Below are positions 1 to 64,000 of a stretch of DNA of 64,000 bases, one piece after another. A model generated the notes under the pieces. It was given only the letters and a program-made list of their open reading frames with translations, did no database searches and was not told where the DNA came from. The DNA comes from Kitasatospora sp. NA04385 (lineage in GTDB: Bacteria > Actinomycetota > Actinomycetes > Streptomycetales > Streptomycetaceae): positions 1,920,740-1,984,739 of the forward strand of contig NZ_CP054919.1 in NCBI RefSeq assembly GCF_013364235.1, given 5' to 3'. The position numbers and the translations under genes are program-made. Within the stretch, counting starts at the first letter, position 1; the number at the start of each line of letters is the position of its first letter.

Positions 1-88
1 CGCCGGGGGCTCGGGGAGCGGCGAACCCCTCGCGGCCCGGGCCCCCGATTTCACCTCCCCTGCCGCCTGGAGTGTCGGCGGTGCTAAG

Positions 89-105
89 TTTGAACGGCGT
101 TCTAA
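89..105. promoter_or_regulatory. Palindromic operator upstream of the urease genes
   Basis: The sequence TTTGAACGGCGTTCTAA has the perfect core inverted repeat GAACG-G-CGTTC (92-102) about 47 bases before the ureAB start. Its size and symmetry resemble operators of TetR-type repressors. No regulator gene is present in this part of the window, so the binding protein, if any, is probably encoded just to the left. Seen: the palindrome. Inferred: operator function. Confidence 0.45.
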
Positions 106-151
106 CATCTGTACCGACCCCCTCCCCGCGACCCTCTCCGAGCGAGGCACC

Positions 152-895
152 GTGCGACTGACCCCCACTGAACGGGACCGGCTGCTGATCTTCACCGCGG
201 CCGAACTGGCCCGCGCCCGGCGGGCGCGGGGCCTGCGGCTGAACGTCCCCGAGGCGACCGCGCTGATCGCGGACACCGTCTGCGAGGCGGCCCGCGACGG
301 CCGCCGGCTGGCCGAGGCGATCGAGGCCGGGCGCGGCGTGCTGGGCGCCGACGACGTGCTGCCGGGCGTCGCGGACGTGGTGACCGTGGTGCAGGTGGAG
401 GCGGTGTTCGAGGACGGGACGCGGCTGGCGGTGGTCACCGACCCGTTCCGCGGCGCGGGCTCGCTGGGCCCGGACGCGCCGGGCGCGGCGCTGCCCGGCG
501 CCGGGACGGGGTACGAGCCGGTGGAGGAGACCCTGCTGCTGCCGGTGCACAACACCGCCGCGGTGCCGATCTCGGTGACCTCGCACTTCCACTTCTTCGA
601 GTCGAACCCGCGGCTGGCCTTCGACCGGGCCGCCGCGTACGGCACCCACCTGGCGGTGCCGGCCGGCTCCTCGGTCCGCTTCGACCCGGGCGCCACCGTC
701 GAGGTCGGCCTGGTGCCGATCGGCGGGGCCCGGGTGGCGATCGGCTTCGCGGGCCTGGTGGACGGCCCGCTGGACGCGCCGGGCGCGAAGGACGCGGCAC
801 TGGCGAAGGCCCGGGCGACCGGCTACCTGACCGAGTTCGACGACACCGACGACACCTTCGACAGCGCCTTCGACGACGCCGGGCCCGCGCAGTGA
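152..895 (+). CDS. ureAB: Urease subunit gamma/beta fusion
   Basis: Cytoplasmic structural subunit of urease, which hydrolyses urea to ammonia and carbamate. Residues 1-100 are the gamma (UreA) domain, opening MRLTPTERDRLLIFTAAELA and containing LNVPEATALIAD. After a short glycine/proline-rich linker, residues ~130-230 form the beta (UreB) domain with VTSHFHFFESNPRLAFDR and the GATVEVGLVPIGG strand. Gamma-beta fusions are known in some actinobacteria and Helicobacter. The start is GTG. ureC follows after 73 bases, so the two are probably one operon with agmatine deiminase. No ureD/E/F/G accessory genes lie in the window, so nickel insertion would need factors encoded elsewhere. Confidence 0.95.
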   Translation: MRLTPTERDRLLIFTAAELARARRARGLRLNVPEATALIADTVCEAARDGRRLAEAIEAGRGVLGADDVLPGVADVVTVVQVEAVFEDGTRLAVVTDPFRGAGSLGPDAPGAALPGAGTGYEPVEETLLLPVHNTAAVPISVTSHFHFFESNPRLAFDRAAAYGTHLAVPAGSSVRFDPGATVEVGLVPIGGARVAIGFAGLVDGPLDAPGAKDAALAKARATGYLTEFDDTDDTFDSAFDDAGPAQ

Positions 896-968
896 CCGCC
901 CGGCGCCCCGCCGCTCCGGCCCCCGCCCCGACCGCCCCGGCCCCCTCGACCGCCCGGAAGGACCCCGC

Positions 969-2690
969 ATGAGCGCCATCACCCCGCACGACTACATCTC
1001 GGTGCACGGCCCGCGCGCGGGCGACCGGGTCCGGCTCGGCGACTCCGGGCTGATCGTCCGGGTCGAGTCCGACTCGCAGGCCCCGGGCGACGAGTTCCTG
1101 GCCGGCTTCGGCAAGACCGCCCGGGACGGCCTGCACCTGAAGCCCGCCGCCGTCCGGGAGACCTGCGACGTGGTGGTCTCCAACGTGCTGGTGATCGACG
1201 CGGTGCAGGGCGTCCGGAAGACCTCGATCGGCATCCGGGCGGGCCGGATCGCGGCGATCGGCCGAGCCGGCAACCCGGACACCCTGGACGGGGTGGAGGT
1301 GGTGGTCGGCACCGGCACCACCATCGTCTCCGGCGAGGGCCTGATCGCCACCGCGGGCGCCGTCGACACCCACGTGCACCTGCTCTCCCCGCGGATCATG
1401 GAGGCCTCGCTCGCCTCCGGGGTGACCACGATCATCGGCCAGGAGTTCGGCCCGGTCTGGGGCGTCGGCGTCAACTCCCCGTGGGCGCTGCGGCACGCCT
1501 TCAACGCCTTCGACGCCTGGCCGGTCAACATCGGCTTCCTGGGCCGCGGTTCGTCCTCCGACCCGGCCCCGCTGGTGGAGGCGCTGGCCGAGGGCGGCGC
1601 CTCCGGCTTCAAGGTGCACGAGGACATGGGCGCGCACACCCGGGCGCTGGACACCGCGCTGCGGGTCGCCGAGGAGTACGACGTCCAGGTCGCCCTGCAC
1701 ACCGACGGGCTGAACGAGTGCCTGTCGGTGGAGGACACCCTCGCGGTGCTGGAGGGCCGCACCATCCACGCCTTCCACATCGAGGGCTGCGGCGGCGGCC
1801 ACGTGCCGAACGTGCTGAAGATGGCGGGCGTGGAGAACGTCATCGGCTCCTCCACCAACCCCACCCTCCCGTTCGGCCGGGACGCGCTGGGCGAGCACTA
1901 CGACATGATCGTCTCCGCCCACGACCTCAAGCCCGACCTGCCCGGCGACGCCGCGATGGCCCGGGACCGGATCCGGGCCGGGACGATGGGCGCCGAGGAC
2001 GTGCTGCACGACCTGGGCGTCATCGGCATCACCTCCTCCGACGCCCAGGGCATGGGCCGGGCCGGCGAGACGGTGCGCCGCACCTTCGCGATGGCCGGGA
2101 AGATGAAGGCCGAGCTCGGCCCGCTGGACGGCACCGGCTCGTACGGAACGGCCGAGGGCGGCGACGACAACGAGCGGGTGCTGCGCTACGTCGCCAAGCT
2201 GACCATCAACCCGGCGATCGCGCACGGCCTCTCGCACGAGATCGGCTCGCTGGAGGTCGGCAAGCTGGCCGACATCGTGCTGTGGCGCCCCGACCACTTC
2301 GGCGCCAAGCCGCAGCTGGTCCTCAAGGCCGGCTTCCCCGCGTACGGCGTGGTCGGCGACCCGAACGCCTCCACCGACCGCTGCGAACCGCTCGTCCTGG
2401 GCCCGCAGTTCGGCGCGCACGGCGCCACCGCCGCGGACCTCTCGGTGGCGTTCGTCGCCCAGGCCGCCGCCGACTCCGCCTACCTGGACGTCGCGGCCGA
2501 CCAACTCCCCACCCGCAGGCGGCGGGTGGGCGTGCGCGGCACCCGCGGCATCGGCCCGCGCTCGATGCTGCGCAACGGCCGGATCGGGCGGGTCGACGTC
2601 TCCGCGACCGGCCTGGTCTCGCTGGACGGCGAGCCGCTGCGCTCGGCGCCCGCCGACTCGGTCTCGCTCAGCCGCCTCTACTTCCTCTGA
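969..2690 (+). CDS. ureC: Urease subunit alpha, variant flap
   Basis: Catalytic subunit of urease, 573 residues, the usual length. The nickel ligands are recognisable: His135/His137 in VDTHVHLL, the lysine to be carbamylated Lys215 with His217 in GFKVHED, the histidines of ALHTDGLNE and GCGGGH, and the aspartate of SSDAQGMGR (~358). The mobile flap is unusual. Aligning DMIVSAHDLKPDL with the canonical flap puts Ala317 where most ureases have the conserved flap cysteine (Cys319 of Klebsiella), while the neighbouring catalytic His (318) is kept. It lies between ureAB and agmatine deiminase, suggesting use of urea or guanidino-compound nitrogen. It could be a second, divergent urease of the strain. 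Identity is certain; activity is inferred. Confidence 0.95.
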   Translation: MSAITPHDYISVHGPRAGDRVRLGDSGLIVRVESDSQAPGDEFLAGFGKTARDGLHLKPAAVRETCDVVVSNVLVIDAVQGVRKTSIGIRAGRIAAIGRAGNPDTLDGVEVVVGTGTTIVSGEGLIATAGAVDTHVHLLSPRIMEASLASGVTTIIGQEFGPVWGVGVNSPWALRHAFNAFDAWPVNIGFLGRGSSSDPAPLVEALAEGGASGFKVHEDMGAHTRALDTALRVAEEYDVQVALHTDGLNECLSVEDTLAVLEGRTIHAFHIEGCGGGHVPNVLKMAGVENVIGSSTNPTLPFGRDALGEHYDMIVSAHDLKPDLPGDAAMARDRIRAGTMGAEDVLHDLGVIGITSSDAQGMGRAGETVRRTFAMAGKMKAELGPLDGTGSYGTAEGGDDNERVLRYVAKLTINPAIAHGLSHEIGSLEVGKLADIVLWRPDHFGAKPQLVLKAGFPAYGVVGDPNASTDRCEPLVLGPQFGAHGATAADLSVAFVAQAAADSAYLDVAADQLPTRRRRVGVRGTRGIGPRSMLRNGRIGRVDVSATGLVSLDGEPLRSAPADSVSLSRLYFL

Positions 2691-2737
2691 CCGCACCCAC
2701 CGCAGAACTCCCTTCCCCCGCTTAGGACTCCCCCCTC

Positions 2738-3784
2738 ATGAGCAGCTCCCCCACCCCCGCCGCGCTCGGCTTCCGGATGCCCGCCGAGTGGCACCCGCAC
2801 GAGCGCACCTGGATGGCCTTCCCCACCGCCAACCCGACCTTCGACGGCGCCGAGCAGCTGGACGCCGCCCGCCGCGCCTGGGCGGAGGTCGCCAACACGG
2901 TCGTCCGCTACGAGCCGGTCACCCTGGTGGTCAACACCGGCGAGGGCGAGGCCGCCCGCCGCTACCTCGCCCCCGAGGTGGAGATCGTCGAACGGCCGCT
3001 GAACGACGCCTGGATGCGCGACATCGGCCCGTCCTTCCTGATCGGCGAGGACGGCGAACTCGCCGCCGCCGACTGGGTGTTCAACGGCTGGGGCGCGCAG
3101 TCCTGGGCCCGCTGGGACAAGGACCAGGACATCGCCGAGCACGTCGCCGGGCTGACCGGCGTGCGGCGCTTCGCCTCCCGGCTGGTCAACGAGGGCGGCG
3201 GCATCCACGTCGACGGCGAGGGCACCGTCCTGGTCACCGACACCGTGCAGCTCGGCGAGGGCCGCAACGCCGACTGGACCCGCGAGCAGGTCGAGGCGGA
3301 GCTCCACGCCCACCTGGGCACCAGCAAGGCGATCTGGCTGCCGCGCGGACTGACCCGCGACTACGACGAGTTCGGCACCCGCGGCCACATCGACATCGTC
3401 GCCGCCTTCGTCCGCCCGGGCACCGTGGTGGTCCACTCCCAGCCCGACCCGGCCCACCCGGACCACGCCGTCTGCCAGGAGCTCGCCGACCTGCTGCGCG
3501 CCGCCACCGACGCCCGCGGCCGCACCCTCGAAGTGATCGAACTCCCGGCCCCCACCGTGCTGTTCGACGAGGACGGCGAACCGGTCGACTACTCCTACAT
3601 CAACCACTACGTGGCCAACGGCACCGTCGTGCTGTGCGCCTTCGACGACCCGCGCGACGAGCAGGCCAAGGCGATCCTGGAGAAGGCCTACCCCGGCCGC
3701 ACCGTCGAACTGGTCGACGCCCGCGAGATCTTCGCCAACGGCGGCGGCATCCACTGCATCACCCAGCAGCAGCCGCGCGCCTAA
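2738..3784 (+). CDS. aguA: Agmatine deiminase family protein
   Basis: 348-residue protein of the peptidyl-arginine/agmatine deiminase family (PAD_porph fold), hydrolysing agmatine to N-carbamoylputrescine and ammonia in the cytoplasm. The N-terminus MPAEWHPHERTWMAFPT, the motif NDAWMRDIGPSF, NEGGGIHVDGEG, TRGHIDIV and the C-terminal GGGIHCITQQQP with the catalytic cysteine (about residue 339) are all present. It follows ureC by 47 bases and probably shares its transcript. The last codons and stop overlap a 19-bp sequence repeated 3.17 kb downstream, making its 3' end a likely integration site. Substrate assignment within the family is by motif only. Confidence 0.93.
   Translation: MSSSPTPAALGFRMPAEWHPHERTWMAFPTANPTFDGAEQLDAARRAWAEVANTVVRYEPVTLVVNTGEGEAARRYLAPEVEIVERPLNDAWMRDIGPSFLIGEDGELAAADWVFNGWGAQSWARWDKDQDIAEHVAGLTGVRRFASRLVNEGGGIHVDGEGTVLVTDTVQLGEGRNADWTREQVEAELHAHLGTSKAIWLPRGLTRDYDEFGTRGHIDIVAAFVRPGTVVVHSQPDPAHPDHAVCQELADLLRAATDARGRTLEVIELPAPTVLFDEDGEPVDYSYINHYVANGTVVLCAFDDPRDEQAKAILEKAYPGRTVELVDAREIFANGGGIHCITQQQPRA
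3764..3784. repeat. Left att-like direct repeat at the aguA 3' end
   Basis: CAGCAGCAGCCGCGCGCCT (3764-3782) plus the stop codon. It matches 6934-6952 at 18 of 19 positions, and both copies end in a stop codon (TAA here, TGA there). An integrated element that restores the 3' end of its target gene gives this pattern. No integrase is visible between the copies. Confidence 0.5.
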
Positions 3785-3786
3785 TG

Positions 3787-3819
3787 TTTCGGCAGGTCAA
3801 GCGCTCCGACCTGCCGAAA
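3787..3819. terminator. Hairpin after aguA
   Basis: Perfect 12-bp inverted repeat TTTCGGCAGGTC / GACCTGCCGAAA with a 9-base loop, two bases after the aguA stop. There is no U-tract, as is usual in streptomycetes. It would end the urease-agmatine deiminase transcript and can also serve the leftward operon. Confidence 0.7.
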
Positions 3820-3907
3820 TGACATTTCGGACCTTGCAGCTCCTGGCGGAAGGCGGCGGGATCTGGAGGTAGGTTTCCGAGATCGCCTCCCAGCCTCTCC
3901 CAATCGA

Positions 3908-4312
3908 TCAAGAATCCGCATCGAGGTCGGGTTGTCGTGCACTTGGGGGCGCCCGGTGCAACCCGACCTCGACAGCCCGCGGGAGGGGGTCCCGTCTCCC
4001 CTCCCGTCTCCACCCTCCGCCGGAGCCCGAGCCCCCTCGCCGAGTGCCTACCTCGTCGTCGCCGACGCGCCAGGGGTGCCGCTGTGGCAGTTGTTCCGCG
4101 ACGGGGGCGAGTAGCCACGCCAGCCCGTAGTGCCGGTTGAGCCCGGCGGCATCGCGCTCAGCGACCCCACGGCTGATGTACCACTGCGGCTCACCCATCG
4201 ACTGCACCCAGGTGCCGTCCGGCCGGCGGATGCCCCACAGTGGCGCGCCGTCCGGACCGCGCCGCAGTTCCTCGATCCGGTGGACGGCCCGCACCGTCTG
4301 GCGGGCGGTCAC
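3908..4312 (-). CDS. Hypothetical protein, third gene of coupled trio
   Basis: 134-residue protein of unknown function. The start chosen is the GTG at 4310-4312, overlapping the stop of the upstream gene as GTGA. Residues 1-75 look like a real folded domain, with the stretches PDGAPLWGIRRPDGTWVQSM and YGLAWLLAPVAEQL. The tail after about residue 85 is Arg/Gly/Ser-rich and looks disordered or frame-altered. It is the last gene of a three-gene operon running away from the HTH regulator at 5117. I recognise no family. The 4-base overlaps suggest the trio acts together. Confidence 0.6.
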   Translation of the reverse strand: MTARQTVRAVHRIEELRRGPDGAPLWGIRRPDGTWVQSMGEPQWYISRGVAERDAAGLNRHYGLAWLLAPVAEQLPQRHPWRVGDDEVGTRRGGSGSGGGWRREGRRDPLPRAVEVGLHRAPPSARQPDLDADS

Positions 4313-4587
4313 GTCGGCTGCCCGGTGCAGGTGGCGGTGTGGAACTCCGCCCACAGGTCCCGGCGGTCGTCGATGCCGGACGAGCTGTGGCCGCCGAACC
4401 GAGTAGCGGCGCGTGCCAGGTGCTGCACGATCTCGCCCTCGACCAGCCGGTCTGCGCCGGCCAGGTCGACCCGGATGCGGGAGCACCCGCAGTCGAGCTG
4501 CTCCACCGGCACTTCCCCGTCCAGCAACGCGGCAACGACGGCGGCCTGCTCGAAGACCTCCCGCGCGACCGGGTCCACGCCGTTCAT
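4309..4587 (-). CDS. Hypothetical protein, second gene of coupled trio
   Basis: 92-residue cytoplasmic-looking protein starting MNGVDPVAREVFEQAAVVAA, with an acidic helical first half, a CGC motif in QLDCGCSRIRVDL (about residues 32-34), and the closing segment RDLWAEFHTATC. It overlaps its upstream neighbour by ATGA (4584-4587) and its downstream neighbour by GTGA (4309-4312). No known domain is recognised. Reading frame choice rests on the double overlap and on the amino acid composition compared with the other frames. Confidence 0.62.
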   Translation of the reverse strand: MNGVDPVAREVFEQAAVVAALLDGEVPVEQLDCGCSRIRVDLAGADRLVEGEIVQHLARAATRFGGHSSSGIDDRRDLWAEFHTATCTGQPT

Positions 4588-4967
4588 CCGGCACACGCGA
4601 GACGAACCTCGCGACTGCGCCCGTCCATCACGAACGCCAACCGCTGCGGCCCCCGTGCAAGGTGCCCCGCCAACAACCCGGGGTCGTGCAGCAACACCCG
4701 GTACGCCTCGGCCTGGTCCCACCCCAGCGGCAACGTCCGGAGCACGGCCCACAGAGCCTGTCCGGCTTCCTTCACCGTCGGGTAGGTGCGTTCGCCCATG
4801 ACGCCCGGGATCTGCACGATGCAGGCGCCCGTCTCGGGTTCGAGAGCGGGGTCGGTGCCGGAGACGCACCGCGCGCACTGGCCGCACGGCCGGTGCGGAA
4901 CATCGGCGGCATCGCCGACCGGCCACTCGATGCGGGGCCTGCGGCCCTGCCTGGTCTTCTCGGCCAT
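4584..4967 (-). CDS. Cysteine-containing hypothetical protein, first gene of coupled trio
   Basis: 127-residue protein starting MAEKTRQGRRPRIEWPVGD. The ATG at 4967 is preferred over an upstream ATG at 5012 because AGGGG lies 6 bases before it. A cluster CGQCARC near residue 28, with another Cys about 17 residues later, could bind a metal or be redox-active. The rest, with YPTVKEAGQALWAVLRTLP and AYRVLLHDPGLLAGHLAR, is predicted helical. It heads an operon divergent from the HTH/DUF5919 regulator, with a palindrome in the shared intergenic region. Function unknown. Confidence 0.65.
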   Translation of the reverse strand: MAEKTRQGRRPRIEWPVGDAADVPHRPCGQCARCVSGTDPALEPETGACIVQIPGVMGERTYPTVKEAGQALWAVLRTLPLGWDQAEAYRVLLHDPGLLAGHLARGPQRLAFVMDGRSREVRLACAG

Positions 4968-5081
4968 GATGATCCCCTGTCGCATGCGGACGAAGGCGGC
5001 ACCGAGCGCCATGTCTGGCCGCCGATCTGCCGCATCATCAGAATCGGCTGAATGCCCACGCAGGGCGATATCACGCCGGTG

Positions 5082-5096
5082 ATCTCACCGTGAGAT
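5082..5096. promoter_or_regulatory. Palindromic operator between the divergent island genes
   Basis: Perfect inverted repeat ATCTCAC-C-GTGAGAT, overlapped on its left by a near-repeat GATATCAC...GTGATCTC (5067-5086). It lies 20 bases before the regulator start at 5117 and 115 bases before the leftward operon. It is the best candidate binding site for the HTH protein encoded next to it. Confidence 0.5.
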
Positions 5097-5116
5097 AGCT
5101 CTGCCGGAGGTTGACC

Positions 5117-5968
5117 GTGAGCAGTCCGCCCGCCCTGATGCCCCTGTCGCTGCCCGATGCGGCCTGGCGGCACTCGGACGTCCGCCATGCTCTGATCGAC
5201 CGGCAGATGGGCGCCCTGCTGCGCTGGGTGCAGCACCACACCGGCGCCAGCCGGGGACGCATCGCCATGGCCATCGGCATGACGCAGTCCCGTGTCAACG
5301 AGATCATGAACGGGCGCAGAGAGGTCCACAGGCTCGACGTGTTCGAGCGGATCGCGGAGGGCCTGACCATGCCGGACAGCGCCCGCCAGGTGCTCGGCCT
5401 CGCCGCCCGTCAGCGGGCGAGCGCGGTGGCGTTCGACCTCGCCGCATGGCCGGAGATCGTCCGCGTCTACAGCGCCCAGGACGCCGCGGCTGCCGAGATC
5501 CAGCACGCCGCCCGGGCCACCGGCGAGATCGACGTCCTGGCCGTCCGCGGACTCGGCCTCCTCGGCCTCTCCAACAGCCTCCTGCGCCCCCACCTCGACC
5601 GCGACGGCGACGCCCCGCCGCGCCTGCGCGTGCTGCTGCTCGACCCGGACAGTCCGGCCGCCCGGCAGCGGGCCGTCGAGATCGGCGAATCAACCGAATC
5701 CCTGTCCAGCGGCATCCGCACCGCGGAGGCCCGGCTGCGCGAACTGGCGGACGCCGGTGGCGGGGTGGAGGTGTACCGGTACCGGACGCTGCCGGTCTGG
5801 CGGGTCATCAGGCTCGGCCCGGTGCTGTACGTCGGCGCGTTCGACGTCGGCCGGGAGGGGCACGAGTCCGCGACGTACAAGCTGGTCCGTACCCCCGGAG
5901 GCCCCTTGTGGGCGGGGTTCCGCAGGCTGTTTGATGCCCTGGTCGAGGACAGCACCCGCATCATCTGA
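5117..5968 (+). CDS. HTH (XRE-type) regulator with DUF5919-like sensor domain
   Basis: 283-residue cytoplasmic protein. GTG at 5117 is preferred because GGAGG lies 6 bases upstream; a TTG at 5111 abuts that site. Residues ~25-95 are a helix-turn-helix of XRE type, with RIAMAIGMTQSRVNEIMNGR as the recognition region. After a linker, residues ~130-275 form an alpha/beta domain (EIDVLAVRGLGLL, LRVLLLDPDSPAARQRAVEI, VEVYRYRTLPVWRVI, GPVLYVGAFD) resembling DUF5919, sometimes compared to phospholipase-D-like folds. The gene is 11 bases from a CYTH protein and divergent from three small genes, with a palindrome between. Regulation of both units is inferred. The ligand of the C-terminal domain is unknown. 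Confidence 0.8.
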   Translation: MSSPPALMPLSLPDAAWRHSDVRHALIDRQMGALLRWVQHHTGASRGRIAMAIGMTQSRVNEIMNGRREVHRLDVFERIAEGLTMPDSARQVLGLAARQRASAVAFDLAAWPEIVRVYSAQDAAAAEIQHAARATGEIDVLAVRGLGLLGLSNSLLRPHLDRDGDAPPRLRVLLLDPDSPAARQRAVEIGESTESLSSGIRTAEARLRELADAGGGVEVYRYRTLPVWRVIRLGPVLYVGAFDVGREGHESATYKLVRTPGGPLWAGFRRLFDALVEDSTRII

Positions 5969-5979
5969 CGGAGGACCAG

Positions 5980-6543
5980 GTGGCCATCGAAGCCGAGCTG
6001 AAAGCGATCGTGCGCGACCCCGAGAGCGTGCTCGCCGCACTGGAGAAGACCGGCGGACCTGATCGGGTCGACGTCTACCAGGACACCTACTACGACGAGC
6101 CGGCGGGCGGCCTGATGGACGCCGATCGGGAGCTGCGCATCCGGACGGTGCACGGACCGGACTCCACCCGCACCGTGCTCACCTACAAGGGCGCCCGCGT
6201 GGATGCGGATTCCGGGTCGAAGCCGGAGTTCGAGACGAAGGTGGCCGACCCGGCCGCCGCTCACGAGATCTTCCGCGGTCTCGGGTACGTGCCTCGGATC
6301 GCCTTCGAGAAGCGGTGCCGGAACTACGACCTCACCGCCGATGGGCGCCAGGTGCTCGCCACGCTGGTCCGGGTGCCTGAGATCGACGGCACCTGGCTGG
6401 AGGTCGAGACGTCCGCCGCGGACGCGGCCGAACTGCCGGCCGCACTCGTCGTGGTGCGTGCCGTGCTGCACGGGCTCGGCATCGCCGACAGCGACCTCAC
6501 CACCGAGCTGTACACCGACGCGGTCGCAGCCGCTCGCCCGTAA
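5980..6543 (+). CDS. CYTH domain protein (class IV adenylate cyclase-like)
   Basis: 187-residue protein with the CYTH signature EAELK (ExExK) at residues 4-8, then YYDEP, ELRIRT, LTYKGA and EFETKV strands that line the triphosphate tunnel, and a late WLEVET motif. CYTH enzymes bind organic triphosphates and metal ions; members are CyaB adenylate cyclases, thiamine triphosphatases or inorganic triphosphatases, and sequence alone does not tell which. GTG start with GGAGG 5-9 bases upstream, 11 bases after the HTH/DUF5919 gene, so almost certainly co-transcribed. The pairing suggests that the enzyme makes or destroys a nucleotide signal read by the regulator; that is inference. Confidence 0.85.
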   Translation: MAIEAELKAIVRDPESVLAALEKTGGPDRVDVYQDTYYDEPAGGLMDADRELRIRTVHGPDSTRTVLTYKGARVDADSGSKPEFETKVADPAAAHEIFRGLGYVPRIAFEKRCRNYDLTADGRQVLATLVRVPEIDGTWLEVETSAADAAELPAALVVVRAVLHGLGIADSDLTTELYTDAVAAARP

Positions 6544-6560
6544 CCCGGACGCACAAAACC

Positions 6561-6586
6561 GCCCCGCCTCCCGAAGGAGACGGGGC
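6561..6586. terminator. Hairpin after the CYTH gene
   Basis: GCCCCGCCTCC / GGAGACGGGGC, 10 of 11 pairs with a CGAA loop, 17 bases after the CYTH stop and 8 bases before the end of the convergent pseudogene. It probably acts in both directions. Confidence 0.7.
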
Positions 6587-6594
6587 TGTGGTGT

Positions 6595-6948
6595 TCAGGG
6601 CCTGGTGACCAGGAAGGTTCGCCGGGCGATGCCAACTTCGACCAGTGCTGTCTCGCCCACCTCCGTCCAGCCCCTCCAATACGCGGCGCTACCGGGGTTT
6701 TCGCCAAGGCACTGGCAGTCGCAGTCGTCATGCTCTGCATCGCGGCAGCGGGTGTCGCACTTGCCGGTCGTCCGAAAGTCAATCGTCACCTTCACCGACC
6801 CGTAGCGTTCGGCCAACGCCTCGACAATGTCACGCATGTGGTTGCGGGCGATTGCCCAGCACTTGTCGGCCCGGTCCCAGCCTGGTCGAACCAGATCTCC
6901 CAGAACGCGGTGAATGAAGGCCAGGTTGTCCTTCAGCAACAGCCGCGC
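6595..6948 (-). pseudogene. C-terminal remnant of a Cys-rich accessory protein
   Basis: About 117 residues from ARLLLKDNLAFIHRVL to FLVTRP look like genuine protein, with a cysteine cluster in GKCDTRCRDAEHDDCDCQCL, then AYWRGWTEVGETALV. I remember streptomycete hypotheticals with similar C-terminal halves but longer N-termini. Upstream the frame stays open to 7434, but the translation turns into Arg/Pro/Gly low complexity and no plausible start or ribosome site is seen. The break falls at the right direct repeat (6934-6952), so the gene was probably truncated by the event that formed the island junction. Function unknown. Confidence 0.5.
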
Positions 6949-6954
6949 GCCTGA
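6934..6954. repeat. Right att-like direct repeat
   Basis: CAGCAACAGCCGCGCGCCT followed by GA, the second copy of the aguA 3'-end sequence (one mismatch in 19). If this is the displaced original aguA 3' end, the sequence to the right (from 6955) was the ancestral downstream flank of aguA. Confidence 0.5.
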
Positions 6955-7029
6955 CGCCCCCGCCCCGGCGGGTTCGCGCCGGGTACGGGCCCGACAGTGC
7001 ACGTACTGTCGCGGCCGGTGGGAACACTG

Positions 7030-7059
7030 CTCCCCGGTCGGCGGTTTCCGGCCGGGGAG
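7030..7059. terminator. Hairpin downstream of the 78-residue minus-strand gene
   Basis: CTCCCCGGTCGG pairs with the sequence ending CCGGGGAG (13 pairs including one G-U, about 4-base loop). It lies in the 200-base gap between the island junction and the gene ending at 7169. Nothing else is recognised in that gap. Confidence 0.5.
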
Positions 7060-7168
7060 GCCGTTTTCCGGCCGACTTTCCGCGCCGCCGGCCGCGGGCG
7101 CGGCGCACCCCCCGGCCCTTCCCGGCGGCGTCGGCGCGGGCGGCGCCCGCTCCGCCGGCGGTCGGGGA

Positions 7169-7405
7169 TCACCCGTCCTCGTCGATCTGGGCCCAGACGT
7201 CCGTGCGCCCGTCGGCGGTGACCGAGCCCCAGCGGTCGGCGGTGCGCAGGGCCTTGAGCAGTTCGCCCCAGCTCGGAGCGTCCTCGGGCGGGGCGGGGAC
7301 GCTGATCCTGGTGCTGCTGACGGTGAGCCGCACGTCCGCCCGCGCACCCGTCGCCCGTTCGATCGCCGCCCACAGGTCGGCCGCACGCGTACTGATCTGC
7401 ACCAC
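7169..7405 (-). CDS. Small hypothetical protein, divergent from GntR
   Basis: 78-residue protein of unknown function, with TRAADLWAAIERATGARADV at the start and DVWAQIDEDG at the end; mixed helix and strand, no Cys, no signal or membrane segment. GTG starts at 7405 or 7402. A GGGGGA run touches the first start, so the second or a leaderless start is possible. It shares its promoter region, including a GTAGA...TCTAC inverted repeat, with the GntR regulator gene, which may control it. Confidence 0.55.
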   Translation of the reverse strand: MVQISTRAADLWAAIERATGARADVRLTVSSTRISVPAPPEDAPSWGELLKALRTADRWGSVTADGRTDVWAQIDEDG

Positions 7406-7421
7406 TCCCCCAGGGGTACAC

Positions 7422-7438
7422 GTAGACTAGGCATCTAC
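7422..7438. promoter_or_regulatory. Inverted repeat in the GntR divergent promoter region
   Basis: GTAGA-7 bases-TCTAC, closely followed by CTAC...GTAG (7435-7449). It lies 72 bases before the GntR start and 17 bases before the divergent small gene. Autoregulation by the GntR protein is inferred from position. Confidence 0.4.
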
Positions 7439-7509
7439 ACATAGAGTAGTGGCGCGAGGGATACTGTGTCACCAGTCGATTGGACCCGCACACCTTCGGA
7501 GGACGATCC

Positions 7510-8268
7510 ATGACCACCAGCGGGCCCTCCGCCTACCTGCAGGTGGCCGAGCAGATCCGGGACCGGATCGCCGCGGGCGAGTACCCGCCCGGCAGCCGAC
7601 TCCCGTCCCTGGCCGACCTCCAGGAGCAGTACGGCTTCTCCCACGGCGTCGGACAGTCCGCGTACCGGCTGCTGGAGCAGGAGGGGGTCGTGCTCGCCCA
7701 GCAGGGGCGCGGCTACTTCGTCCGCGAGCAGGAGGCGCACCGCACCCTGGTGCGGCGGCGGCCCGCGGACGGGGCGCCCGGGCCGGACAACGCCTTCCTC
7801 GCCGAACAGGGCGTCACCACCGGGCTGCGCAGCCAGTCCACCACCGAGGCCGCCACGGCCGACGTCGCCGAGCGCCTCGGCGTCGAGGCCGGCACCCCGC
7901 TGATGCACACCACGTACGTCTACCTGGTCGACGGCGAACCCGGGTACCTCGCCGACTCCTGGGAGCCGATGGCCGTCACCGGCCGGCACCTGATCGTGCT
8001 GCCCGAGGCCGGCCCGTACATCGGCCTCGGCGTCGCCGCGCGGATGGCCGTCATCGGCATCGAGGTCGGCGAGCCCGTCGAACTCGTCACCGCCCGCGGC
8101 CTCACCCGCGCCGAGGCCCAGACCCTCGCGCTGCTCCCCGGGGCGCCCGCCCTGGCCATCCGCCGCACCCACTACGACCAGGCCACCGGCCGCCCCGTCG
8201 AGACCGCCGACCTCGTGCTGCCCGGCGAGCGCTGGTCCACCCAGTACGGCCGCCGCCCCGGCGCCTGA
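7510..8268 (+). CDS. GntR family regulator with UTRA domain
   Basis: 252-residue DNA-binding regulator of the HutC/GntR subfamily. ATG at 7510 has GGAGGA 6-12 bases upstream. Residues ~8-75 are the winged helix (AYLQVAEQIRDRIAAGEYPP, GSRLPSLADL, YRLLEQEGVV, GRGYFVRE). Residues ~100-245 are the UTRA ligand-binding domain, with AERLGVEAGTPLMHTTYVYL and LALLPGAPALAIRRTHYDQ. The ligand is unknown; UTRA domains bind small effectors such as sugars or amino acids. No catabolic operon is adjacent, so the target may be itself and the divergent gene. Confidence 0.92.
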   Translation: MTTSGPSAYLQVAEQIRDRIAAGEYPPGSRLPSLADLQEQYGFSHGVGQSAYRLLEQEGVVLAQQGRGYFVREQEAHRTLVRRRPADGAPGPDNAFLAEQGVTTGLRSQSTTEAATADVAERLGVEAGTPLMHTTYVYLVDGEPGYLADSWEPMAVTGRHLIVLPEAGPYIGLGVAARMAVIGIEVGEPVELVTARGLTRAEAQTLALLPGAPALAIRRTHYDQATGRPVETADLVLPGERWSTQYGRRPGA

Positions 8269-8280
8269 CCTCCCGCCACC

Positions 8281-8312
8281 GCTCCCCGGCCGGGCGAACC
8301 CCGCCGGGGAGC
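8281..8312. terminator. Hairpin after GntR gene
   Basis: Perfect 10-bp stem GCTCCCCGGC / GCCGGGGAGC with a 12-base loop, 12 bases after the GntR stop. Its right arm carries the GGGGAG that would serve as ribosome site of the following small gene. Confidence 0.65.
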
Positions 8313-8318
8313 GGTGTG

Positions 8319-8531
8319 ATGGGGGGCATGACCCCCGAACCCGTTCCCGAACCCGCCACCGAGCCTGTCGCCGGGCGCGACACCCTGGACGGCCTGGCCG
8401 CCGAACTGCTCCGCCTCGCCCCCGGCCTCGACCCCGGCCCGGCCACCGCCCTGCTCCGCCGCGCCTACCGCGCCGGGCGCGCCGACGGCCGCCGGGAGAC
8501 CGTCGAGAGCCGCGAACACGGCGGCTGGTGA
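8319..8531 (+). CDS. Small hypothetical protein
   Basis: 70-residue protein beginning MGGMTPEPVPEPATEPVAG, with a proline/glutamate-rich N-terminus and a helical second half (DTLDGLAAELLRLAPGLDPG, RRAYRAGRADGRRETVES). ATG at 8319 has GGGGAG seven bases before it; a second ATG is at 8328. It sits between GntR and TetR genes. No domain is recognised. Confidence 0.5.
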   Translation: MGGMTPEPVPEPATEPVAGRDTLDGLAAELLRLAPGLDPGPATALLRRAYRAGRADGRRETVESREHGGW

Positions 8532-8591
8532 CCCCCCTCCCACCCCGTGCGGGAGACTGGACCCGAACAGTCGACGCACCGAGGAGTACGG

Positions 8592-9194
8592 ATGGCGCAG
8601 CCCCGCACCCGTCGGCCGGCGCGCCCCCGCGAAGAGGTCTACGCCGCCGCCCGCACCGCGATCGCCGAACACGGCCTGGCCCGGCTCACCATGGCCGGCC
8701 TCGGCGAGCAGCTCGGCATGAGCGCCGGCCACCTCCTCTACTACTTCGGCAGCAAGGACCAGCTCCTGCTGGAGACCCTCCGCTGGAGCGAGGCCCAGCT
8801 CGGCGAGCGGCGCGGCCGCGAACTCGCCCGCCGCGAGGCACCCGTCCTCGAACGGCTCGCCCGCTACCTGGAGCTGTACCTGCCGGAGGGGCCCGGCGAC
8901 CCGCGCTGGATCCTGTGGATCGAGGTGTGGAGCCGCTCCCCCGGCACCGCGGACCTCCGCCAGGGCCAGCACGAGATCGAGGCCCCCTGGCAGGACGACC
9001 TGACCGCCCTCCTCGACGAGGGCCGCGAAACCGCCGTCCTCCCCCCGGCCACCCCCACCGCCGCCCGCGCCACCCAGCTGCGCGCCCTCCTCGACGGCCT
9101 CGCCGTCCCCCTCGCCATCGGCCTGCCCGGCACCACCCGCGAAAGCGCCCTCGCCCACGCGACCTCCGCCGCGCACGCCCTGCTGGGCCTGTGA
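8592..9194 (+). CDS. TetR/AcrR family transcriptional regulator
   Basis: 200-residue regulator. ATG at 8592 follows GAGGAG. Residues ~15-62 form the TetR DNA-binding domain, with AARTAIAEHGLARLTMAGLGEQ and LGMSAGHLLYYFGSKDQLLL. The C-terminal domain resembles TetR_C_6/BetI-like modules, with SRSPGTADLRQGQHEIEAPW and a final helix ESALAHATSAAHALLGL. Ligand and target genes are unknown. Downstream lies a convergent phosphatase-like gene. Confidence 0.92.
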   Translation: MAQPRTRRPARPREEVYAAARTAIAEHGLARLTMAGLGEQLGMSAGHLLYYFGSKDQLLLETLRWSEAQLGERRGRELARREAPVLERLARYLELYLPEGPGDPRWILWIEVWSRSPGTADLRQGQHEIEAPWQDDLTALLDEGRETAVLPPATPTAARATQLRALLDGLAVPLAIGLPGTTRESALAHATSAAHALLGL

Positions 9195-9239
9195 GAACGG
9201 CGGGGCTCCCGCTGTTCCCCGGGCCCGGCTCCTGGGTGC

Positions 9240-10831
9240 TCAGTCCGTCCAGACCGCCACCGCGGTGCGGTCGTCCGCGTAGCCCTTGGCGCGGACCTGG
9301 ATCTGGCGGAGGAAGTCGACGGTGCCGGGCGGGTGCGGGTGGGCCCAGTGGCTGGAGAGGAAGTGGGCGACCGCGGGCTCCTCGGCGATCGGGGTGGCCA
9401 GGCCCGGGGTGCAGAGCAGCAGGATGTCGCCGGAGGTGGCCGGGACGAGGCGGAAGCGGAACGGCCGGGGCGCGGGCATCGACGCCGGGGGCAGCGGGGG
9501 CTGCCCGTCGGGGTGGTGGAGCAGCCGGGCCGCGTAGGCGTCGATCCAGTGGCCCGAGCGCAGCAGGTAGAGGCCGCCGGGGCCGGTGCCGAACGCGGCG
9601 CGGTGGGTCGCGGCCGGGTCGGCGGACATCAGCAGGCAGTGCAGCGAGGCGGTCTCCTCGGGCGGCAGGTCGGACGGCGCGTCGCCGTCCTGCGCGGCCT
9701 CCTGCGCCGCCTCCTCCGCGGCGCTGCGCAGCTGGGCCGCCGAACGCAGGGCGATCCGCTGGAGGCCGTAGCGCAGACGGTCGCGGGCCCCGGCCCGCAG
9801 GTCGGCAGCGAGTTCGGCCCGGCTGCGGCCGATCGCGGCGGCCAGCTGCCGAGCGGACTCGGCGGCCGCGGCCGACCCCCACTGGGCGTTGGCCCGGCGG
9901 GCGGGCGCGGCCAGCACGGTCAGGACGAGCGCCTCCTCGCCCTCGCCGAACCGGACGGTGAGCAGGGCGTCGGTGCGGGGCTCGCCCCGGTAGCGGGCCG
10001 AGTCGCCGCGGATGGACACCGCCCGCAGCGTGGTGCCCCCGAACTGGGCGCCGTCGATGGCGGTGTCGGGCACCACGGCGGCCAGCCCGGCCGGGTCGGC
10101 GGCGGCCAGTGCGGTGGGCTCGGGCGCGTACGTCGGGGGCCGCTCCCCACGTGCGGCACGGCGGGCTCCTGCGGACGCCCCCGCCAGGGCGCGGCCCGCT
10201 CGGGCTGCGGGCGGTCCACCACCGTCTGCGCGGGCGCGGGCTCGGGCTCGGGCTCCGACGCCGGTTCCGGTTCGGCCACCGGAAGGCCCGCCACCGTCTG
10301 CGCGGGCGCGGGCGCGGGCTCGGGCTCCGACGCCGGTTCCGGTTCGGCCACCGGAAGGCCCGCCACCGTCTGCGCGGGCGCGGGCGCGGGCTCGGGTTCC
10401 GACGCCGGTTCCGGTTCAGCGGCCGGAAGGTCCGTCAGCGTCGGCGTTGGCTCCCCGACCGGCCCCGCAGTCGGTTCTTCGGCCGGTTCTTCGACCGCTT
10501 CCGCCGCCGGTTCTTTCGAGAGGTTCGGCTGGAGGTCGGGCCAGGCCGCCTCGGCCCAGCTGCGCGGCGAGGGCTCGATCGGCGGCTCCTCCCCGACCGG
10601 CGCGTCCTCCTCCCTCACGGGCGCCGGGGCCGGAACCTGCGCGGGGGCGTCCTGCGGGGGTCGGCGCTGCGGGGCGATGAGTCCGGCGGCGGTGGTGAAC
10701 CAGTCGTCGACGGTCCCGGCACCGGTGTCGGCGGCGGGGGTGTCGGGCAGGGTGTCGGCCGGGCCCGTGTAGACGGTGTGCCACCAGGCGTCGTCGGGAC
10801 GGGGCTGCCTGGGTGCGCCCTGCTCGTTCAA
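9240..10831 (-). pseudogene. PP2C-like phosphatase domain protein, frameshifted
   Basis: The gene starts with TTG at 10831 (AGGAG 7 bases upstream) and reads MNEQGAPRQPRPDDAWWHTV, then a long Pro/Glu/Ala region with three 24-residue repeats. Near the C4 run at 10145-10148 the frame changes. The second frame continues ERPPTYAPEPTALAAADPAG, GAQFGGTTLRAVSIRGDSARYRG and ends SGDILLLCTPGL...KGYADDRTAVAVWTD, the last being a PP2C-type motif. Adding one G to the GGGG run (minus strand) joins the halves as VGERPP. The full span is 1592 bases, one short of a multiple of three. It could be a sequencing error; the intact product would be about 530 residues. The alternative is an N-truncated protein starting at 10076. 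Confidence 0.75.
10221..10436. repeat. Three tandem 72-bp repeats inside the PP2C-like gene
   Basis: Units begin near 10221, 10293 and 10365. Each encodes a 24-residue block with cores PEPASEPEPAPAPAQTV. The unit length is a multiple of three, so copy number can vary without breaking the frame. Likely a disordered linker between N-terminal segment and phosphatase domain. Confidence 0.8.
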
Positions 10832-11071
10832 CTGACCGCTCCTGATCCGTGAGGGGGCCGGACGTCAGGTCATTCTTCCGAAGGACGAGGACGGTGTCCG
10901 GGATTCGGAACATCGCGCGGACGTCCGGGAAGGGTTCCGGCCACAGGTGGTGCACCGGCGGACGGGCCCGGTCCGGACGAGCCCGAACAGGGTCTTCGGG
11001 GGCAGGGGTGAAGGGCGTTCGGCCGGAAAATGAGAGACCAGGAGGGGCACCGCTTCACCCGATCGGCTGAT

Positions 11072-11077
11072 TAATAT
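11072..11077 (+). promoter_or_regulatory. -10 element of a probable leaderless promoter
   Basis: TAATAT ends six bases before the ATG at 11084. With no ribosome site in front of that ATG, transcription would start at or next to the start codon. The -35 is not clear. Confidence 0.45.
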
Positions 11078-11083
11078 GTGCGC

Positions 11084-11650
11084 ATGGCCGCGCCAGGATC
11101 TCGTACCCGCCCCGGGGGGCCCGCATTCGCGGTGCTCCGTCCGGTGGCGGTGCTGTGGTCCCTGCTGCTGGCCGCGCTGCTCGCGATGCTGCCGTGCACG
11201 GCGAGCGCCCGGACGCTGAGTTCCCCGGCTTCCGCCCCCGGCCAGGAGTCGCACGGCGCGTCCGCGCGTCCGGGCCAGGCCCCCGCCGGGCCGTCCGCAC
11301 GGACGACCGGCGGGACCACCGCAGCAACCACCGCCGGTACGGCCGTAGCACGCACGGCCGCGGGGACGGCGCCCCTGTCGCACCACCTGCCGTCGGCCGC
11401 GGGCGTCCCGGGCGCGGACGTCATCCTGTGCGCCGCGGAGGTCCCGGACCCGGGGCCCGGCCACGGCTGCTCCAGCCACCCCTTCTGCGGCCCCGAGTCG
11501 CACCTGCCGAACGCGCCCCCGCAGCCCGGCACGGCCGTCCGACCGCAGTTGGTCGCCCCGCCGGTGACGCCCGCCGCCTCGGCCTGCGCTGTCCCGACGG
11601 GGTCGCACCACGCGCCCGACCTGCACGTCCTGCAGGTTCACCGGTCCTGA
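11084..11650 (+). CDS. Secreted His/Cys-containing protein of unknown function
   Basis: 188-residue protein with a long signal peptide: Arg-rich N-terminus, hydrophobic core VLWSLLLAALLAMLP at about residues 23-37, then an Ala-X-Ala-like cleavage region (TASAR). The mature part is Ala/Pro/Thr-rich and has Cys and His clustered in HGCSSHPFCGPESH and ACAVPTGSHHAPDLHVLQVH, which suggests metal binding outside the membrane. Start chosen at the ATG preceded by TAATAT; GTG at 11078 is the alternative. It precedes the coupled DUF3105/DUF305 genes by 112 bases, so a joint role in metal (possibly copper) handling is inferred. Confidence 0.7.
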   Translation: MAAPGSRTRPGGPAFAVLRPVAVLWSLLLAALLAMLPCTASARTLSSPASAPGQESHGASARPGQAPAGPSARTTGGTTAATTAGTAVARTAAGTAPLSHHLPSAAGVPGADVILCAAEVPDPGPGHGCSSHPFCGPESHLPNAPPQPGTAVRPQLVAPPVTPAASACAVPTGSHHAPDLHVLQVHRS

Positions 11651-11762
11651 GCGGAACCCACCGCCGACCTGCGCCCCGCCCGGCGGGGAGGTCGTCGGCT
11701 CCGCTGCCCCCACCACACCGCAGACCGCCGTGCTCGTCGCGGCGGGGACAAGGAAGACACCC

Positions 11763-12494
11763 ATGGGTTCCGCCTCGAAGCAGTCCAACCCCACCGGCAA
11801 GCAGCCCAAGCCGGGCAGCAAGTCCGCCCAGCAGGCCGACCGCCGGGCCCGGATCGCCGAGCTGCGCGCCGTCGAGCAGCGCCGCGAGCGCCGCAACAAG
11901 ATCCTCACCATCGGCATCTCGTCCGCCCTGGTGCTCGCCATGATCGGCGGCGGCACCTGGCTGGCGCTGGACGCCAAGGACAAGAGCGACAAGAAGGCGG
12001 CGGCGGCCAAGGCCTCGGCCGACGCGGCGCAGAAGGCCAAGGACGACGCCGCGAAGGCCGACATCCCGGGCCTGCAGACCTTCGGCAAGCTCAGCCAGAA
12101 CCACGTCCAGACCGACGTGAAGTACCCGCAGACCCCGCCGGTCGGCGGCGACCACAACCCGGTCTGGCAGACCTGCATGGGCAACGTCTACGACAAGCCG
12201 GTCAAGAACGAGAACGCGGTCCACTCGCTGGAGCACGGCGCGGTCTGGGTCACCTACAACGGCAAGGCCACCCCCGAGGACATCAAGACCCTCAGCGACA
12301 AGGTCAAGGCCACCCCGTACAGCCTGATGAGCCCGTACCCGGACGAGCAGGGCACCATCACGCTGACCGCGTGGAGCAACCAGCTGGTGGTGGACTCCGC
12401 CAGCGACCCGCGGGTGGAGACCTTCTTCGCCAAGTTCGTGCAGGGCCCGCAGACGCTGGAGCAGGGCGCCAGCTGCAGCTCGGGGCAGATGTGA
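11763..12494 (+). CDS. DUF3105 family membrane-anchored protein
   Basis: 243-residue protein. The N-terminus is a basic cytoplasmic stretch (residues 1-45, rich in Lys/Arg/Gln), followed by one membrane segment ILTIGISSALVLAMIGGGTW (~47-66) and a Lys/Ala linker. The external DUF3105 domain (~100-243) has VKYPQTPPVGGDHNPVWQTC, VHSLEHGAVWVTY and SPYPDEQ. The conserved His and Cys residues suggest metal binding. ATG at 11763 has AGGAAG just upstream. Its stop overlaps the next start (GTGA), so it is translationally coupled to the DUF305 gene. Function unproven. Confidence 0.9.
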   Translation: MGSASKQSNPTGKQPKPGSKSAQQADRRARIAELRAVEQRRERRNKILTIGISSALVLAMIGGGTWLALDAKDKSDKKAAAAKASADAAQKAKDDAAKADIPGLQTFGKLSQNHVQTDVKYPQTPPVGGDHNPVWQTCMGNVYDKPVKNENAVHSLEHGAVWVTYNGKATPEDIKTLSDKVKATPYSLMSPYPDEQGTITLTAWSNQLVVDSASDPRVETFFAKFVQGPQTLEQGASCSSGQM

Positions 12495-13240
12495 CCGCGG
12501 CCCCCGCCGGCGACGGGCCGGAGCAGGAGTCCGCGGAACAGGAGTCCGCGGAGCACGAGGACGGGTACGGGCCGGAGCAGCCGGCCGCCCGGCGCGGTCG
12601 GCGGGCGTTCTGGTGGCCCGCCGCGCTGGCGGCCGTGGTCGCGCTCGGGCTCGGCGTCCCGGCGCTGGTCTCGGGCGGCACGCCCGCGTCCGGCAGTTCG
12701 GCGGCCGCCTCGGCGGCCCCGGCCGCTCCGGCCACCGACTCGGCGGACGCCGGGTTCGCCCGCGACATGGCCACGCACCACCAGCAGGCCATCGACATGT
12801 CGTTCATCGTCCGGGACCGCACCCAGGACGAGGCGGTGCGCGGCTTCGCGTTCGACATCATCAACACGCAGGCCAACCAGCGCGGCATGCTGATGGGCTT
12901 CCTCGACCAGTGGGGCCTGTCGCAGAGCACCACCGCCAAGCCGATGGCCTGGATGGGGCACACCTACGAGGCGCACGACGGCTCGCTGATGCCCGGCATG
13001 GCGACCAACACCGAGCTGGACAAGCTCCGTTCGCTCAGCGGGCGGGACGCCGAGGTGTTCTTCCTACAGCTGATGATCAAGCACCACCGGGCGGGCGCCG
13101 AGATGGCCCAGGCGTACGTGGACGCGGGGACGAACGCCCCGGAGAAGCGGCTCGCCCAGGGCATGGTCGACGCGCAGCACGCCGAGATCCAGCTGATGAC
13201 CGACATGCTCGCCGAGCGCGGCGCCCAGCCCGTTCCCTGA
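12491..13240 (+). CDS. DUF305 family membrane-anchored protein
   Basis: 249-residue protein. GTG at 12491 overlaps the upstream stop. Residues 1-38 are acidic with a short EQESA duplication (15-bp tandem repeat at about 12521-12550), then a membrane anchor WPAALAAVVALGLGVPALVS (~42-61). Two DUF305 halves follow in the extracytoplasmic domain: FARDMATHHQQAIDMS and LMIKHHRAGAEMAQ. These paired HH motifs are the family hallmark and are thought to bind metal. It forms a coupled pair with DUF3105. A bidirectional hairpin follows. Confidence 0.92.
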   Translation: MTAAPAGDGPEQESAEQESAEHEDGYGPEQPAARRGRRAFWWPAALAAVVALGLGVPALVSGGTPASGSSAAASAAPAAPATDSADAGFARDMATHHQQAIDMSFIVRDRTQDEAVRGFAFDIINTQANQRGMLMGFLDQWGLSQSTTAKPMAWMGHTYEAHDGSLMPGMATNTELDKLRSLSGRDAEVFFLQLMIKHHRAGAEMAQAYVDAGTNAPEKRLAQGMVDAQHAEIQLMTDMLAERGAQPVP

Positions 13241-13270
13241 GCCGCCGGGCACCCGCCCGCCCGCACGTCG

Positions 13271-13317
13271 CGCCGGAGGGCGCCGCCCCGGAGCACCCGG
13301 GACGGCGCCCTCCGGCG
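13271..13317. terminator. Strong bidirectional hairpin
   Basis: Perfect 14-bp stem CGCCGGAGGGCGCC / GGCGCCCTCCGGCG with a 19-base loop between the convergent DUF305 and MFS genes. Confidence 0.75.
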
Positions 13318-13355
13318 GTGTCGGGCCCGCTCACCCTCGGCGCTACCGGGCCCGC

Positions 13356-14782
13356 TCAGTCCCGGCAGAGCCGGACGGCCAGCACGGCGACCGCCGCGAG
13401 CAGCAGCGGGACGATCCGGCCGCCCGCCGCCGCCCCGGCCCGGTGGACGGCCAGCACCGGCAGCGCGGTGCCGAGCGCGGTGCCCAGGCTGCGCACCATG
13501 TTGACCAGCCCGCCGCCGACGGCCGAGCTCGGCGCGGGGATCGCCCGCATCACCAGGGCGTTGTTGGCGGGCAGCAGCAGTCCGAGGCCGTAGCCGGTGA
13601 GCAGCAGCGGCGCGGCGGTCGTCCAGGGGCCGGGGGCGGGCAGCGCGGCGAGGGCGAGCAGTCCGGCGGCGGCGGTGAGCGCGCCGCAGCGGCAGCGGGC
13701 GGCGTCGCTCCAGCGGCGGGCAGCAGGGCGCCGCCGACGGTGGCGGCGAGGGCGAACGCGGCGGGCAGGGCGGTGATCGCGGCGCCCGCGGCGGTGGCGG
13801 CGGTGCCGCGTCCGGCGAGGACGGCGGGTTCCAGCACGAGCGGGCAGAACAGCAGCAGGTAGCCGATCAGCGCGACCAGCAGCCCGGCCCGGATGCCGGG
13901 GGTGTTGACCAGGCCGGGCGGGACGAGCGGGCGGTCGGCGCGGCGTTCCTGCCGGACCAGGGCGAGCGTGCCCGCGGCGGCGGCGGCGAGCAGCGCGACG
14001 ACCGCCCGACCGGGCAGCGGCAGGCCGGAGGCGGCGGACAGGGCGAGCAGCAGCGCGGTGGAGGACACGGCCAGCAGCAGCAGTCCGGCCAGGTCGAACC
14101 GTCCCTCGGGCCGCGCCGTCCGGGCCGGGCGGCGGCCGTCGGGGAAGGTGCGCGGCAGCAGGAACCAGCCCGCCAGCATCCCGAGCACGCCGATCGGCAC
14201 GTTGACCCAGAACGCCCAGCGCCAGGAGGCGTGGGCGACCAGCAGGCCGCCGAGGGTCGGGCCGAGCGCCAGGCCGAGCGCCTGGGCGGCGGCCTGCACG
14301 CCGAGCGCGGGGCGCATCGCCCGCCCGGGGACGCCGCGGGCGACCAGGGCGACGCTGTTGGCCTGCATCATGGCGCCGCCGACGGCCTGCACCGCCCGGC
14401 AGGCGACCAGCACGCCCAGGTTCCCGGCCAGTCCGGCGCCGAGCGAGGCGGCCGCGAAGACCGCGAACCCGCCCAGGTACACGGTCTTGCGGCCGACCAG
14501 GTCGGACAGCCGCCCGACCGGGGCGAGCAGCGCGACCAGCACCAGCAGGTACGCCAGCGAGACCCATTCGACGGCGGCGAAGGAGGCGCCGAAGCGGGCT
14601 TCCAGGGCGGGGAAGACCAGCGCGGTGACGCTGGCGGTGAGCTGGCCGAGGAACGCGCCCAGGCAGACGGTGCCGACGGCCAGCCAGTGCGCGTGCGGCC
14701 AGCGGGCGACGGCGCGGGGGCGGGGGCGTTCGGCGAGTTGCAGGGTGTCGAGCAGCCGGGAGGCGGCCACGGGTTCAGCCAT
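13356..14782 (-). pseudogene. MFS drug exporter (DHA2-like), frameshifted
   Basis: ATG at 14782, MAEPVAASRLLDTLQLAERP. The first part has typical EmrB/QacA features: TASVTALVFPALEARFG, the loop motif GRLSDLVGRKTVYLGG, and VNVPIGVLGMLAGWFL. The frame is lost near 13690-13735, after LLPAAGATPP. The other frame continues GALTAAAGLLALAALPAP and ends AVAVLAVRLCRD with helices 12-14. Total span 1427 bases is one short of a multiple of three, so one missing base restores a product of about 475 residues. It is divergent from a MarR gene at 14996, the usual repressor-exporter layout. Real inactivation and sequencing error are both possible. Confidence 0.8.
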
Positions 14783-14995
14783 GCGCCGAACATATCTGCT
14801 TCCGACATACTCGCTCAAGGAGTGGTTCCGGCCCCGAACAATCTCTCCCGAGCGATCTTCCCGGGCGATCCCGGGCGAGCGGCTCCGGCGGCCGCCCGGC
14901 GCCGCCGCTCCCCCGGTCGGACAGCCGTGCGTTTCGGCCGGTCGACGGGTGGACTCCCGGCGGTCCGCCGGTTGCCGGACGCTACGCTGTCCGGC

Positions 14996-15502
14996 ATGTC
15001 TTCGCAGCCCCAGCCCGTTCCGAACCCGCCAGGTGCCGAGGGCGCGGGCACCGACGCACTCGCCGGGGCGCAGCAGCTCACCGACGTGATCACCCGGCTG
15101 CGCCGGGCGCTGCGGAGCTCGATCCGCTCCGAGTTCCCCTGGGAGGCGCTGCCGATGGCCCAGGTCGAACTGCTCCAGACCCTCGCCGCCTCCCCGCTGC
15201 GGGTGGGCGAACTGGCGGCCCGTCAGCGGCTGGCCCCCAACACCGTCAGCGGCCTGATCTCCAAGCTGCTGGACGCCGGACTGGTCGACCGCCAGCCCGA
15301 CCCGGGCGACCGCCGCACCGCCCGGATCGCCCTCACCGAGGCCGGCCACCAGCAGCTGCGCGACTGGCAGAGCGCCCACGAGCGCCGCCTCGCCGCCGCC
15401 CTGGCCGGTCTGTCCCCCGTCGACCGCGAGGCGGTCATGCGCGCCCTGCCCGGCCTCGACCTGCTCGCCCGCTCCCTGGCGGGCACCGACCCGACGCGCT
15501 GA
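14996..15502 (+). CDS. MarR family transcriptional regulator
   Basis: 168-residue winged-helix regulator. ATG at 14996 opens MSSQPQPVPNPPGAEG, a disordered lead. Residues ~35-150 form the MarR fold, with PMAQVELLQTLAASPLRVGE, LAPNTVSGLISKLLDAGLV as recognition helix and DPGDRRTARIALTEAG as wing. It is divergent from the MFS exporter gene and probably represses it. The 213-base gap between them has no palindrome that I can single out. Confidence 0.92.
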   Translation: MSSQPQPVPNPPGAEGAGTDALAGAQQLTDVITRLRRALRSSIRSEFPWEALPMAQVELLQTLAASPLRVGELAARQRLAPNTVSGLISKLLDAGLVDRQPDPGDRRTARIALTEAGHQQLRDWQSAHERRLAAALAGLSPVDREAVMRALPGLDLLARSLAGTDPTR

Positions 15503-15540
15503 GGCCCGACGCGCCGAGGCCCGCCGGGGCCCTTCCCGGG

Positions 15541-16086
15541 TCAGAACAGCCGGTCGCCGCTCTCGTGCGCGAGCAGCCAGCGCTTGGCGTCGATGCCGGC
15601 GGCGAAGCCGGTGAGGCTGCCGTTGGCGCCCAGCACCCGGTGGCAGGGGCGGACGATCAGCAGCGGGTTGGCGCCGACCGCGCCGCCGACCGCGCGCACC
15701 GCCTGGGGCGACTGACCTGCGGCATCGGCGAGTTGGCCGTAGGTGAGGGTGGTGCCGTACGGGATGTCGTCGAGGGCGTCCCAGATCTGCTGCCGGAAGG
15801 GCGTGCCGAGGGGGGCGAGCGGCAGGTCGAAGGCGGTGCGCTCGCCGGCGAAGTACGCGGTGAGCTGCTCGACGGCGGGGGCGAGCGCGTCGGCGTCGGG
15901 CCGCCAGTGGGCGGCGGGTTCGGCGAGCGCGCCCTTCTGGCCGGGGGCGGTGACGGCGCTCAGCGCGAAGGCGCCGTCGGCGTCGAGGGTGCCGCTGAGC
16001 AGCAGGGTGCCGAGCGGGCTGTCCATGGTGGTGAACACGGTGGTGGGCGCGGTGGTCGGTGCGGTGGTCGGTGCGGTGCTGGTCAC
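15541..16086 (-). CDS. ogt: Methylated-DNA-protein cysteine methyltransferase
   Basis: 181-residue suicide enzyme that removes the methyl group from O6-methylguanine. The active-site motif PCHRVLG (about residue 148) with its acceptor cysteine is present, together with GTPFRQQIWDALDDIPYG and the helix-turn-helix TYGQLADAAGQSPQAVRAVGG. The N-terminal ~20 residues are a Thr/Ala/Pro repeat (TAPTTAPTTAPTT). GTG at 16086 overlaps the stop of the Ada/AlkA gene as GTGA, so the two repair genes are translationally coupled. Confidence 0.95.
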   Translation of the reverse strand: MTSTAPTTAPTTAPTTVFTTMDSPLGTLLLSGTLDADGAFALSAVTAPGQKGALAEPAAHWRPDADALAPAVEQLTAYFAGERTAFDLPLAPLGTPFRQQIWDALDDIPYGTTLTYGQLADAAGQSPQAVRAVGGAVGANPLLIVRPCHRVLGANGSLTGFAAGIDAKRWLLAHESGDRLF

Positions 16087-17675
16087 GGCTGGTCCTTCAC
16101 GGTCGTGCGGGTGTCGGTGGCGCGGGTGCCGGTGGCAGGGCGGCCGGTGGCAGGGCTGCCGGTGGCAGGGCTGCCGGTGGCGCGGGTCCGGTCGGCGGCG
16201 GCCGACCACAGGTGGTGCAGGGCGTAGGAGCGCCAGGGCGCCCAGCGGGCGGAGCGTTCGGCGGCGGCCCGCGGTTCGCCGCTCTCGCCGAGCGCGCGCA
16301 GGCCGTCGCGGACGCCGATGTCGGTGGGGAGGAACACGTCCGGGTCGGCGAGGGCGCGCATCCGCAGGTAGCCGACCGTCCACGGGCCGATGCCGGGCAG
16401 GGCGAGCAGTTCGGCGGCGGCCTGTTCGCGGTCCACGCCGGGGTCGAGCCGGACGGTGCCGTCGGCGAGCGCCGCGCACAGGCCGAGCAGGGCGCGGCGC
16501 CGGGCCTGCGGCATCGCCAGGTGTTCCGGGTCGGCGGCGGCCAGCGCGGCGGCGGTGGGGAACAGCAGGCGCAGTCCGCCGTCGGGGGCGGGCAGCGCGG
16601 TGCCGTAGCGCTCGGCGAGCCGGCCGGCCAGGGTGCGGGCGGCGGCCACGGTGACCTGCTGGCCGAGCACGGCGCGGACGGCGAGTTCGTGCGGGTCGAC
16701 GTGGCCGGGCGAGCGCAGTCCGGGGCGGGCGGCGGCGAGCGGGGCGAGCAGCGGGTCGGCGGCGAGGCGGGCGTCCACCGCGTCCGGGTCGGCGTCCAGG
16801 TCGAACAGGGCGCGCAGCCGGTGCACGGCGGTGGTCAGGTCGCGCAGGTCGGTGAGGGTGAGCCGGCAGTCCAGCCAGCCGCGGTCGGGGCGGTCGCCCG
16901 GGGCGAGCCCGTCGACCTCGGCCAGGCCCTGCCCGTACGGGAGGGCCAGCGTGCGCCGGTAGGTGCGGACGCCGGGGAGCGGGCCGGGGACGACCTCCTC
17001 GACGCCGGGGACGGCCCGCAGCGCGAGGAAGTCGAGCAGGTGGCCGGTGTCGGCGGCGCCCCGGTAGGCCAGCCGCAGGGCGAGCGTGCCGCCCCCGGCG
17101 GGGCTGCGGCGGTGGCCGCCGTGCTCGGTGCGCAGCGCGGACGGGGTGCGGTCGTACACCTCGCGGATGGTGTCGTTGAACTGCCGGACGGAGGCGAAGC
17201 CGGCCGCGAACGCCACGTCGGTGACCGGCAGTTCGGTGGTCTGCAGGAGCAGCCGGGCGGTCTGGGCGCGCTGGGCGCGGGCCAGCGCGAGCGGGCCGGC
17301 GCCGAGTTCGGCGGTCAGCTGCCGCTGGAGCTGCCGGGAGCTGTAGCCGAGCCGGGAGGCCAGGCCGGCGACGCCCTCGCGGTCGACCACGCCGTCCCCG
17401 ATCAGGCGCATGGCGCGGCCGACCAGGTCGGCGCGGTGGTTCCACTCGGGCGAGCCGGGCACGGAGTCCGGCCGGCAGCGGCGGCAGGCCCGGTAGCCGG
17501 CGCCCTGGGCGGCGGCCGCGGTGGGGTAGAAGGTGCAGTTGGTGCGCTTGGGGGTGGTGGCCGGGCAGCTCGGACGGCAGTAGATGCCGGTGGTCCGCAC
17601 CGCCGTGAAGAACACCCCGTCGAAGCGGGCGTCCCGGCTGTCCACGGCCCGGTACCTGGTCTCGTCGTCGATCAC
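16083..17675 (-). CDS. alkA: Ada-like regulator fused to AlkA DNA-3-methyladenine glycosylase
   Basis: 530-residue fusion. GTG start VIDDETRYRAVDSRDARF. Residues ~10-75 are the Ada zinc/methyl-acceptor domain, with IYCRPSCPA and YRACRRCRPD supplying four cysteines. Residues ~85-185 form an AraC-type HTH (LASRLGYSSRQLQRQL, DVAFAAGFASVRQFNDTIRE). Residues ~200-500 are AlkA: an N-terminal beta domain and the HhH-GPD part with ALPGIGPWTVGYLRMRALAD, DVFLPTDIGV carrying the catalytic Asp. The tail is a 5-residue repeat (ATGSP/ATGRP) encoded by 15-bp repeats. It senses and repairs alkylated DNA and probably activates its own operon with ogt. Confidence 0.95.
   Translation of the reverse strand: MIDDETRYRAVDSRDARFDGVFFTAVRTTGIYCRPSCPATTPKRTNCTFYPTAAAAQGAGYRACRRCRPDSVPGSPEWNHRADLVGRAMRLIGDGVVDREGVAGLASRLGYSSRQLQRQLTAELGAGPLALARAQRAQTARLLLQTTELPVTDVAFAAGFASVRQFNDTIREVYDRTPSALRTEHGGHRRSPAGGGTLALRLAYRGAADTGHLLDFLALRAVPGVEEVVPGPLPGVRTYRRTLALPYGQGLAEVDGLAPGDRPDRGWLDCRLTLTDLRDLTTAVHRLRALFDLDADPDAVDARLAADPLLAPLAAARPGLRSPGHVDPHELAVRAVLGQQVTVAAARTLAGRLAERYGTALPAPDGGLRLLFPTAAALAAADPEHLAMPQARRRALLGLCAALADGTVRLDPGVDREQAAAELLALPGIGPWTVGYLRMRALADPDVFLPTDIGVRDGLRALGESGEPRAAAERSARWAPWRSYALHHLWSAAADRTRATGSPATGSPATGRPATGTRATDTRTTVKDQP
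16128..16187. repeat. Four tandem 15-bp repeats in the alkA 3' end
   Basis: Units of GCCGGTGGCAGGGCT with minor changes at 16128, 16143, 16158 and 16173. They encode the ATGSP-type tail of the Ada/AlkA protein and keep the reading frame whatever the copy number. Confidence 0.8.
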
Positions 17676-17865
17676 GCCTTCCAGTCTGCGCGATCCCCGG
17701 GGCGCCGACTGGCGGGAATCGGACATCGCCGTGGCGGGCGCCGAACCGGCCGTTCCGCATCGGGGCGGGTTCTCCCGAACCGGATGCGCGGGTTCCTCTG
17801 GTGGCGGCGTTCCGGCGTCGATAGCGTGCGAACACCATTCACCGCGTCCATGAACTGGAGTGCGC

Positions 17866-17946
17866 ATGAACAAGAACTCCGTACGCCCGGACAAGTCGGC
17901 CGAGTGCGGCGGCTGGTTCCCCTTCGGGTGGTTCCCCTTCGCCTGA
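17866..17946 (+). CDS. 26-residue orphan peptide with WFPFGWFPFA tail
   Basis: A complete short gene: GGAG at 17857-17860, five bases, ATG, 26 codons, TGA. The product opens MNKNSVRPDKSAECGG and ends in a duplicated aromatic block WFPFGWFPFA. A basic, soluble leader followed by a Cys-Gly-Gly and an aromatic core resembles a ribosomally made peptide precursor. A perfect 15-bp hairpin follows 22 bases later and TAGCGT (17822-17827) could be its -10. No modification enzyme, protease or exporter is adjacent (Ada/AlkA on one side, RsgA on the other). I do not recognise the family. A leader peptide or chance ORF are alternatives. Confidence 0.5.
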   Translation: MNKNSVRPDKSAECGGWFPFGWFPFA

Positions 17947-17968
17947 GCACCGCCCTGCCGGTGACGCG

Positions 17969-18010
17969 ACGGCCCGGGCCCGCACCCCGCGAGGGGCGGG
18001 CCCGGGCCGT
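17969..18010. terminator. Strong hairpin between the orphan peptide gene and rsgA
   Basis: ACGGCCCGGGCCCGC pairs perfectly with GCGGGCCCGGGCCGT (15 bp), and the loop itself can pair CCCC with GGGG around GCGA. It would stop transcription from both the peptide gene and convergent rsgA. Confidence 0.8.
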
Positions 18011-18022
18011 CGGCGCGCGGGG

Positions 18023-19159
18023 TCAGGGCCTGGGGTGGGAGCGGGCCGCCTTCGTGAGGTTCTTGCGGTGGCGGGCGCGTTCGGCGCGCAGGCGGGCGTC
18101 GGTGCGGGCGGCGATCCAGTCGTTCTCGCGCTGGAGCTTGAGGTAGCTCTCCCAGCGGCGCTCGGGGAGGGTGCCGTCGGCGAGGGCGGCGCGGACCGCG
18201 CAGCGGGGCTCGGTGCGGTGGGAGCAGTCGGCGTAGCGGCAGTCGGCGGCGATGGCGCTGATGTCGGCGAAGGCCTGGTCGATGCCCTCGCCGCCGAAGA
18301 GGCCGACGCCGCGCAGGCCGGGGGTGTCGATGACGGCGCCGCCGCCGGGGATCGGGACGAGCTCGCGGACGGTGGTGGTGTGGCGGCCCTTCTCGTCCAC
18401 CGAGCGGACCTGCTGGACCGTCATCGCGGCCGTCCCGGTGAGCGCGTTGGTGAGGGTGGACTTGCCGGCGCCGGACTGGCCGATCAGGGCGCAGGAGCCG
18501 GTGGCCCGGGCGCGCAGCGCGTCCATCCCCGCGCCGGTTCCGGCGCTGACCGTCAGGACGGTGACACCGGGTGCGATCGACTCCACGTCCGCCCGGACGA
18601 AGTCGCCGTCGTGGACCAGGTCGGACTTGGTCAGGACGATCAGCGGTTCGGCCCCGGACTCCCAGGCGAGGGCGAGCAGGCGCTCGATCCGGCCGGGATC
18701 GGGTTCCGCGGCGAGCGAGACGGCGATCAGTACGGTGTCGACGTTGGCGGCCAGGACCTGGCCTTCGGAGCGCTTGTGGGCGCCTTTGCGGATGATCGCG
18801 GTGGTGCGGGGCAGCACCGTCGCGAGGGCGGGTGCGGGCCGGGCGGCGGGGTCGTAGGCGACCCAGTCCCCGGTGCACGGGTTGTGCGCGGTGTCGGCCG
18901 TCATGACCGGGCGGGTGGCGGCGCGCCGCACGGCGGGCCCACCCGTCTCCGGGTCGACGAGCAGCACCTCGCAGCTGCCGCGGTCCATCCGGACGATCCG
19001 CCCGGGGAGCAGCCCGGACGCGGCGAGCGGGGCGAACGCGGCGGCCCGCCCGTCCGTCCAGCCGAGCCCGGCGAGCGGGTGCGCGGAAGCGGTGCGGGGG
19101 TGGTCGGGAGCGGTGACGGGGTGGTCGGGAGCGGTGACGGGGTCGTGCACGGTGATCAA
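18023..19159 (-). CDS. rsgA: Ribosome small subunit-dependent GTPase
   Basis: 378-residue circularly permuted GTPase that helps mature the 30S subunit. An OB-fold region (~50-120) precedes the GTPase motifs in permuted order: LTKSD (G4), GQSGAGKST (G1), the switch region RHTTTVRELV, and DTPGLRGVG (G3). The C-terminal zinc knuckle is CRYADCSHRTEPRC. The N-terminus carries a small duplicated segment (HPVTAPDHP) from tandem DNA repeats near 19090-19140, typical of the larger actinobacterial RsgA/YjeQ paralogues. Identity is firm; the start ATG at 19159 is the first in frame and could be slightly downstream. Confidence 0.93.
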   Translation of the reverse strand: MITVHDPVTAPDHPVTAPDHPRTASAHPLAGLGWTDGRAAAFAPLAASGLLPGRIVRMDRGSCEVLLVDPETGGPAVRRAATRPVMTADTAHNPCTGDWVAYDPAARPAPALATVLPRTTAIIRKGAHKRSEGQVLAANVDTVLIAVSLAAEPDPGRIERLLALAWESGAEPLIVLTKSDLVHDGDFVRADVESIAPGVTVLTVSAGTGAGMDALRARATGSCALIGQSGAGKSTLTNALTGTAAMTVQQVRSVDEKGRHTTTVRELVPIPGGGAVIDTPGLRGVGLFGGEGIDQAFADISAIAADCRYADCSHRTEPRCAVRAALADGTLPERRWESYLKLQRENDWIAARTDARLRAERARHRKNLTKAARSHPRP

Positions 19160-19340
19160 CGGGGACCCTTCGGGGGAACGGGCGGCCCCGGCCGGTCGGC
19201 GTCAGCGCGTGGGCGACGCCGGAAGACGGCGGACCGGGAGCCAGGGGGTGACGGACTCGGTGGACTTCCGAACGCGGGGGAAAACACCTGCGTGAACCGG
19301 CCTCACGGCCCTCACCTCCTTCCTTCTCCGGACTCGCCTC

Positions 19341-19362
19341 GCGCACCCCGCCCGGGGTGCGC
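19341..19362. terminator. Hairpin after the YihY gene
   Basis: Perfect 10-bp stem GCGCACCCCG / CGGGGTGCGC with a two-base spacer, 67 bases past the stop of the leftward YihY gene and 180 bases before the rsgA start. The rest of the gap to rsgA shows no other clear signal. Confidence 0.55.
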
Positions 19363-19428
19363 TCGATCGGCGGACGCCACGCTAGCGGCCGCCCGCCGGC
19401 CGCGCCACCGGTTTTCCCGGGGCGCGGT

Positions 19429-20652
19429 TCACCGGCCCGGGCGGCGGCGGCGCTCGGTGCCGATCCGGCCGGCGATCCGGCGCCGGACGTCGCGGGGCGG
19501 CAGGAAGCCGGCCCAGCGCTCGGGGTACTCGCTGGGGACGGGGTGGTCGTCGTCCTCGTCGAAGAGCTCCTCGTCGTGGCCGTCGGCCAGGCCGAACTGG
19601 CGGGCCCGTTCGGCGCGTTCGACGGCGCGGCGGGCGGCCGCCTCCCGGCCGCGCTGGACGGCGGCGTCCTCGGCGATCCGCTCGTTCTCGGCCCGGGCGT
19701 CGGCGGTCTCGACGGTGGGCCAGCGGCGGTCGATGGCGGCGTTCATGGCGGCGCCGATGAGCACGGCCAGCGCCACCACGAAGATCCACAGCAGCACGGC
19801 GACGGGGGCGGCGAGCGAGCCGTAGACGGAGTGGCCCTCGACCGAGCTGACCAGGTAGAGCCGCAGGGCGACGCTGCACACCACCAGGACCAGCAGGGCG
19901 ACCAGCGCGCCGGGGATGTCCTCGCGCCAGGGCGTGGAGACCGGCACGGCCACGTGGTAGAGGGTGGTGAGGAAGACCACCAGCAGGATGATCGCGGCCG
20001 GCCAGTAGACCCCGGTGATCGCCCCGGCCCAGCTCGGGAAGGTGTTGATCAGCAGGCCGGGCCCGGCGACCAGCAGCGGCAGCACCAGCGAGCCGATGAC
20101 CAGGGCGCCGAGGTAGAGGCCCAGCGACATCAGCCGGGTCTTGACCAGGCCGCGCTTGCCGTCGAGGCCGTACATGACGGTGATGGTGTCGATGAAGATG
20201 TACAGCGCCCGGGAGCCGGACCAGAGCGAGAGCAGGAAGCCGATCGAGATCAGGTCGGGCCGGGCGCTGTCGAAGACGTCCTGCAGCAGGGGTTGGACGA
20301 TCTCGTCGATGGAGCTCTGTGAGAGCACCGTCCCAGCTGCTGAGACGATGTCGTTCTTGAGCTTGTCGATGGTGCCGGCGCCGAGGATGTCGTCGAGGTA
20401 GCCGAGGGTGCCGGCCAGGCAGAGCAGCAGCGGCGGGATGGACAGCAGGGTGAAGAAGGCCGCCTCCGCCGCGAGTCCGGTGACCCGGTACTCGACGCAG
20501 GTGTTGGTGGTGTCCTTCACCAGCGCCCACAGGGTGCCGTACCAGGTGGTTCGCTTGGCGGCGCGGCGCCGTCCGCCGCGTCGGCGGGAGGCCCGATCGC
20601 CGGCCGGCCCGGGTCCTTGGGCCGGGTGGGGGGTACTGCCTGCTCCTTGCAC
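19429..20652 (-). CDS. YihY/BrkB family inner-membrane protein
   Basis: About 407-residue integral membrane protein. After a basic N-terminus, YRVTGLAAEAAFFTLLSIPP marks the YihY/virulence factor BrkB domain. Roughly six membrane segments follow, e.g. LGLYLGALVIGSLVLPLLVA, PAAIILLVVFLTTLYHVAV, LVALLVLVVCSVALRLYLV and VAVLLWIFVVALAVLIGAAM. The C-terminal ~100 residues are charged and cytoplasmic. The function of the family is unsettled. GTG at 20652 is chosen; GTG at 20694 is possible, and neither has a well-spaced ribosome site. Confidence 0.9.
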   Translation of the reverse strand: MQGAGSTPHPAQGPGPAGDRASRRRGGRRRAAKRTTWYGTLWALVKDTTNTCVEYRVTGLAAEAAFFTLLSIPPLLLCLAGTLGYLDDILGAGTIDKLKNDIVSAAGTVLSQSSIDEIVQPLLQDVFDSARPDLISIGFLLSLWSGSRALYIFIDTITVMYGLDGKRGLVKTRLMSLGLYLGALVIGSLVLPLLVAGPGLLINTFPSWAGAITGVYWPAAIILLVVFLTTLYHVAVPVSTPWREDIPGALVALLVLVVCSVALRLYLVSSVEGHSVYGSLAAPVAVLLWIFVVALAVLIGAAMNAAIDRRWPTVETADARAENERIAEDAAVQRGREAAARRAVERAERARQFGLADGHDEELFDEDDDHPVPSEYPERWAGFLPPRDVRRRIAGRIGTERRRRPGR

Positions 20653-20789
20653 GCCCCTACGGTATCGGCCCGGGCCGCGCGGCCGGTGCGCCACCGGCCC
20701 GAACCGGCGGCGGGCGGGGCCCGGAGCAGCGGCAGTTCGGGCTTCGTCCCACCATGCGGAACGCTGGAGTCCAGGATTCGGACGTTAGT

Positions 20790-20819
20790 GGACCGCGAGT
20801 CGCTCGCCGTGCGAATCTC
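20790..20819 (+). promoter_or_regulatory. Probable promoter of the sulfur-assimilation operon
   Basis: TGGACC (20790-20795) and GAATCT (20814-20819) are separated by 18 bases. The -10 ends five bases before the leader-peptide ATG, consistent with a leaderless transcript. Weak consensus; placed mainly by the leader gene. Confidence 0.35.
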
Positions 20820-20824
20820 TTGCC

Positions 20825-20908
20825 ATGTCTAGCGCCGGAACCACCCTAGTTGGCCGACTCCACGTCGACCTCCTTCGCGTGTCCAGCGCCATCTGTCCGG
20901 TGACCTGA
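20825..20908 (+). CDS. Cysteine-type leader peptide upstream of sulfite reductase
   Basis: 27-residue peptide starting MSSAGTTLVG and containing RLHVDLLRVSSAIC, ending PVT. Short peptides with the core R-x-HVDL-x-R-V-S-S-A-x-C are common upstream of sulfur genes in streptomycetes and are annotated as putative attenuation leader peptides. It has no ribosome site and is probably leaderless. The peptide stop lies 176 bases before the sulfite reductase start. The likely role is to sense cysteinyl-tRNA supply through ribosome stalling at the Cys codon near the end. The RNA structures involved were not worked out. Confidence 0.75.
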   Translation: MSSAGTTLVGRLHVDLLRVSSAICPVT

Positions 20909-21084
20909 GCCCTCCGTACGCCGCACCGCACCGGCGCCATCCCCGCCGTCGCGGATGTGCGCAAGACCCGCCCGGCCAGCGTCACCCCTCCCGCCGCCTG
21001 CGTAGAACGCCGCAGGTGGGAGCGGAGCGCGTCCGGGGACCGCCAGCACCTCGCACCTGCCAAGCCGCTCAAAGGACTGACACC

Positions 21085-22806
21085 ATGGCCCGCACTCCCG
21101 AAACGGTCGAGCCTCAGGACGGCGCCGCCCCCGCGGCCCGCCCCGCCGCCCGCAAGGTGACCCGCCACCGCGGCGAGGGCCAGTGGGGCATGGGGCACTT
21201 CACGCCGCTCAACGGCAACGAGCAGTTCAAGAAGGACGACGACGGTCTCAACGTGCGGACGCGGATCGAGACGATCTACGCCCACACCGGCTTCGCCGGG
21301 ATCGACCCCAACGACCTGCGCGGCCGGATGCGCTGGTGGGGCCTGTACACCCAGCGCAAGCAGGGCATCGAGGGCGGCAAGACCGCCGTCCTGGAGCCGC
21401 ACGAGCTCGAGGACGAGTTCTTCATGATGCGGGTGCGCATCGACGGCGGCCAGCTGACGGTGGCCCAGCTGAAGGCGATCGGCGAGGTCTCCGAGCAGTA
21501 CGCCCGCGGCACCGCCGACCTGACGGACCGGCAGAACGTCCAGTACCACTGGGTGCGGATCGAGGACGTCCCGGCGATCTGGCAGAAGCTGGAGGCCGTC
21601 GGCCTGTCCACCACCGAGGCGTGCGGCGACTGCCCGCGCGTGGTGATCGGCTCCCCCGTCGCGGGCATCGCCGAGGACGAGATCATCGACGGCTCCTGGG
21701 CGATCGACGAGATCCACCGCCGCTACATCGGCAGCAAGGAGTTCTCCAACCTGCCGCGCAAGTTCAAGACGGCGATCTCCGGCTCGCCGCTGCTCGACGT
21801 GGTGCACGAGATCAACGACATCGCCTTCGTCGGCGTGGTCCACCCCGAGCACGGCCCGGGCTTCGACCTGTGGGTCGGCGGCGGCCTGTCCACCAACCCG
21901 AAGCTGGGCGTGCGGCTCGGCGCCTGGGTGCCGCTGGAGGAGGTCCCGGACGTCTGGGCCGGCGTGATCGGGATCTTCCGCGACTACGGCTACCGCCGCC
22001 TGCGCAACCGCGCCCGGTTGAAGTTCCTGGTCGCCGACTGGGGCCCGGAGAAGTTCCGCCGGGTGCTGGAGGACGAGTACCTGAAGCGCGCGCTGGTCGA
22101 CGGCCCGGCGCCGCAGGAGCCCAGCAACCGCTGGCGCGACCACGTCGGCGTGCACCGGCAGAAGGACGGCAACTTCTACGTCGGCTTCGCCCCGCGGGTC
22201 GGCCGGGTCAACGGCAAGCTGCTCGGCCAGATCGCCGACCTGGCCGCCGAGCACGGCTCGGGCCGACTGGCCACCACCGTCGAGCAGAAGATGATCGTGC
22301 TCGACGTCGCCGAGGAGCAGGTCGCCCCCCTGGTGGCCGGCCTGGAGGCACTGGACCTGCGGGTCACCCCGTCCACCTTCCGCCGCGGCACGATGGCCTG
22401 CACCGGCATCGAGTACTGCAAGCTGGCGATCGTCGAGACCAAGGGCCGCGGCCAGTCCCTGATCGACGAACTGGAGCGCCGCCTGCCGGAGTTCGACGAG
22501 CCGCTGAGCATCAACATCAACGGCTGCCCGAACGCCTGCGCCCGCATCCAGACCGCCGACATCGGCCTCAAGGGCCAGCTGGTCGTCGACGCGAACGGCG
22601 AGCAGGTCGAGGGCTTCCAGGTGCACCTGGGCGGCGCGCTCGGCCTGGACGCCGGCTTCGGCCGCAAGGTCCGCGGCCTGAAGGTCACCAGCGCCGAACT
22701 GCCCGACTACGTCGAGCGGGTGCTGACCCGCTACCAGGCGGACCGCCAGGAGGGCGAGCGCTTCGCCCAGTGGACGGTCCGGGCCACCGAGGAGCAGCTG
22801 TCGTGA
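21085..22806 (+). CDS. sir: Ferredoxin-dependent sulfite reductase
   Basis: 573-residue siroheme and [4Fe-4S] enzyme reducing sulfite to sulfide in cysteine biosynthesis. Both ferredoxin-like half domains and catalytic halves are present. Cluster ligands are in TMACTGIEYCKLA and NINGCPNACAR. YTQRKQG and EACGDCPR match the positions of the Tyr-Cys pair seen in actinobacterial SirA/NirA proteins. ATG at 21085. It could in principle be a nitrite reductase, but the cysH-C-D-N neighbours make sulfite the substrate. It heads the sulfate assimilation operon behind a leader peptide. Confidence 0.95.
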   Translation: MARTPETVEPQDGAAPAARPAARKVTRHRGEGQWGMGHFTPLNGNEQFKKDDDGLNVRTRIETIYAHTGFAGIDPNDLRGRMRWWGLYTQRKQGIEGGKTAVLEPHELEDEFFMMRVRIDGGQLTVAQLKAIGEVSEQYARGTADLTDRQNVQYHWVRIEDVPAIWQKLEAVGLSTTEACGDCPRVVIGSPVAGIAEDEIIDGSWAIDEIHRRYIGSKEFSNLPRKFKTAISGSPLLDVVHEINDIAFVGVVHPEHGPGFDLWVGGGLSTNPKLGVRLGAWVPLEEVPDVWAGVIGIFRDYGYRRLRNRARLKFLVADWGPEKFRRVLEDEYLKRALVDGPAPQEPSNRWRDHVGVHRQKDGNFYVGFAPRVGRVNGKLLGQIADLAAEHGSGRLATTVEQKMIVLDVAEEQVAPLVAGLEALDLRVTPSTFRRGTMACTGIEYCKLAIVETKGRGQSLIDELERRLPEFDEPLSININGCPNACARIQTADIGLKGQLVVDANGEQVEGFQVHLGGALGLDAGFGRKVRGLKVTSAELPDYVERVLTRYQADRQEGERFAQWTVRATEEQLS

Positions 22807-22979
22807 GCGAACGTGCCGCGCCCTTCTACTGCCCGTACTGCGGGGACGAGGACCTGCGCCCGTCCGAGAGCGGCCACGGCGCGTGGGAATGCCGGGCGTG
22901 CCGCCGGGGCTTCCAGTTGAAGTTCCTCGGACTGCTGTCAACGACCGACGGGGGTAACGGACATGACGACCGCGACTGA
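22803..22979 (+). CDS. Small zinc-ribbon protein in the sulfite reductase operon
   Basis: 58-residue protein starting with GTG overlapping the sulfite reductase stop (GTGA), beginning VSERAAPFYCPYCGDEDLRP. CPYCG and CRAC form a four-cysteine zinc ribbon, and a hydrophobic GFQLKFLGLL follows. Its 3' end overlaps the cysH start by 17 bases, so it is tightly embedded in the operon. No function is assigned; binding to or maturation of the reductase or reductase partner is only a guess. Confidence 0.78.
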   Translation: MSERAAPFYCPYCGDEDLRPSESGHGAWECRACRRGFQLKFLGLLSTTDGGNGHDDRD

Positions 22980-23661
22980 CTACGAGGCGATAGCCGTCGC
23001 CGCGGGCCGCGAGCTGGAGGAGGCCACCGCGCAGGACGTCCTGCGCTGGGCGGCCGACACCTTCGGCAAGCGGTTCTGCGTGACGTCCTCGATGGAGGAC
23101 GCGGTGGTCGCCCACCTGGCCTCCACCGCGCTGCCCGGCGTGGACGTGGTCTTCCTGGACACCGGCTACCACTTCCCGGAGACCATCGGCACCCGGGACG
23201 CGGTCGCCGCGACCATGCCGGTCAACGTGATCACGCTGACCCCGAAGCTCACCGTGGCCGAGCAGGACGCCCGGTACGGGCCGAACCTGCACGACCGCGA
23301 CCCGGACCAGTGCTGCTCGCTGCGCAAGGTCGAGCCGCTGAACCGCGGCCTGGGCGGCTACGACGCCTGGGCGACCGGCCTGCGCCGCGACGAGTCGCCG
23401 TCCCGCGCCAACACCCCCGTGGTGGCCTGGGACCCGAAGCGCCGCAAGGTGAAGATCGCCCCGATCGCCCGCTGGACCCAGGCCGACGTGGACGCGTACG
23501 TCCAGGCCAACGGGGTGCTGCTGAACCCGCTGCTGTGGGAGGGCTACACCTCGATCGGCTGCTCGCCGCTGTCCTGCACCGCCAAGCCCGGCGAGGGCGA
23601 GGAGGGCCGGGCCGGCCGCTGGGCGGGCTCCGGCAAGACCGAGTGCGGCATCCACCTCTGA
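22963..23661 (+). CDS. cysH: Phosphoadenylyl/adenylyl-sulfate reductase
   Basis: 232-residue enzyme reducing APS or PAPS to sulfite with thioredoxin. DTGYHFPETIGTRD and KLTVAEQDARYG are the nucleotide-binding regions. QCCSLRKVEPL and GCSPLSCT carry the paired cysteines of the iron-sulfur (assimilatory APS reductase) type, and KTECGIHL at the C-terminus has the catalytic Cys. The second Cys pair is spaced by four residues (C-SPLS-C) instead of the usual two, an oddity for cluster binding. A CysC kinase follows, so whether APS or PAPS is the substrate is not settled by sequence. Confidence 0.93.
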   Translation: MTTATDYEAIAVAAGRELEEATAQDVLRWAADTFGKRFCVTSSMEDAVVAHLASTALPGVDVVFLDTGYHFPETIGTRDAVAATMPVNVITLTPKLTVAEQDARYGPNLHDRDPDQCCSLRKVEPLNRGLGGYDAWATGLRRDESPSRANTPVVAWDPKRRKVKIAPIARWTQADVDAYVQANGVLLNPLLWEGYTSIGCSPLSCTAKPGEGEEGRAGRWAGSGKTECGIHL

Positions 23662-23710
23662 TCCGCGCCACCCACCGAACCACCGTCACCGACCTTCAGG
23701 AGTAACCACC

Positions 23711-24277
23711 GTGACCACCGCCGACACTCTGGCCGCGGGCCGCGAGCGCGGCGCCACCGTGTGGCTGACCGGCCTGCCCAGTGCGGGCAAGACCACCCTC
23801 GCGTTCGCGCTGGCCGAACGGCTGCGCGCCGAGGGCCACCGGGTCGAGGTGCTGGACGGTGACGAGATCCGCGAGTTCCTCTCCAAGGGCCTCGGCTTCA
23901 CCCGCGAGGACCGGCACACCAACGTCACCCGGATCGGCTTCGTCGCCGAGAAGCTGGCCGCCAACGGCGTCAAGGTGCTCGCCCCGGTGATCGCCCCGTT
24001 CGCCGACTCCCGCGCCGCGGTGCGCGAGCGGCACGCCGCCCACGGCACCGAGTTCCTGGAGATCCACGTCGCCACCCCGGTCGAGCTCTGCTCCGAGCGG
24101 GACGTCAAGGGCCTGTACGCCAAGCAGGCGGCCGGTGAGATCTCCGGGCTGACCGGGGTCGACGACCCGTACGAGGCCCCCGAGAAGCCGGAGCTGCGGC
24201 TCCAGACGCAGGGCCGCTCGGTGGCCGAGTCCGCCGGGGAACTGCACGCCTTCCTGACCGAGAGGGGCTTGGCATGA
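23711..24277 (+). CDS. cysC: Adenylyl-sulfate kinase
   Basis: 188-residue APS kinase forming PAPS from APS and ATP. P-loop GLPSAGKTT near residue 20, VEVLDGDEIREFLSKGLGFT, the DRHTNVTRIGFVAE helix and YAKQAAGEISGLTGVDDPYE are all characteristic. GTG start at 23711 with AGGAG upstream. The stop overlaps the cysD start (ATGA). It sits in the cys operon between reductase and sulfurylase genes. Confidence 0.95.
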   Translation: MTTADTLAAGRERGATVWLTGLPSAGKTTLAFALAERLRAEGHRVEVLDGDEIREFLSKGLGFTREDRHTNVTRIGFVAEKLAANGVKVLAPVIAPFADSRAAVRERHAAHGTEFLEIHVATPVELCSERDVKGLYAKQAAGEISGLTGVDDPYEAPEKPELRLQTQGRSVAESAGELHAFLTERGLA

Positions 24278-25212
24278 CCGTCACCACCCAGCGCCTGTTC
24301 CGGGCCGAGGACACGCCCTTCGCGCTGTCCCACCTGGACGCCCTCGAAGCGGAGTCGGTGCACATCTTCCGCGAGGTCGCGGGCGAGTTCGAGCGGCCGG
24401 TGATCCTGTTCTCCGGCGGCAAGGACTCCATCGTGATGCTGCACCTGGCGCTGAAGGCGTTCGCGCCCGCGCCGGTGCCCTTCGCCCTGCTGCACGTGGA
24501 CACCGGGCACAACTTCCCCGAGGTGCTGGCCTACCGGGACCGCGCGGTCGCCAAGCACAACCTGCGGCTGCACGTCGCCGCGGTGCAGGACTACATCGAC
24601 CGCGGCGTGCTGCGCGAGCGCCCGGACGGGCTGCGCAACCCGCTGCAGACCGTCCCGCTGCTGGACGGCATCGAGTCCAACAAGTTCGACGCCGTGTTCG
24701 GCGGCGGCCGCCGCGACGAGGAGAAGGCCCGCGCCAAGGAGCGCGTCTTCTCGCTGCGCGACGAGTTCGGCGCCTGGGACCCGCGCCGCCAGCGCCCCGA
24801 GCTGTGGTCGCTGTACAACGGCCGGCACGCGGTCGGCGAGCACGTCCGGGTCTTCCCGCTCTCCAACTGGACCGAGCTGGACGTGTGGCAGTACATCGAG
24901 CGCGAGGGCATCGAGCTCCCGGAGATCTACTACGCCCACCACCGCGAGGTGTTCAAGCGCGACGGCATGTGGCTGACCGCCGGCGAGTGGGGCGGCCCGA
25001 AGGAGAGCGAGCGGGTCGAGACCCGCCTGGTGCGCTACCGCACCGTCGGCGACATGTCCTGCACCGGCGCGGTCGACTCCGACGCCGACACCATCGAGGC
25101 CGTGATCACCGAGATCGCCGCCTCCCGCCTCACCGAGCGCGGGGCGACGCGCGCCGACGACAAGATGTCCGAGGCCGCCATGGAAGACCGCAAGCGCGAG
25201 GGGTACTTCTAA
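24274..25212 (+). CDS. cysD: Sulfate adenylyltransferase subunit 2
   Basis: 312-residue catalytic subunit of ATP sulfurylase, making APS from sulfate and ATP. The PP-loop motif PVILFSGGKDSIVMLHLA (~50), HVDTGHNFPEVLAYRD, GGGRRDEEKARAKERVFS and NWTELDVWQYIEREGI match the family. ATG overlaps the cysC stop. cysN starts three bases after its stop, giving the CysDN complex by close coupling. Confidence 0.97.
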   Translation: MTVTTQRLFRAEDTPFALSHLDALEAESVHIFREVAGEFERPVILFSGGKDSIVMLHLALKAFAPAPVPFALLHVDTGHNFPEVLAYRDRAVAKHNLRLHVAAVQDYIDRGVLRERPDGLRNPLQTVPLLDGIESNKFDAVFGGGRRDEEKARAKERVFSLRDEFGAWDPRRQRPELWSLYNGRHAVGEHVRVFPLSNWTELDVWQYIEREGIELPEIYYAHHREVFKRDGMWLTAGEWGGPKESERVETRLVRYRTVGDMSCTGAVDSDADTIEAVITEIAASRLTERGATRADDKMSEAAMEDRKREGYF

Positions 25213-25214
25213 GC

Positions 25215-26549
25215 ATGAGCACCACCCAGGCCGGCCTGACCCAGACCGGCACCGCCACCTCGCTGTTGCGCTTCGCCACCGCCGGAAGCGTCGACGACGG
25301 TAAGTCCACCCTGGTGGGCCGGCTGCTGCACGACTCCAAGTCGGTGCTGGCCGACCAGCTGGAGGCCGTCGAGCACGCCTCCCGCCGACGCGGCCAGGAG
25401 GCCCCCGACCTGGCGCTGCTGACCGACGGCCTGCGCGCCGAGCGCGAGCAGGGCATCACCATCGACGTGGCGTACCGCTACTTCGCCACCGCCCGGCGCC
25501 GGTTCATCCTCGCCGACACCCCCGGGCACGTGCAGTACACCCGCAACATGGTGACCGGCGCGTCCACCGCCGAGCTGGCCGTGGTGCTGGTCGACGCCCG
25601 CAACGGCGTGGTCGAGCAGACCCGCCGGCACGCCGCGGTCGCCGCCCTGCTGCGCGTCCCGCACGTGGTGCTGGCCGTCAACAAGATGGACCTGGTCGAC
25701 TACGCGGAGCCGGTGTTCGCGGCCATCGCCGAGGAGTTCACCGCGTACGCGGCCTCGCTCGGGGTCAAGGACGTCGTGGCGGTGCCGATCTCGGCGCTGG
25801 CCGGCGACAACGTGGTCGAGCCCTCGGCCGCGATGGACTGGTACGGCGGCCCGACGCTGCTGGAGCACCTGGAGACGGTGCCGGTCGGCACCGACCCGAG
25901 CGCCGAGCCGGCCCGCTTCCCGGTCCAGTACGTGATCCGGCCGCAGAGCGAGGAGTTCCACGACTACCGCGGCTACGCGGGCCAGCTGGCCTCCGGCGTG
26001 CTGCGGGTCGGCGACGCGGTGACGGTGCTGCCCTCGGGCCACACCTCCACCGTCGCGGCGATCGACGCGCTCGGCACCTCCACCGAGATCGCCTGGGCCC
26101 CGCAGTCGGTGACGGTCCGCCTCGCGGACGACATCGACATCTCCCGCGGCGACCTGATCGCGGCCGGCCGGGTGCCCGTCCCCACCAAGGACGTCGAGGC
26201 CACGGTCTGCCACCTGAACGAGCGTCCGCTGCACGTCGGGGCGAAGGTGCTGCTCAAGCACACCACCCGCACGGTGCGCGCGCTGGTCAAGGAGATCGGC
26301 TACCGGATCGACATCGACACCCTCGAACGGCGCTCCGGCGCCGAGGGGCTGAACGTCAACGACATCGGCCACGTGGTGCTGCGCACCGCCGAGCCGCTGG
26401 CCCTCGACGACTACACCGACAACCGCCGCACGGGTTCGTTCGTCCTGATCGACCCGTCCGACGGCACCACGCTCACCGCCGGCATGGCGGGCGAGGCGTT
26501 CGACACCGTCAGCACCACCGACGCTTCCCAAGAGGAGGACTGGGTCTGA
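25215..26549 (+). CDS. cysN: Sulfate adenylyltransferase subunit 1 (GTPase)
   Basis: 444-residue GTPase subunit that drives ATP sulfurylation by GTP hydrolysis. GTPase motifs: GSVDDGKSTLVGRLL (G1), ITIDVAYRYF (G2), DTPGHVQYTRNM (G3), NKMD (G4), followed by EF-Tu-like domains 2 and 3 (HDYRGYAGQLASGVLRVGD, HVGAKVLLKHTTRTVRALVK). No fused CysC domain, consistent with separate cysC. ATG at 25215 three bases after cysD. Confidence 0.97.
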   Translation: MSTTQAGLTQTGTATSLLRFATAGSVDDGKSTLVGRLLHDSKSVLADQLEAVEHASRRRGQEAPDLALLTDGLRAEREQGITIDVAYRYFATARRRFILADTPGHVQYTRNMVTGASTAELAVVLVDARNGVVEQTRRHAAVAALLRVPHVVLAVNKMDLVDYAEPVFAAIAEEFTAYAASLGVKDVVAVPISALAGDNVVEPSAAMDWYGGPTLLEHLETVPVGTDPSAEPARFPVQYVIRPQSEEFHDYRGYAGQLASGVLRVGDAVTVLPSGHTSTVAAIDALGTSTEIAWAPQSVTVRLADDIDISRGDLIAAGRVPVPTKDVEATVCHLNERPLHVGAKVLLKHTTRTVRALVKEIGYRIDIDTLERRSGAEGLNVNDIGHVVLRTAEPLALDDYTDNRRTGSFVLIDPSDGTTLTAGMAGEAFDTVSTTDASQEEDWV

Positions 26550-26662
26550 TGCCCAGCGAGGCGTTCTCGGGCATGGACAAGGAAGGCGGCCGCATCGGCA
26601 GCGGCGTCCTCGGCAGCGGCCAGGGCGGCCTGACGCGATGTGGGGGCGGACAGGGGCGCTGA
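26549..26662 (+). CDS. Possible small ORF downstream of cysN
   Basis: 37 codons, ATG overlapping the cysN stop as TGATG, reading MPSEAFSGMDKEGGRIGSGV then Gly-rich to RCGGGQGR. GGAGG lies 11 bases before, which is far. Composition (Gly, Ser) and overlap suggest translation by coupling, but it may be fortuitous. Its 3' end runs into a hairpin. Confidence 0.3.
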   Translation: MPSEAFSGMDKEGGRIGSGVLGSGQGGLTRCGGGQGR

Positions 26663-26670
26663 GCCCCTGT
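26650..26670. terminator. Hairpin between cysN and the sulfonate transporter genes
   Basis: Perfect 8-bp stem ACAGGGGC / GCCCCTGT around GCTGA. It may reduce read-through into the transporter genes 115 bases on. Confidence 0.5.
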
Positions 26671-26784
26671 CACCGGGCCCGCTGCCGCCGTTCCTTCCCA
26701 CAGCAGGAACGGCGGAGGCGGCCCGGCTCCGCAAGCACCGCAGGCACGCACGTACTTTCCTTCTCTTCGAACGGGACACCTCTC

Positions 26785-27927
26785 ATGGCACCGAGCACCG
26801 AGCTCACCCATACCTCCGCACGCCCCCGCGCGGGCCGGATCAGACGTGCCGCCGTGGCCGCCGTCGCCGTGCTGACCACCGCCGGCCTGCTGTCGGCCTG
26901 CTCGTACGGCTCCAAGAGCGACGACAAGGCCTCCGCCAAGCCCGCCGCGAGCGGCGCGAAGCTCTCCGCGGACACCGTGAAGATCGGCTACTTCGCCAAC
27001 CTCACCCACGGCACCGCGCTGGTCGGCCTCAAGCAGGGCATCATCCAGCAGGAGCTGGGCGGCACCCAGATCAAGACCCAGGTCTTCAACGCCGGCCCGG
27101 CCGAGATCGAGGCGCTGAACGCGGGCTCGATCGACATCGGCTGGATCGGCCCCTCCCCGTCGATCAACGGCTACACCCAGTCCGGCGGCAAGTCGCTGAA
27201 GATCATCAGCGGTTCGGCCTCCGGCGGCGTCAAGCTGGTGGTCAACCCGGACAAGATCAAGACCCTGGACGACATCAAGGGCAAGAAGATCGCCACCCCG
27301 CAGCTCGGCAACACCCAGGACGTCGCCCTGCTCAACTTCCTCGCGGAGAAGGGCTACAAGGTCGACGCCCAGACCGGCGACGGCGACGTGAAGGTGCTGC
27401 GCACCGACAACAAGGTCACCCCCGACGCGTACAAGTCCGGCTCCATCGACGGCGCGTGGGTGCCCGAGCCGACCGCCTCCAAGCTGGTCACCCTCGGCGC
27501 GAAGGTCCTGCTCAACGAGAAGGACGTCTGGCCGGACAAGAAGTTCGTCATCACCAACCTGATCGTCTCGCAGAAGTTCCTCAAGGAGCACCCGGACGTG
27601 GTGGAGGCCGTGCTGCGCGGCTCGGTGAAGACCAACGCCTGGATCAAGGCCAACTCGGCCCAGGCCAAGGACGTCGCCAACGCCCAGATCAAGGCCGACG
27701 CCGGCAACGCGCTGGACGCCTCGATCCTCGACCCGGCCTGGCAGGACATCGACTTCATCGACGACCCGCTGGCGAACACCCTGCAGTCCGAGGCCGACCA
27801 CGCCGTCACCGCCGGGCTGCTCAAGAAGCCCAACCTGGCCGGGATCTACGACCTGACCCTGCTCAACAAGGTGCTGAAGGAGAACAACCAGCCCGCCGTC
27901 GAAGACGCCGGTCTGGGCACCAAGTAA
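26785..27927 (+). CDS. ssuA: Sulfonate/aliphatic sulfur ABC transporter binding lipoprotein
   Basis: 380-residue extracellular solute-binding lipoprotein. Signal with basic N-terminus, hydrophobic AAVAAVAVLTTAGLLSAC and lipobox LSAC (Cys ~39). The mature protein is of the SsuA/TauA (NMT1-like) type: VKIGYFANLTHGTALVGLKQ, NAGPAEIEALNAGSIDIGWI, KSLKIISGSASGGVKLVVNP, DGAWVPEPTASKLV. It is followed by ATPase and permease genes and preceded by the cys operon, supporting a sulfur-containing substrate. Taurine- or sulfate ester-type ligands are alternatives. Confidence 0.88.
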   Translation: MAPSTELTHTSARPRAGRIRRAAVAAVAVLTTAGLLSACSYGSKSDDKASAKPAASGAKLSADTVKIGYFANLTHGTALVGLKQGIIQQELGGTQIKTQVFNAGPAEIEALNAGSIDIGWIGPSPSINGYTQSGGKSLKIISGSASGGVKLVVNPDKIKTLDDIKGKKIATPQLGNTQDVALLNFLAEKGYKVDAQTGDGDVKVLRTDNKVTPDAYKSGSIDGAWVPEPTASKLVTLGAKVLLNEKDVWPDKKFVITNLIVSQKFLKEHPDVVEAVLRGSVKTNAWIKANSAQAKDVANAQIKADAGNALDASILDPAWQDIDFIDDPLANTLQSEADHAVTAGLLKKPNLAGIYDLTLLNKVLKENNQPAVEDAGLGTK

Positions 27928-27952
27928 GTCCTCCCAGGCCCCGAGGTCCGCG

Positions 27953-27998
27953 CCCCGCGCCCGCCCAACCGATGCCCACTCACCGGGCGGGCGCGGGG
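27953..27998. terminator. Intercistronic hairpin between ssuA and ssuB
   Basis: Perfect 14-bp stem CCCCGCGCCCGCCC / GGGCGGGCGCGGGG with an 18-base loop. Such hairpins after binding-protein genes often raise the ratio of binding protein to membrane subunits. Confidence 0.65.
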
Positions 27999-28055
27999 CC
28001 GGACCCCGGACACCGATCCCCGCCCTGCCCGGAACCACACCCGCAGGAGGTGCCC

Positions 28056-28859
28056 GTGACCACGGCACTGACCACCTCGCCCGACGCCCCCGGCGCGGGC
28101 CGCCCGGACGGCGACACCGCCGTCCGGATCTCGCACGTGCACAAGACCTTCGGCCGCCCCGGCACCGCCGCACCGGTGCTGGAGGACATCAACCTGACCG
28201 TCGCGCCCGGCGAGTTCGTCACCCTGCTCGGCGCCTCCGGCTGCGGCAAGTCCACCCTGCTCAACCTGGTGGCCGGCCTGGACCAGCCGACCTCCGGCAC
28301 CATCGAGGTGCCCGGCGGCCGCCCCGCGCTGATGTTCCAGGACCACGCGCTGTTCCCCTGGCTCACCGCCGGCAAGAACATCGAACTGGCCCTGCGGCTG
28401 GCCGGCGTCCCCAAGGAGGAGCGCCGCCCCGAGGCCGAGCGGCTGCTCGAACTCGTCCGCCTGGGCGGCTCCTACAAGAAGCGCGTCCACGAGCTGTCCG
28501 GCGGCATGCGCCAGCGCGTCGCGCTGGCCCGCTCGCTCGCCCAGGGCTCCCAGGTGCTGCTGATGGACGAGCCGTTCGCCGCGCTCGACGCCATCACCCG
28601 CGACGTCCTGCACGACGAGATCACCCGGATCTGGGCGGAGAAGCAGCTCGCCGTCCTGTTCGTCACCCACAACGTCCGCGAGGCCGTCCGCCTCGCCCAG
28701 CGCGTCGTGCTGCTCTCCTCCCGCCCGGGCCGGATCGCCAAGGAGTGGCGGATCGACCTGCCGCAGCCGCGCCGGATCGAGTCGGCCGGGGTCGCGGACC
28801 TGTCCATCGAGATCACCGAAGAACTGCGTGGGGAGATCCGCCGCCATGTCCAGCACTGA
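28056..28859 (+). CDS. ssuB: Sulfonate ABC transporter ATPase
   Basis: 267-residue nucleotide-binding subunit. Walker A GASGCGKST, Q-loop FQDHALFPWL, signature LSGGMRQRVALARSLA, Walker B VLLMDEPFAALD and H-loop FVTHNVREAV are intact. GTG at 28056 has AGGAGG 6 bases upstream. Its 3' end overlaps the permease start by 14 bases. It energises uptake of sulfonates at the inner face of the membrane. Confidence 0.93.
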   Translation: MTTALTTSPDAPGAGRPDGDTAVRISHVHKTFGRPGTAAPVLEDINLTVAPGEFVTLLGASGCGKSTLLNLVAGLDQPTSGTIEVPGGRPALMFQDHALFPWLTAGKNIELALRLAGVPKEERRPEAERLLELVRLGGSYKKRVHELSGGMRQRVALARSLAQGSQVLLMDEPFAALDAITRDVLHDEITRIWAEKQLAVLFVTHNVREAVRLAQRVVLLSSRPGRIAKEWRIDLPQPRRIESAGVADLSIEITEELRGEIRRHVQH

Positions 28860-29751
28860 CACCGCCGCCGTCCCCCTCGCCAAGGACGAGTCCGCCGACT
28901 CCGCGAGCGTCGAGGCCGGCCTCGACGCCCTGGAGACCGTCCAGACCCAGCGCACCCCGCTCACCACCGTGCTGCGCCAGAAGGCGCTGCCGCCGCTGCT
29001 CGGCGTGGTGCTGGTGCTGGCCGTCTGGCAGCTCGCCTACAGCCTCGAACTCACCACCCCCGACAAGCTCCCCAGCCCCGCCGACGTCTGGCACTCGCTC
29101 ACCGAGCTCTGGTACTCGGGAACGCTGTTCTCGATCATCTGGACCAGCGTGTGGCGCGGCCTGTCCGGCTTCGTGCTGTCCGTCGCCATCGGCACCCCGA
29201 TCGGCCTGGTGGTCGCCCGGGTCAAGCCGGTGCGGGCCGCGATCGGCCCGGTCCTGTCCGGCCTCCAGTCGCTGCCCTCGGTGGCCTGGGTGCCCGCCGC
29301 GATCATCTGGCTCGGCATCACCAACTCGGCGATGTACGCGGTCATCCTGCTCGGCGCCGTCCCGTCCATCGCCAACGGCCTGATCAGCGGCATCGACCAG
29401 GTGCCGCCGATCTACCTGCGGGCCGGCCAGACCCTCGGCGCGAGCGGCCTGCGCGGCGCCCGCCACATCCTGCTGCCCGCCGCCCTCCCCGGCTACCTCT
29501 CCGGCCTCAAGCAGGGCTGGGCGTTCTCCTGGCGCTCGCTGATGGCCGCCGAACTCATCGCCTCCTCCCCCGACCTGGGCCTGGGCCTGGGCCGCTACCT
29601 GGAGAACCAGCGCGAGTTCACCAACATGTCCGGCGTGCTGCTCGGCATCCTGCTGATCCTGTTCGTCGGCGTCGCCATCGACCTGCTGTTCTTCTCCCCG
29701 CTGGAGCGCCGCGTCCTGCGCAGCCGCGGCCTGCTCGTCAACTCCCGCTGA
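28846..29751 (+). CDS. ssuC: Sulfonate ABC transporter permease
   Basis: 301-residue inner-membrane permease of the BPD_transp_1 class. An acidic ~50-residue N-terminus precedes six membrane segments (PPLLGVVLVLAVWQLAYSLE, FVLSVAIGTPIGLVVARV, MYAVILLGAVPSIANGLI, and the last LLGILLILFVGVAIDLLFF). The EAA-like loop is ARHILLPAALPGYLSGLKQG. ATG at 28846 lies inside the end of ssuB. Confidence 0.93.
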   Translation: MSSTDTAAVPLAKDESADSASVEAGLDALETVQTQRTPLTTVLRQKALPPLLGVVLVLAVWQLAYSLELTTPDKLPSPADVWHSLTELWYSGTLFSIIWTSVWRGLSGFVLSVAIGTPIGLVVARVKPVRAAIGPVLSGLQSLPSVAWVPAAIIWLGITNSAMYAVILLGAVPSIANGLISGIDQVPPIYLRAGQTLGASGLRGARHILLPAALPGYLSGLKQGWAFSWRSLMAAELIASSPDLGLGLGRYLENQREFTNMSGVLLGILLILFVGVAIDLLFFSPLERRVLRSRGLLVNSR

Positions 29752-29787
29752 CCGCATGGCACCCCGCACCATGACCGGCACCACCCC

Positions 29788-29905
29788 CGCGCCCCACCAG
29801 GGGCGCGGGGAACCGCCGCGGCCCCGCCCCGCCCGTCGGCAGGAGCGCGGCGACCTGCCGCACCCCCTCTCCCCGCCCCGCCGGGGGCGCGAGGAACCGC
29901 GCGCG
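29788..29905. repeat. Two copies of a dispersed palindromic GC element
   Basis: CGCCCCACCAGGGGCG followed by CGGGGAACCGC (29789-29815), and a second form CCGCCGGGGGCGCGAGGAACC (29878-29901). Similar CAGGGGCTCGGGGAACGGCGAG blocks occur at 48001-48054 and a related GGGGGCTCGGGGAGCGGCG at bases 5-23. They sit between genes, so the chelatase start is more likely after this region. Confidence 0.55.
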
Positions 29906-29941
29906 GCGGCGGAGCACCTCGCGCAGCCGGGCACCGCGACC

Positions 29942-30702
29942 GTGCCCGCGCGCGGCACGCCCGGCCCGCCTCCGCTGCTGCTGCTCGCGCACGGCTCCCG
30001 CGACCCGCGGCACGCCGCGACCGTCGAGGCCCTGGCCGCCGCCGTCCGCACGCTGGCGCCCCGGCTCCCGGTCACCACCGCCTACCTGGACCACTGCGCC
30101 CCGCGGATCGCCCAGGTCGCCCCGCGCCTGACCGACGCGATCGCCGTGCCGCTGCTGCTGAACCGCGCCTTCCACGCCAAGCACGACATCCCGGCCGCCC
30201 TGCGCGCCGCCGGCTCGGCGATCCCGGTCGCGGACGTCCTGGGCCCCTCCCCGCTGCTGCTGGACGCCCTGGACCGCCGACTGGCCGAGACCGGCCTGGA
30301 CGTCGCCGACCCGGCCGTCCGGGCCCGCACCGGCGTGGTGCTGGCCGCCGCCGGCTCCTCCGACCCGGCCGCCAACGCCACCACCCGCGCCGTGGCCGCC
30401 GAGTGGCGCCGCACCCGGGCTGGGCCGCCGTCACCACCGCCCACGCCTCCGCGGCCCCGCCCACCGTCGAGGACGCGCTGGCCGCGCTGCGCGCCGTCCC
30501 CGCCGTCCGCGACACCGCCGTCGCGCCCTACCTGCTGGCCCCCGGCCTCCTCCCGGACCGGATCGCCGCCGCCGCGACCGCCCACCGCGCCGACCACCTC
30601 GCCCCCGTCCTCGGCGCCTGCCCCGAACTCGCCCGCCTGGTCCTGGCCCGGCACGCCGCAGCCGCCCTCGCCCCCACCGCCCCGGCCGCCCACAGCGCCT
30701 GA
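29942..30702 (+). pseudogene. Sirohydrochlorin chelatase-like (CbiX/SirB) gene, frameshifted
   Basis: The first frame reads PPPLLLLAHGSRDPRHAATV with the chelatase AHGSRDP motif, FHAKHDIPAALRAAG with a metal-binding His, and VLAAAGSSDPAAN. The frame breaks at ACCCGGG near 30415-30420. The other frame continues GWAAVTTAHASAAPPTVEDA to the stop at 30702. One extra C gives RTPGWAAVTTAHAS. The span of 761 bases is one short of a multiple of three. It would insert Fe (or Co) into sirohydrochlorin to make siroheme for the sulfite reductase upstream. GTG at 29942 is chosen; an ATG at 29756 would read through the palindromic repeats. Confidence 0.75.
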
Positions 30703-30836
30703 CCGGCCACGGCGCCTGACCGGCCACAGCGCCGCAGCCCCGCGCCGGCCGCCCGTTTCAGCTGGTCAGCCACCCTGCCCCGGCCGTCGGGAATCTCCTT
30801 GCTATCGATGGTTCGAGCCGGGATGATCTCCCCCCC

Positions 30837-31988
30837 GTGACACACCTCATCGCCCCGCTCGTCGCCGTCCTGGTGATCATCCTGATACGCGGCGCCCGGG
30901 AGAAGAAGAACGCCCCCGCCGCCCCGAAGCCGTCCGCCCGCTACCGGGTCCCGGCCTCGTTCGACGCCGCCGCGTACGGCCTGGCGCCCCGCGAGGCGCT
31001 CGACCCGAGCCGCTCCGGGCCGCCGATGCCCGCCCGGACGGCGGAGGCCCGCCAGGCGCTGGCGAACACCCTCTGGGGCGGCGACTGGCGGGCCGCCGCC
31101 GACCACCTGGCGGCCGCCGCGGGCGACTGGGACGAGCACTGGTCGCGCTTCGAACTGCTGCGCGCCGTCGCGCGCGAGGACGACGCCTGGCTGACGGCCT
31201 GGCGCGCGGCCGACCCGGACAGCTGCGACGCGGCCGCCCTGGAGGCGGACCTGCTGGTGCACCGCGCCTGGGAGATCCGGGGCGGCGGGTACGCCAAGGA
31301 GGTGCCGCCGGAGCGGATGGCCCGGTTCCGGGAGCTGCTGCCGGCCGCGATCGAGGCGGCCCGGCGGGCCGCGCTGCTGGACGAGCGGAACCCGGCGCCG
31401 TGGGTGGTCATGGTGACGGCGGCGCGCGGCGCCCAGCTCGGCCCCGAGCGCTTCCGCCCGCTGTGGGAGGGCCTGGTGGCGCGCGCCCCGCACCACTACG
31501 AGGGCCACTGGCAGGGCATGCAGTACTGGTGCGCCAAGTGGTACGGCACCAACGGGCAGATGATGCGCTTCGCCGAGCAGGCCGCGGACGGCGCCCCGCC
31601 GCACAGCCCGCTCCCGGGCCTCTACCTGCACGCGCTGTCCGAGCTGGAGGAGCGCGGCGCCGGGCTCCCGGTCGGGCCCGCCGCGCAGGCCCGGCTGGAG
31701 GCCGTGGCCGGGGCGCTGGCCGAGGTCGACCCCGCCGACACCCGCCTGCCGGGGCTGCGGCACCTGCTGGCCCACTACCTCGGCCGGGCCGGGCTGTACG
31801 GGGCCGCACTGGAGCAGTTCCGGCTGATCGGCCCCTGGTGCGGCGCCCGGGTGTGGGCGGAGCAGGGCGACCCGGCCGAGGCGTTCCACGCCGCCCGCGC
31901 CGAGGCGGTGGAGAAGTCGGGGGCCCGGCCGGTACCGCCCGCGCAGCAGCCCCGGGGGAAGAACACCGGCGCGGCGTTCCACGCCTGA
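30837..31988 (+). CDS. Hypothetical protein with N-terminal anchor and helical repeats
   Basis: 383-residue protein. Residues 3-18 (HLIAPLVAVLVIILIRG) are a short membrane anchor followed by a Lys/Pro stretch. The rest is alpha-helical and resembles a DUF4034/TPR-like solenoid, with ALANTLWGGDWRAAADHLAA, ARRAALLDERNPAPWVVMV, HYEGHWQGMQYWCAKWYGT and HYLGRAGLYGAALEQFRLIG. GTG start at 30837. The two neighbours on the right are also hypothetical and convergent. No enzyme motif is seen; a scaffold role is a guess. Confidence 0.7.
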   Translation: MTHLIAPLVAVLVIILIRGAREKKNAPAAPKPSARYRVPASFDAAAYGLAPREALDPSRSGPPMPARTAEARQALANTLWGGDWRAAADHLAAAAGDWDEHWSRFELLRAVAREDDAWLTAWRAADPDSCDAAALEADLLVHRAWEIRGGGYAKEVPPERMARFRELLPAAIEAARRAALLDERNPAPWVVMVTAARGAQLGPERFRPLWEGLVARAPHHYEGHWQGMQYWCAKWYGTNGQMMRFAEQAADGAPPHSPLPGLYLHALSELEERGAGLPVGPAAQARLEAVAGALAEVDPADTRLPGLRHLLAHYLGRAGLYGAALEQFRLIGPWCGARVWAEQGDPAEAFHAARAEAVEKSGARPVPPAQQPRGKNTGAAFHA

Positions 31989-32003
31989 GCACCCGCGGCC
32001 CGT

Positions 32004-32045
32004 CCCCGGAACGCTCGGCGCGGGCCCCGGAACGCTCGGCGCGGG
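32004..32045. repeat. Tandem 21-bp duplication between convergent genes
   Basis: CCCCGGAACGCTCGGCGCGGG occurs at 32004-32024 and 32025-32045, followed by a partial third CCCCGGCGCGGG. Non-coding spacer between stops at 31988 and 32060. Confidence 0.7.
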
Positions 32046-32059
32046 CCCCGGCGCGGGCG

Positions 32060-32650
32060 TCAGAACGCGGCGGCGATCTCGTCCGCGGTGGAGGGCAGCG
32101 GGGTGGTGAGCCCGGCCCAGGAGCCGTCCGGGAAGTGCAGGTCGATCCGGCCGCGCTGGAGCACGCCCCTGGGGTTGCGGCGCAGCCCGGCGATCTCGTG
32201 CCGGGGCAGTTCCAGGTGCGGGGCGTACGCGGGGTCGAGCTGCCAGGGCTTGGCGCGGTCGGCGAGCAGCAGCAGCCGCCGGTCGGTGAGGGCGAGCAGG
32301 CAGTCGCCCTTCGCGCCGTCCTCGTGCCAGCGGGCCACGAACCAGCCGGCCGCGGACGTCCAGCCGCCGTTCATGCCGCGGCCGTGCCAGGCCGCGTCGG
32401 GCACCGCGTCGGCCATCCGGTCGCCGACCGCCCCGGCGGCCGCCGAGACCGGGTTGAGGGCCGCGTAGACCCGGCGCAGCACCCCGACCGGGCGGGCGAG
32501 CTTCCGCTCCAGCTCGCCGGGTCGGCGCGGCGGCAGCAGTTCGAGCGGGGGGTGCGGGACGCCGGGGGCGAGCGAGACCGGCGCGGCGGCCCGCAGGAGC
32601 TCGCCGGGGAGGAGGAAGGGCGCCGCTCTCTGCCTGTCCCGGTCCAGCAC
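32060..32650 (-). CDS. Hypothetical protein with PH-like C-terminal domain
   Basis: 196-residue protein; GTG at 32650 with AGGAC nearby, VLDRDRQRAAPFLLPGELLR. The middle is helical (LARPVGVLRRVYAALNPVSA). The C-terminal half LLALTDRRLLLLADRAKPWQ, ELPRHEIAGLRRNPRGVLQR, GRIDLHFPDGSW resembles bacterial PH-like (GRAM/bPH) domains that follow a pattern of strand, TDRRLLL, strand. Function unknown; membrane or protein binding is plausible. Confidence 0.65.
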   Translation of the reverse strand: MLDRDRQRAAPFLLPGELLRAAAPVSLAPGVPHPPLELLPPRRPGELERKLARPVGVLRRVYAALNPVSAAAGAVGDRMADAVPDAAWHGRGMNGGWTSAAGWFVARWHEDGAKGDCLLALTDRRLLLLADRAKPWQLDPAYAPHLELPRHEIAGLRRNPRGVLQRGRIDLHFPDGSWAGLTTPLPSTADEIAAAF

Positions 32651-32762
32651 GGTCCTGTCCTTCCGAGGGGTGCGGCATTGCGCCGGCCCGGGAATCGGAC
32701 CGGCGCAACCCCGTGAAACGGTCATGGAAAGGTCATGTGACGGTAAAGAAGCTAACACGCCG

Positions 32763-33260
32763 TCACCCGTCCGGGGTACCGGGCGAATCCGCCGGACGTT
32801 CGCGCACCCACGGGTCGGCGGCGGCGCCCGCCGCCGCCCGGAACCGCTCCGCCAGGTCCCCGTACGGGGCGTCCGCCCAGCGCCAGGCGCCGACCGCGCA
32901 GGCCCGCCGCAGCGGGCCGCCGTCCTCCACCGCCGCGACCAGCTCCTCCTGCAGCCGCCGGCGCCCGCCCGCGGCCAGCAGCACCTGCGCCAGCCAGCGC
33001 GGCGAGGAGGGGTCGTCGTCGGTCAGCAGCGCCGCCAGCACCGGCCCGTAGTGGGCGCGGGCCGCCGCCCGGTCCGCGGCCAGGTGCCGGTAGGCGGCCT
33101 GCCGCTTGTGCCCGATCCGGTGGTACTGCTCGTACCCGGGGGCGCGGGCGGCCAGCGCCGCGACCCGCTCGTCCGGCTCGGTCCGGACCTCCAGCCCGAG
33201 CACCGCCAGCAGCGCGTCCAGCGCCGCCTCCTGCGCGTCCAGCCGTGCGCCGCGCTCCAT
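32763..33260 (-). CDS. Hypothetical helical protein
   Basis: 165-residue soluble protein beginning MERGARLDAQEAALDALLAV. Motifs APGYEQYHRIGHKRQAAYRH, SPRWLAQVLLAAGG and GPLRRACAVGAWRWADAPYG are notable but match no family I know. GAGGGGAG lies upstream of the ATG at 33260. It is divergent from the MarR gene at 33380 and follows the PH-like gene in the same direction after a 112-base gap. Confidence 0.6.
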   Translation of the reverse strand: MERGARLDAQEAALDALLAVLGLEVRTEPDERVAALAARAPGYEQYHRIGHKRQAAYRHLAADRAAARAHYGPVLAALLTDDDPSSPRWLAQVLLAAGGRRRLQEELVAAVEDGGPLRRACAVGAWRWADAPYGDLAERFRAAAGAAADPWVRERPADSPGTPDG

Positions 33261-33379
33261 GCCGACTCCCCTCGCGTCCCGTCCCGGCCGCCGGATACTT
33301 GCAGGCGCGGGAATTTGCGCTCCTCGAATAAGCTTGTCCCCGACAGGACCCAGGACACCGACGAAGGGAGCCCCCGGCC

Positions 33380-33832
33380 ATGACCCGCCCGGACCCCGGC
33401 CTGGCGCACGGCTGGTGCGCCCTCACCGCCCTGCACGGCCGGATCGAGGCCCACGTCGAACGCGCGCTGCAGGCCGGGCACGAGCTCAGCGTCCGCGAGT
33501 TCTCCGTCCTGGACGTGCTCTCCGACCAGCACGACGGCGACGGCGGCCACTTCCGGATGAACCAGCTCGCGGACGCCGTGGTGCTCAGCCAGAGCGCCAC
33601 CACCCGCCTGGTCACCCGGCTGGAGGACCGCGGCCTGCTGGCCCGCTACCTGTGCCCCACCGACCGGCGCGGCATCTACACCAACGTCACCCCGGCCGGC
33701 CTGGAGCTGCTGGCCCGGGCCCGGCCCACCAACGACCGGGCCCTCGCCGAGGCGCTGGACGGCGCCGAACTGCGCCCCGAACTGGCCCCGCTGGTCGCGG
33801 CCGTGCGGGCGCTCTCCACGCCGAAGGGCTGA
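33380..33832 (+). CDS. MarR family transcriptional regulator
   Basis: 150-residue MarR regulator. LSVREFSVLDVLSDQHDGDG, MNQLADAVVLSQSATTRLVT (recognition helix) and CPTDRRGIYTNVTPAGLELL (wing) are diagnostic. ATG at 33380 preceded by GAAGGGAG. No exporter lies adjacent; the divergent gene is a hypothetical. A duplicated TGTCC-rich promoter region is not obvious. Confidence 0.92.
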   Translation: MTRPDPGLAHGWCALTALHGRIEAHVERALQAGHELSVREFSVLDVLSDQHDGDGGHFRMNQLADAVVLSQSATTRLVTRLEDRGLLARYLCPTDRRGIYTNVTPAGLELLARARPTNDRALAEALDGAELRPELAPLVAAVRALSTPKG

Positions 33833-33873
33833 GCGCGTCCGCGCCCAGCCCCCGCAGCACCCGGCACCGGCCG

Positions 33874-35661
33874 TCAGTCCGCCTTGCGGCGCTGGCGGCC
33901 GGTTCCGTAGTTGGAGCCGGTCTTCGAGCCGGAGCCCGGCTTCGCCCGGCCCGAGGACTTCCCGATGAAGCCCGCCGCCATCTGCGAACTCCCGCCGCCG
34001 GGGCGCTGCTTGGGCCGGGGGCGGCGCGGGTTGCCGCTCATGTCGACGTCCTTGGGCAGGCCCGCGTCGGCCCGCTTCGCCGGGCGGCGGCGCGCCTCGC
34101 CGTCCACCGGCTTGGCCCCGCCGCGCCCGCGGCCGCGCCCACGGCCGCCGCCGTTCTCGGCGGACCCGGCGGCCGGCTGCTGCGGGGCCGGCGCCGCGGC
34201 GCCGGCGGCCGTCGGCACCGGCAGGGCCACGGCCACGCCGGACGGGGTGCGGGCGCCGGTGATGCGCCCGAGCTCGCCGTCCTCGGGGCGGACCTTGGTG
34301 ACGGTCGGCCGGATTCCGGCGATGCTCATCAGCCGGTTGACCTCGCGGCGCTGCTCGGGCAGCACCAGGGTGACCACGGTGCCGGACTCGCCGGCCCGGG
34401 CGGTGCGCCCGCCGCGGTGCAGGTAGTCCTTGTGGTCGATCGGCGGGTCGACGTTGACCACCAGGTCCAGGCCGTCGATGTGGATGCCGCGGGCGGCCAC
34501 GTTGGTGGCGATCAGCGCGGTGACCTCGCCCTCGCGGAACTGGTCGAGGACCCGGTTGCGCTGCGGCTGCGACTTGCCGCCGTGCAGCGCGGCGGCGACC
34601 ACGCCGTGGGCCCGCAGCTGCTTGGCGAGGCGGTCCGCGCCGTGCTTGGTGTGCACGAACATGATCACCCGGCCCTCGCGGGCGGCGATCCGGGCGGTGG
34701 TCTCGGCCTTGTCGGCGGGCTCCAGCTGGAGCAGGTGGTGGTCCATGGTGGTGACCGCCCCGGCCGACGGGTCCACCGAGTGGGTGACCGGGTCGGTGAG
34801 GAAGCGGTTGACCAGCCGGTCCACGTTGCGGTCCAGGGTGGCGGAGAACAGCATCCGCTGCCCGCCCTCGGCGACCTGCTCCAGCAGCTTGACGACCTGC
34901 GGCAGGAAGCCCATGTCGGCCATCTGGTCGGCCTCGTCGAGGACGGTGATCGCCACGTCGTCCAGGAACACGTCGCCGCGCTGGATCAGGTCGTCCAGCC
35001 GGCCGGGGGTGGCCACCAGCACCTCGGTGCCGCGCCGGACCTGGTTCGACTGCCGGGTGATCGACATGCCACCGACCACGGTGGTGATCCGCAGGTTCAG
35101 CACCCCGGCGTACGGGGCGAGCGCCTCGGTGACCTGCTGGGCCAGCTCGCGGGTGGGCACCAGCACCAGCGCCAGCGGGCGCCGCGCGGAGGCCCGCTTG
35201 CCCGCGGTGCGCACCAGCAGCGGCAGGCCGAAGGCGAGCGTCTTGCCGGAGCCGGTGCGGCCGCGGCCGAGCACGTCGCGCCCGGCCAGCGCGTCCGGCA
35301 GGGTGGCGGCCTGGATCGGGAACGGCTCGGTGACGCCCTGCGCGCCGAGCTCCTTCAGCAGCCCGGCGGACAGCTCCAGCTCGGCGAAGCTCGCCGCCGG
35401 CCGGGACGGGGTGCCCTGCACGGGCGTGAAGTCCTCGGCGGGCGCGGGCGCGGCGGGCGCGCGGCGCGGACGGCGCGGCTGCTCGGTGCGCGGCGCGGCG
35501 CCGCCGGTGCGGGGCCGCCCGCCGCCGGAGCGGGTGCGCGAGCGCTCGCCGCGGGGCTCGCGGGGCTGCTGCTCACCGCGGGGCTGTTCGGTGCGGGGCC
35601 GGGCGCTGCGGGACTGTCCGGTGCGGGACTGCTCGGTGCGCGGGCGGGACTGTTCGGGCAT
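33874..35661 (-). CDS. DEAD/DEAH box RNA helicase
   Basis: 595-residue helicase with long Arg-rich ends. Residues 1-85 are low complexity (PRTEQ, RGEQ, RSRTRSGGG). The core has the Q motif (FAELELSAGLLKELGAQGVT), motif I GRGRTGSGKT, Ia PTRELAQQ, II VLDEADQMADMGF, III FSATL, IV IMFVHTK, V ATNVAARGIHI and VI HRGGRTARAG. The C-terminal ~140 residues are Gly/Arg-rich, typical of RNA-binding tails in streptomycete cold-shock helicases. The neighbouring cold-shock protein gene supports a role in RNA unwinding at low temperature. Confidence 0.96.
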   Translation of the reverse strand: MPEQSRPRTEQSRTGQSRSARPRTEQPRGEQQPREPRGERSRTRSGGGRPRTGGAAPRTEQPRRPRRAPAAPAPAEDFTPVQGTPSRPAASFAELELSAGLLKELGAQGVTEPFPIQAATLPDALAGRDVLGRGRTGSGKTLAFGLPLLVRTAGKRASARRPLALVLVPTRELAQQVTEALAPYAGVLNLRITTVVGGMSITRQSNQVRRGTEVLVATPGRLDDLIQRGDVFLDDVAITVLDEADQMADMGFLPQVVKLLEQVAEGGQRMLFSATLDRNVDRLVNRFLTDPVTHSVDPSAGAVTTMDHHLLQLEPADKAETTARIAAREGRVIMFVHTKHGADRLAKQLRAHGVVAAALHGGKSQPQRNRVLDQFREGEVTALIATNVAARGIHIDGLDLVVNVDPPIDHKDYLHRGGRTARAGESGTVVTLVLPEQRREVNRLMSIAGIRPTVTKVRPEDGELGRITGARTPSGVAVALPVPTAAGAAAPAPQQPAAGSAENGGGRGRGRGRGGAKPVDGEARRRPAKRADAGLPKDVDMSGNPRRPRPKQRPGGGSSQMAAGFIGKSSGRAKPGSGSKTGSNYGTGRQRRKAD

Positions 35662-35780
35662 GCGTGTTCCACTCTCCGTGGCCGTCAACCGGCGCGCGCA
35701 CGGGGGCGCGGCGGGCTGGGGTGGGTCGGCCGTCGGGAGGGGGTTGCGCGGGGCCGCCCCGGCCGTCGGGCGGCATGGAC

Positions 35781-35813
35781 GAGGGCCCGTACCTGGTGGA
35801 GGTACGGGCCCTC
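35781..35813. terminator. Hairpin after the cold-shock gene
   Basis: Perfect 14-bp stem GAGGGCCCGTACCT / AGGTACGGGCCCTC with a GGTGG loop, 36 bases past the end of the leftward csp gene. Confidence 0.8.
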
Positions 35814-35848
35814 GCCTGCGACATCTACGAGTCGGCGTGAGCCGGGAC

Positions 35849-36052
35849 TCAGATGGTGCGGATGTTCTCCGCCTGCGGGCCCTTCTGGCCCTGGGTGACG
35901 TCGAACTCGACCTTCTGGCCCTCGATCAGCTCACGGAAGCCGGTGGACTGGATGTTCGAGTAGTGGGCGAAGACGTCAGCGCCGCCGCCGTCCTGCTCGA
36001 TGAAGCCGTAGCCCTTTTCGCTGTTGAACCACTTCACGGTGCCGGTAGCCAT
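35849..36052 (-). CDS. cspA: Cold-shock protein
   Basis: 67-residue OB-fold RNA chaperone. [18 protein letters not shown] carries RNP1 (KGYGFIE), DVFAHYSNI carries RNP2, and [17 protein letters not shown] completes the fold. GGAGAC precedes the ATG at 36052. A long 5' leader is expected and holds a hairpin with a U-rich tract (36141-36179). The exact member (CspA/CspB/ScoF) is not distinguished. Confidence 0.97.
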
Positions 36053-36140
36053 AACCGTCTCCACTTTCACTGGGGCATTGGGACGCACACCTCGTGCGCC
36101 CCACGTAGCCGCGATCCCCATCCGGAGACTAAACACCGGA

Positions 36141-36179
36141 CAAAACAAATGCGCCTGTCGGTTGGAACCAGCAGGCGCA
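36141..36179 (-). promoter_or_regulatory. Terminator-like hairpin with U-tract in the cold-shock leader
   Basis: Read on the minus strand, TGCGCCTG...CAGGCGCA forms an 8-bp stem (36150-36179) that can extend with an internal GGTT/AACC pair, and is followed directly by TTTGTTTTG (36141-36149). It ends about 90 bases before the csp ATG. U-tract terminators are rare in such GC-rich DNA, so this may be an attenuator or temperature-responsive switch within the leader. Confidence 0.5.
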
Positions 36180-36286
36180 CACACACGTTCATGGGAACCA
36201 ATACTGCAACTGCTTCGACAATAGCACGTCGGCCCTCGTCAATGGCGGCAAAGGTTGCGCTGGTCACACCGTGTTTCGCGGCCGCG

Positions 36287-36328
36287 CCCGGGGGGCATGC
36301 GGTCCTCTCGGACCGCATGCCCCCCGGG
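36287..36328. terminator. Strong hairpin after the first MMPL gene
   Basis: GGGGGGCATGCGGTCC / GGACCGCATGCCCCCC with a TCTC loop; three further C-G pairs extend it to 19 bp. It is 22 bases past the stop of the leftward MMPL gene and isolates it from the csp promoter. Confidence 0.85.
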
Positions 36329-36349
36329 TCGGCTACCGCACCCGCCGGG

Positions 36350-38515
36350 TCAGGCCCGGCCGGCCGGCTCCGGCGCGCGCTCGCCGACGGCCTCGGGGCC
36401 GTGGTCGGGCATCGCGCCGTGACCGGGCCACCAGGCCTTCTTGCCGAGCAGCGCGGTGATCGACGGGGTGAAGAACATCGCCATCACGAAGGCCGCCAGC
36501 GCGATGCCGATGGACAGGGCGAAGCCCAGCTCGGCGAAGAGCACGTTGCCCGCCAGCATGAAGGTGGCGAAGGACGCCGCCAGGATGAAGCCGGCCGCCG
36601 CGACGGTCGGACCGGCGTGCCGCAGCGCCTCCTCGGCCGCCTTGCGCGGGCTGCGGCCCTCGCGGGCCTCCTCCCGCAGGCGGGCGATGATCAGGATGTT
36701 GTAGTCGGTGCCGATCGCCACCACGAACAGGTAGATGAAGATCGGCAGCATGAACATCAGGCCGGACTCCGAGCCGACCTTGAGGAAGGCCACCGTGGTG
36801 GCGCCCAGGGTGGCCGCGAAGCCGAGGCCGACCGAGGCCATCAGGTACCAGGGCGCGACCACGCTGCGCAGCTGGAGGCCCAGGATCAGCAGGATCAGCA
36901 GACCCGCCACCGGGAAGACCAGCTTGTAGTCGTGGGCCATCGCCAGGTTGATGTCCTTGTACACCGACGAGGTGCCGCCGATCAGCGCCTCGGTGCCGCC
37001 GGGGGCGGCGGCGTGCGCGGTGGAGCGCAGCCCGGTGACGGTGTCGATCGCCTCGTTGCTGGCCGCGGCGTCCTTCAGGGTGACCACGAAGTCGGCGGTG
37101 GTGCCGTCCTCGCTGGTCTTGTGCTCGGCGCCGACGCCGGAGACGCCGGGCACCTGGCCGAGCTTGGCGCCGAAGCCGTCCAGCGCGGCCGCGTCGAGCT
37201 TGCCGCCGCCGCTGTTCGCGGTGGTCAGGAAGACGTGCGTGGGGTCGGCCGCACCGGCCGAGAAGGCGGTGCTGAGCGAGTCCATGACGACCATGGACTC
37301 CTTGTCCTTCGGCATCATGCTCTTGGCCATGTCGAAGGTGCCCTGGTAGCCGAGGCCGGCCAGCGAGAGGACCACCAGCAGGCCGCCGGAGAGGGCGGCG
37401 ACCAGGCCGGGACGGCGGCCGACGGTCTTGCCGAGCTTGTGGAAGCGGGCGCCCGTGGGCTCCTGCATCCACTTCTTGCCGGGCCAGAAGGTGGCCTTGG
37501 CGGGGATGACCGCGAGCAGCGCCGGGGTCAGGGTGAGCGAGGCCAGCGCGGTGACGATGACCGAGATGGCCAGCGCCGGGCCGAGCGCGGTGAACATGCC
37601 CAGCTCGGACAGCAGCAGCACGGCGAAGGCGACGGTGACCGCGCCGGCCGCCGAGGCGATCGCCTCGCCGACCCGGGCGACGCCGTTGGCCACGGCCGCC
37701 TTGCGGTCGTCACCGGCGCGCAGCCGCTCGCGGTAGCGGAACATCAGGAACAGGAAGTAGTCGGTGCCGACGCCGAGGATCACCACGATCTGGATCGCGG
37801 AGGCGATCGGCGAGCTCTTCAGGTCGAACAGCTTGGTGACGAAGGCGATCAGGCCGGAGGCGGCGATCATCGGGAGCAGCGAGAGCAGCACCGGCAGCCA
37901 GCCGACCAGCACGCCGCGGAAGATGACGCCGACGATGACCACGATCAGGACCACGGTGGCGACCATGGTGATCGCGTCGGTGGCGCTGGAGGACTCCTTC
38001 TGGTCCAGGGCCATCGCGGCCTGGCCGCCGACCTGGTACTTGAGCGCGGTGCCCTCGGCGAGCTTCTTGCCCTCGGTACGCAGCTCCTTGGCGGCCTCGC
38101 CGTACTCGTCGGTCTGCATCTTCGTCTTGTCGATGGAGACCATCGACATGGCGTAGTGCCCGTCCTTCGAGGTGCTCTTGTCCGACGGCGGGATGATCTG
38201 CTCGACCAGCTTGATGTGCCGGTCGGCCAGGCCCTGGCTGACCTTGGCCATGTCGGCCTTGTCGGTGTCGGTCAGCGCGCCGCCGTCGGTGCGCTCGAAC
38301 AGCAGGATGGCGCCCGGGGTGAACTCGGCCGGGAACTTCTCCTCCTGGAGCACCGAGGCCCGGATCGCCTCGTAGTGCTTCGGCAGGAACTCTGACTCGT
38401 CGGTCGAGGCGCTCATCTTCGGGGCGAAGGAGACCAGGGCGAAGGACGCGACGACCCAGGCGATGATCACCCACCAGGCCCGCTTGACGACGAAGTGTCC
38501 AAGTCGGTGGAACAT
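36350..38515 (-). CDS. MMPL family RND transporter
   Basis: 721-residue membrane transporter. Opening MFHRLGHFVVKRAWWVIIAW is the first helix; two periplasmic loops and two blocks of five to six helices follow, with VVILGVGTDYFLFLMFRYRE and AIGTDYNILIIARLREEARE as the paired GTDY motifs that carry protons. MMPL proteins export lipids, siderophores or drugs. ATG at 38515. A palindromic operator overlaps its promoter. A second MMPL gene is divergent from it. The substrate is unknown. Confidence 0.93.
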   Translation of the reverse strand: MFHRLGHFVVKRAWWVIIAWVVASFALVSFAPKMSASTDESEFLPKHYEAIRASVLQEEKFPAEFTPGAILLFERTDGGALTDTDKADMAKVSQGLADRHIKLVEQIIPPSDKSTSKDGHYAMSMVSIDKTKMQTDEYGEAAKELRTEGKKLAEGTALKYQVGGQAAMALDQKESSSATDAITMVATVVLIVVIVGVIFRGVLVGWLPVLLSLLPMIAASGLIAFVTKLFDLKSSPIASAIQIVVILGVGTDYFLFLMFRYRERLRAGDDRKAAVANGVARVGEAIASAAGAVTVAFAVLLLSELGMFTALGPALAISVIVTALASLTLTPALLAVIPAKATFWPGKKWMQEPTGARFHKLGKTVGRRPGLVAALSGGLLVVLSLAGLGYQGTFDMAKSMMPKDKESMVVMDSLSTAFSAGAADPTHVFLTTANSGGGKLDAAALDGFGAKLGQVPGVSGVGAEHKTSEDGTTADFVVTLKDAAASNEAIDTVTGLRSTAHAAAPGGTEALIGGTSSVYKDINLAMAHDYKLVFPVAGLLILLILGLQLRSVVAPWYLMASVGLGFAATLGATTVAFLKVGSESGLMFMLPIFIYLFVVAIGTDYNILIIARLREEAREGRSPRKAAEEALRHAGPTVAAAGFILAASFATFMLAGNVLFAELGFALSIGIALAAFVMAMFFTPSITALLGKKAWWPGHGAMPDHGPEAVGERAPEPAGRA

Positions 38516-38997
38516 GCTCGAAATGCCTCCTGGGCATGGTTCACCGCCGCCGGGGGACGGGGACCGGGCAACGGCGGGGACCGGCGGGCGGACCCTCAGG
38601 AGGATCTAGCCGGTCGGCAGGTAAGGACTAGCGAGCATCCTACGGGACCTTACTTGCCGCCCGGCAAGTGGGTTTCGCGTCTGCCCCCTAGGGGTGGCCA
38701 CGGAGCCTCCCCCGCACCATCGTCACCCGGCCGCAGGGCCCGGCACCTCGTGCTCCGGGTGGAGACCGCTCCCCCTCAGGGTGGACTCCGCCCCGTCCCC
38801 GAGGAGGAGACCCCGACCCCGGGGGTGGGGTTAACCCCCTGCTCCCCCTGGGGGCAGGGCCAGGGGGAAACCGGTGACTAGCCGGATGGTCCGTCAAGGC
38901 GCCGTTTCCTAGCGTGTGTTGTGCCGCCGGAACCCGCTTCCGGGGCCCACTGACCGGGGCGGTCCGCGACCGTCCGACACCCCTGGGGGAACCAGCA
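38516..38997. other. 482-base intergenic region between divergent MMPL genes
   Basis: Holds the promoters of both transporters. It contains the nested palindrome at 38615-38669, a GGGGTTAACCCC palindrome at 38827-38838 and CCCCCTGGGGG just after it. No convincing coding sequence is seen. Confidence 0.7.
38615..38669. promoter_or_regulatory. Nested palindromic operator at the MMPL promoter
   Basis: CGGCAGGTAAGG (38615-38626) and CCTTACTTGCCG (38648-38659) are inverted with one mismatch, and ACTTGCCG-CC-CGGCAAGT (38652-38669) is a perfect palindrome. Together they span a candidate minus-strand promoter: TTGCCG (-35, 38662-38667) and TAGGAT (-10, 38637-38642), 19-base spacer. A TetR-type repressor is the likely ligand, but none is encoded nearby. 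Confidence 0.55.
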
Positions 38998-41223
38998 GTG
39001 AAGCAGGGAATCGCCGCCACCATGGGCGCCTGGAGCGCCCGCCACCGGAAGACCGCGGTCTTCGGGTGGCTCCTGTTCGTCGTCCTCGTCTCCTACCTCG
39101 GCGGCGTGCACGGCTCCGACAAGGTCACCGACGCCGAGTCGATGCCCGGCCAGGTCGCCCGGGCCGCCAGGATCCTGGACGACGCGGGCCTGAAGTCCCC
39201 GGCCGGCGAGACCGTACTGGTGCAGAGCGCGTCGCTGACGGCCGACGACCCGGCCTTCCGGGCCGCCGTCGACCAGGTCTCCGCCGCCGTCCGGGGCACC
39301 GGCCGCACCAGCGAGCCGCTGAGCCCGTACGACACCGGCGCGGTCTCCGCGGACCGGCACTCGGCGCTGCTGCGGTTCACCGTCGACGGTGCGGACAGCG
39401 AGGCCGCCGTCGCCAACGTGCCCGCGGTGATGGACGCGGTGGCCGGCGCGCAGGGCCGGCACCCCGACTTCGTGATCGAGGAGTACGGCGAGGCCAGCTC
39501 CGGCAAGTGGTTCAGCGACCAGTTCAAGAACGACTTCGCCCGCGCCGAGTGGACGGCCGTGCCGCTCGCCCTGGGCATCCTGCTGGTGGCCTTCGGGGCC
39601 GTGGTCGCCGCCGTGCTGCCGGTGGTCCTGGCGATCACCGCCTTCGTCGCCGCCGGCGGCCTGGTCGCCCTCTCCTCCGGCCTGCTGCACACCAGCGACG
39701 ACGCCAGTTCCGTGATGCTGCTGGTCGGCCTCGCCGTCGGCGTCGACTACTGCCTGTTCTACCTGCGCCGCGAGCGCGAGGAGCGGGCCGCCGGCCGCGA
39801 CCACGCCACCGCGCTGCGGATCGCCGCCGCCACCAGCGGCCGCGCCGTCCTGGTCTCCGGCATCACCGTGGTGGTCGCGATGGCCGGCATGTTCCTCACC
39901 GGCATCGCCGACTTCCAGGCCATGGCCTTCGCCACCATCCTGGTCGTGGTCACCGCGGTGCTCGGCTCGCTGACGGTGCTGCCCGCGCTGCTCTCGATGC
40001 TGGGCGACCGGGTCGAGAAGGGCCGCGTCCCGTTCCTGCACCGCCTGCGGCGCGACGCCGGGGACGGCAGCCGGTTCTGGAACGCGGTGCTCACCCCGGT
40101 GCTGCGCCGCCCGCTGGCCGCCGCCGTGCTCGCCACCGCCGTCCTGCTCGCCGTCGCCGCCCCGCTGCTGACCATGCGCACCGCCAACCTGACCTTCCAG
40201 CAGCAGCTGCCGAAGGGCAACGCCCTGGTCGCCACCTCGCAGCGGGTCGAGGCCGCCTTCCCCGGCAGCCCCTCCCCCGCCACCGTGGTGGTCAAGGCCC
40301 GGGACATCACCTCCCCCGAGATGACCGCCGCCCTCGCCGAGTTGCAGTCCCGCGCCCTGGCCACCGGCAGGATGCACGGCCCCACCGAGGTCACCCTGCA
40401 CCCCGAGCAGAACGTCGCGACGGTCGACATCCCGCTCTACGGCAGCGGCAACAACGCCGCCTCGACCGCCGCGCTGAAGGCCCTGCGCGAGGAGGTCGTG
40501 CCCGCCACGGTGGGCAAGGTCCCCGGCACCGAGGCCCCGGTCACCGGCAGCACCGCCGGGTCGGTCGACTTCAACCGGCAGATGTCCGACTCGCTGCTGC
40601 CGGTCTTCGGCTTCGTGGTCGCCTTCGCCTTCCTGCTGATGCTGCTCTCCTTCCGCTCGCTGACGGTGGCGCTGACCGCGGTGCTGCTCAACCTGCTCTC
40701 CGTCGGCGCGGCCTACGGCGTGCTCGCGCTGGTCTTCCAGCACGGCGTCGGCGCCGCCCTGATCGGCACCGCCGGCGTCGGGGCGGTCGAGAGCTGGGTG
40801 CCGCTGTTCCTCTTCGTCATCCTCTTCGGCCTCTCGATGGACTACCACGTCTTCGTGGTCTCCCGGATCAAGGAGGCCCGGGACCGCGGCCTGAGCACCA
40901 CCGCCGCCGTCGCCCACGGCATCCGCACCACCGCCGGCGTGGTCACCAGCGCCGCGGTCATCATGGTCGGCGTCTTCGCGGTCTTCGGCACCCTCTCCAT
41001 GCAGTCCATGAAGCAGATGGGCGTGGGCCTGGCCGTCGCGGTCCTGATCGACGCCACCGTCATCCGCGCCGTCCTGCTGCCCGCCGTGATGTCGCTGCTC
41101 GGCGAGCGGAACTGGTACCTGCCCGGCTGGCTCGGCTGGCTGCCCCGGATCGGGGCCGAGGGCCCGGTCGAGGAATCGGCCGCGGGCGGCGCCGAACTGC
41201 TGCCCGCCGGAGCGCACCGGTAA
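38998..41223 (+). CDS. MMPL family RND transporter
   Basis: 741-residue transporter; GTG at 38998 with GGGGGA 7 bases before. First helix TAVFGWLLFVVLVSYLGGVH, periplasmic loop with PAGETVLVQSASLTADDPAF, then helices with VGLAVGVDYCLFYLRREREE and ILFGLSMDYHVFVVSRIKEA. The second copy keeps the SMDYHVF variant of the proton-relay motif. It ends RNWYLPGWLGWLPRIG. The last codons and stop are tandemly duplicated in the DNA. Substrate unknown. Confidence 0.93.
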   Translation: MKQGIAATMGAWSARHRKTAVFGWLLFVVLVSYLGGVHGSDKVTDAESMPGQVARAARILDDAGLKSPAGETVLVQSASLTADDPAFRAAVDQVSAAVRGTGRTSEPLSPYDTGAVSADRHSALLRFTVDGADSEAAVANVPAVMDAVAGAQGRHPDFVIEEYGEASSGKWFSDQFKNDFARAEWTAVPLALGILLVAFGAVVAAVLPVVLAITAFVAAGGLVALSSGLLHTSDDASSVMLLVGLAVGVDYCLFYLRREREERAAGRDHATALRIAAATSGRAVLVSGITVVVAMAGMFLTGIADFQAMAFATILVVVTAVLGSLTVLPALLSMLGDRVEKGRVPFLHRLRRDAGDGSRFWNAVLTPVLRRPLAAAVLATAVLLAVAAPLLTMRTANLTFQQQLPKGNALVATSQRVEAAFPGSPSPATVVVKARDITSPEMTAALAELQSRALATGRMHGPTEVTLHPEQNVATVDIPLYGSGNNAASTAALKALREEVVPATVGKVPGTEAPVTGSTAGSVDFNRQMSDSLLPVFGFVVAFAFLLMLLSFRSLTVALTAVLLNLLSVGAAYGVLALVFQHGVGAALIGTAGVGAVESWVPLFLFVILFGLSMDYHVFVVSRIKEARDRGLSTTAAVAHGIRTTAGVVTSAAVIMVGVFAVFGTLSMQSMKQMGVGLAVAVLIDATVIRAVLLPAVMSLLGERNWYLPGWLGWLPRIGAEGPVEESAAGGAELLPAGAHR

Positions 41224-41258
41224 CCCGCCGGAGCGCACCGGTTAAGGGGCCGGGGTCG

Positions 41259-41292
41259 CGGGGCCCGGGGAGCGGCGGCTCCCCGGGCCCCG
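41259..41292. terminator. Strong hairpin after the second MMPL gene
   Basis: Perfect 15-bp stem CGGGGCCCGGGGAGC / GCTCCCCGGGCCCCG with a GGCG loop, 35 bases past the stop. Confidence 0.85.
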
Positions 41293-41331
41293 TCCGCGCG
41301 TCCCGCCGGGCACCACCCGGACAATGGGCGG

Positions 41332-42210
41332 GTGATCTTCGACGAACCGAGGGCGCTGGCCCTCCTCCAGGAAGCCTGCGCCCCGGCCGGGATCGACCCG
41401 GCCGGGGCGGCGCTGCTCGCGCTGGGGCAGAACGCCGTCTTCGACCTCCCCGCCGAGGGGCTGGTGGCCAAGGTGGGCCGCACCCCGGGCGGAGCGGGCC
41501 GGGCGGAGCGCGAACTCGCGCTGGCCGGCTGGCTGGACGGCGCGGGCGTGCCGGTGGTGCGCCCGGCCGACGGCGCCGTCGCGGTGGTGCGCGAGCACCC
41601 GGTGACGTGGTGGCACCGGCTGGCACCGGCCGTCCGCCCGGCCCGGCCGGTCGACCTGGCGCCGCTGCTGCGCGCGTTGCACGCGCTCGGCCCGGCCCCC
41701 GTCCCGCTGGGGCGGCGCGAGCTGCTGGCGCCGGTGGACAGCTGGCTGGCCGCCGCCGAGGGGCACGTCGACCCGGCCGACACGGCGTTCCTCCGTGTCC
41801 GAAAAGAGACCTTTGTCACCGAGATCGCCGGCCTGTCGCCCGTCCTGCCGCCCGGACCGATCCACGGCGACGCGCTGCCGCGCAACGTGCACGTCACCCC
41901 GGACGGCCCGGTGCTGCTCGACCTGGAGTACATGGCCTCCGACCTGCGCGAGCACGACCTGGTGGTGCTGGCGCTCAGTCAGGACCGCTACGGCGTACCG
42001 GCCGAGGAGGTCGCCGCGTTCGACGCCGCCTACGGCTGGGACGTGCGCGAGTGGCCCGGCTTCGCGGTGCTGCGCGGGGCGCGGGAGACCGCGAGCGCCG
42101 CGTGGGTCGCCCAGCAGGCGGCCGGGAACCCGGCCGCCGCGGCCGAGTTCCGTCGCCGGGTGGACTCGCTGCGTGACGGGGCGACGGCAGTACGCTGGTT
42201 CGCGTTCTGA
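41332..42210 (+). CDS. Aminoglycoside phosphotransferase (APH) family kinase
   Basis: 292-residue protein-kinase-like fold phosphotransferase. GTG start. GLVAKVGRTP contains the ATP-binding Lys, AERELALAGWLDGAGVPVVR follows, and the catalytic loop is PIHGDALPRNVHV (Brenner-type HGD) with LLDLEYMASDLREHDLV as the metal-binding segment. These streptomycete members mostly have unknown small-molecule substrates, so antibiotic resistance should not be assumed. It stands alone between the MMPL and deacetylase genes. Confidence 0.85.
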   Translation: MIFDEPRALALLQEACAPAGIDPAGAALLALGQNAVFDLPAEGLVAKVGRTPGGAGRAERELALAGWLDGAGVPVVRPADGAVAVVREHPVTWWHRLAPAVRPARPVDLAPLLRALHALGPAPVPLGRRELLAPVDSWLAAAEGHVDPADTAFLRVRKETFVTEIAGLSPVLPPGPIHGDALPRNVHVTPDGPVLLDLEYMASDLREHDLVVLALSQDRYGVPAEEVAAFDAAYGWDVREWPGFAVLRGARETASAAWVAQQAAGNPAAAAEFRRRVDSLRDGATAVRWFAF

Positions 42211-42380
42211 CCGTTCAACTCCCGTTCTGCCCGCTTCCGTCCGGTGTCCGCCCCCGCGGCGCGGCCCCCGCCGCCCGCCTGTGGCGTGGCACACCTCCGG
42301 ACGGAACCACCCCGCTCGTGCCCGGCGTCGTACCGGACGCCCCGCCGCAAGGCGGCCGGTACGACGTCAGGAGTCGCCCC

Positions 42381-43372
42381 GTGGTGAAGTCCCGCATACC
42401 CGCCCCCCGTCGTTCCCTCCTGCTCGGCGCCTCCGCGCTGCTCGGCACGTCCGCCCTGCTGGTGGCGTGCGGCGCACCGGGCGCCACCTCCGCGGCGGGC
42501 GGCGCCGCGCCCCGCCCGGCGTCGCCGGGCGCGAGCACGACCGGCCCGGCGGGCGGGGCTCCTCGGCGGCGGCGCGGCCGACCCCGGGCGAGGACGCGGC
42601 GTCGGACCCGGCCGCGCCGACCCGCACCCCGGCCCCGTCCGCGACCACCGCCCCGGCCTCCCCGTACGCCTCGCCGTCCGCGCCGCGGAGCAGCGCCGCC
42701 CCCTCGCAGCCCACCGCGAGCGGCACGCCGAGCGCGCCCGCCTCCTCGCCGGGCGCCACCGCGCCCGCCCCGGCCCCGCACGTGCTGCGGCACACCGCCT
42801 CGGGCGGCCGGACGGTGGCGCTGACCTTCGACGACGGCCCCGGCCCGGCCACCGGCCAGGTGCTGGACCTGCTGGCGCAGTACCACGCCAAGGCGACGTT
42901 CTGCGAGATCGGCGACAACGCCAGGACCCGCCCGGCGGCGGTGCAGCGCATCCTCGCCGAGGGCCACCGGCTGTGCGACCACACCGTGGACCACCCGCAG
43001 CCGATGCACACCCAGTCGCACGAGCAGCAGGTCGCGGAGATCCGCGACGCCAAGGCCGACATCGAGGCGGCGGCCGGCAACGGCGCGCAGATCAGCTGGT
43101 GGCGCGCCCCGGGCGGCGACTTCACCGCGGAGAACGAGCGGATCGGTGCCGACCTGGGGATGAAGTCGCTGGGCTGGTCGGTCGACCCGCGCGACTGGTC
43201 GCGCCCGGGCGTGCAGGCGATCGTCTCCACCGTGCAGCACGACCTGCGCCCGGGCGGGGTGGTGCTGATGCACGACGGCGGCGGCGACCGCAGCCAGACG
43301 GTGGCGGCGCTGAAGCAGCTGCTGCCGTGGATGGTCGCCCAGGGCTACACCTTCGACTTCCCGCAGTCCTGA
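42381..43372 (+). pseudogene. Polysaccharide deacetylase lipoprotein, frameshifted
   Basis: GTG at 42381 (AGGAG 8 bases before) opens VVKSRIPAPRRSLLLGASAL with lipobox LVAC. After STTGPAGG the frame changes at the GGGG run near 42555-42558; one more G gives GGGSSAAARPTPGED and a Ser/Pro/Ala linker. The catalytic domain has TFDDGPGPATGQ (metal-binding Asp), the HTVDHPQ motif with two metal-binding His, RAPGGDF and VLMHDGGGDRSQ. It would deacetylate peptidoglycan or another exported glycan at the cell surface. Span 992 bases, one short of a multiple of three; sequencing error is plausible. Confidence 0.82.
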
Positions 43373-43399
43373 CGGACCGTCGGGGCGCCCGCCGGGACG

Positions 43400-44107
43400 C
43401 TAGGAGGCGGCCTTGAGCGGCCAGCGCGGGTCGACCACGGCCGCCGGGTCCTTGCGGCGCAGCCAGCTCTGCAGGTCGGCGGCCCAGGCCCGGTGCCAGT
43501 CGACCTGCCGCCGGTGCAGTTCCTCCAGCGGCAGGTCGCCGGCCTGCGCCGGGTACCGGTGGCCGAGGGCGACCGCGACCCGGACGGCGGCCAGCGCGTC
43601 GCTGCCGGCCTCGTGCGCGTCGCGCAGTTCGACGCCGTAGACCTCGCAGACCCGCTGCAGGGTGCGCGAGCCCTTGCGGTACTTGTCCAGCGCGCGGTCG
43701 ACGACCATCGCGTCGACCACCGGGGTGACCGGGCCGCCGAGCCGGTCGGCCAGCGCGGGCAGGCCGTGCCGGCGCAGTTCGGCGTCCAGCAGGGAGAGGT
43801 CGAACGGGGCGTTGAAGGCGACCACGGGCCGCCCGGCGGCGAGCCGCTCGACCAGGGCGCGGGCGATCTCCTCGACCGCCTCGGCGGCCGGGCGGCCGTG
43901 CGCGCGGGCCTCGGCGTCGGTGATGCCGTGGATGGCGGCGGCCTCGGCGGGTATCGGCACGCCCGGGTCGAGCAGCCAGGTGGTGGCGCCCTGGACGCCG
44001 CCGCCGAGGGTGTCGACCACGGCGGCGGTGACGATCCGTGACTCCTCCGGGTCGGTGCCGGTGGTCTCCAGGTCGAAACCGGTGAGCGGCCCCTTCCACC
44101 AGGTCAT
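43400..44107 (-). CDS. DEDDh 3'-5' exonuclease
   Basis: 235-residue exonuclease of the DnaQ (DNA polymerase III epsilon-like) family. Motif I is FDLETTGTD (Asp, Glu), motif II AFNAPFDLSLLDAEL (Asp) and motif III HEAGSDALAAVRV (His and Asp), matching the DEDDh set. It probably degrades single-stranded DNA or RNA ends, with two metal ions. ATG at 44107 follows AAGGACAC. Stand-alone gene, no polymerase nearby. Confidence 0.92.
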   Translation of the reverse strand: MTWWKGPLTGFDLETTGTDPEESRIVTAAVVDTLGGGVQGATTWLLDPGVPIPAEAAAIHGITDAEARAHGRPAAEAVEEIARALVERLAAGRPVVAFNAPFDLSLLDAELRRHGLPALADRLGGPVTPVVDAMVVDRALDKYRKGSRTLQRVCEVYGVELRDAHEAGSDALAAVRVAVALGHRYPAQAGDLPLEELHRRQVDWHRAWAADLQSWLRRKDPAAVVDPRWPLKAAS

Positions 44108-44233
44108 GGGGTGTGTCCTTCCGTCAGCACTGCCAAGGTCCGTCCATCATCGCGCGCCGCAGTGACAGCGCCACGGCACTCCTGCCCGCCGGACGGGCGG
44201 CCACTCCGGTCGGGACGCCGGTCGGGACGCCGG

Positions 44234-45484
44234 TCAGGACACCGGCCGGGAGTCGCCCCACAGCCCCTCGAACTCCTCGCGGTAGACCTCCAGCAGCCCG
44301 GGTTCGGTGCCGCCGGACTCCTGCCCGGCGCCGCCGCGAAGCACCAGCGCGGGCGACTCGATGCCGCGGGCCTTGCGCAGGTAGGGCTGGACCACGCCGA
44401 GGTCGGTGGAGCTGCGGCGCCCGCCGGCGCCGGTGGTGCGCTGGCCCTCGACCAGGTACGCGGTGAACCGGGGCAGTTCGTCGAACACCCGGATCTCGAA
44501 GCTGCCCTGGTCGCGCAGCCGGGCCCGCACCCGCCGCACGTGCATGATGTTCATCTCCACGGCGCGCCCCAGCTCGCCGCGCCCGATGCCCAGTTCGCGC
44601 TCGCGCCGGCGCACCGCGCTGCTCGCCGGGTTGAGGAACAGCAGCCGCACCCGGCAGCCCTCGGAGGCGAGCCGGACCAGCCGCTTGCCGGTGTAGTTCT
44701 GGCAGAGCATGCCCAGGCCGATGCCGACCGCGTCCAGCCGCCGGGCGCCGTCGAGCAGGTCCTCGACCGGCAGGTCGCGCTGGAGCCGGACCCGGTCGGG
44801 GTGGACCGCGACCACGTCGGCGTAGCGGCCGGCCACCAGCTCCTCGACCACGTCGGCGGGGACGCCGCCGTGCGCGCCGTCCAGCAGGGCGAGCAGCCGG
44901 GCGGCGGCCCGCTCGGTCTGGTCGAGGACGGTCTGCGACAGGGCCCGGTTGCGGGAGACCACGTGCCGGGCGACCTCCAGCTCGTCCAGGGCCAGCTCGA
45001 CCTCCCGGCGGTCCACCAGGTGCGGTTCGAAGCACGGCCAGTGCTGCACCATCAGCTCGCGCAGCTGCGGCAGGGTGAGGAAGACCAGCGGGTCGTCGTC
45101 CAGCGGGTCCAGCAGGTAGCCCTTGCGGCGGGAGACCTCGCGGACGGCGGCGGCCCGGTGCACCCACTCCTCGCCGGCCGGCCCGGCGGCGGCGGTGACC
45201 CACTCCTCGCCGTGCGCGGGCGCGTAGACCGGGCGCAGCACCTCGTCGACCAGGGCGCGCATGCGCTGCTCGACCAGGTTGAGCCAGACGTAGGCGCGGC
45301 CGGCCAGCCGGACCCGGCGGTAGGCGTCGTCCCACTGCTCGGCGGCCCAGGCGGGCGGCATCCCCTCCAGCGGGCCGCCGCCCTGCGGGGGCAGCGGGCC
45401 GCGGCCGCCGCGGACGATCAGCGTGGGGGCCTCGCTGCTGCCGGCCCGCGGGTCCGTGCCGTCGCCGCCGGCGGGGAACCCCAT
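44234..45484 (-). CDS. SAV2148-type HEPN domain protein
   Basis: 416-residue cytoplasmic protein. After a disordered N-terminus (1-45), residues ~50-215 are helical and correspond to the HEPN region of SAV2148-family proteins: YRRVRLAGRAYVWLNLVEQR, LRELMVQHWPCFEPHLVDRR, and EVARHVVSRNRALSQTVLDQ. The latter has an RN-type HEPN core but the following His position is replaced, so RNase activity is uncertain. Residues ~240-400 are an alpha/beta domain, CRVRLLFLNPASSAVRRRE then FEIRVFDELPRFTAYLVEG, like the DUF5919-like part of the regulator at 5117. Conserved among streptomycetes; role unknown. Confidence 0.8.
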   Translation of the reverse strand: MGFPAGGDGTDPRAGSSEAPTLIVRGGRGPLPPQGGGPLEGMPPAWAAEQWDDAYRRVRLAGRAYVWLNLVEQRMRALVDEVLRPVYAPAHGEEWVTAAAGPAGEEWVHRAAAVREVSRRKGYLLDPLDDDPLVFLTLPQLRELMVQHWPCFEPHLVDRREVELALDELEVARHVVSRNRALSQTVLDQTERAAARLLALLDGAHGGVPADVVEELVAGRYADVVAVHPDRVRLQRDLPVEDLLDGARRLDAVGIGLGMLCQNYTGKRLVRLASEGCRVRLLFLNPASSAVRRRERELGIGRGELGRAVEMNIMHVRRVRARLRDQGSFEIRVFDELPRFTAYLVEGQRTTGAGGRRSSTDLGVVQPYLRKARGIESPALVLRGGAGQESGGTEPGLLEVYREEFEGLWGDSRPVS

Positions 45485-45885
45485 CCGCTACCTCACCTCT
45501 CGTCCGCCGCCCTGCGGGTGACGGTGCGTCCGCTGTGTCGCTCGACCGCGGCGGCCCCGGTCGCACGCCGCGCGGGCCCGGGGCTCGCGGTCCGGACGAT
45601 CAAGGGTATCGCCCACCGCCACCGGGCCGCAGCCCTCTTGACAGCAAGCGGATCGGCTCCCGACGGTCCGTCACCGGCCGGCCACGCCGCGCCGACGGTC
45701 CGGGCCGCCGGGACACCCGTTCGGGCGAACCACGCGCGGATGGGCGAGGAGTTCGGGCCGCCGCCGGGGAGTATGCGGGTGTGCCGTGCGTCACGTGGTT
45801 GCCGCCCCGCACATGGCCGGGCGCTCCACCGGGAAACCCCCGGGGGAGCGCCACTTCGCGTCAGGCACGAGGGAGTCGAGGACAC
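45485..45885. other. 401-base divergent intergenic region
   Basis: Lies between the start codons of the HEPN protein and GlgX. TTGACA on the plus strand at 45638-45643 could be a -35 of the trehalose-glycogen operon, but no matching -10 is clear. I see no convincing gene or palindrome; open frames here have unnatural Arg/Pro-rich composition. Confidence 0.5.
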
Positions 45886-47994
45886 ATGCAGGTCTGGCCG
45901 GGGCAGCCCTACCCGCTCGGCGCCACCTACGACGGCGCGGGCACCAACTTCGCCGTGTTCTCCGAGAGCGCGCACCGGATCGAGCTCTGTCTGCTCGCCG
46001 AGGACGGCACCGAGACGGTGGTCGAGCTGCGCGAGACCGACGCCTTCGTCCGGCACGCCTACCTGCCCGGCGTGCAGCCGGGCCAGCGCTACGGCTTCCG
46101 GGTGCACGGCCCGTACCAGCCGGGCCTGGGGCAGCGGCACAACGCCTCGAAGCTGCTGCTGGACCCGTACGCGAAGGCGATGAGCGGGCACATCGACTGG
46201 GACGAGTCGGTGTACGGCTACCACTTCGGCGCGCCCGAGCGCCGCAACGACCTGGACTCGGCGCCGCACACCATGCACTCGGTGGTGATCAACCCGTACT
46301 TCGACTGGGGCACCGACCGGCCGCCGCGCACCGACTACCACCGCACCGTGCTCTACGAGGCGCACGTGAAGGGCCTGACCAGGCTGCACCCGGGCATCCC
46401 GGAGGAGATCCGCGGCACGTACGCGGGCCTGGCGCACCCGGCGGTGATCGAGCACCTGGCGAAGCTGGGGGTGACCGCGATCGAGCTGATGCCGGTGCAC
46501 CAGTTCGTCCGCGACCACCGGCTGCGGGACCTGGGGCTGGCGAACTACTGGGGCTACAACAGCGTCGGCTTCTTCGCCCCGCACTCCTCGTACTCCTCCA
46601 CCGGCGACCGCGGCCAGCAGGTGCAGGAGTTCAAGTCGATGGTGAAGGCGCTGCACGCGGCCGGCATCGAGGTGATCCTCGACGTGGTCTACAACCACAC
46701 CGCGGAGGGCAACCACCTGGGTCCGACGCTCTCCTTCCGCGGCCTGGACAACGCCTCGTACTACCGGCTCGCCAAGGACCAGCGCTTCTACGAGGACACC
46801 ACCGGCACCGGCAACTCGCTGCTGATGCGCAGCCCGCACGTGCTCCAGATGATCATGGACTCGCTGCGCTACTGGGTCACCGAGATGCACGTGGACGGCT
46901 TCCGCTTCGACCTGGCGGCGACGCTGGCCCGGCAGTTCCACGAGGTCGACCGGCTCTCCTCGTTCTTCGACCTGGTCCAGCAGGACCCGGTGGTCTCCCA
47001 GGCCAAGCTGATCGCCGAGCCGTGGGACCTGGGCGAGGGCGGCTACCAGGTCGGCAACTTCCCGCCGCTGTGGACCGAGTGGAACGGCAAGTACCGGGAC
47101 ACCGTCCGCGACTTCTGGCGCGGCGAGCCGGCCACCCTGGCCGAGTTCGGCTCCCGGCTGACCGGCTCCTCCGACCTGTACCAGGACGACGGCCGCCGCC
47201 CGATCGCCTCGATCAACTTCGTCACCTGCCACGACGGCTTCACCCTGCGCGACCTGGTCTCCTACAACGACAAGCACAACGAGGACAACCACGAGGACAA
47301 CCGGGACGGCGAGTCGCACAACCGCTCCTGGAACTGCGGCGCCGAGGGTCCGACCACCGACCCGGCCGTGCTGGAGCTGCGGGAGCGCCAGCAGCGCAAC
47401 TTCATCGCGACCCTGATGCTCTCCCAGGGCGTCCCGATGCTCTGCCACGGCGACGAGGCCGGGCGCACCCAGCGCGGCAACAACAACGCCTACTGCCAGG
47501 ACTCCGAGCTCACCTGGGTGGACTGGGCGGGCGCGGACGCCTCTCTGCTGGAGTTCACCCAGGCGATGATCTGGCTGCGCCGCGACCACCCGGTCTTCCG
47601 CCGCCGCCGCTTCTTCCACGGCCGCCCGGTCTCCGGCACCCACGACGACCTCACCGACATCGCCTGGTTCACCCCCGCCGGCGAGGAGATGACCAAGAAG
47701 GACTGGTCGACCTCGTACGCGAAGTCGCTGACCGTCTTCCTCAACGGCAACGCGATCTCCGAGCCCGACCGCCGCGGCGGCAAGATCGTCGACGACTCGT
47801 TCCTGCTGATGTTCAACGCCCACTTCGAGCCGCTCTCCTTCACCGTCCCGGCCGACCACGGCGAGGCCTGGCAGGTCGTCGTCGACACCTCCCTCCCCGT
47901 CCTGCCCCCGCGCGGCACCGGCCCCCGGGTCAAGGCCGGCGACACCCTCCGCCTGCCCGACCGCGCCCTGATGGTCCTCCAGCGCCCGGCCTAG
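45886..47994 (+). CDS. glgX: Glycogen debranching enzyme (GlgX/TreX)
   Basis: 702-residue GH13 isoamylase-type enzyme hydrolysing alpha-1,6 branches. N-terminal CBM48 domain (YPLGATYDGAGTNFAVFSES), then the barrel with DVVYNHTAEG (region I), DGFRFDLAATLAR (nucleophile Asp), LIAEPWDLGEGGYQVGNFPP (acid/base Glu) and FVTCHDGFTLRDLVSYN (transition-state Asp). The start ATG at 45886 is chosen because homology begins MQVWPGQPYPLG. Debranched chains feed the TreY and TreZ enzymes encoded 1.1 kb downstream. Confidence 0.95.
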   Translation: MQVWPGQPYPLGATYDGAGTNFAVFSESAHRIELCLLAEDGTETVVELRETDAFVRHAYLPGVQPGQRYGFRVHGPYQPGLGQRHNASKLLLDPYAKAMSGHIDWDESVYGYHFGAPERRNDLDSAPHTMHSVVINPYFDWGTDRPPRTDYHRTVLYEAHVKGLTRLHPGIPEEIRGTYAGLAHPAVIEHLAKLGVTAIELMPVHQFVRDHRLRDLGLANYWGYNSVGFFAPHSSYSSTGDRGQQVQEFKSMVKALHAAGIEVILDVVYNHTAEGNHLGPTLSFRGLDNASYYRLAKDQRFYEDTTGTGNSLLMRSPHVLQMIMDSLRYWVTEMHVDGFRFDLAATLARQFHEVDRLSSFFDLVQQDPVVSQAKLIAEPWDLGEGGYQVGNFPPLWTEWNGKYRDTVRDFWRGEPATLAEFGSRLTGSSDLYQDDGRRPIASINFVTCHDGFTLRDLVSYNDKHNEDNHEDNRDGESHNRSWNCGAEGPTTDPAVLELRERQQRNFIATLMLSQGVPMLCHGDEAGRTQRGNNNAYCQDSELTWVDWAGADASLLEFTQAMIWLRRDHPVFRRRRFFHGRPVSGTHDDLTDIAWFTPAGEEMTKKDWSTSYAKSLTVFLNGNAISEPDRRGGKIVDDSFLLMFNAHFEPLSFTVPADHGEAWQVVVDTSLPVLPPRGTGPRVKAGDTLRLPDRALMVLQRPA

Positions 47995-48000
47995 CCCCCT

Positions 48001-48054
48001 CCAGGGGCTCGGGGAACGGCGAGAGCCCCTGCCAGGGGCTCGGGGAACGGCGAG
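48001..48054. repeat. Direct copies of a dispersed GC element
   Basis: CCAGGGGCTCGGGGAACGGCGAG at 48001-48023 and again at 48032-48054, each preceded by an AGCCCCT half that can pair with AGGGGCT. Related to elements near base 5 and at 29788-29905. Confidence 0.7.
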
Positions 48055-48165
48055 GCCCAGTCTGCGAGCCCCTGGTGGTGCATGCCCGTCTGCCGACAGT
48101 TCCCCGGGCCCCTGATGCGGGTATTCCCTCCGCAGCGTGACGTCGCAGATCAGAGGGGGTACGAA

Positions 48166-49008
48166 GTGTCTCGTCGGTGGTTGGTGACCGGGTGTTCGTC
48201 GGGGTTGGGGCTGGCGCTCGCGCGGGCGGTGGCGGTGGCCGGGGACCGGATCGTGGCGACCAGCCGGGGGGCCTCGCCGTTGGACGCGCTGGCGGCGGAG
48301 TTCCCCGGGCAGGTGGTGCCGGCCCGGCTGGAGCTGCGCAGCGCGGCGGACTGCGCGGCGGCGGTGGAGCTGGCCCGCGAGCGCCTGGGCGGGGTGGACG
48401 TGCTGGTGAACAACGCCGCGGTGGGCCTGTTCGGGGCGGTGGAGGAGGTCTCGGACGCGGAGCTGCGCGAGCAGCTGGAGGTGCTGGCGGTGGCGCCCTG
48501 GCGGCTGGCGCGGCTGGTGCTGCCGCTGATGCGGGAGCAGGGCGGCGGCCACGTGGTGAACGTCTCCTCGGTGGGCGGGCGGATGGGCTTCCCCGGCCTG
48601 GGGGCGTACGTGGCGGGGAAGTTCGCGCTGGAGGGGATGAGCCTGACGCTGGCCGCGGAGGCCGCGCCGTTCGGGGTGCGGGTGACGGTGGTCGAGCCGG
48701 GCGGTTTCGCCACCGCGTACGGGAACTCGCTGGCCGAGACGGCGGCGAAGCTGCCGGAGTACGGGCCGACGCTGGAGCCGATGCACCGGGCGCTGCGCGG
48801 CATGGCGGGGGACGTCGGGCTGAACCGGCCGGAGGCGTTCGCGGAGCTGGTGCTGCGGGCCGTGGCGGCGCCGGCGGGCCCGGTGCGGGTGCCGGTGGGG
48901 CCGGACGCGTACGCGATGGTGGCGGCGGCGCTGACCGGGGAGGCCGCGGAGCTGGCGGCGGCCCGGGCGCTGGCGGGCGAGGGGGTGGCGGCGCCCGATC
49001 CGGTCTGA
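48166..49008 (+). CDS. Short-chain dehydrogenase/reductase
   Basis: 280-residue classical SDR. Rossmann motif TGCSSGLGLALARA near residue 8, DVLVNNAAVGLFG, VVNVSSVGG with the catalytic Ser and YVAGKFALEGMSL with the catalytic Tyr-x-x-x-Lys. GTG at 48166 has GAGGGGG upstream. VVEPGGFATAYG is the usual post-catalytic segment. Substrate unknown. It is inserted between glgX and treY in the same orientation, and has lower-structured codon pattern rich in GGG; a link to trehalose metabolism is not implied by sequence. Confidence 0.93.
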   Translation: MSRRWLVTGCSSGLGLALARAVAVAGDRIVATSRGASPLDALAAEFPGQVVPARLELRSAADCAAAVELARERLGGVDVLVNNAAVGLFGAVEEVSDAELREQLEVLAVAPWRLARLVLPLMREQGGGHVVNVSSVGGRMGFPGLGAYVAGKFALEGMSLTLAAEAAPFGVRVTVVEPGGFATAYGNSLAETAAKLPEYGPTLEPMHRALRGMAGDVGLNRPEAFAELVLRAVAAPAGPVRVPVGPDAYAMVAAALTGEAAELAAARALAGEGVAAPDPV

Positions 49009-49099
49009 GCGCCCCGCGGTCCGCCCCCCGGCCCGCCCCCGCGCCCGTTCGGCGCAGTGCGGGCGGTAGGGCCGGGGCGGCCAGGGTAGGCATGCGGGT

Positions 49100-51490
49100 A
49101 TGACGTCAGCCGCCGCACGCCCCGAGACTGCCGGCATCCCGACGGCCAGTTACCGGCTCCAGCTGCAGCCGGAGTTCACCCTGCACGACGCCCGCCGGGC
49201 GGTGCCGTACCTGGCGGCGCTCGGCGTGTCGCACCTGCACCTGTCGCCGCTGCTGGAGGCGGTGGCCGGCTCCACGCACGGCTACGACACCCTCGACCAC
49301 AGCCGGATCAGCGAGCAGCTGGGCGGCGAGGGGGCGCTGCGCGAGCTGGCCGCGGAGGCGGCGGCCCACGGGCTGGCGCTGATCGCGGACGTGGTGCCGA
49401 ACCACATGGCGCTGCCGGTGCCGGAGCGGCTGAACGGCCCGCTGTGGGAGGTGCTGAAGAACGGCCCGGACGACCCGTTCGCGGCCTGGTTCGACATCGA
49501 CTGGGCGGCCCAGCCGGGCCCGGTGGACGCGCCGGACCGGGGCCGGCTGCTGCTGCCGCTGCTGGGCGACCGGCTGGGCGCGGTGCTGGAGCAGCTGGTG
49601 GTGGACGGCGGGGTGCTGCGCTACCACGAGCACGAGTTCCCGCTGCGGCCCGGCACGGAGGGCCTGCCGCTGGCGGAGCTGCTGGAGCGGCAGTGGTACC
49701 GGCTGTGCTGGTGGCAGCTGGCCGACGAGCAGCTCAACTACCGGCGCTTCTTCACCGTGAACGACCTGATCGCCGTCCGGGTGGAGGTCCCGGAGGTGTT
49801 CGAGGCGACGCACGGGGTGCTGCTGCGGCTGCACCGGGAGGGCGTGCTGGCGGGCTTCCGGATCGACCACCCGGACGGGCTGGCCGATCCGCGCGGGTAC
49901 CTGCGGCGGCTCGCGGAGGCGACCGGCGGGGCGTACACGGTGGTGGAGAAGATCCTGACCGGGGACGAGGCGCTGCCCGCGGACTGGCCGTGCGCGGGGA
50001 CGACGGGGTACGACGCGCTGCGCCGGATCGACGGGGTGCTGACCGACCGGCGGGGCGCGGAGAAGCTGTTCGCGGCCTACCGGCGGGACGTGGGCGAGGC
50101 GGTCGACCCGGCGGGCGCGGGCCGGGCGGGACGGGCCGGGATGGTCGCGCCGGGCGGGGCGCTGTCGGCGGAGACCGAGCGGCTGGTGCGCCTGGTGGGG
50201 CGGATCTGCGCGGAGGGCCCGGAGCTGGCGGACCACTCGCCGCTGGCGGTGCGCCGGGCGCTGGAGCAGGTGCTGACCGGCTACCCGGTGTACCGGCCGT
50301 ACGTGGTGCCGGGCGAGGAGGCCCCGCCGGAGGCCCGGGCGGCGCTGGCGGCCCCGGCGGACGCCTCGGACACCGAGCTGCTGGTGCGGGCGCTGGCGCT
50401 GGGCGGGCTGGGCCGGTCGGCGGCGAAGGACGAGTTCTGCCACCGGTTCGGGCAGACGGCGTCGGCGGTGGCGGCCAAGGGCGTGGAGGACACCGCGTTC
50501 TACCGGTTCAACGCGCTGCTGTCGCTGAACGAGGTGGGCGGCCTGCCGGAGCGCCCGGGCGTGTCGGTGGAGGAGTTCCACCACTGGTGCGCCGGGCAGG
50601 AGCGGCTGTGGCCGGCGGCGATGACGGCGCTGTCCACCCACGACACCAAGCGCAGCGCGGACGCCCGGGCGCGGCTGGCGGTGCTGGCGGAGCTGCCGGA
50701 GGTGTGGGCGGCGGAGTGCGCGGCGTGGACGCTGGCGGCGGGGCCGTGCGCGGACCGCTCGACGGCGTGGCTGCTGTGGCAGACGCTGCTGGCGGGGTGG
50801 CCGCTGTCCGGGGAGCGGCTGCTGGGGGTGGTGCTGAAGTCGGTGCGGGAGGCGAAGCGGCGCACCTCGTGGAAGGAGCCGGACGCGGGGTTCGAGGGCT
50901 GGCTGGCGCAGTACGTGCGGGGGGCGCTGGCCAATCCGGGGCTGTGTCCGCGGATCGCCGGGTTCGCCGGGCTGATCGCGCCGTTCGCCCGGGTGAACTC
51001 GCTGTCGGCGGCGCTGCTGCACCTGCTGGTGCCGGGCGTGCCGGACGTGTTCCAGGGCGGCGAGGAGCCGCTGTACACGCTGGTCGACCCGGACAACCGG
51101 GCGCCGGTGGACCTGGGGGCGCTGGCGGTGCGGCTGACCGACTCGCCGGAGCCGCGGCCGGGCGACCTGGCCCGGGAGAAGCTGCACCTGACCACCACGG
51201 CGCTGCACCTGCGCCGCTCGGGCGCGCTGGGCTCGTACCGGCCGCTGGCGGCGGACGGCCCGGCCGCCGAGCACCTGGTGGCGTTCGGGCGCGGCGAGCG
51301 GGTGCTGGGCGCGGCGACCAGGCTGCCGTACGGGCTGCACCGGGCGGGCGGCTGGCGGGAGACGGTGCTGGAGCTGCCGCCGGGCCGCTGGACGGACCTG
51401 CTGACGGAGCGCCGCTTCACCGGCGGCCCGGTCGAACTGTCGTATCTGTTCCGGCAGTCGCCGGTGGCACTGCTCTCGGAGGGGTCGTGA
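49100..51490 (+). CDS. treY: Malto-oligosyltrehalose synthase
   Basis: 796-residue GH13 isomerase that converts the reducing-end alpha-1,4 bond of maltodextrins to alpha,alpha-1,1. IPTASYRLQLQPEFTLHDA and LGVSHLHLSPLLEAVAGSTH open the barrel; LIADVVPNHMA is region I, GFRIDHPDGLADPRGYL holds the nucleophile Asp, YTVVEKILTGDEALP the acid/base Glu, and LSTHDTKRSADARARL the late Asp. ATG at 49100. Its stop overlaps the treZ start by one base (TGATG). Confidence 0.96.
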   Translation: MTSAAARPETAGIPTASYRLQLQPEFTLHDARRAVPYLAALGVSHLHLSPLLEAVAGSTHGYDTLDHSRISEQLGGEGALRELAAEAAAHGLALIADVVPNHMALPVPERLNGPLWEVLKNGPDDPFAAWFDIDWAAQPGPVDAPDRGRLLLPLLGDRLGAVLEQLVVDGGVLRYHEHEFPLRPGTEGLPLAELLERQWYRLCWWQLADEQLNYRRFFTVNDLIAVRVEVPEVFEATHGVLLRLHREGVLAGFRIDHPDGLADPRGYLRRLAEATGGAYTVVEKILTGDEALPADWPCAGTTGYDALRRIDGVLTDRRGAEKLFAAYRRDVGEAVDPAGAGRAGRAGMVAPGGALSAETERLVRLVGRICAEGPELADHSPLAVRRALEQVLTGYPVYRPYVVPGEEAPPEARAALAAPADASDTELLVRALALGGLGRSAAKDEFCHRFGQTASAVAAKGVEDTAFYRFNALLSLNEVGGLPERPGVSVEEFHHWCAGQERLWPAAMTALSTHDTKRSADARARLAVLAELPEVWAAECAAWTLAAGPCADRSTAWLLWQTLLAGWPLSGERLLGVVLKSVREAKRRTSWKEPDAGFEGWLAQYVRGALANPGLCPRIAGFAGLIAPFARVNSLSAALLHLLVPGVPDVFQGGEEPLYTLVDPDNRAPVDLGALAVRLTDSPEPRPGDLAREKLHLTTTALHLRRSGALGSYRPLAADGPAAEHLVAFGRGERVLGAATRLPYGLHRAGGWRETVLELPPGRWTDLLTERRFTGGPVELSYLFRQSPVALLSEGS

Positions 51491-53226
51491 TGCGGTACGG
51501 GGTGTGGGCGCCGGACGCCAAGGTGGTCGAGGTCGAGGTCGGGGCGGTCCCGTACCTGCTGGAGCGCGATCCGGACCGGCCGGGCTGGTGGTGCGGCGAG
51601 GCGCCGGAGGGCGACTACGGGTTCCGGCTGAACGGGGGCCGGGCGCTGCCGGACCCGCGCTCGGCCCGGCAGCCGTTCGGCCCGGACGGGCTGAGCCGGC
51701 CGGTGGACCACGGCGCGTTCGCCTGGTCGGAGACGGCCTGGCGGGGGCGCCCGCTGCCCGGGTCGGTGGTGTACGAGCTGCACGTGGGCACCTTCACCCC
51801 CGGGGGCACGTTCGACGCGGCCGCCGAGAGGCTCGACCACCTGGTCGACCTGGGCGTGGACTTCGTCGAGCTGATGCCGGTGTGCGCGTTCCCGGGCCGC
51901 TCCGGCTGGGGGTACGACGGGGTGGACCTGTGGGCGGTGCACGAGCCGTACGGCGGGCCGGACGGGCTGAAGCGGTTCGTGGACGCGGCGCACCGGCGCG
52001 GGCTCGGCGTGATACTGGACGTGGTGCACAACCACCTCGGCCCCTCGGGCAACTACCTGCCGCAGTACGGCCCGTACTTCACCGACCGGCACCAGACGCC
52101 GTGGGGTTCGGCGGTCAACCTGGACGCGCCGGGCTCGGACGAGGTGCGGGCGTTCCTGGTCGGCAGCGCGCTGGCCTGGCTGCGGGACTACCGGATCGAC
52201 GGGCTGCGGCTGGACGCGGTGCACGCCCTGGTGGACACCCGGGCCCGGCACTTCCTGGAGGAGCTCTCCGCCGAGGTGGGGAAGCTGGCGGCGGCGACCG
52301 GGCGCCCGCTGTTCCTGGTCGGCGAGTCGGACCTGAACGACCCGCGCACCACCGCCGCCCGGGAGGCGGGCGGCCAGGGCCTGGACGCGCAGTGGAGCGA
52401 CGACTTCCACCACGCGCTGCACTGCCTGCTGACCGGCGAGTCGCAGGGCTACTACGCGGACTTCGCCGCCGACCCGTACGCGGCGCTCGCCAAGACCCTC
52501 ACCGGGGGCTTCTTCCACGACGGGAGCTGGTCCTCGTTCCGGGAGCGCTCGCACGGCCGGCCGTTCCCGCCGGAGCGCGGGCACCGGCTGCTGGGCTACG
52601 CGCAGACCCACGACCAGGTCGGCAACCGGGCCACCGGCGACCGGCTCGCCGCGTCGCTGCCGCCGGGGCGGCTGGCCGCGGCGGCGGCGCTGGTGCTGAC
52701 CTCGCCGTTCACGCCGATGCTGTTCATGGGCGAGGAGTGGGGCGCGGGCACGCCCTGGCAGTACTTCACCGACCACACCGACCCGCAGCTGGCCGAGGCC
52801 GTCCGGCAGGGGCGGCGGCGGGAGTTCGCCGGGCACGGCTGGCGGGCCGAGGATGTCCCGGACCCGCAGAGCCCGGAGACGGTGGCCGCCTCGACCCTGG
52901 ACTGGTCCGAGCCGCAGCGCGCCCCGCACGCCGAACTGCTGTCCTGGTACCGGGAGTTGATCCGGCTGCGGCGGGCCGCCCCGGAGCTGGCGGACGGCGA
53001 CCTGGCGGCGGTGCGGGTGCGCCACGACGCGGCGGCGGGCTGGCTGGCGGTGCACCGGGGCCGCTACCGGGTGCTGGTGCGGCTCGGCGGCGACGGCGGG
53101 CCGCTGCCCGTCCCGCTGGAGGCCCCGTTCGGCGAGGTGGCGGCCTCGTTCGGCGAGGTGGCGGCCGGGCCGGGCGGCGCGGTGCTGCTCGGCCCGGACG
53201 CGGTGGCGGTGGTGCGCACCGCCTGA
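51490..53226 (+). CDS. treZ: Malto-oligosyltrehalose trehalohydrolase
   Basis: 578-residue GH13 enzyme releasing trehalose from the product of TreY. N-terminal beta domain (RYGVWAPDAKVVEVEV), VVYELHVGTFTPGGTFDAA, VILDVVHNHLGPSGNY (region I), DGLRLDAVHALVD (nucleophile Asp), FLVGESDLNDPR (acid/base Glu) and YAQTHDQVGNRATG (third Asp). The last ~40 residues contain a short duplicated FGEVAA segment. ATG at 51490 overlaps the treY stop, so the two are coupled. With GlgX this forms the TreX-TreY-TreZ route. Confidence 0.96.
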   Translation: MRYGVWAPDAKVVEVEVGAVPYLLERDPDRPGWWCGEAPEGDYGFRLNGGRALPDPRSARQPFGPDGLSRPVDHGAFAWSETAWRGRPLPGSVVYELHVGTFTPGGTFDAAAERLDHLVDLGVDFVELMPVCAFPGRSGWGYDGVDLWAVHEPYGGPDGLKRFVDAAHRRGLGVILDVVHNHLGPSGNYLPQYGPYFTDRHQTPWGSAVNLDAPGSDEVRAFLVGSALAWLRDYRIDGLRLDAVHALVDTRARHFLEELSAEVGKLAAATGRPLFLVGESDLNDPRTTAAREAGGQGLDAQWSDDFHHALHCLLTGESQGYYADFAADPYAALAKTLTGGFFHDGSWSSFRERSHGRPFPPERGHRLLGYAQTHDQVGNRATGDRLAASLPPGRLAAAAALVLTSPFTPMLFMGEEWGAGTPWQYFTDHTDPQLAEAVRQGRRREFAGHGWRAEDVPDPQSPETVAASTLDWSEPQRAPHAELLSWYRELIRLRRAAPELADGDLAAVRVRHDAAAGWLAVHRGRYRVLVRLGGDGGPLPVPLEAPFGEVAASFGEVAAGPGGAVLLGPDAVAVVRTA

Positions 53227-53227
53227 G

Positions 53228-53250
53228 CGGGCGGTGGTGCGCACCGCCCG
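53228..53250. terminator. Hairpin between treZ and the transketolase genes
   Basis: CGGGCGGT / ACCGCCCG with loop GGTGCGC, just after the treZ stop and before the convergent gene end at 53259; serves both directions. Confidence 0.65.
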
Positions 53251-53258
53251 GCGCGGCC

Positions 53259-54185
53259 CTACCAGAGGTACTCGGCGATCCGGGCGTGCAGCCCGGCGGC
53301 GTCCAGGCCGTAGGCGGCCAGGTGCTCGGGGACCGAGCCGTAGTGCCGGTGCTCGGCCAGCGGCACTCCCAGGGACAGGACGCGGTGCGGCAGTTCGGCC
53401 AGCGCGTGGTGCGCCGCGCGCTCCGAGGTGCCCGCCAGGTAGGGCTCCACCAGCACCACGTCGGCCCGCTCGCCCAGCGCGGCGCGCAGGCCGGCCCCGT
53501 CGAACGGGCGGACGGTGGCCGCGTACAGCACCGTCACGTCCAGCGTCTCGGTGGCCGCCAGCACCGCGTCCAGCATCGGGCCGACCGCCAGCACCACGCC
53601 GGCGGCCCCGGAGCCCTGCCGCACGGCCAGGAACCGGCCCGGCGCGACGGGCCGGGGCTCGGCGTTCTGGTGCGCGGAGAGCCGGACGTACTGCCGGGTG
53701 TCGCCGGCGGCGACCGCGTGGCGCAGCAGCAGGTCGGCCTCGGCGGGGTGGCCGGGGACGTGCACGTGCCAGTCGGGCAGGGTGTCGAGCAGGGCGACGT
53801 CCCCCGGGGACATGTGGGTGCGGCCGCCGGCCGGCCAGTCGTAGGAGCCCGCGGCGGACACCAGGACGGCCCCGACGTCCTGGTGCACCAGGTCCAACTT
53901 GACCTGCTCGAAGGGCCGTTCGATCAGGAAGCTGGCGAAGGTGTGGGCGATCGGGCGCATCCCGGTCAGCGCCAGGCCGCCCGCGACGCCGATCAGCAGC
54001 TGCTCGCGGATGCCGACGTTGACCACCCGGTCGGGGTGGGCGCGGGCCGCTTCGGGGAACTGCGCGACCCCGATGTCGGCGAGCACCAGCGCGGTGCGCG
54101 GGTCGCGCTCCAGCAACTCGGTGACGGTGGCGGCGAACTGCTCGCGCATGGTCGCCTCGTGGGCGTCCCGCAGGGTGTTCCGCAC
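53259..54185 (-). CDS. Transketolase, C-terminal subunit
   Basis: 308-residue half-transketolase (pyrimidine-binding and C-terminal domains). ADIGVAQFPEAARAHPDRVV, NVGIREQLLIGVAGGLALTG contains the conserved Glu that activates thiamine diphosphate, and FASFLIERPFEQVKLDLVHQ follows. The last 100 residues are the transketolase C domain (YAATVRPFDGAGLRAALGER). The start is ATG at 54185 with a second Met (MREQFAATV) 12 codons in. It lies 19 bases after the N-terminal subunit gene. Sugar-phosphate specificity is unknown; it could serve a secondary or stress branch. Confidence 0.9.
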   Translation of the reverse strand: MRNTLRDAHEATMREQFAATVTELLERDPRTALVLADIGVAQFPEAARAHPDRVVNVGIREQLLIGVAGGLALTGMRPIAHTFASFLIERPFEQVKLDLVHQDVGAVLVSAAGSYDWPAGGRTHMSPGDVALLDTLPDWHVHVPGHPAEADLLLRHAVAAGDTRQYVRLSAHQNAEPRPVAPGRFLAVRQGSGAAGVVLAVGPMLDAVLAATETLDVTVLYAATVRPFDGAGLRAALGERADVVLVEPYLAGTSERAAHHALAELPHRVLSLGVPLAEHRHYGSVPEHLAAYGLDAAGLHARIAEYLW

Positions 54186-54204
54186 GGTCTCTTCTCCCCT
54201 GTCC

Positions 54205-54909
54205 TCAGCTGTTCTTGGGTTCGGTGCGGGCCACCACCGCGTGCGGGCGGCCCGGGTGCGGGGCGGTGAACGCCCGGTACAGCTGCTCGTGGTCGCGGCC
54301 GTCGACGGTGGCCGTCGACCAGCCCTCGCCGGCGAAGCGGGCCGCGATGCCGCCGCTCCAGCCGTGGGTGGCCGAGGAGTTGTCGATCACGACGACGTTC
54401 AGCCGCTCCAGGCCGACCGCCCCGGCGAAGGCCACCGCCTCGTGGTTGGAGCCCTCGTCGAACTCGGCGTCCCCGATCAGCGTCCACACTGCCGGGCGCT
54501 CCAGCCCCTGCGCCCGCAGGCCCAGCGCGGTGCCCACCGCCAGCGGCAGGCCGTGGCCCAGCGAGCCGGAGCCGATCTCCGCGCCGGGCACCAGCACCCG
54601 GTCCGGGTGGTGCCCCAGCGGCGAGTCGTAGGCGCCGAAGCTGGGCAGCAGCTCCACCGGGAAGAAGCCCTTGGCGGCCAGCACCGCGTAGTACGCCATC
54701 GGGCCGTGACCCTTGGAGAGCAGGAACCGGTCGCGGTCCTGCGCGTCGACGTTGCCCGGGTGCACGTCCAGCACCCGGTCGTACAGCACCCACAGGGCGT
54801 CCAGGGTGGAGTGGGCGGCCGGGGAGTGCTTCTCGTCGCCGACCATCAGGGAGATCAGGCGCGGCAGGTCGGGGTACCCCGCCGCGGTGCGGGTCGCTTC
54901 GCTCGTCAT
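54205..54909 (-). CDS. Transketolase, N-terminal subunit
   Basis: 234-residue thiamine diphosphate-binding half of transketolase. SKGHGPMAYYAVLAAKGFFP, EIGSGSLGHGLPLAVGTALG, and the metal/TPP motif LIGDAEFDEGSNHEAVAFAG followed by VVVIDNSSATHGW are present. It is shorter than a full enzyme (about 600-700) and depends on the downstream C-terminal subunit. Its ATG is 15 bases from a perfect SoxR-type palindrome, so its transcription is probably redox controlled. Divergent from soxR. Confidence 0.92.
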   Translation of the reverse strand: MTSEATRTAAGYPDLPRLISLMVGDEKHSPAAHSTLDALWVLYDRVLDVHPGNVDAQDRDRFLLSKGHGPMAYYAVLAAKGFFPVELLPSFGAYDSPLGHHPDRVLVPGAEIGSGSLGHGLPLAVGTALGLRAQGLERPAVWTLIGDAEFDEGSNHEAVAFAGAVGLERLNVVVIDNSSATHGWSGGIAARFAGEGWSTATVDGRDHEQLYRAFTAPHPGRPHAVVARTEPKNS

Positions 54910-54924
54910 GGGGAACAGCCTCCA

Positions 54925-54944
54925 ACTTCAAGCTCGCTTGAAGT
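54925..54944. promoter_or_regulatory. SoxR box between soxR and the transketolase operon
   Basis: Perfect 20-bp palindrome ACTTCAAGC-TC-GCTTGAAGT. Known SoxR sites have the form CCTCAAG(C/T)NN(G/A)CTTGAGG, so the core CTCAAGC/GCTTGAG is matched except for the outer bases. It lies 15 bases from the transketolase ATG and 29 bases from the soxR ATG. Confidence 0.75.
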
Positions 54945-54973
54945 CAAGCGGCCGCGCCCCGTACCCTCGGGCG

Positions 54974-55471
54974 ATGGCCCCCTCCCGGCACGACGTCCTC
55001 ACCATCGGCCAACTCGCCGAGCGCAGCGGCCTGGCCGCCTCCGCGCTGCGCTACTACGAGAGCCTCGGGCTGATCCACTCCACCCGCACCGCCGGGAACC
55101 AGCGCCGCTACCCGCGCTCCGCGCTGCGCCGGATCGCCTTCGTCCGGGCCGCCCAGCAGGTCGGGCTCAGCCTCGACGAGGCCCGCGCCGCGCTCTCCCG
55201 GCTCCCCGAGGACCGCGCCCCCAGCACCCGCCAGTGGGACGCCGTGGCCGCCGCCTGGCAGCACCGGATCGACCGGCAGATCGACGAACTCCAGCTGATG
55301 CGCGCCAAGTTGACCGGCTGCATCGGCTGCGGCTGCCTCTCCCTGACCCGCTGCGGCCTCTACAACGCCGCCGACCGGGCCGGCGCCGCCGGGCCCGGCG
55401 CCCGCTACCTGCTCACCCGGGACCCGGACACCGGCCCCGAACCCGGGCCCGGCCCGGACGCCGAGGAGTGA
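54974..55471 (+). CDS. soxR: Redox-sensing MerR-family regulator SoxR
   Basis: 165-residue MerR-family activator. Residues ~8-75 hold the winged HTH (TIGQLAERSGLAASALRYYE, RRYPRSALRRIAFVRAAQ), ~80-115 the dimer helix (DRQIDELQLMRAKL), and CIGCGCLSLTRC the four cysteines of the [2Fe-2S] cluster. The long tail ending GPEPGPGPDAEE is typical of actinobacterial SoxR. Oxidation by redox-cycling compounds activates target promoters in streptomycetes. ATG at 54974. It probably controls the divergent transketolase genes. Confidence 0.95.
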   Translation: MAPSRHDVLTIGQLAERSGLAASALRYYESLGLIHSTRTAGNQRRYPRSALRRIAFVRAAQQVGLSLDEARAALSRLPEDRAPSTRQWDAVAAAWQHRIDRQIDELQLMRAKLTGCIGCGCLSLTRCGLYNAADRAGAAGPGARYLLTRDPDTGPEPGPGPDAEE

Positions 55472-55559
55472 TCCACTTCTTTCCCGGCCCGCCGCCGCAC
55501 CGCCCGGCGGGCCGTCTATGCTGCCCCCGAAAGCGCGTTCCACCGACGGGGAGCCGGAC

Positions 55560-56420
55560 ATGACCGACCATCAGGAAATCTCGCTCGACTGGATGTCCGG
55601 CGACCAGAGCACGCCGACCGCCACGCCGCCCTCCGCCGAACTGCGCCCCGAGGTGCCGCACCCGGCCCGGATGTACGACTACTACCTCGGCGGCAAGGAC
55701 AACTTCCCCGCCGACCGGGCCGCCGCCGAGCAGGTCCTCGCGCTCAGCCCGCTGGTGCGGATCAGCGCCCGGGCCAACCGGGCGTTCCTGCAGCGGGCCG
55801 TGCGCACCCTCGCCGAGCAGGGCGTGCGCCAGTTCCTCGACATCGGCACCGGCATCCCCTCGGCCGGGAACACCCACGAGATCGCCCAGGCCGTCGACCC
55901 GTCCGCGAAGGTCGCCTACCTCGACAACGACCCGATCGTGCTGGTGCACGGCCGGGCCCTGCTCTCCGGCGCCCGCCCCGGCACCGTCAGCGTCCTGCAG
56001 GCCGACCTGCGCGAGCCCGGGGCGATCCTCGCCGACCCGGCCGTCCGCGAGCTGCTCGACCTCGAACGGCCGGTCGCCCTCCAGCTGTTCGCGATCCTGC
56101 ACTTCATCGACGACGACGCCGACCCGTACGCGATCGTCCGCACCCTGGTCGACGCGCTGCCCTCCGGCAGCTACCTGGCGCTCTCGCACGCCACCGGCGA
56201 CTTCGCCCCTCCGCAGGAGGCGGCCAAGGGCCCCGCCGTCTACCGGTCGGCGACCGCACAGCTCAGCATGCGCAGCCGCGAGCAGGTGCTGCGCTTCTTC
56301 GACGGCCTCGAACTGCTGGAGCCCGGCCTGGTCACCGCCCCGCTCTGGCGCCCCGACCAGGCCCCGCAGGACACCGACCACGAGGTCGCCATCTGGGCCG
56401 GCGTCGCCCGCAAGCCCTGA
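55560..56420 (+). CDS. SAV2177/DUF574 family SAM-dependent methyltransferase
   Basis: 286-residue protein of the S-adenosylmethionine methyltransferase family common in streptomycetes. HPARMYDYYLGGKDNFPADR near residue 35 is the family opening, QFLDIGTGIPSAGNTHEIAQ is the SAM loop, VAYLDNDPIVLVHGRALL follows, and LFAILHFIDDDADPYAIV and SGSYLALSHATGD complete the core. ATG at 55560 preferred because GGGGAG lies 6 bases before. Substrate unknown; no partner gene nearby. Confidence 0.9.
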   Translation: MTDHQEISLDWMSGDQSTPTATPPSAELRPEVPHPARMYDYYLGGKDNFPADRAAAEQVLALSPLVRISARANRAFLQRAVRTLAEQGVRQFLDIGTGIPSAGNTHEIAQAVDPSAKVAYLDNDPIVLVHGRALLSGARPGTVSVLQADLREPGAILADPAVRELLDLERPVALQLFAILHFIDDDADPYAIVRTLVDALPSGSYLALSHATGDFAPPQEAAKGPAVYRSATAQLSMRSREQVLRFFDGLELLEPGLVTAPLWRPDQAPQDTDHEVAIWAGVARKP

Positions 56421-56487
56421 CGGGCCCCGCGACCGCCGCGGCGGTGCGATCCCGGGCTCGCCGCACCGCCGAGAGGGAGCACCCGCC

Positions 56488-57360
56488 ATGACCGCACCGC
56501 CGTCCGCCGCCTCCCCGGCCGCCGCCCCGCCGCCCGCCGTCCCGCCGCTGGTCGACGCCGGGTGGCTGGCTGCCCGGCTGGGCCGCCCCGGCCTGGTGGT
56601 CCTGGACGCGGGCGTCGGCGCGCACCGGCACCCGGACGCCCGGATCCCCGGGGCGCGCGCGTTCGACCTGGACGGCGCGCTGTCCGACCACGCCTCCGCG
56701 CTGCCGCACACCATGCCCTCCGCCGCCGACCTCCAGCGCGAACTGCGCGCCCTGGGCGTCGACGACGGCTCCACGGTGGTGGTGTACGACGGCGCGGGCG
56801 TGTACTCCGCCCCCCGCGCCTGGTGGATGCTGCGCGCCGTCGGCCTCGACCGGGCCGCCGTCCTGGACGGCGGGCTGCCGGCCTGGCGGGCCGCCGGGCA
56901 CCCCGTCGACACCGGGCCCCGACTCCCCTGCCCCGCCGGTGACTTCACCGCCCGGCCGCGCCCGGGCCTGTTCGCCGACCGGGACGCCGTGGCCGCCGCC
57001 CTCACCGACCCGGACACCGCCGTGCTGGACGCCCGCGCCCACGAGCGCTTCACCGGCGCCGCCCCCGAACCCCGCCCCCACCTGCGCCGCGGCCACCTCC
57101 CCGGCTCCACCAGCCTCCCCTTCACCGACCTGCTCACCCCCGACGGCCGCTACCTCCCCCGACCGGCCCTGCACGAGCGCCTCACCGCCGCCACCGGCGG
57201 CCGCCCCCGCCTGATCACCTCCTGCGGCTCCGGCGTCACCGCCTGCGTCCTCGCCTTCGCCGCCCACCTCACCGGCCACCCCGCCCCCGCCGTCTACGAC
57301 GGCTCCTGGTCCGACTGGGGCCGCCCGGAAACCGCCCTCCCGATCGCCACCGGCCCCTGA
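56488..57360 (+). CDS. sseA: Two-domain rhodanese sulfurtransferase
   Basis: 290-residue sulfurtransferase with two rhodanese domains. The first (residues ~20-140) has PGLVVLDAGVG, PDARIPGARAFDLD and YDGAGVYSAPRAWWMLRAVG, and lacks a catalytic Cys. The second (~160-285) has VLDARAHERFTG, GHLPGSTSLPF and the active loop CGSGVTACV. The CGSGVT loop is typical of 3-mercaptopyruvate sulfurtransferases (SseA type), which move sulfur to cyanide or thiols. ATG at 56488 with GAGAGGGAG upstream. Confidence 0.93.
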   Translation: MTAPPSAASPAAAPPPAVPPLVDAGWLAARLGRPGLVVLDAGVGAHRHPDARIPGARAFDLDGALSDHASALPHTMPSAADLQRELRALGVDDGSTVVVYDGAGVYSAPRAWWMLRAVGLDRAAVLDGGLPAWRAAGHPVDTGPRLPCPAGDFTARPRPGLFADRDAVAAALTDPDTAVLDARAHERFTGAAPEPRPHLRRGHLPGSTSLPFTDLLTPDGRYLPRPALHERLTAATGGRPRLITSCGSGVTACVLAFAAHLTGHPAPAVYDGSWSDWGRPETALPIATGP

Positions 57361-57416
57361 GCCCCTCGCACCCCCGAGCCCCTCGAGACCCCGAGCCGGG
57401 CCGCGCACCCGCCCGG

Positions 57417-64000: not shown

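Follow-up and report, generated by a model that had tools for sequence, protein, structure and literature searches.

Gene content of the island downstream of the agmatine deiminase gene

The DNA analyzed here is a stretch of 64,000 nucleotides from Kitasatospora sp. NA04385 (hereafter the window). Near its left end lies an agmatine deiminase gene (2738..3784, + strand; PF04371, Pfam E=2e-112) that encodes an intact 348 amino acid protein, with orthologues in near relatives that are 91-96% identical. The 3' end of this gene serves as an attachment site, and it is followed by a small island that ends at a second copy of the same gene end. With a G+C fraction of 0.703, the island lies below its two flanks (0.740 and 0.765), and values as low occur in only 1.3% of the equal-sized windows within the 64 kb; its base composition is looser, but modestly so.

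Three genes on the minus strand (A, B, and C) are arranged divergently from two genes on the plus strand. Gene C (3908..4312) encodes a hypothetical protein recognized from its reading frame only; gene B (4309..4587) encodes a hypothetical protein with a second copy in the genome (85% DNA identity); and the hypothetical protein encoded by gene A (4584..4967) contains a CxxC motif, has a paralogue in the genome, and shows weak homology to a protein encoded at the G085 deiminase site. Parts of genes A and B recur together elsewhere in this genome (G000:C1:5854204-5854701, L072; 85% identical), next to a HAD hydrolase gene and another XRE gene; gene A looks 5'-truncated there.

The first of the plus-strand genes (5117..5968) encodes an XRE-type regulator with an HTH_31 domain and a C-terminal half predicted to adopt a phospholipase-D-like fold (mean pLDDT 78), which matches TrmB-like regulators, Zucchini, and NucT. 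Since the HKD motif is missing, the predicted fold suggests that this protein is likelier to be a ligand-sensing regulator than an enzyme. The downstream gene (5980..6543; PF01928, E=2e-18) encodes a CyaB-type CYTH protein of the class IV adenylate cyclase/triphosphatase superfamily, which passes the TIGR00318 (CyaB) cut-off, keeps the ExExK motif, and has a triphosphate tunnel metalloenzyme among its nearest solved relatives. XRE and CYTH form a conserved two-gene operon in Streptomycetaceae, and most XRE-CYTH loci in genomes of this family lie away from the deiminase site. In 200 such genomes, the CYTH gene is located directly 3' of the XRE gene in 25 of 32 XRE-homologue loci (5117-6543 in the window; loci L168-L196).

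At the right end of the island, gene R (6595..6951, - strand) has homologues that align to C-terminal parts only, namely those of 355- and 646-codon frames, so it is probably the C-terminal piece left over from a longer gene that was severed at the right junction. A first-pass annotation of this DNA had described a gene truncated exactly at the right repeat copy, together with a looser base composition and a divergent gene arrangement. The latter two points agree with our results; as for the truncation, the homologues of gene R fit a 5' loss, but the frame stays open across the right repeat, which does not show an exact cut. No family match was obtained for genes A, B, C, and R, and PADLOC returned no defence-family match of note.

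An attachment-site pair with a stop-codon swap

The end of the target gene is repeated, in direct orientation, at both island boundaries, as expected of a prophage relic. The two copies (3764-3782 and 6934-6952) are 18/19 identical and spaced 3170 bp apart. The left copy, CAGCAGCAGCCGCGCGCCT, forms the end of the deiminase gene with the stop codon TAA (GCC-TAA), while the right copy runs into TGA (GCC-TGA) with the reading ...QQQPRA* still in frame. Including these stops, the attL core reads CAGCAGCAGCCGCGCGCCTAA (3764..3784, + strand) and the attR core, the former deiminase 3' end, reads CAGCAACAGCCGCGCGCCTGA (6934..6954, + strand). The deiminase stop is TGA in close relatives, as in the right copy of the window, which indicates that the original gene end is represented by the right copy and the new one by the left copy. 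Such a stop-codon swap fits an element that integrates at the 3' end of a gene and brings a substitute end with it, which is how the first-pass annotation had interpreted the repeat and its two stops.

When up to one mismatch was allowed, the repeat was found only at its two copies in the whole 8.4-Mb genome (two mismatches add seven more places), and the exact 18-mer CAGCAGCCGCGCGCCTRA (with stop) was restricted to deiminase 3' ends across 70 Kitasatospora genomes. It could be argued that the repeat is an incidental Gln/Pro/Arg codon similarity within ordinary variable DNA between operons, given that the core encodes a common run of residues and that the DNA is very G+C-rich. The two occurrences in 8.4 Mb, both with the stop in frame, speak against this, and the phage sequences described below refute it. 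The two repeat copies are an attachment-site pair. At attR, the match extends over only 19 bp and the DNA to its left differs, compared with approximately 36 bp in G004 and G087.

Empty sites were found among relatives in the K. phosalacinea group, another feature expected of a prophage relic. In four close relatives, no island separates the deiminase gene from the sequence found after position 6954 in the window (a small minus-strand gene and gntR); the nearest deiminase gene ends are those of three K. phosalacinea strains and K. paracochleata. Across Kitasatospora, the gap between the deiminase gene and tetR varies widely in size. It is shorter than 250 bp in 16 of 65 loci, and this adjoining arrangement is likely the ancestral order.

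Phage attachment sites that share the core and its arms

In the related Kitasatospora genome G004, a complete prophage is located exactly at the deiminase end, with 56,241 bp between the gene-end copies and a perfect direct repeat of at least 35 bp at its flanks. It encodes a tyrosine-type integrase (418 amino acids, PF00589) that ends approximately 100 bp before the right repeat, and inspection of the reading frames, rather than a family scan, assigned tail, tape-measure, capsid-type, and lysin-like proteins to its interior. A search of IMG/VR with the gene-end core identified three contigs (L155, L156, and L157). L156 and L157 share the order integrase, paired CTCCCA motif, core identical to the deiminase 3' end, paired CTCCCA motif, and strong hairpin, a layout that reads as a textbook attP next to int; their integrases are 44-45% identical to that of G004. 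In L155, a deiminase gene (67% identical) leads into an arm of this type, which marks a prophage boundary in another actinobacterium. Two further IMG/VR contigs (L158 and L159) encode integrases 78% identical to that of G004, with the core diverged and the arms kept. None of the integrase homologues (approximately 38-45% identity) in 13 other Streptomycetaceae genomes sits at the deiminase core, so the choice of this site is not common to all integrase relatives, and a scan of the G004 integrase against genome contigs returned no relative.

A segment of attP arm DNA is retained inside attL of the window, where it occupies 232 bp after the deiminase stop (3787..4018, + strand). An arm profile built from 10 phage or prophage arms, with the window and the gene-end core left out, matched 3787-4018 at E=7e-38, and the runner-up place in the 64-kb window scored 0.9 bits. 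The match persisted when the profile was limited to integrase-positive members plus IMG/VR contigs (E=8e-25) or to IMG/VR contigs alone (E=2.8e-13). Thus, the window and integrase-bearing phages have arm DNA in common, as a prophage relic should. A sequence-only arm model run on 70 Kitasatospora genomes placed 7 of its 8 matches directly 3' of the deiminase gene and nothing strong away from it; the model includes the window, G073, and G004, whose own matches there are not independent. The sole match elsewhere (G066:C62:364687-364814, L208) is weak (E=8e-4). Overall, phage arm DNA directly follows the deiminase gene in 9 of 65 Kitasatospora loci.

Within the arm segment we identified a paired motif, GATC..CTCCCA..CTCCCA..GATC (3881..3909, + strand), which is the only paired CTCCCA motif in the window and a probable integrase arm-binding site; in the phage attPs, the paired motif flanks the core on both sides. 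It is followed by a hairpin with 14-bp perfect arms (3921..3972, + strand), which probably corresponds to an element-borne terminator. A strong stem is present at the equivalent place in 10/10 phage or prophage arms (-32 to -62 kcal/mol), and the stem sequences differ. Next to the right end, GATCTCCCA (6894..6902) occurs only here on the plus strand of the 64 kb and is suggestive of a right arm-type remnant, being a single motif off the usual spacing. The left segment had no blast match in plasmid and phage collections, and nothing on the island came near any Rfam gathering score, which indicates that the segment is not a curated RNA family. A likeness of its 3' end to a tmRNA end was dropped, as the window has no tmRNA and the likeness does not recur in phage attPs.

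These results bear on two readings that require no phage. An incidental codon similarity has practically no probability left in view of the arm signature, the phage attPs with the same core, and a prophage at the identical position. Alternatively, slippage or homologous recombination could have produced the second gene end, or the block could be a long-standing resident that has disappeared from other lineages. The widely varying deiminase-tetR gap shows that the interval is generally labile, but divergence in the arm segment exceeds that in the adjacent gene, the segment has a scattered distribution among species with near relatives that have no arm, and the combination of a stop swap with an arm signature is specific to integration; we therefore consider this explanation very improbable.

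Recurrent occupancy of the site

Elements have docked at the deiminase 3' end repeatedly, in different members of the Streptomyces family. We scanned 395 genomes of this family for two exact copies of the gene-end 24-mer and found them in six (G004, G087, G104, G137, G346, and G328); G328 was not counted as an occupied site, since its two copies sit in separate deiminase genes. Including all cases with a gene-end repeat, the other cargo at this junction comprises elements or relics of 1.2 kb (G072), 3.4 kb (G104), 4.3 kb (G137), 5.6 kb (G087), and 13 kb (G346, a member of another genus, with an integrase present between the copies), besides the 56-kb prophage. The G087 relic has an integrase C-terminal scrap, TMERRIAGSLQER, beside attR (identified by eye against the G004 integrase), and that of G104 also has an integrase scrap. 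Relics in other species that are integrase-less or bear such scraps indicate that loss of the integrase at the deiminase site is recurrent.

The two observations that the first-pass annotation had named as support, a strain with the deiminase gene joined to the sequence after 6954 and other cargo at the same junction, have both been made, and its interpretation is supported. This reading can now be extended by a probable parent in a tyrosine-integrase phage family, by the arm DNA that survives at 3787-4018, and by the loss of integrases seen elsewhere at this site.

Other similarities in cargo were seen among the occupants of the site. G073 and G024 (L071 and L078) carry a related protein unlike the XRE protein of the window, which in G024 is apparently fused to an XRE-like region. 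G003 and G087 (L130 and L139) have similar terpene-cyclase-like genes, and a flavoprotein-like gene near the right end is common to G087 and G032.

Proposed origin of the island

Based on the paired repeats, the empty sites, the phage arm signature, the integrase-bearing prophage at the same site, and the phage attPs with the same core, we propose that 3783-6933 are the remains of an element integrated at the agmatine deiminase gene end, most likely a prophage from an actinophage family with tyrosine integrases. The final codons of this gene would have served as attB in site-specific recombination with a phage attP carrying a copy of that gene end. Crossover within the shared core would have generated attL, with the phage-supplied last stretch, the TAA stop, arm DNA, and the hairpin, and attR, with the old gene end and its TGA. 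Since attL brings a replacement gene end, the deiminase stays intact. The integrase presumably binds the paired CTCCCA motifs, and the hairpin may act as a terminator for the integrase gene in the phage and for the deiminase gene in the lysogen. In intact relatives, integrase and virion genes take up the space as far as attR; in the window these would later have been lost, leaving approximately 3.1 kb with the still open XRE-CYTH operon and small genes. The exact crossover point, the order of the losses, and a former full-phage status of the window copy are what we infer from these comparisons.

The first-pass annotation had seen no integrase inside the island and had left a remnant or dependence on factors in trans as options. 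Indeed, no integrase was found in the deiminase-tetR interval of the window, nor any integrase scrap in the window, and none of the G004 family was found elsewhere in the genome at E<=1e-60. The absence of its own tyrosine integrase fits a relic and excludes an autonomous prophage. Tested window proteins matched no phage structural family in a search for virion or lysis genes. The missing virion genes and integrase scrap, the short match at attR, and a right arm reduced to one possible motif count against an origin as a full prophage. A small integrase-less passenger (CIME-like or phage-satellite-like) with its own attP, which entered through the integrase of a co-infecting phage and never was a full prophage, would account for the missing virion and integrase genes, as well as for the compact block of open XRE-CYTH and A/B/C frames. 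Moreover, XRE-CYTH is also present at the deiminase site of G090, in degenerate form in G003, and as CYTH alone in G027. However, the G090 and G027 copies have no second gene-end repeat, gene R looks truncated, the relics with integrase scraps show decay in place at this very site, and the genome of the window holds no close relative of the G004 integrase. That the XRE and CYTH frames are open is equally compatible with a cassette and with a decayed prophage. We prefer the decayed prophage and consider a passenger moved in trans unlikely. In a broader version, the deiminase 3' end would be a standing dock where a family of phages moves, in trans, cassettes that have no integrase but have the same attP arms as these phages, XRE-CYTH being one such cassette; this is a rather doubtful proposal, which if true would point to a satellite-like system in actinobacteria with cargo that is selected rather than in plain decay.

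Comparison with known integration systems

It is well known that elements can insert at the 3' end of a gene and restore that gene; this has been described for mobilizable elements, and cis-mobilizable elements (CIMEs) are those that have lost their integration genes and kept attL and attR (PMC5704250). The island resembles a CIME in that it keeps attL and attR at an undisrupted gene 3' end and has lost integration and transfer genes, with no integrase left. In contrast, CIMEs derive from conjugative or mobilizable elements, whereas the relatives of the island are phages, and the integrase-bearing element examined in detail at the deiminase site (G004) is a prophage. With the temperate tyrosine-integrase actinophages (G004, L156-L159) the island shares attB, the gene-end core (diverged in L158 and L159), the CTCCCA arm with hairpin, and the restored gene; unlike the island, of only 3.1 kb, these keep the integrase and, in G004, capsid and tail genes. 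Phage integration systems described in Streptomyces include phiC31, TG1, R4, SV1, phiJoe, and Samy (PMC12924846, PMC5311408), which are listed among serine-integrase systems, Samy targeting a radical-SAM gene (PMC12924846). These are also temperate phages of the same hosts with fixed chromosomal sites, but the deiminase site is used by a tyrosine integrase and is the restored 3' end of a coding gene. The open-access papers searched contained no report of agmatine deiminase as an integration site, in line with the first-pass annotation; integration at gene 3' ends was already known, and the deiminase site is new as far as this literature goes.

These findings define, for Streptomycetaceae, a phage attachment site that is conserved and whose use does not disrupt the gene, together with the integrase family acting on it. 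A compatible int-attP pair could also serve as the basis of an integration vector that spares the host gene. With phage arm DNA in 9/65 loci, the deiminase locus records repeated infection and decay.

A separate observation concerns codon use at the gene end. Among the 65 Kitasatospora loci, synonymous codons with a third position other than G or C cluster in the last ten deiminase codons of approximately 12 genomes, with a maximum of 5/10 in G090. With three near-fixed codons set aside, such low-GC3 codons amount to approximately 3% at the deiminase 3' end compared with roughly 1% upstream; the excess is carried by 12 genomes and is suggestive of a footprint of repeated gene-end replacement by phage DNA.
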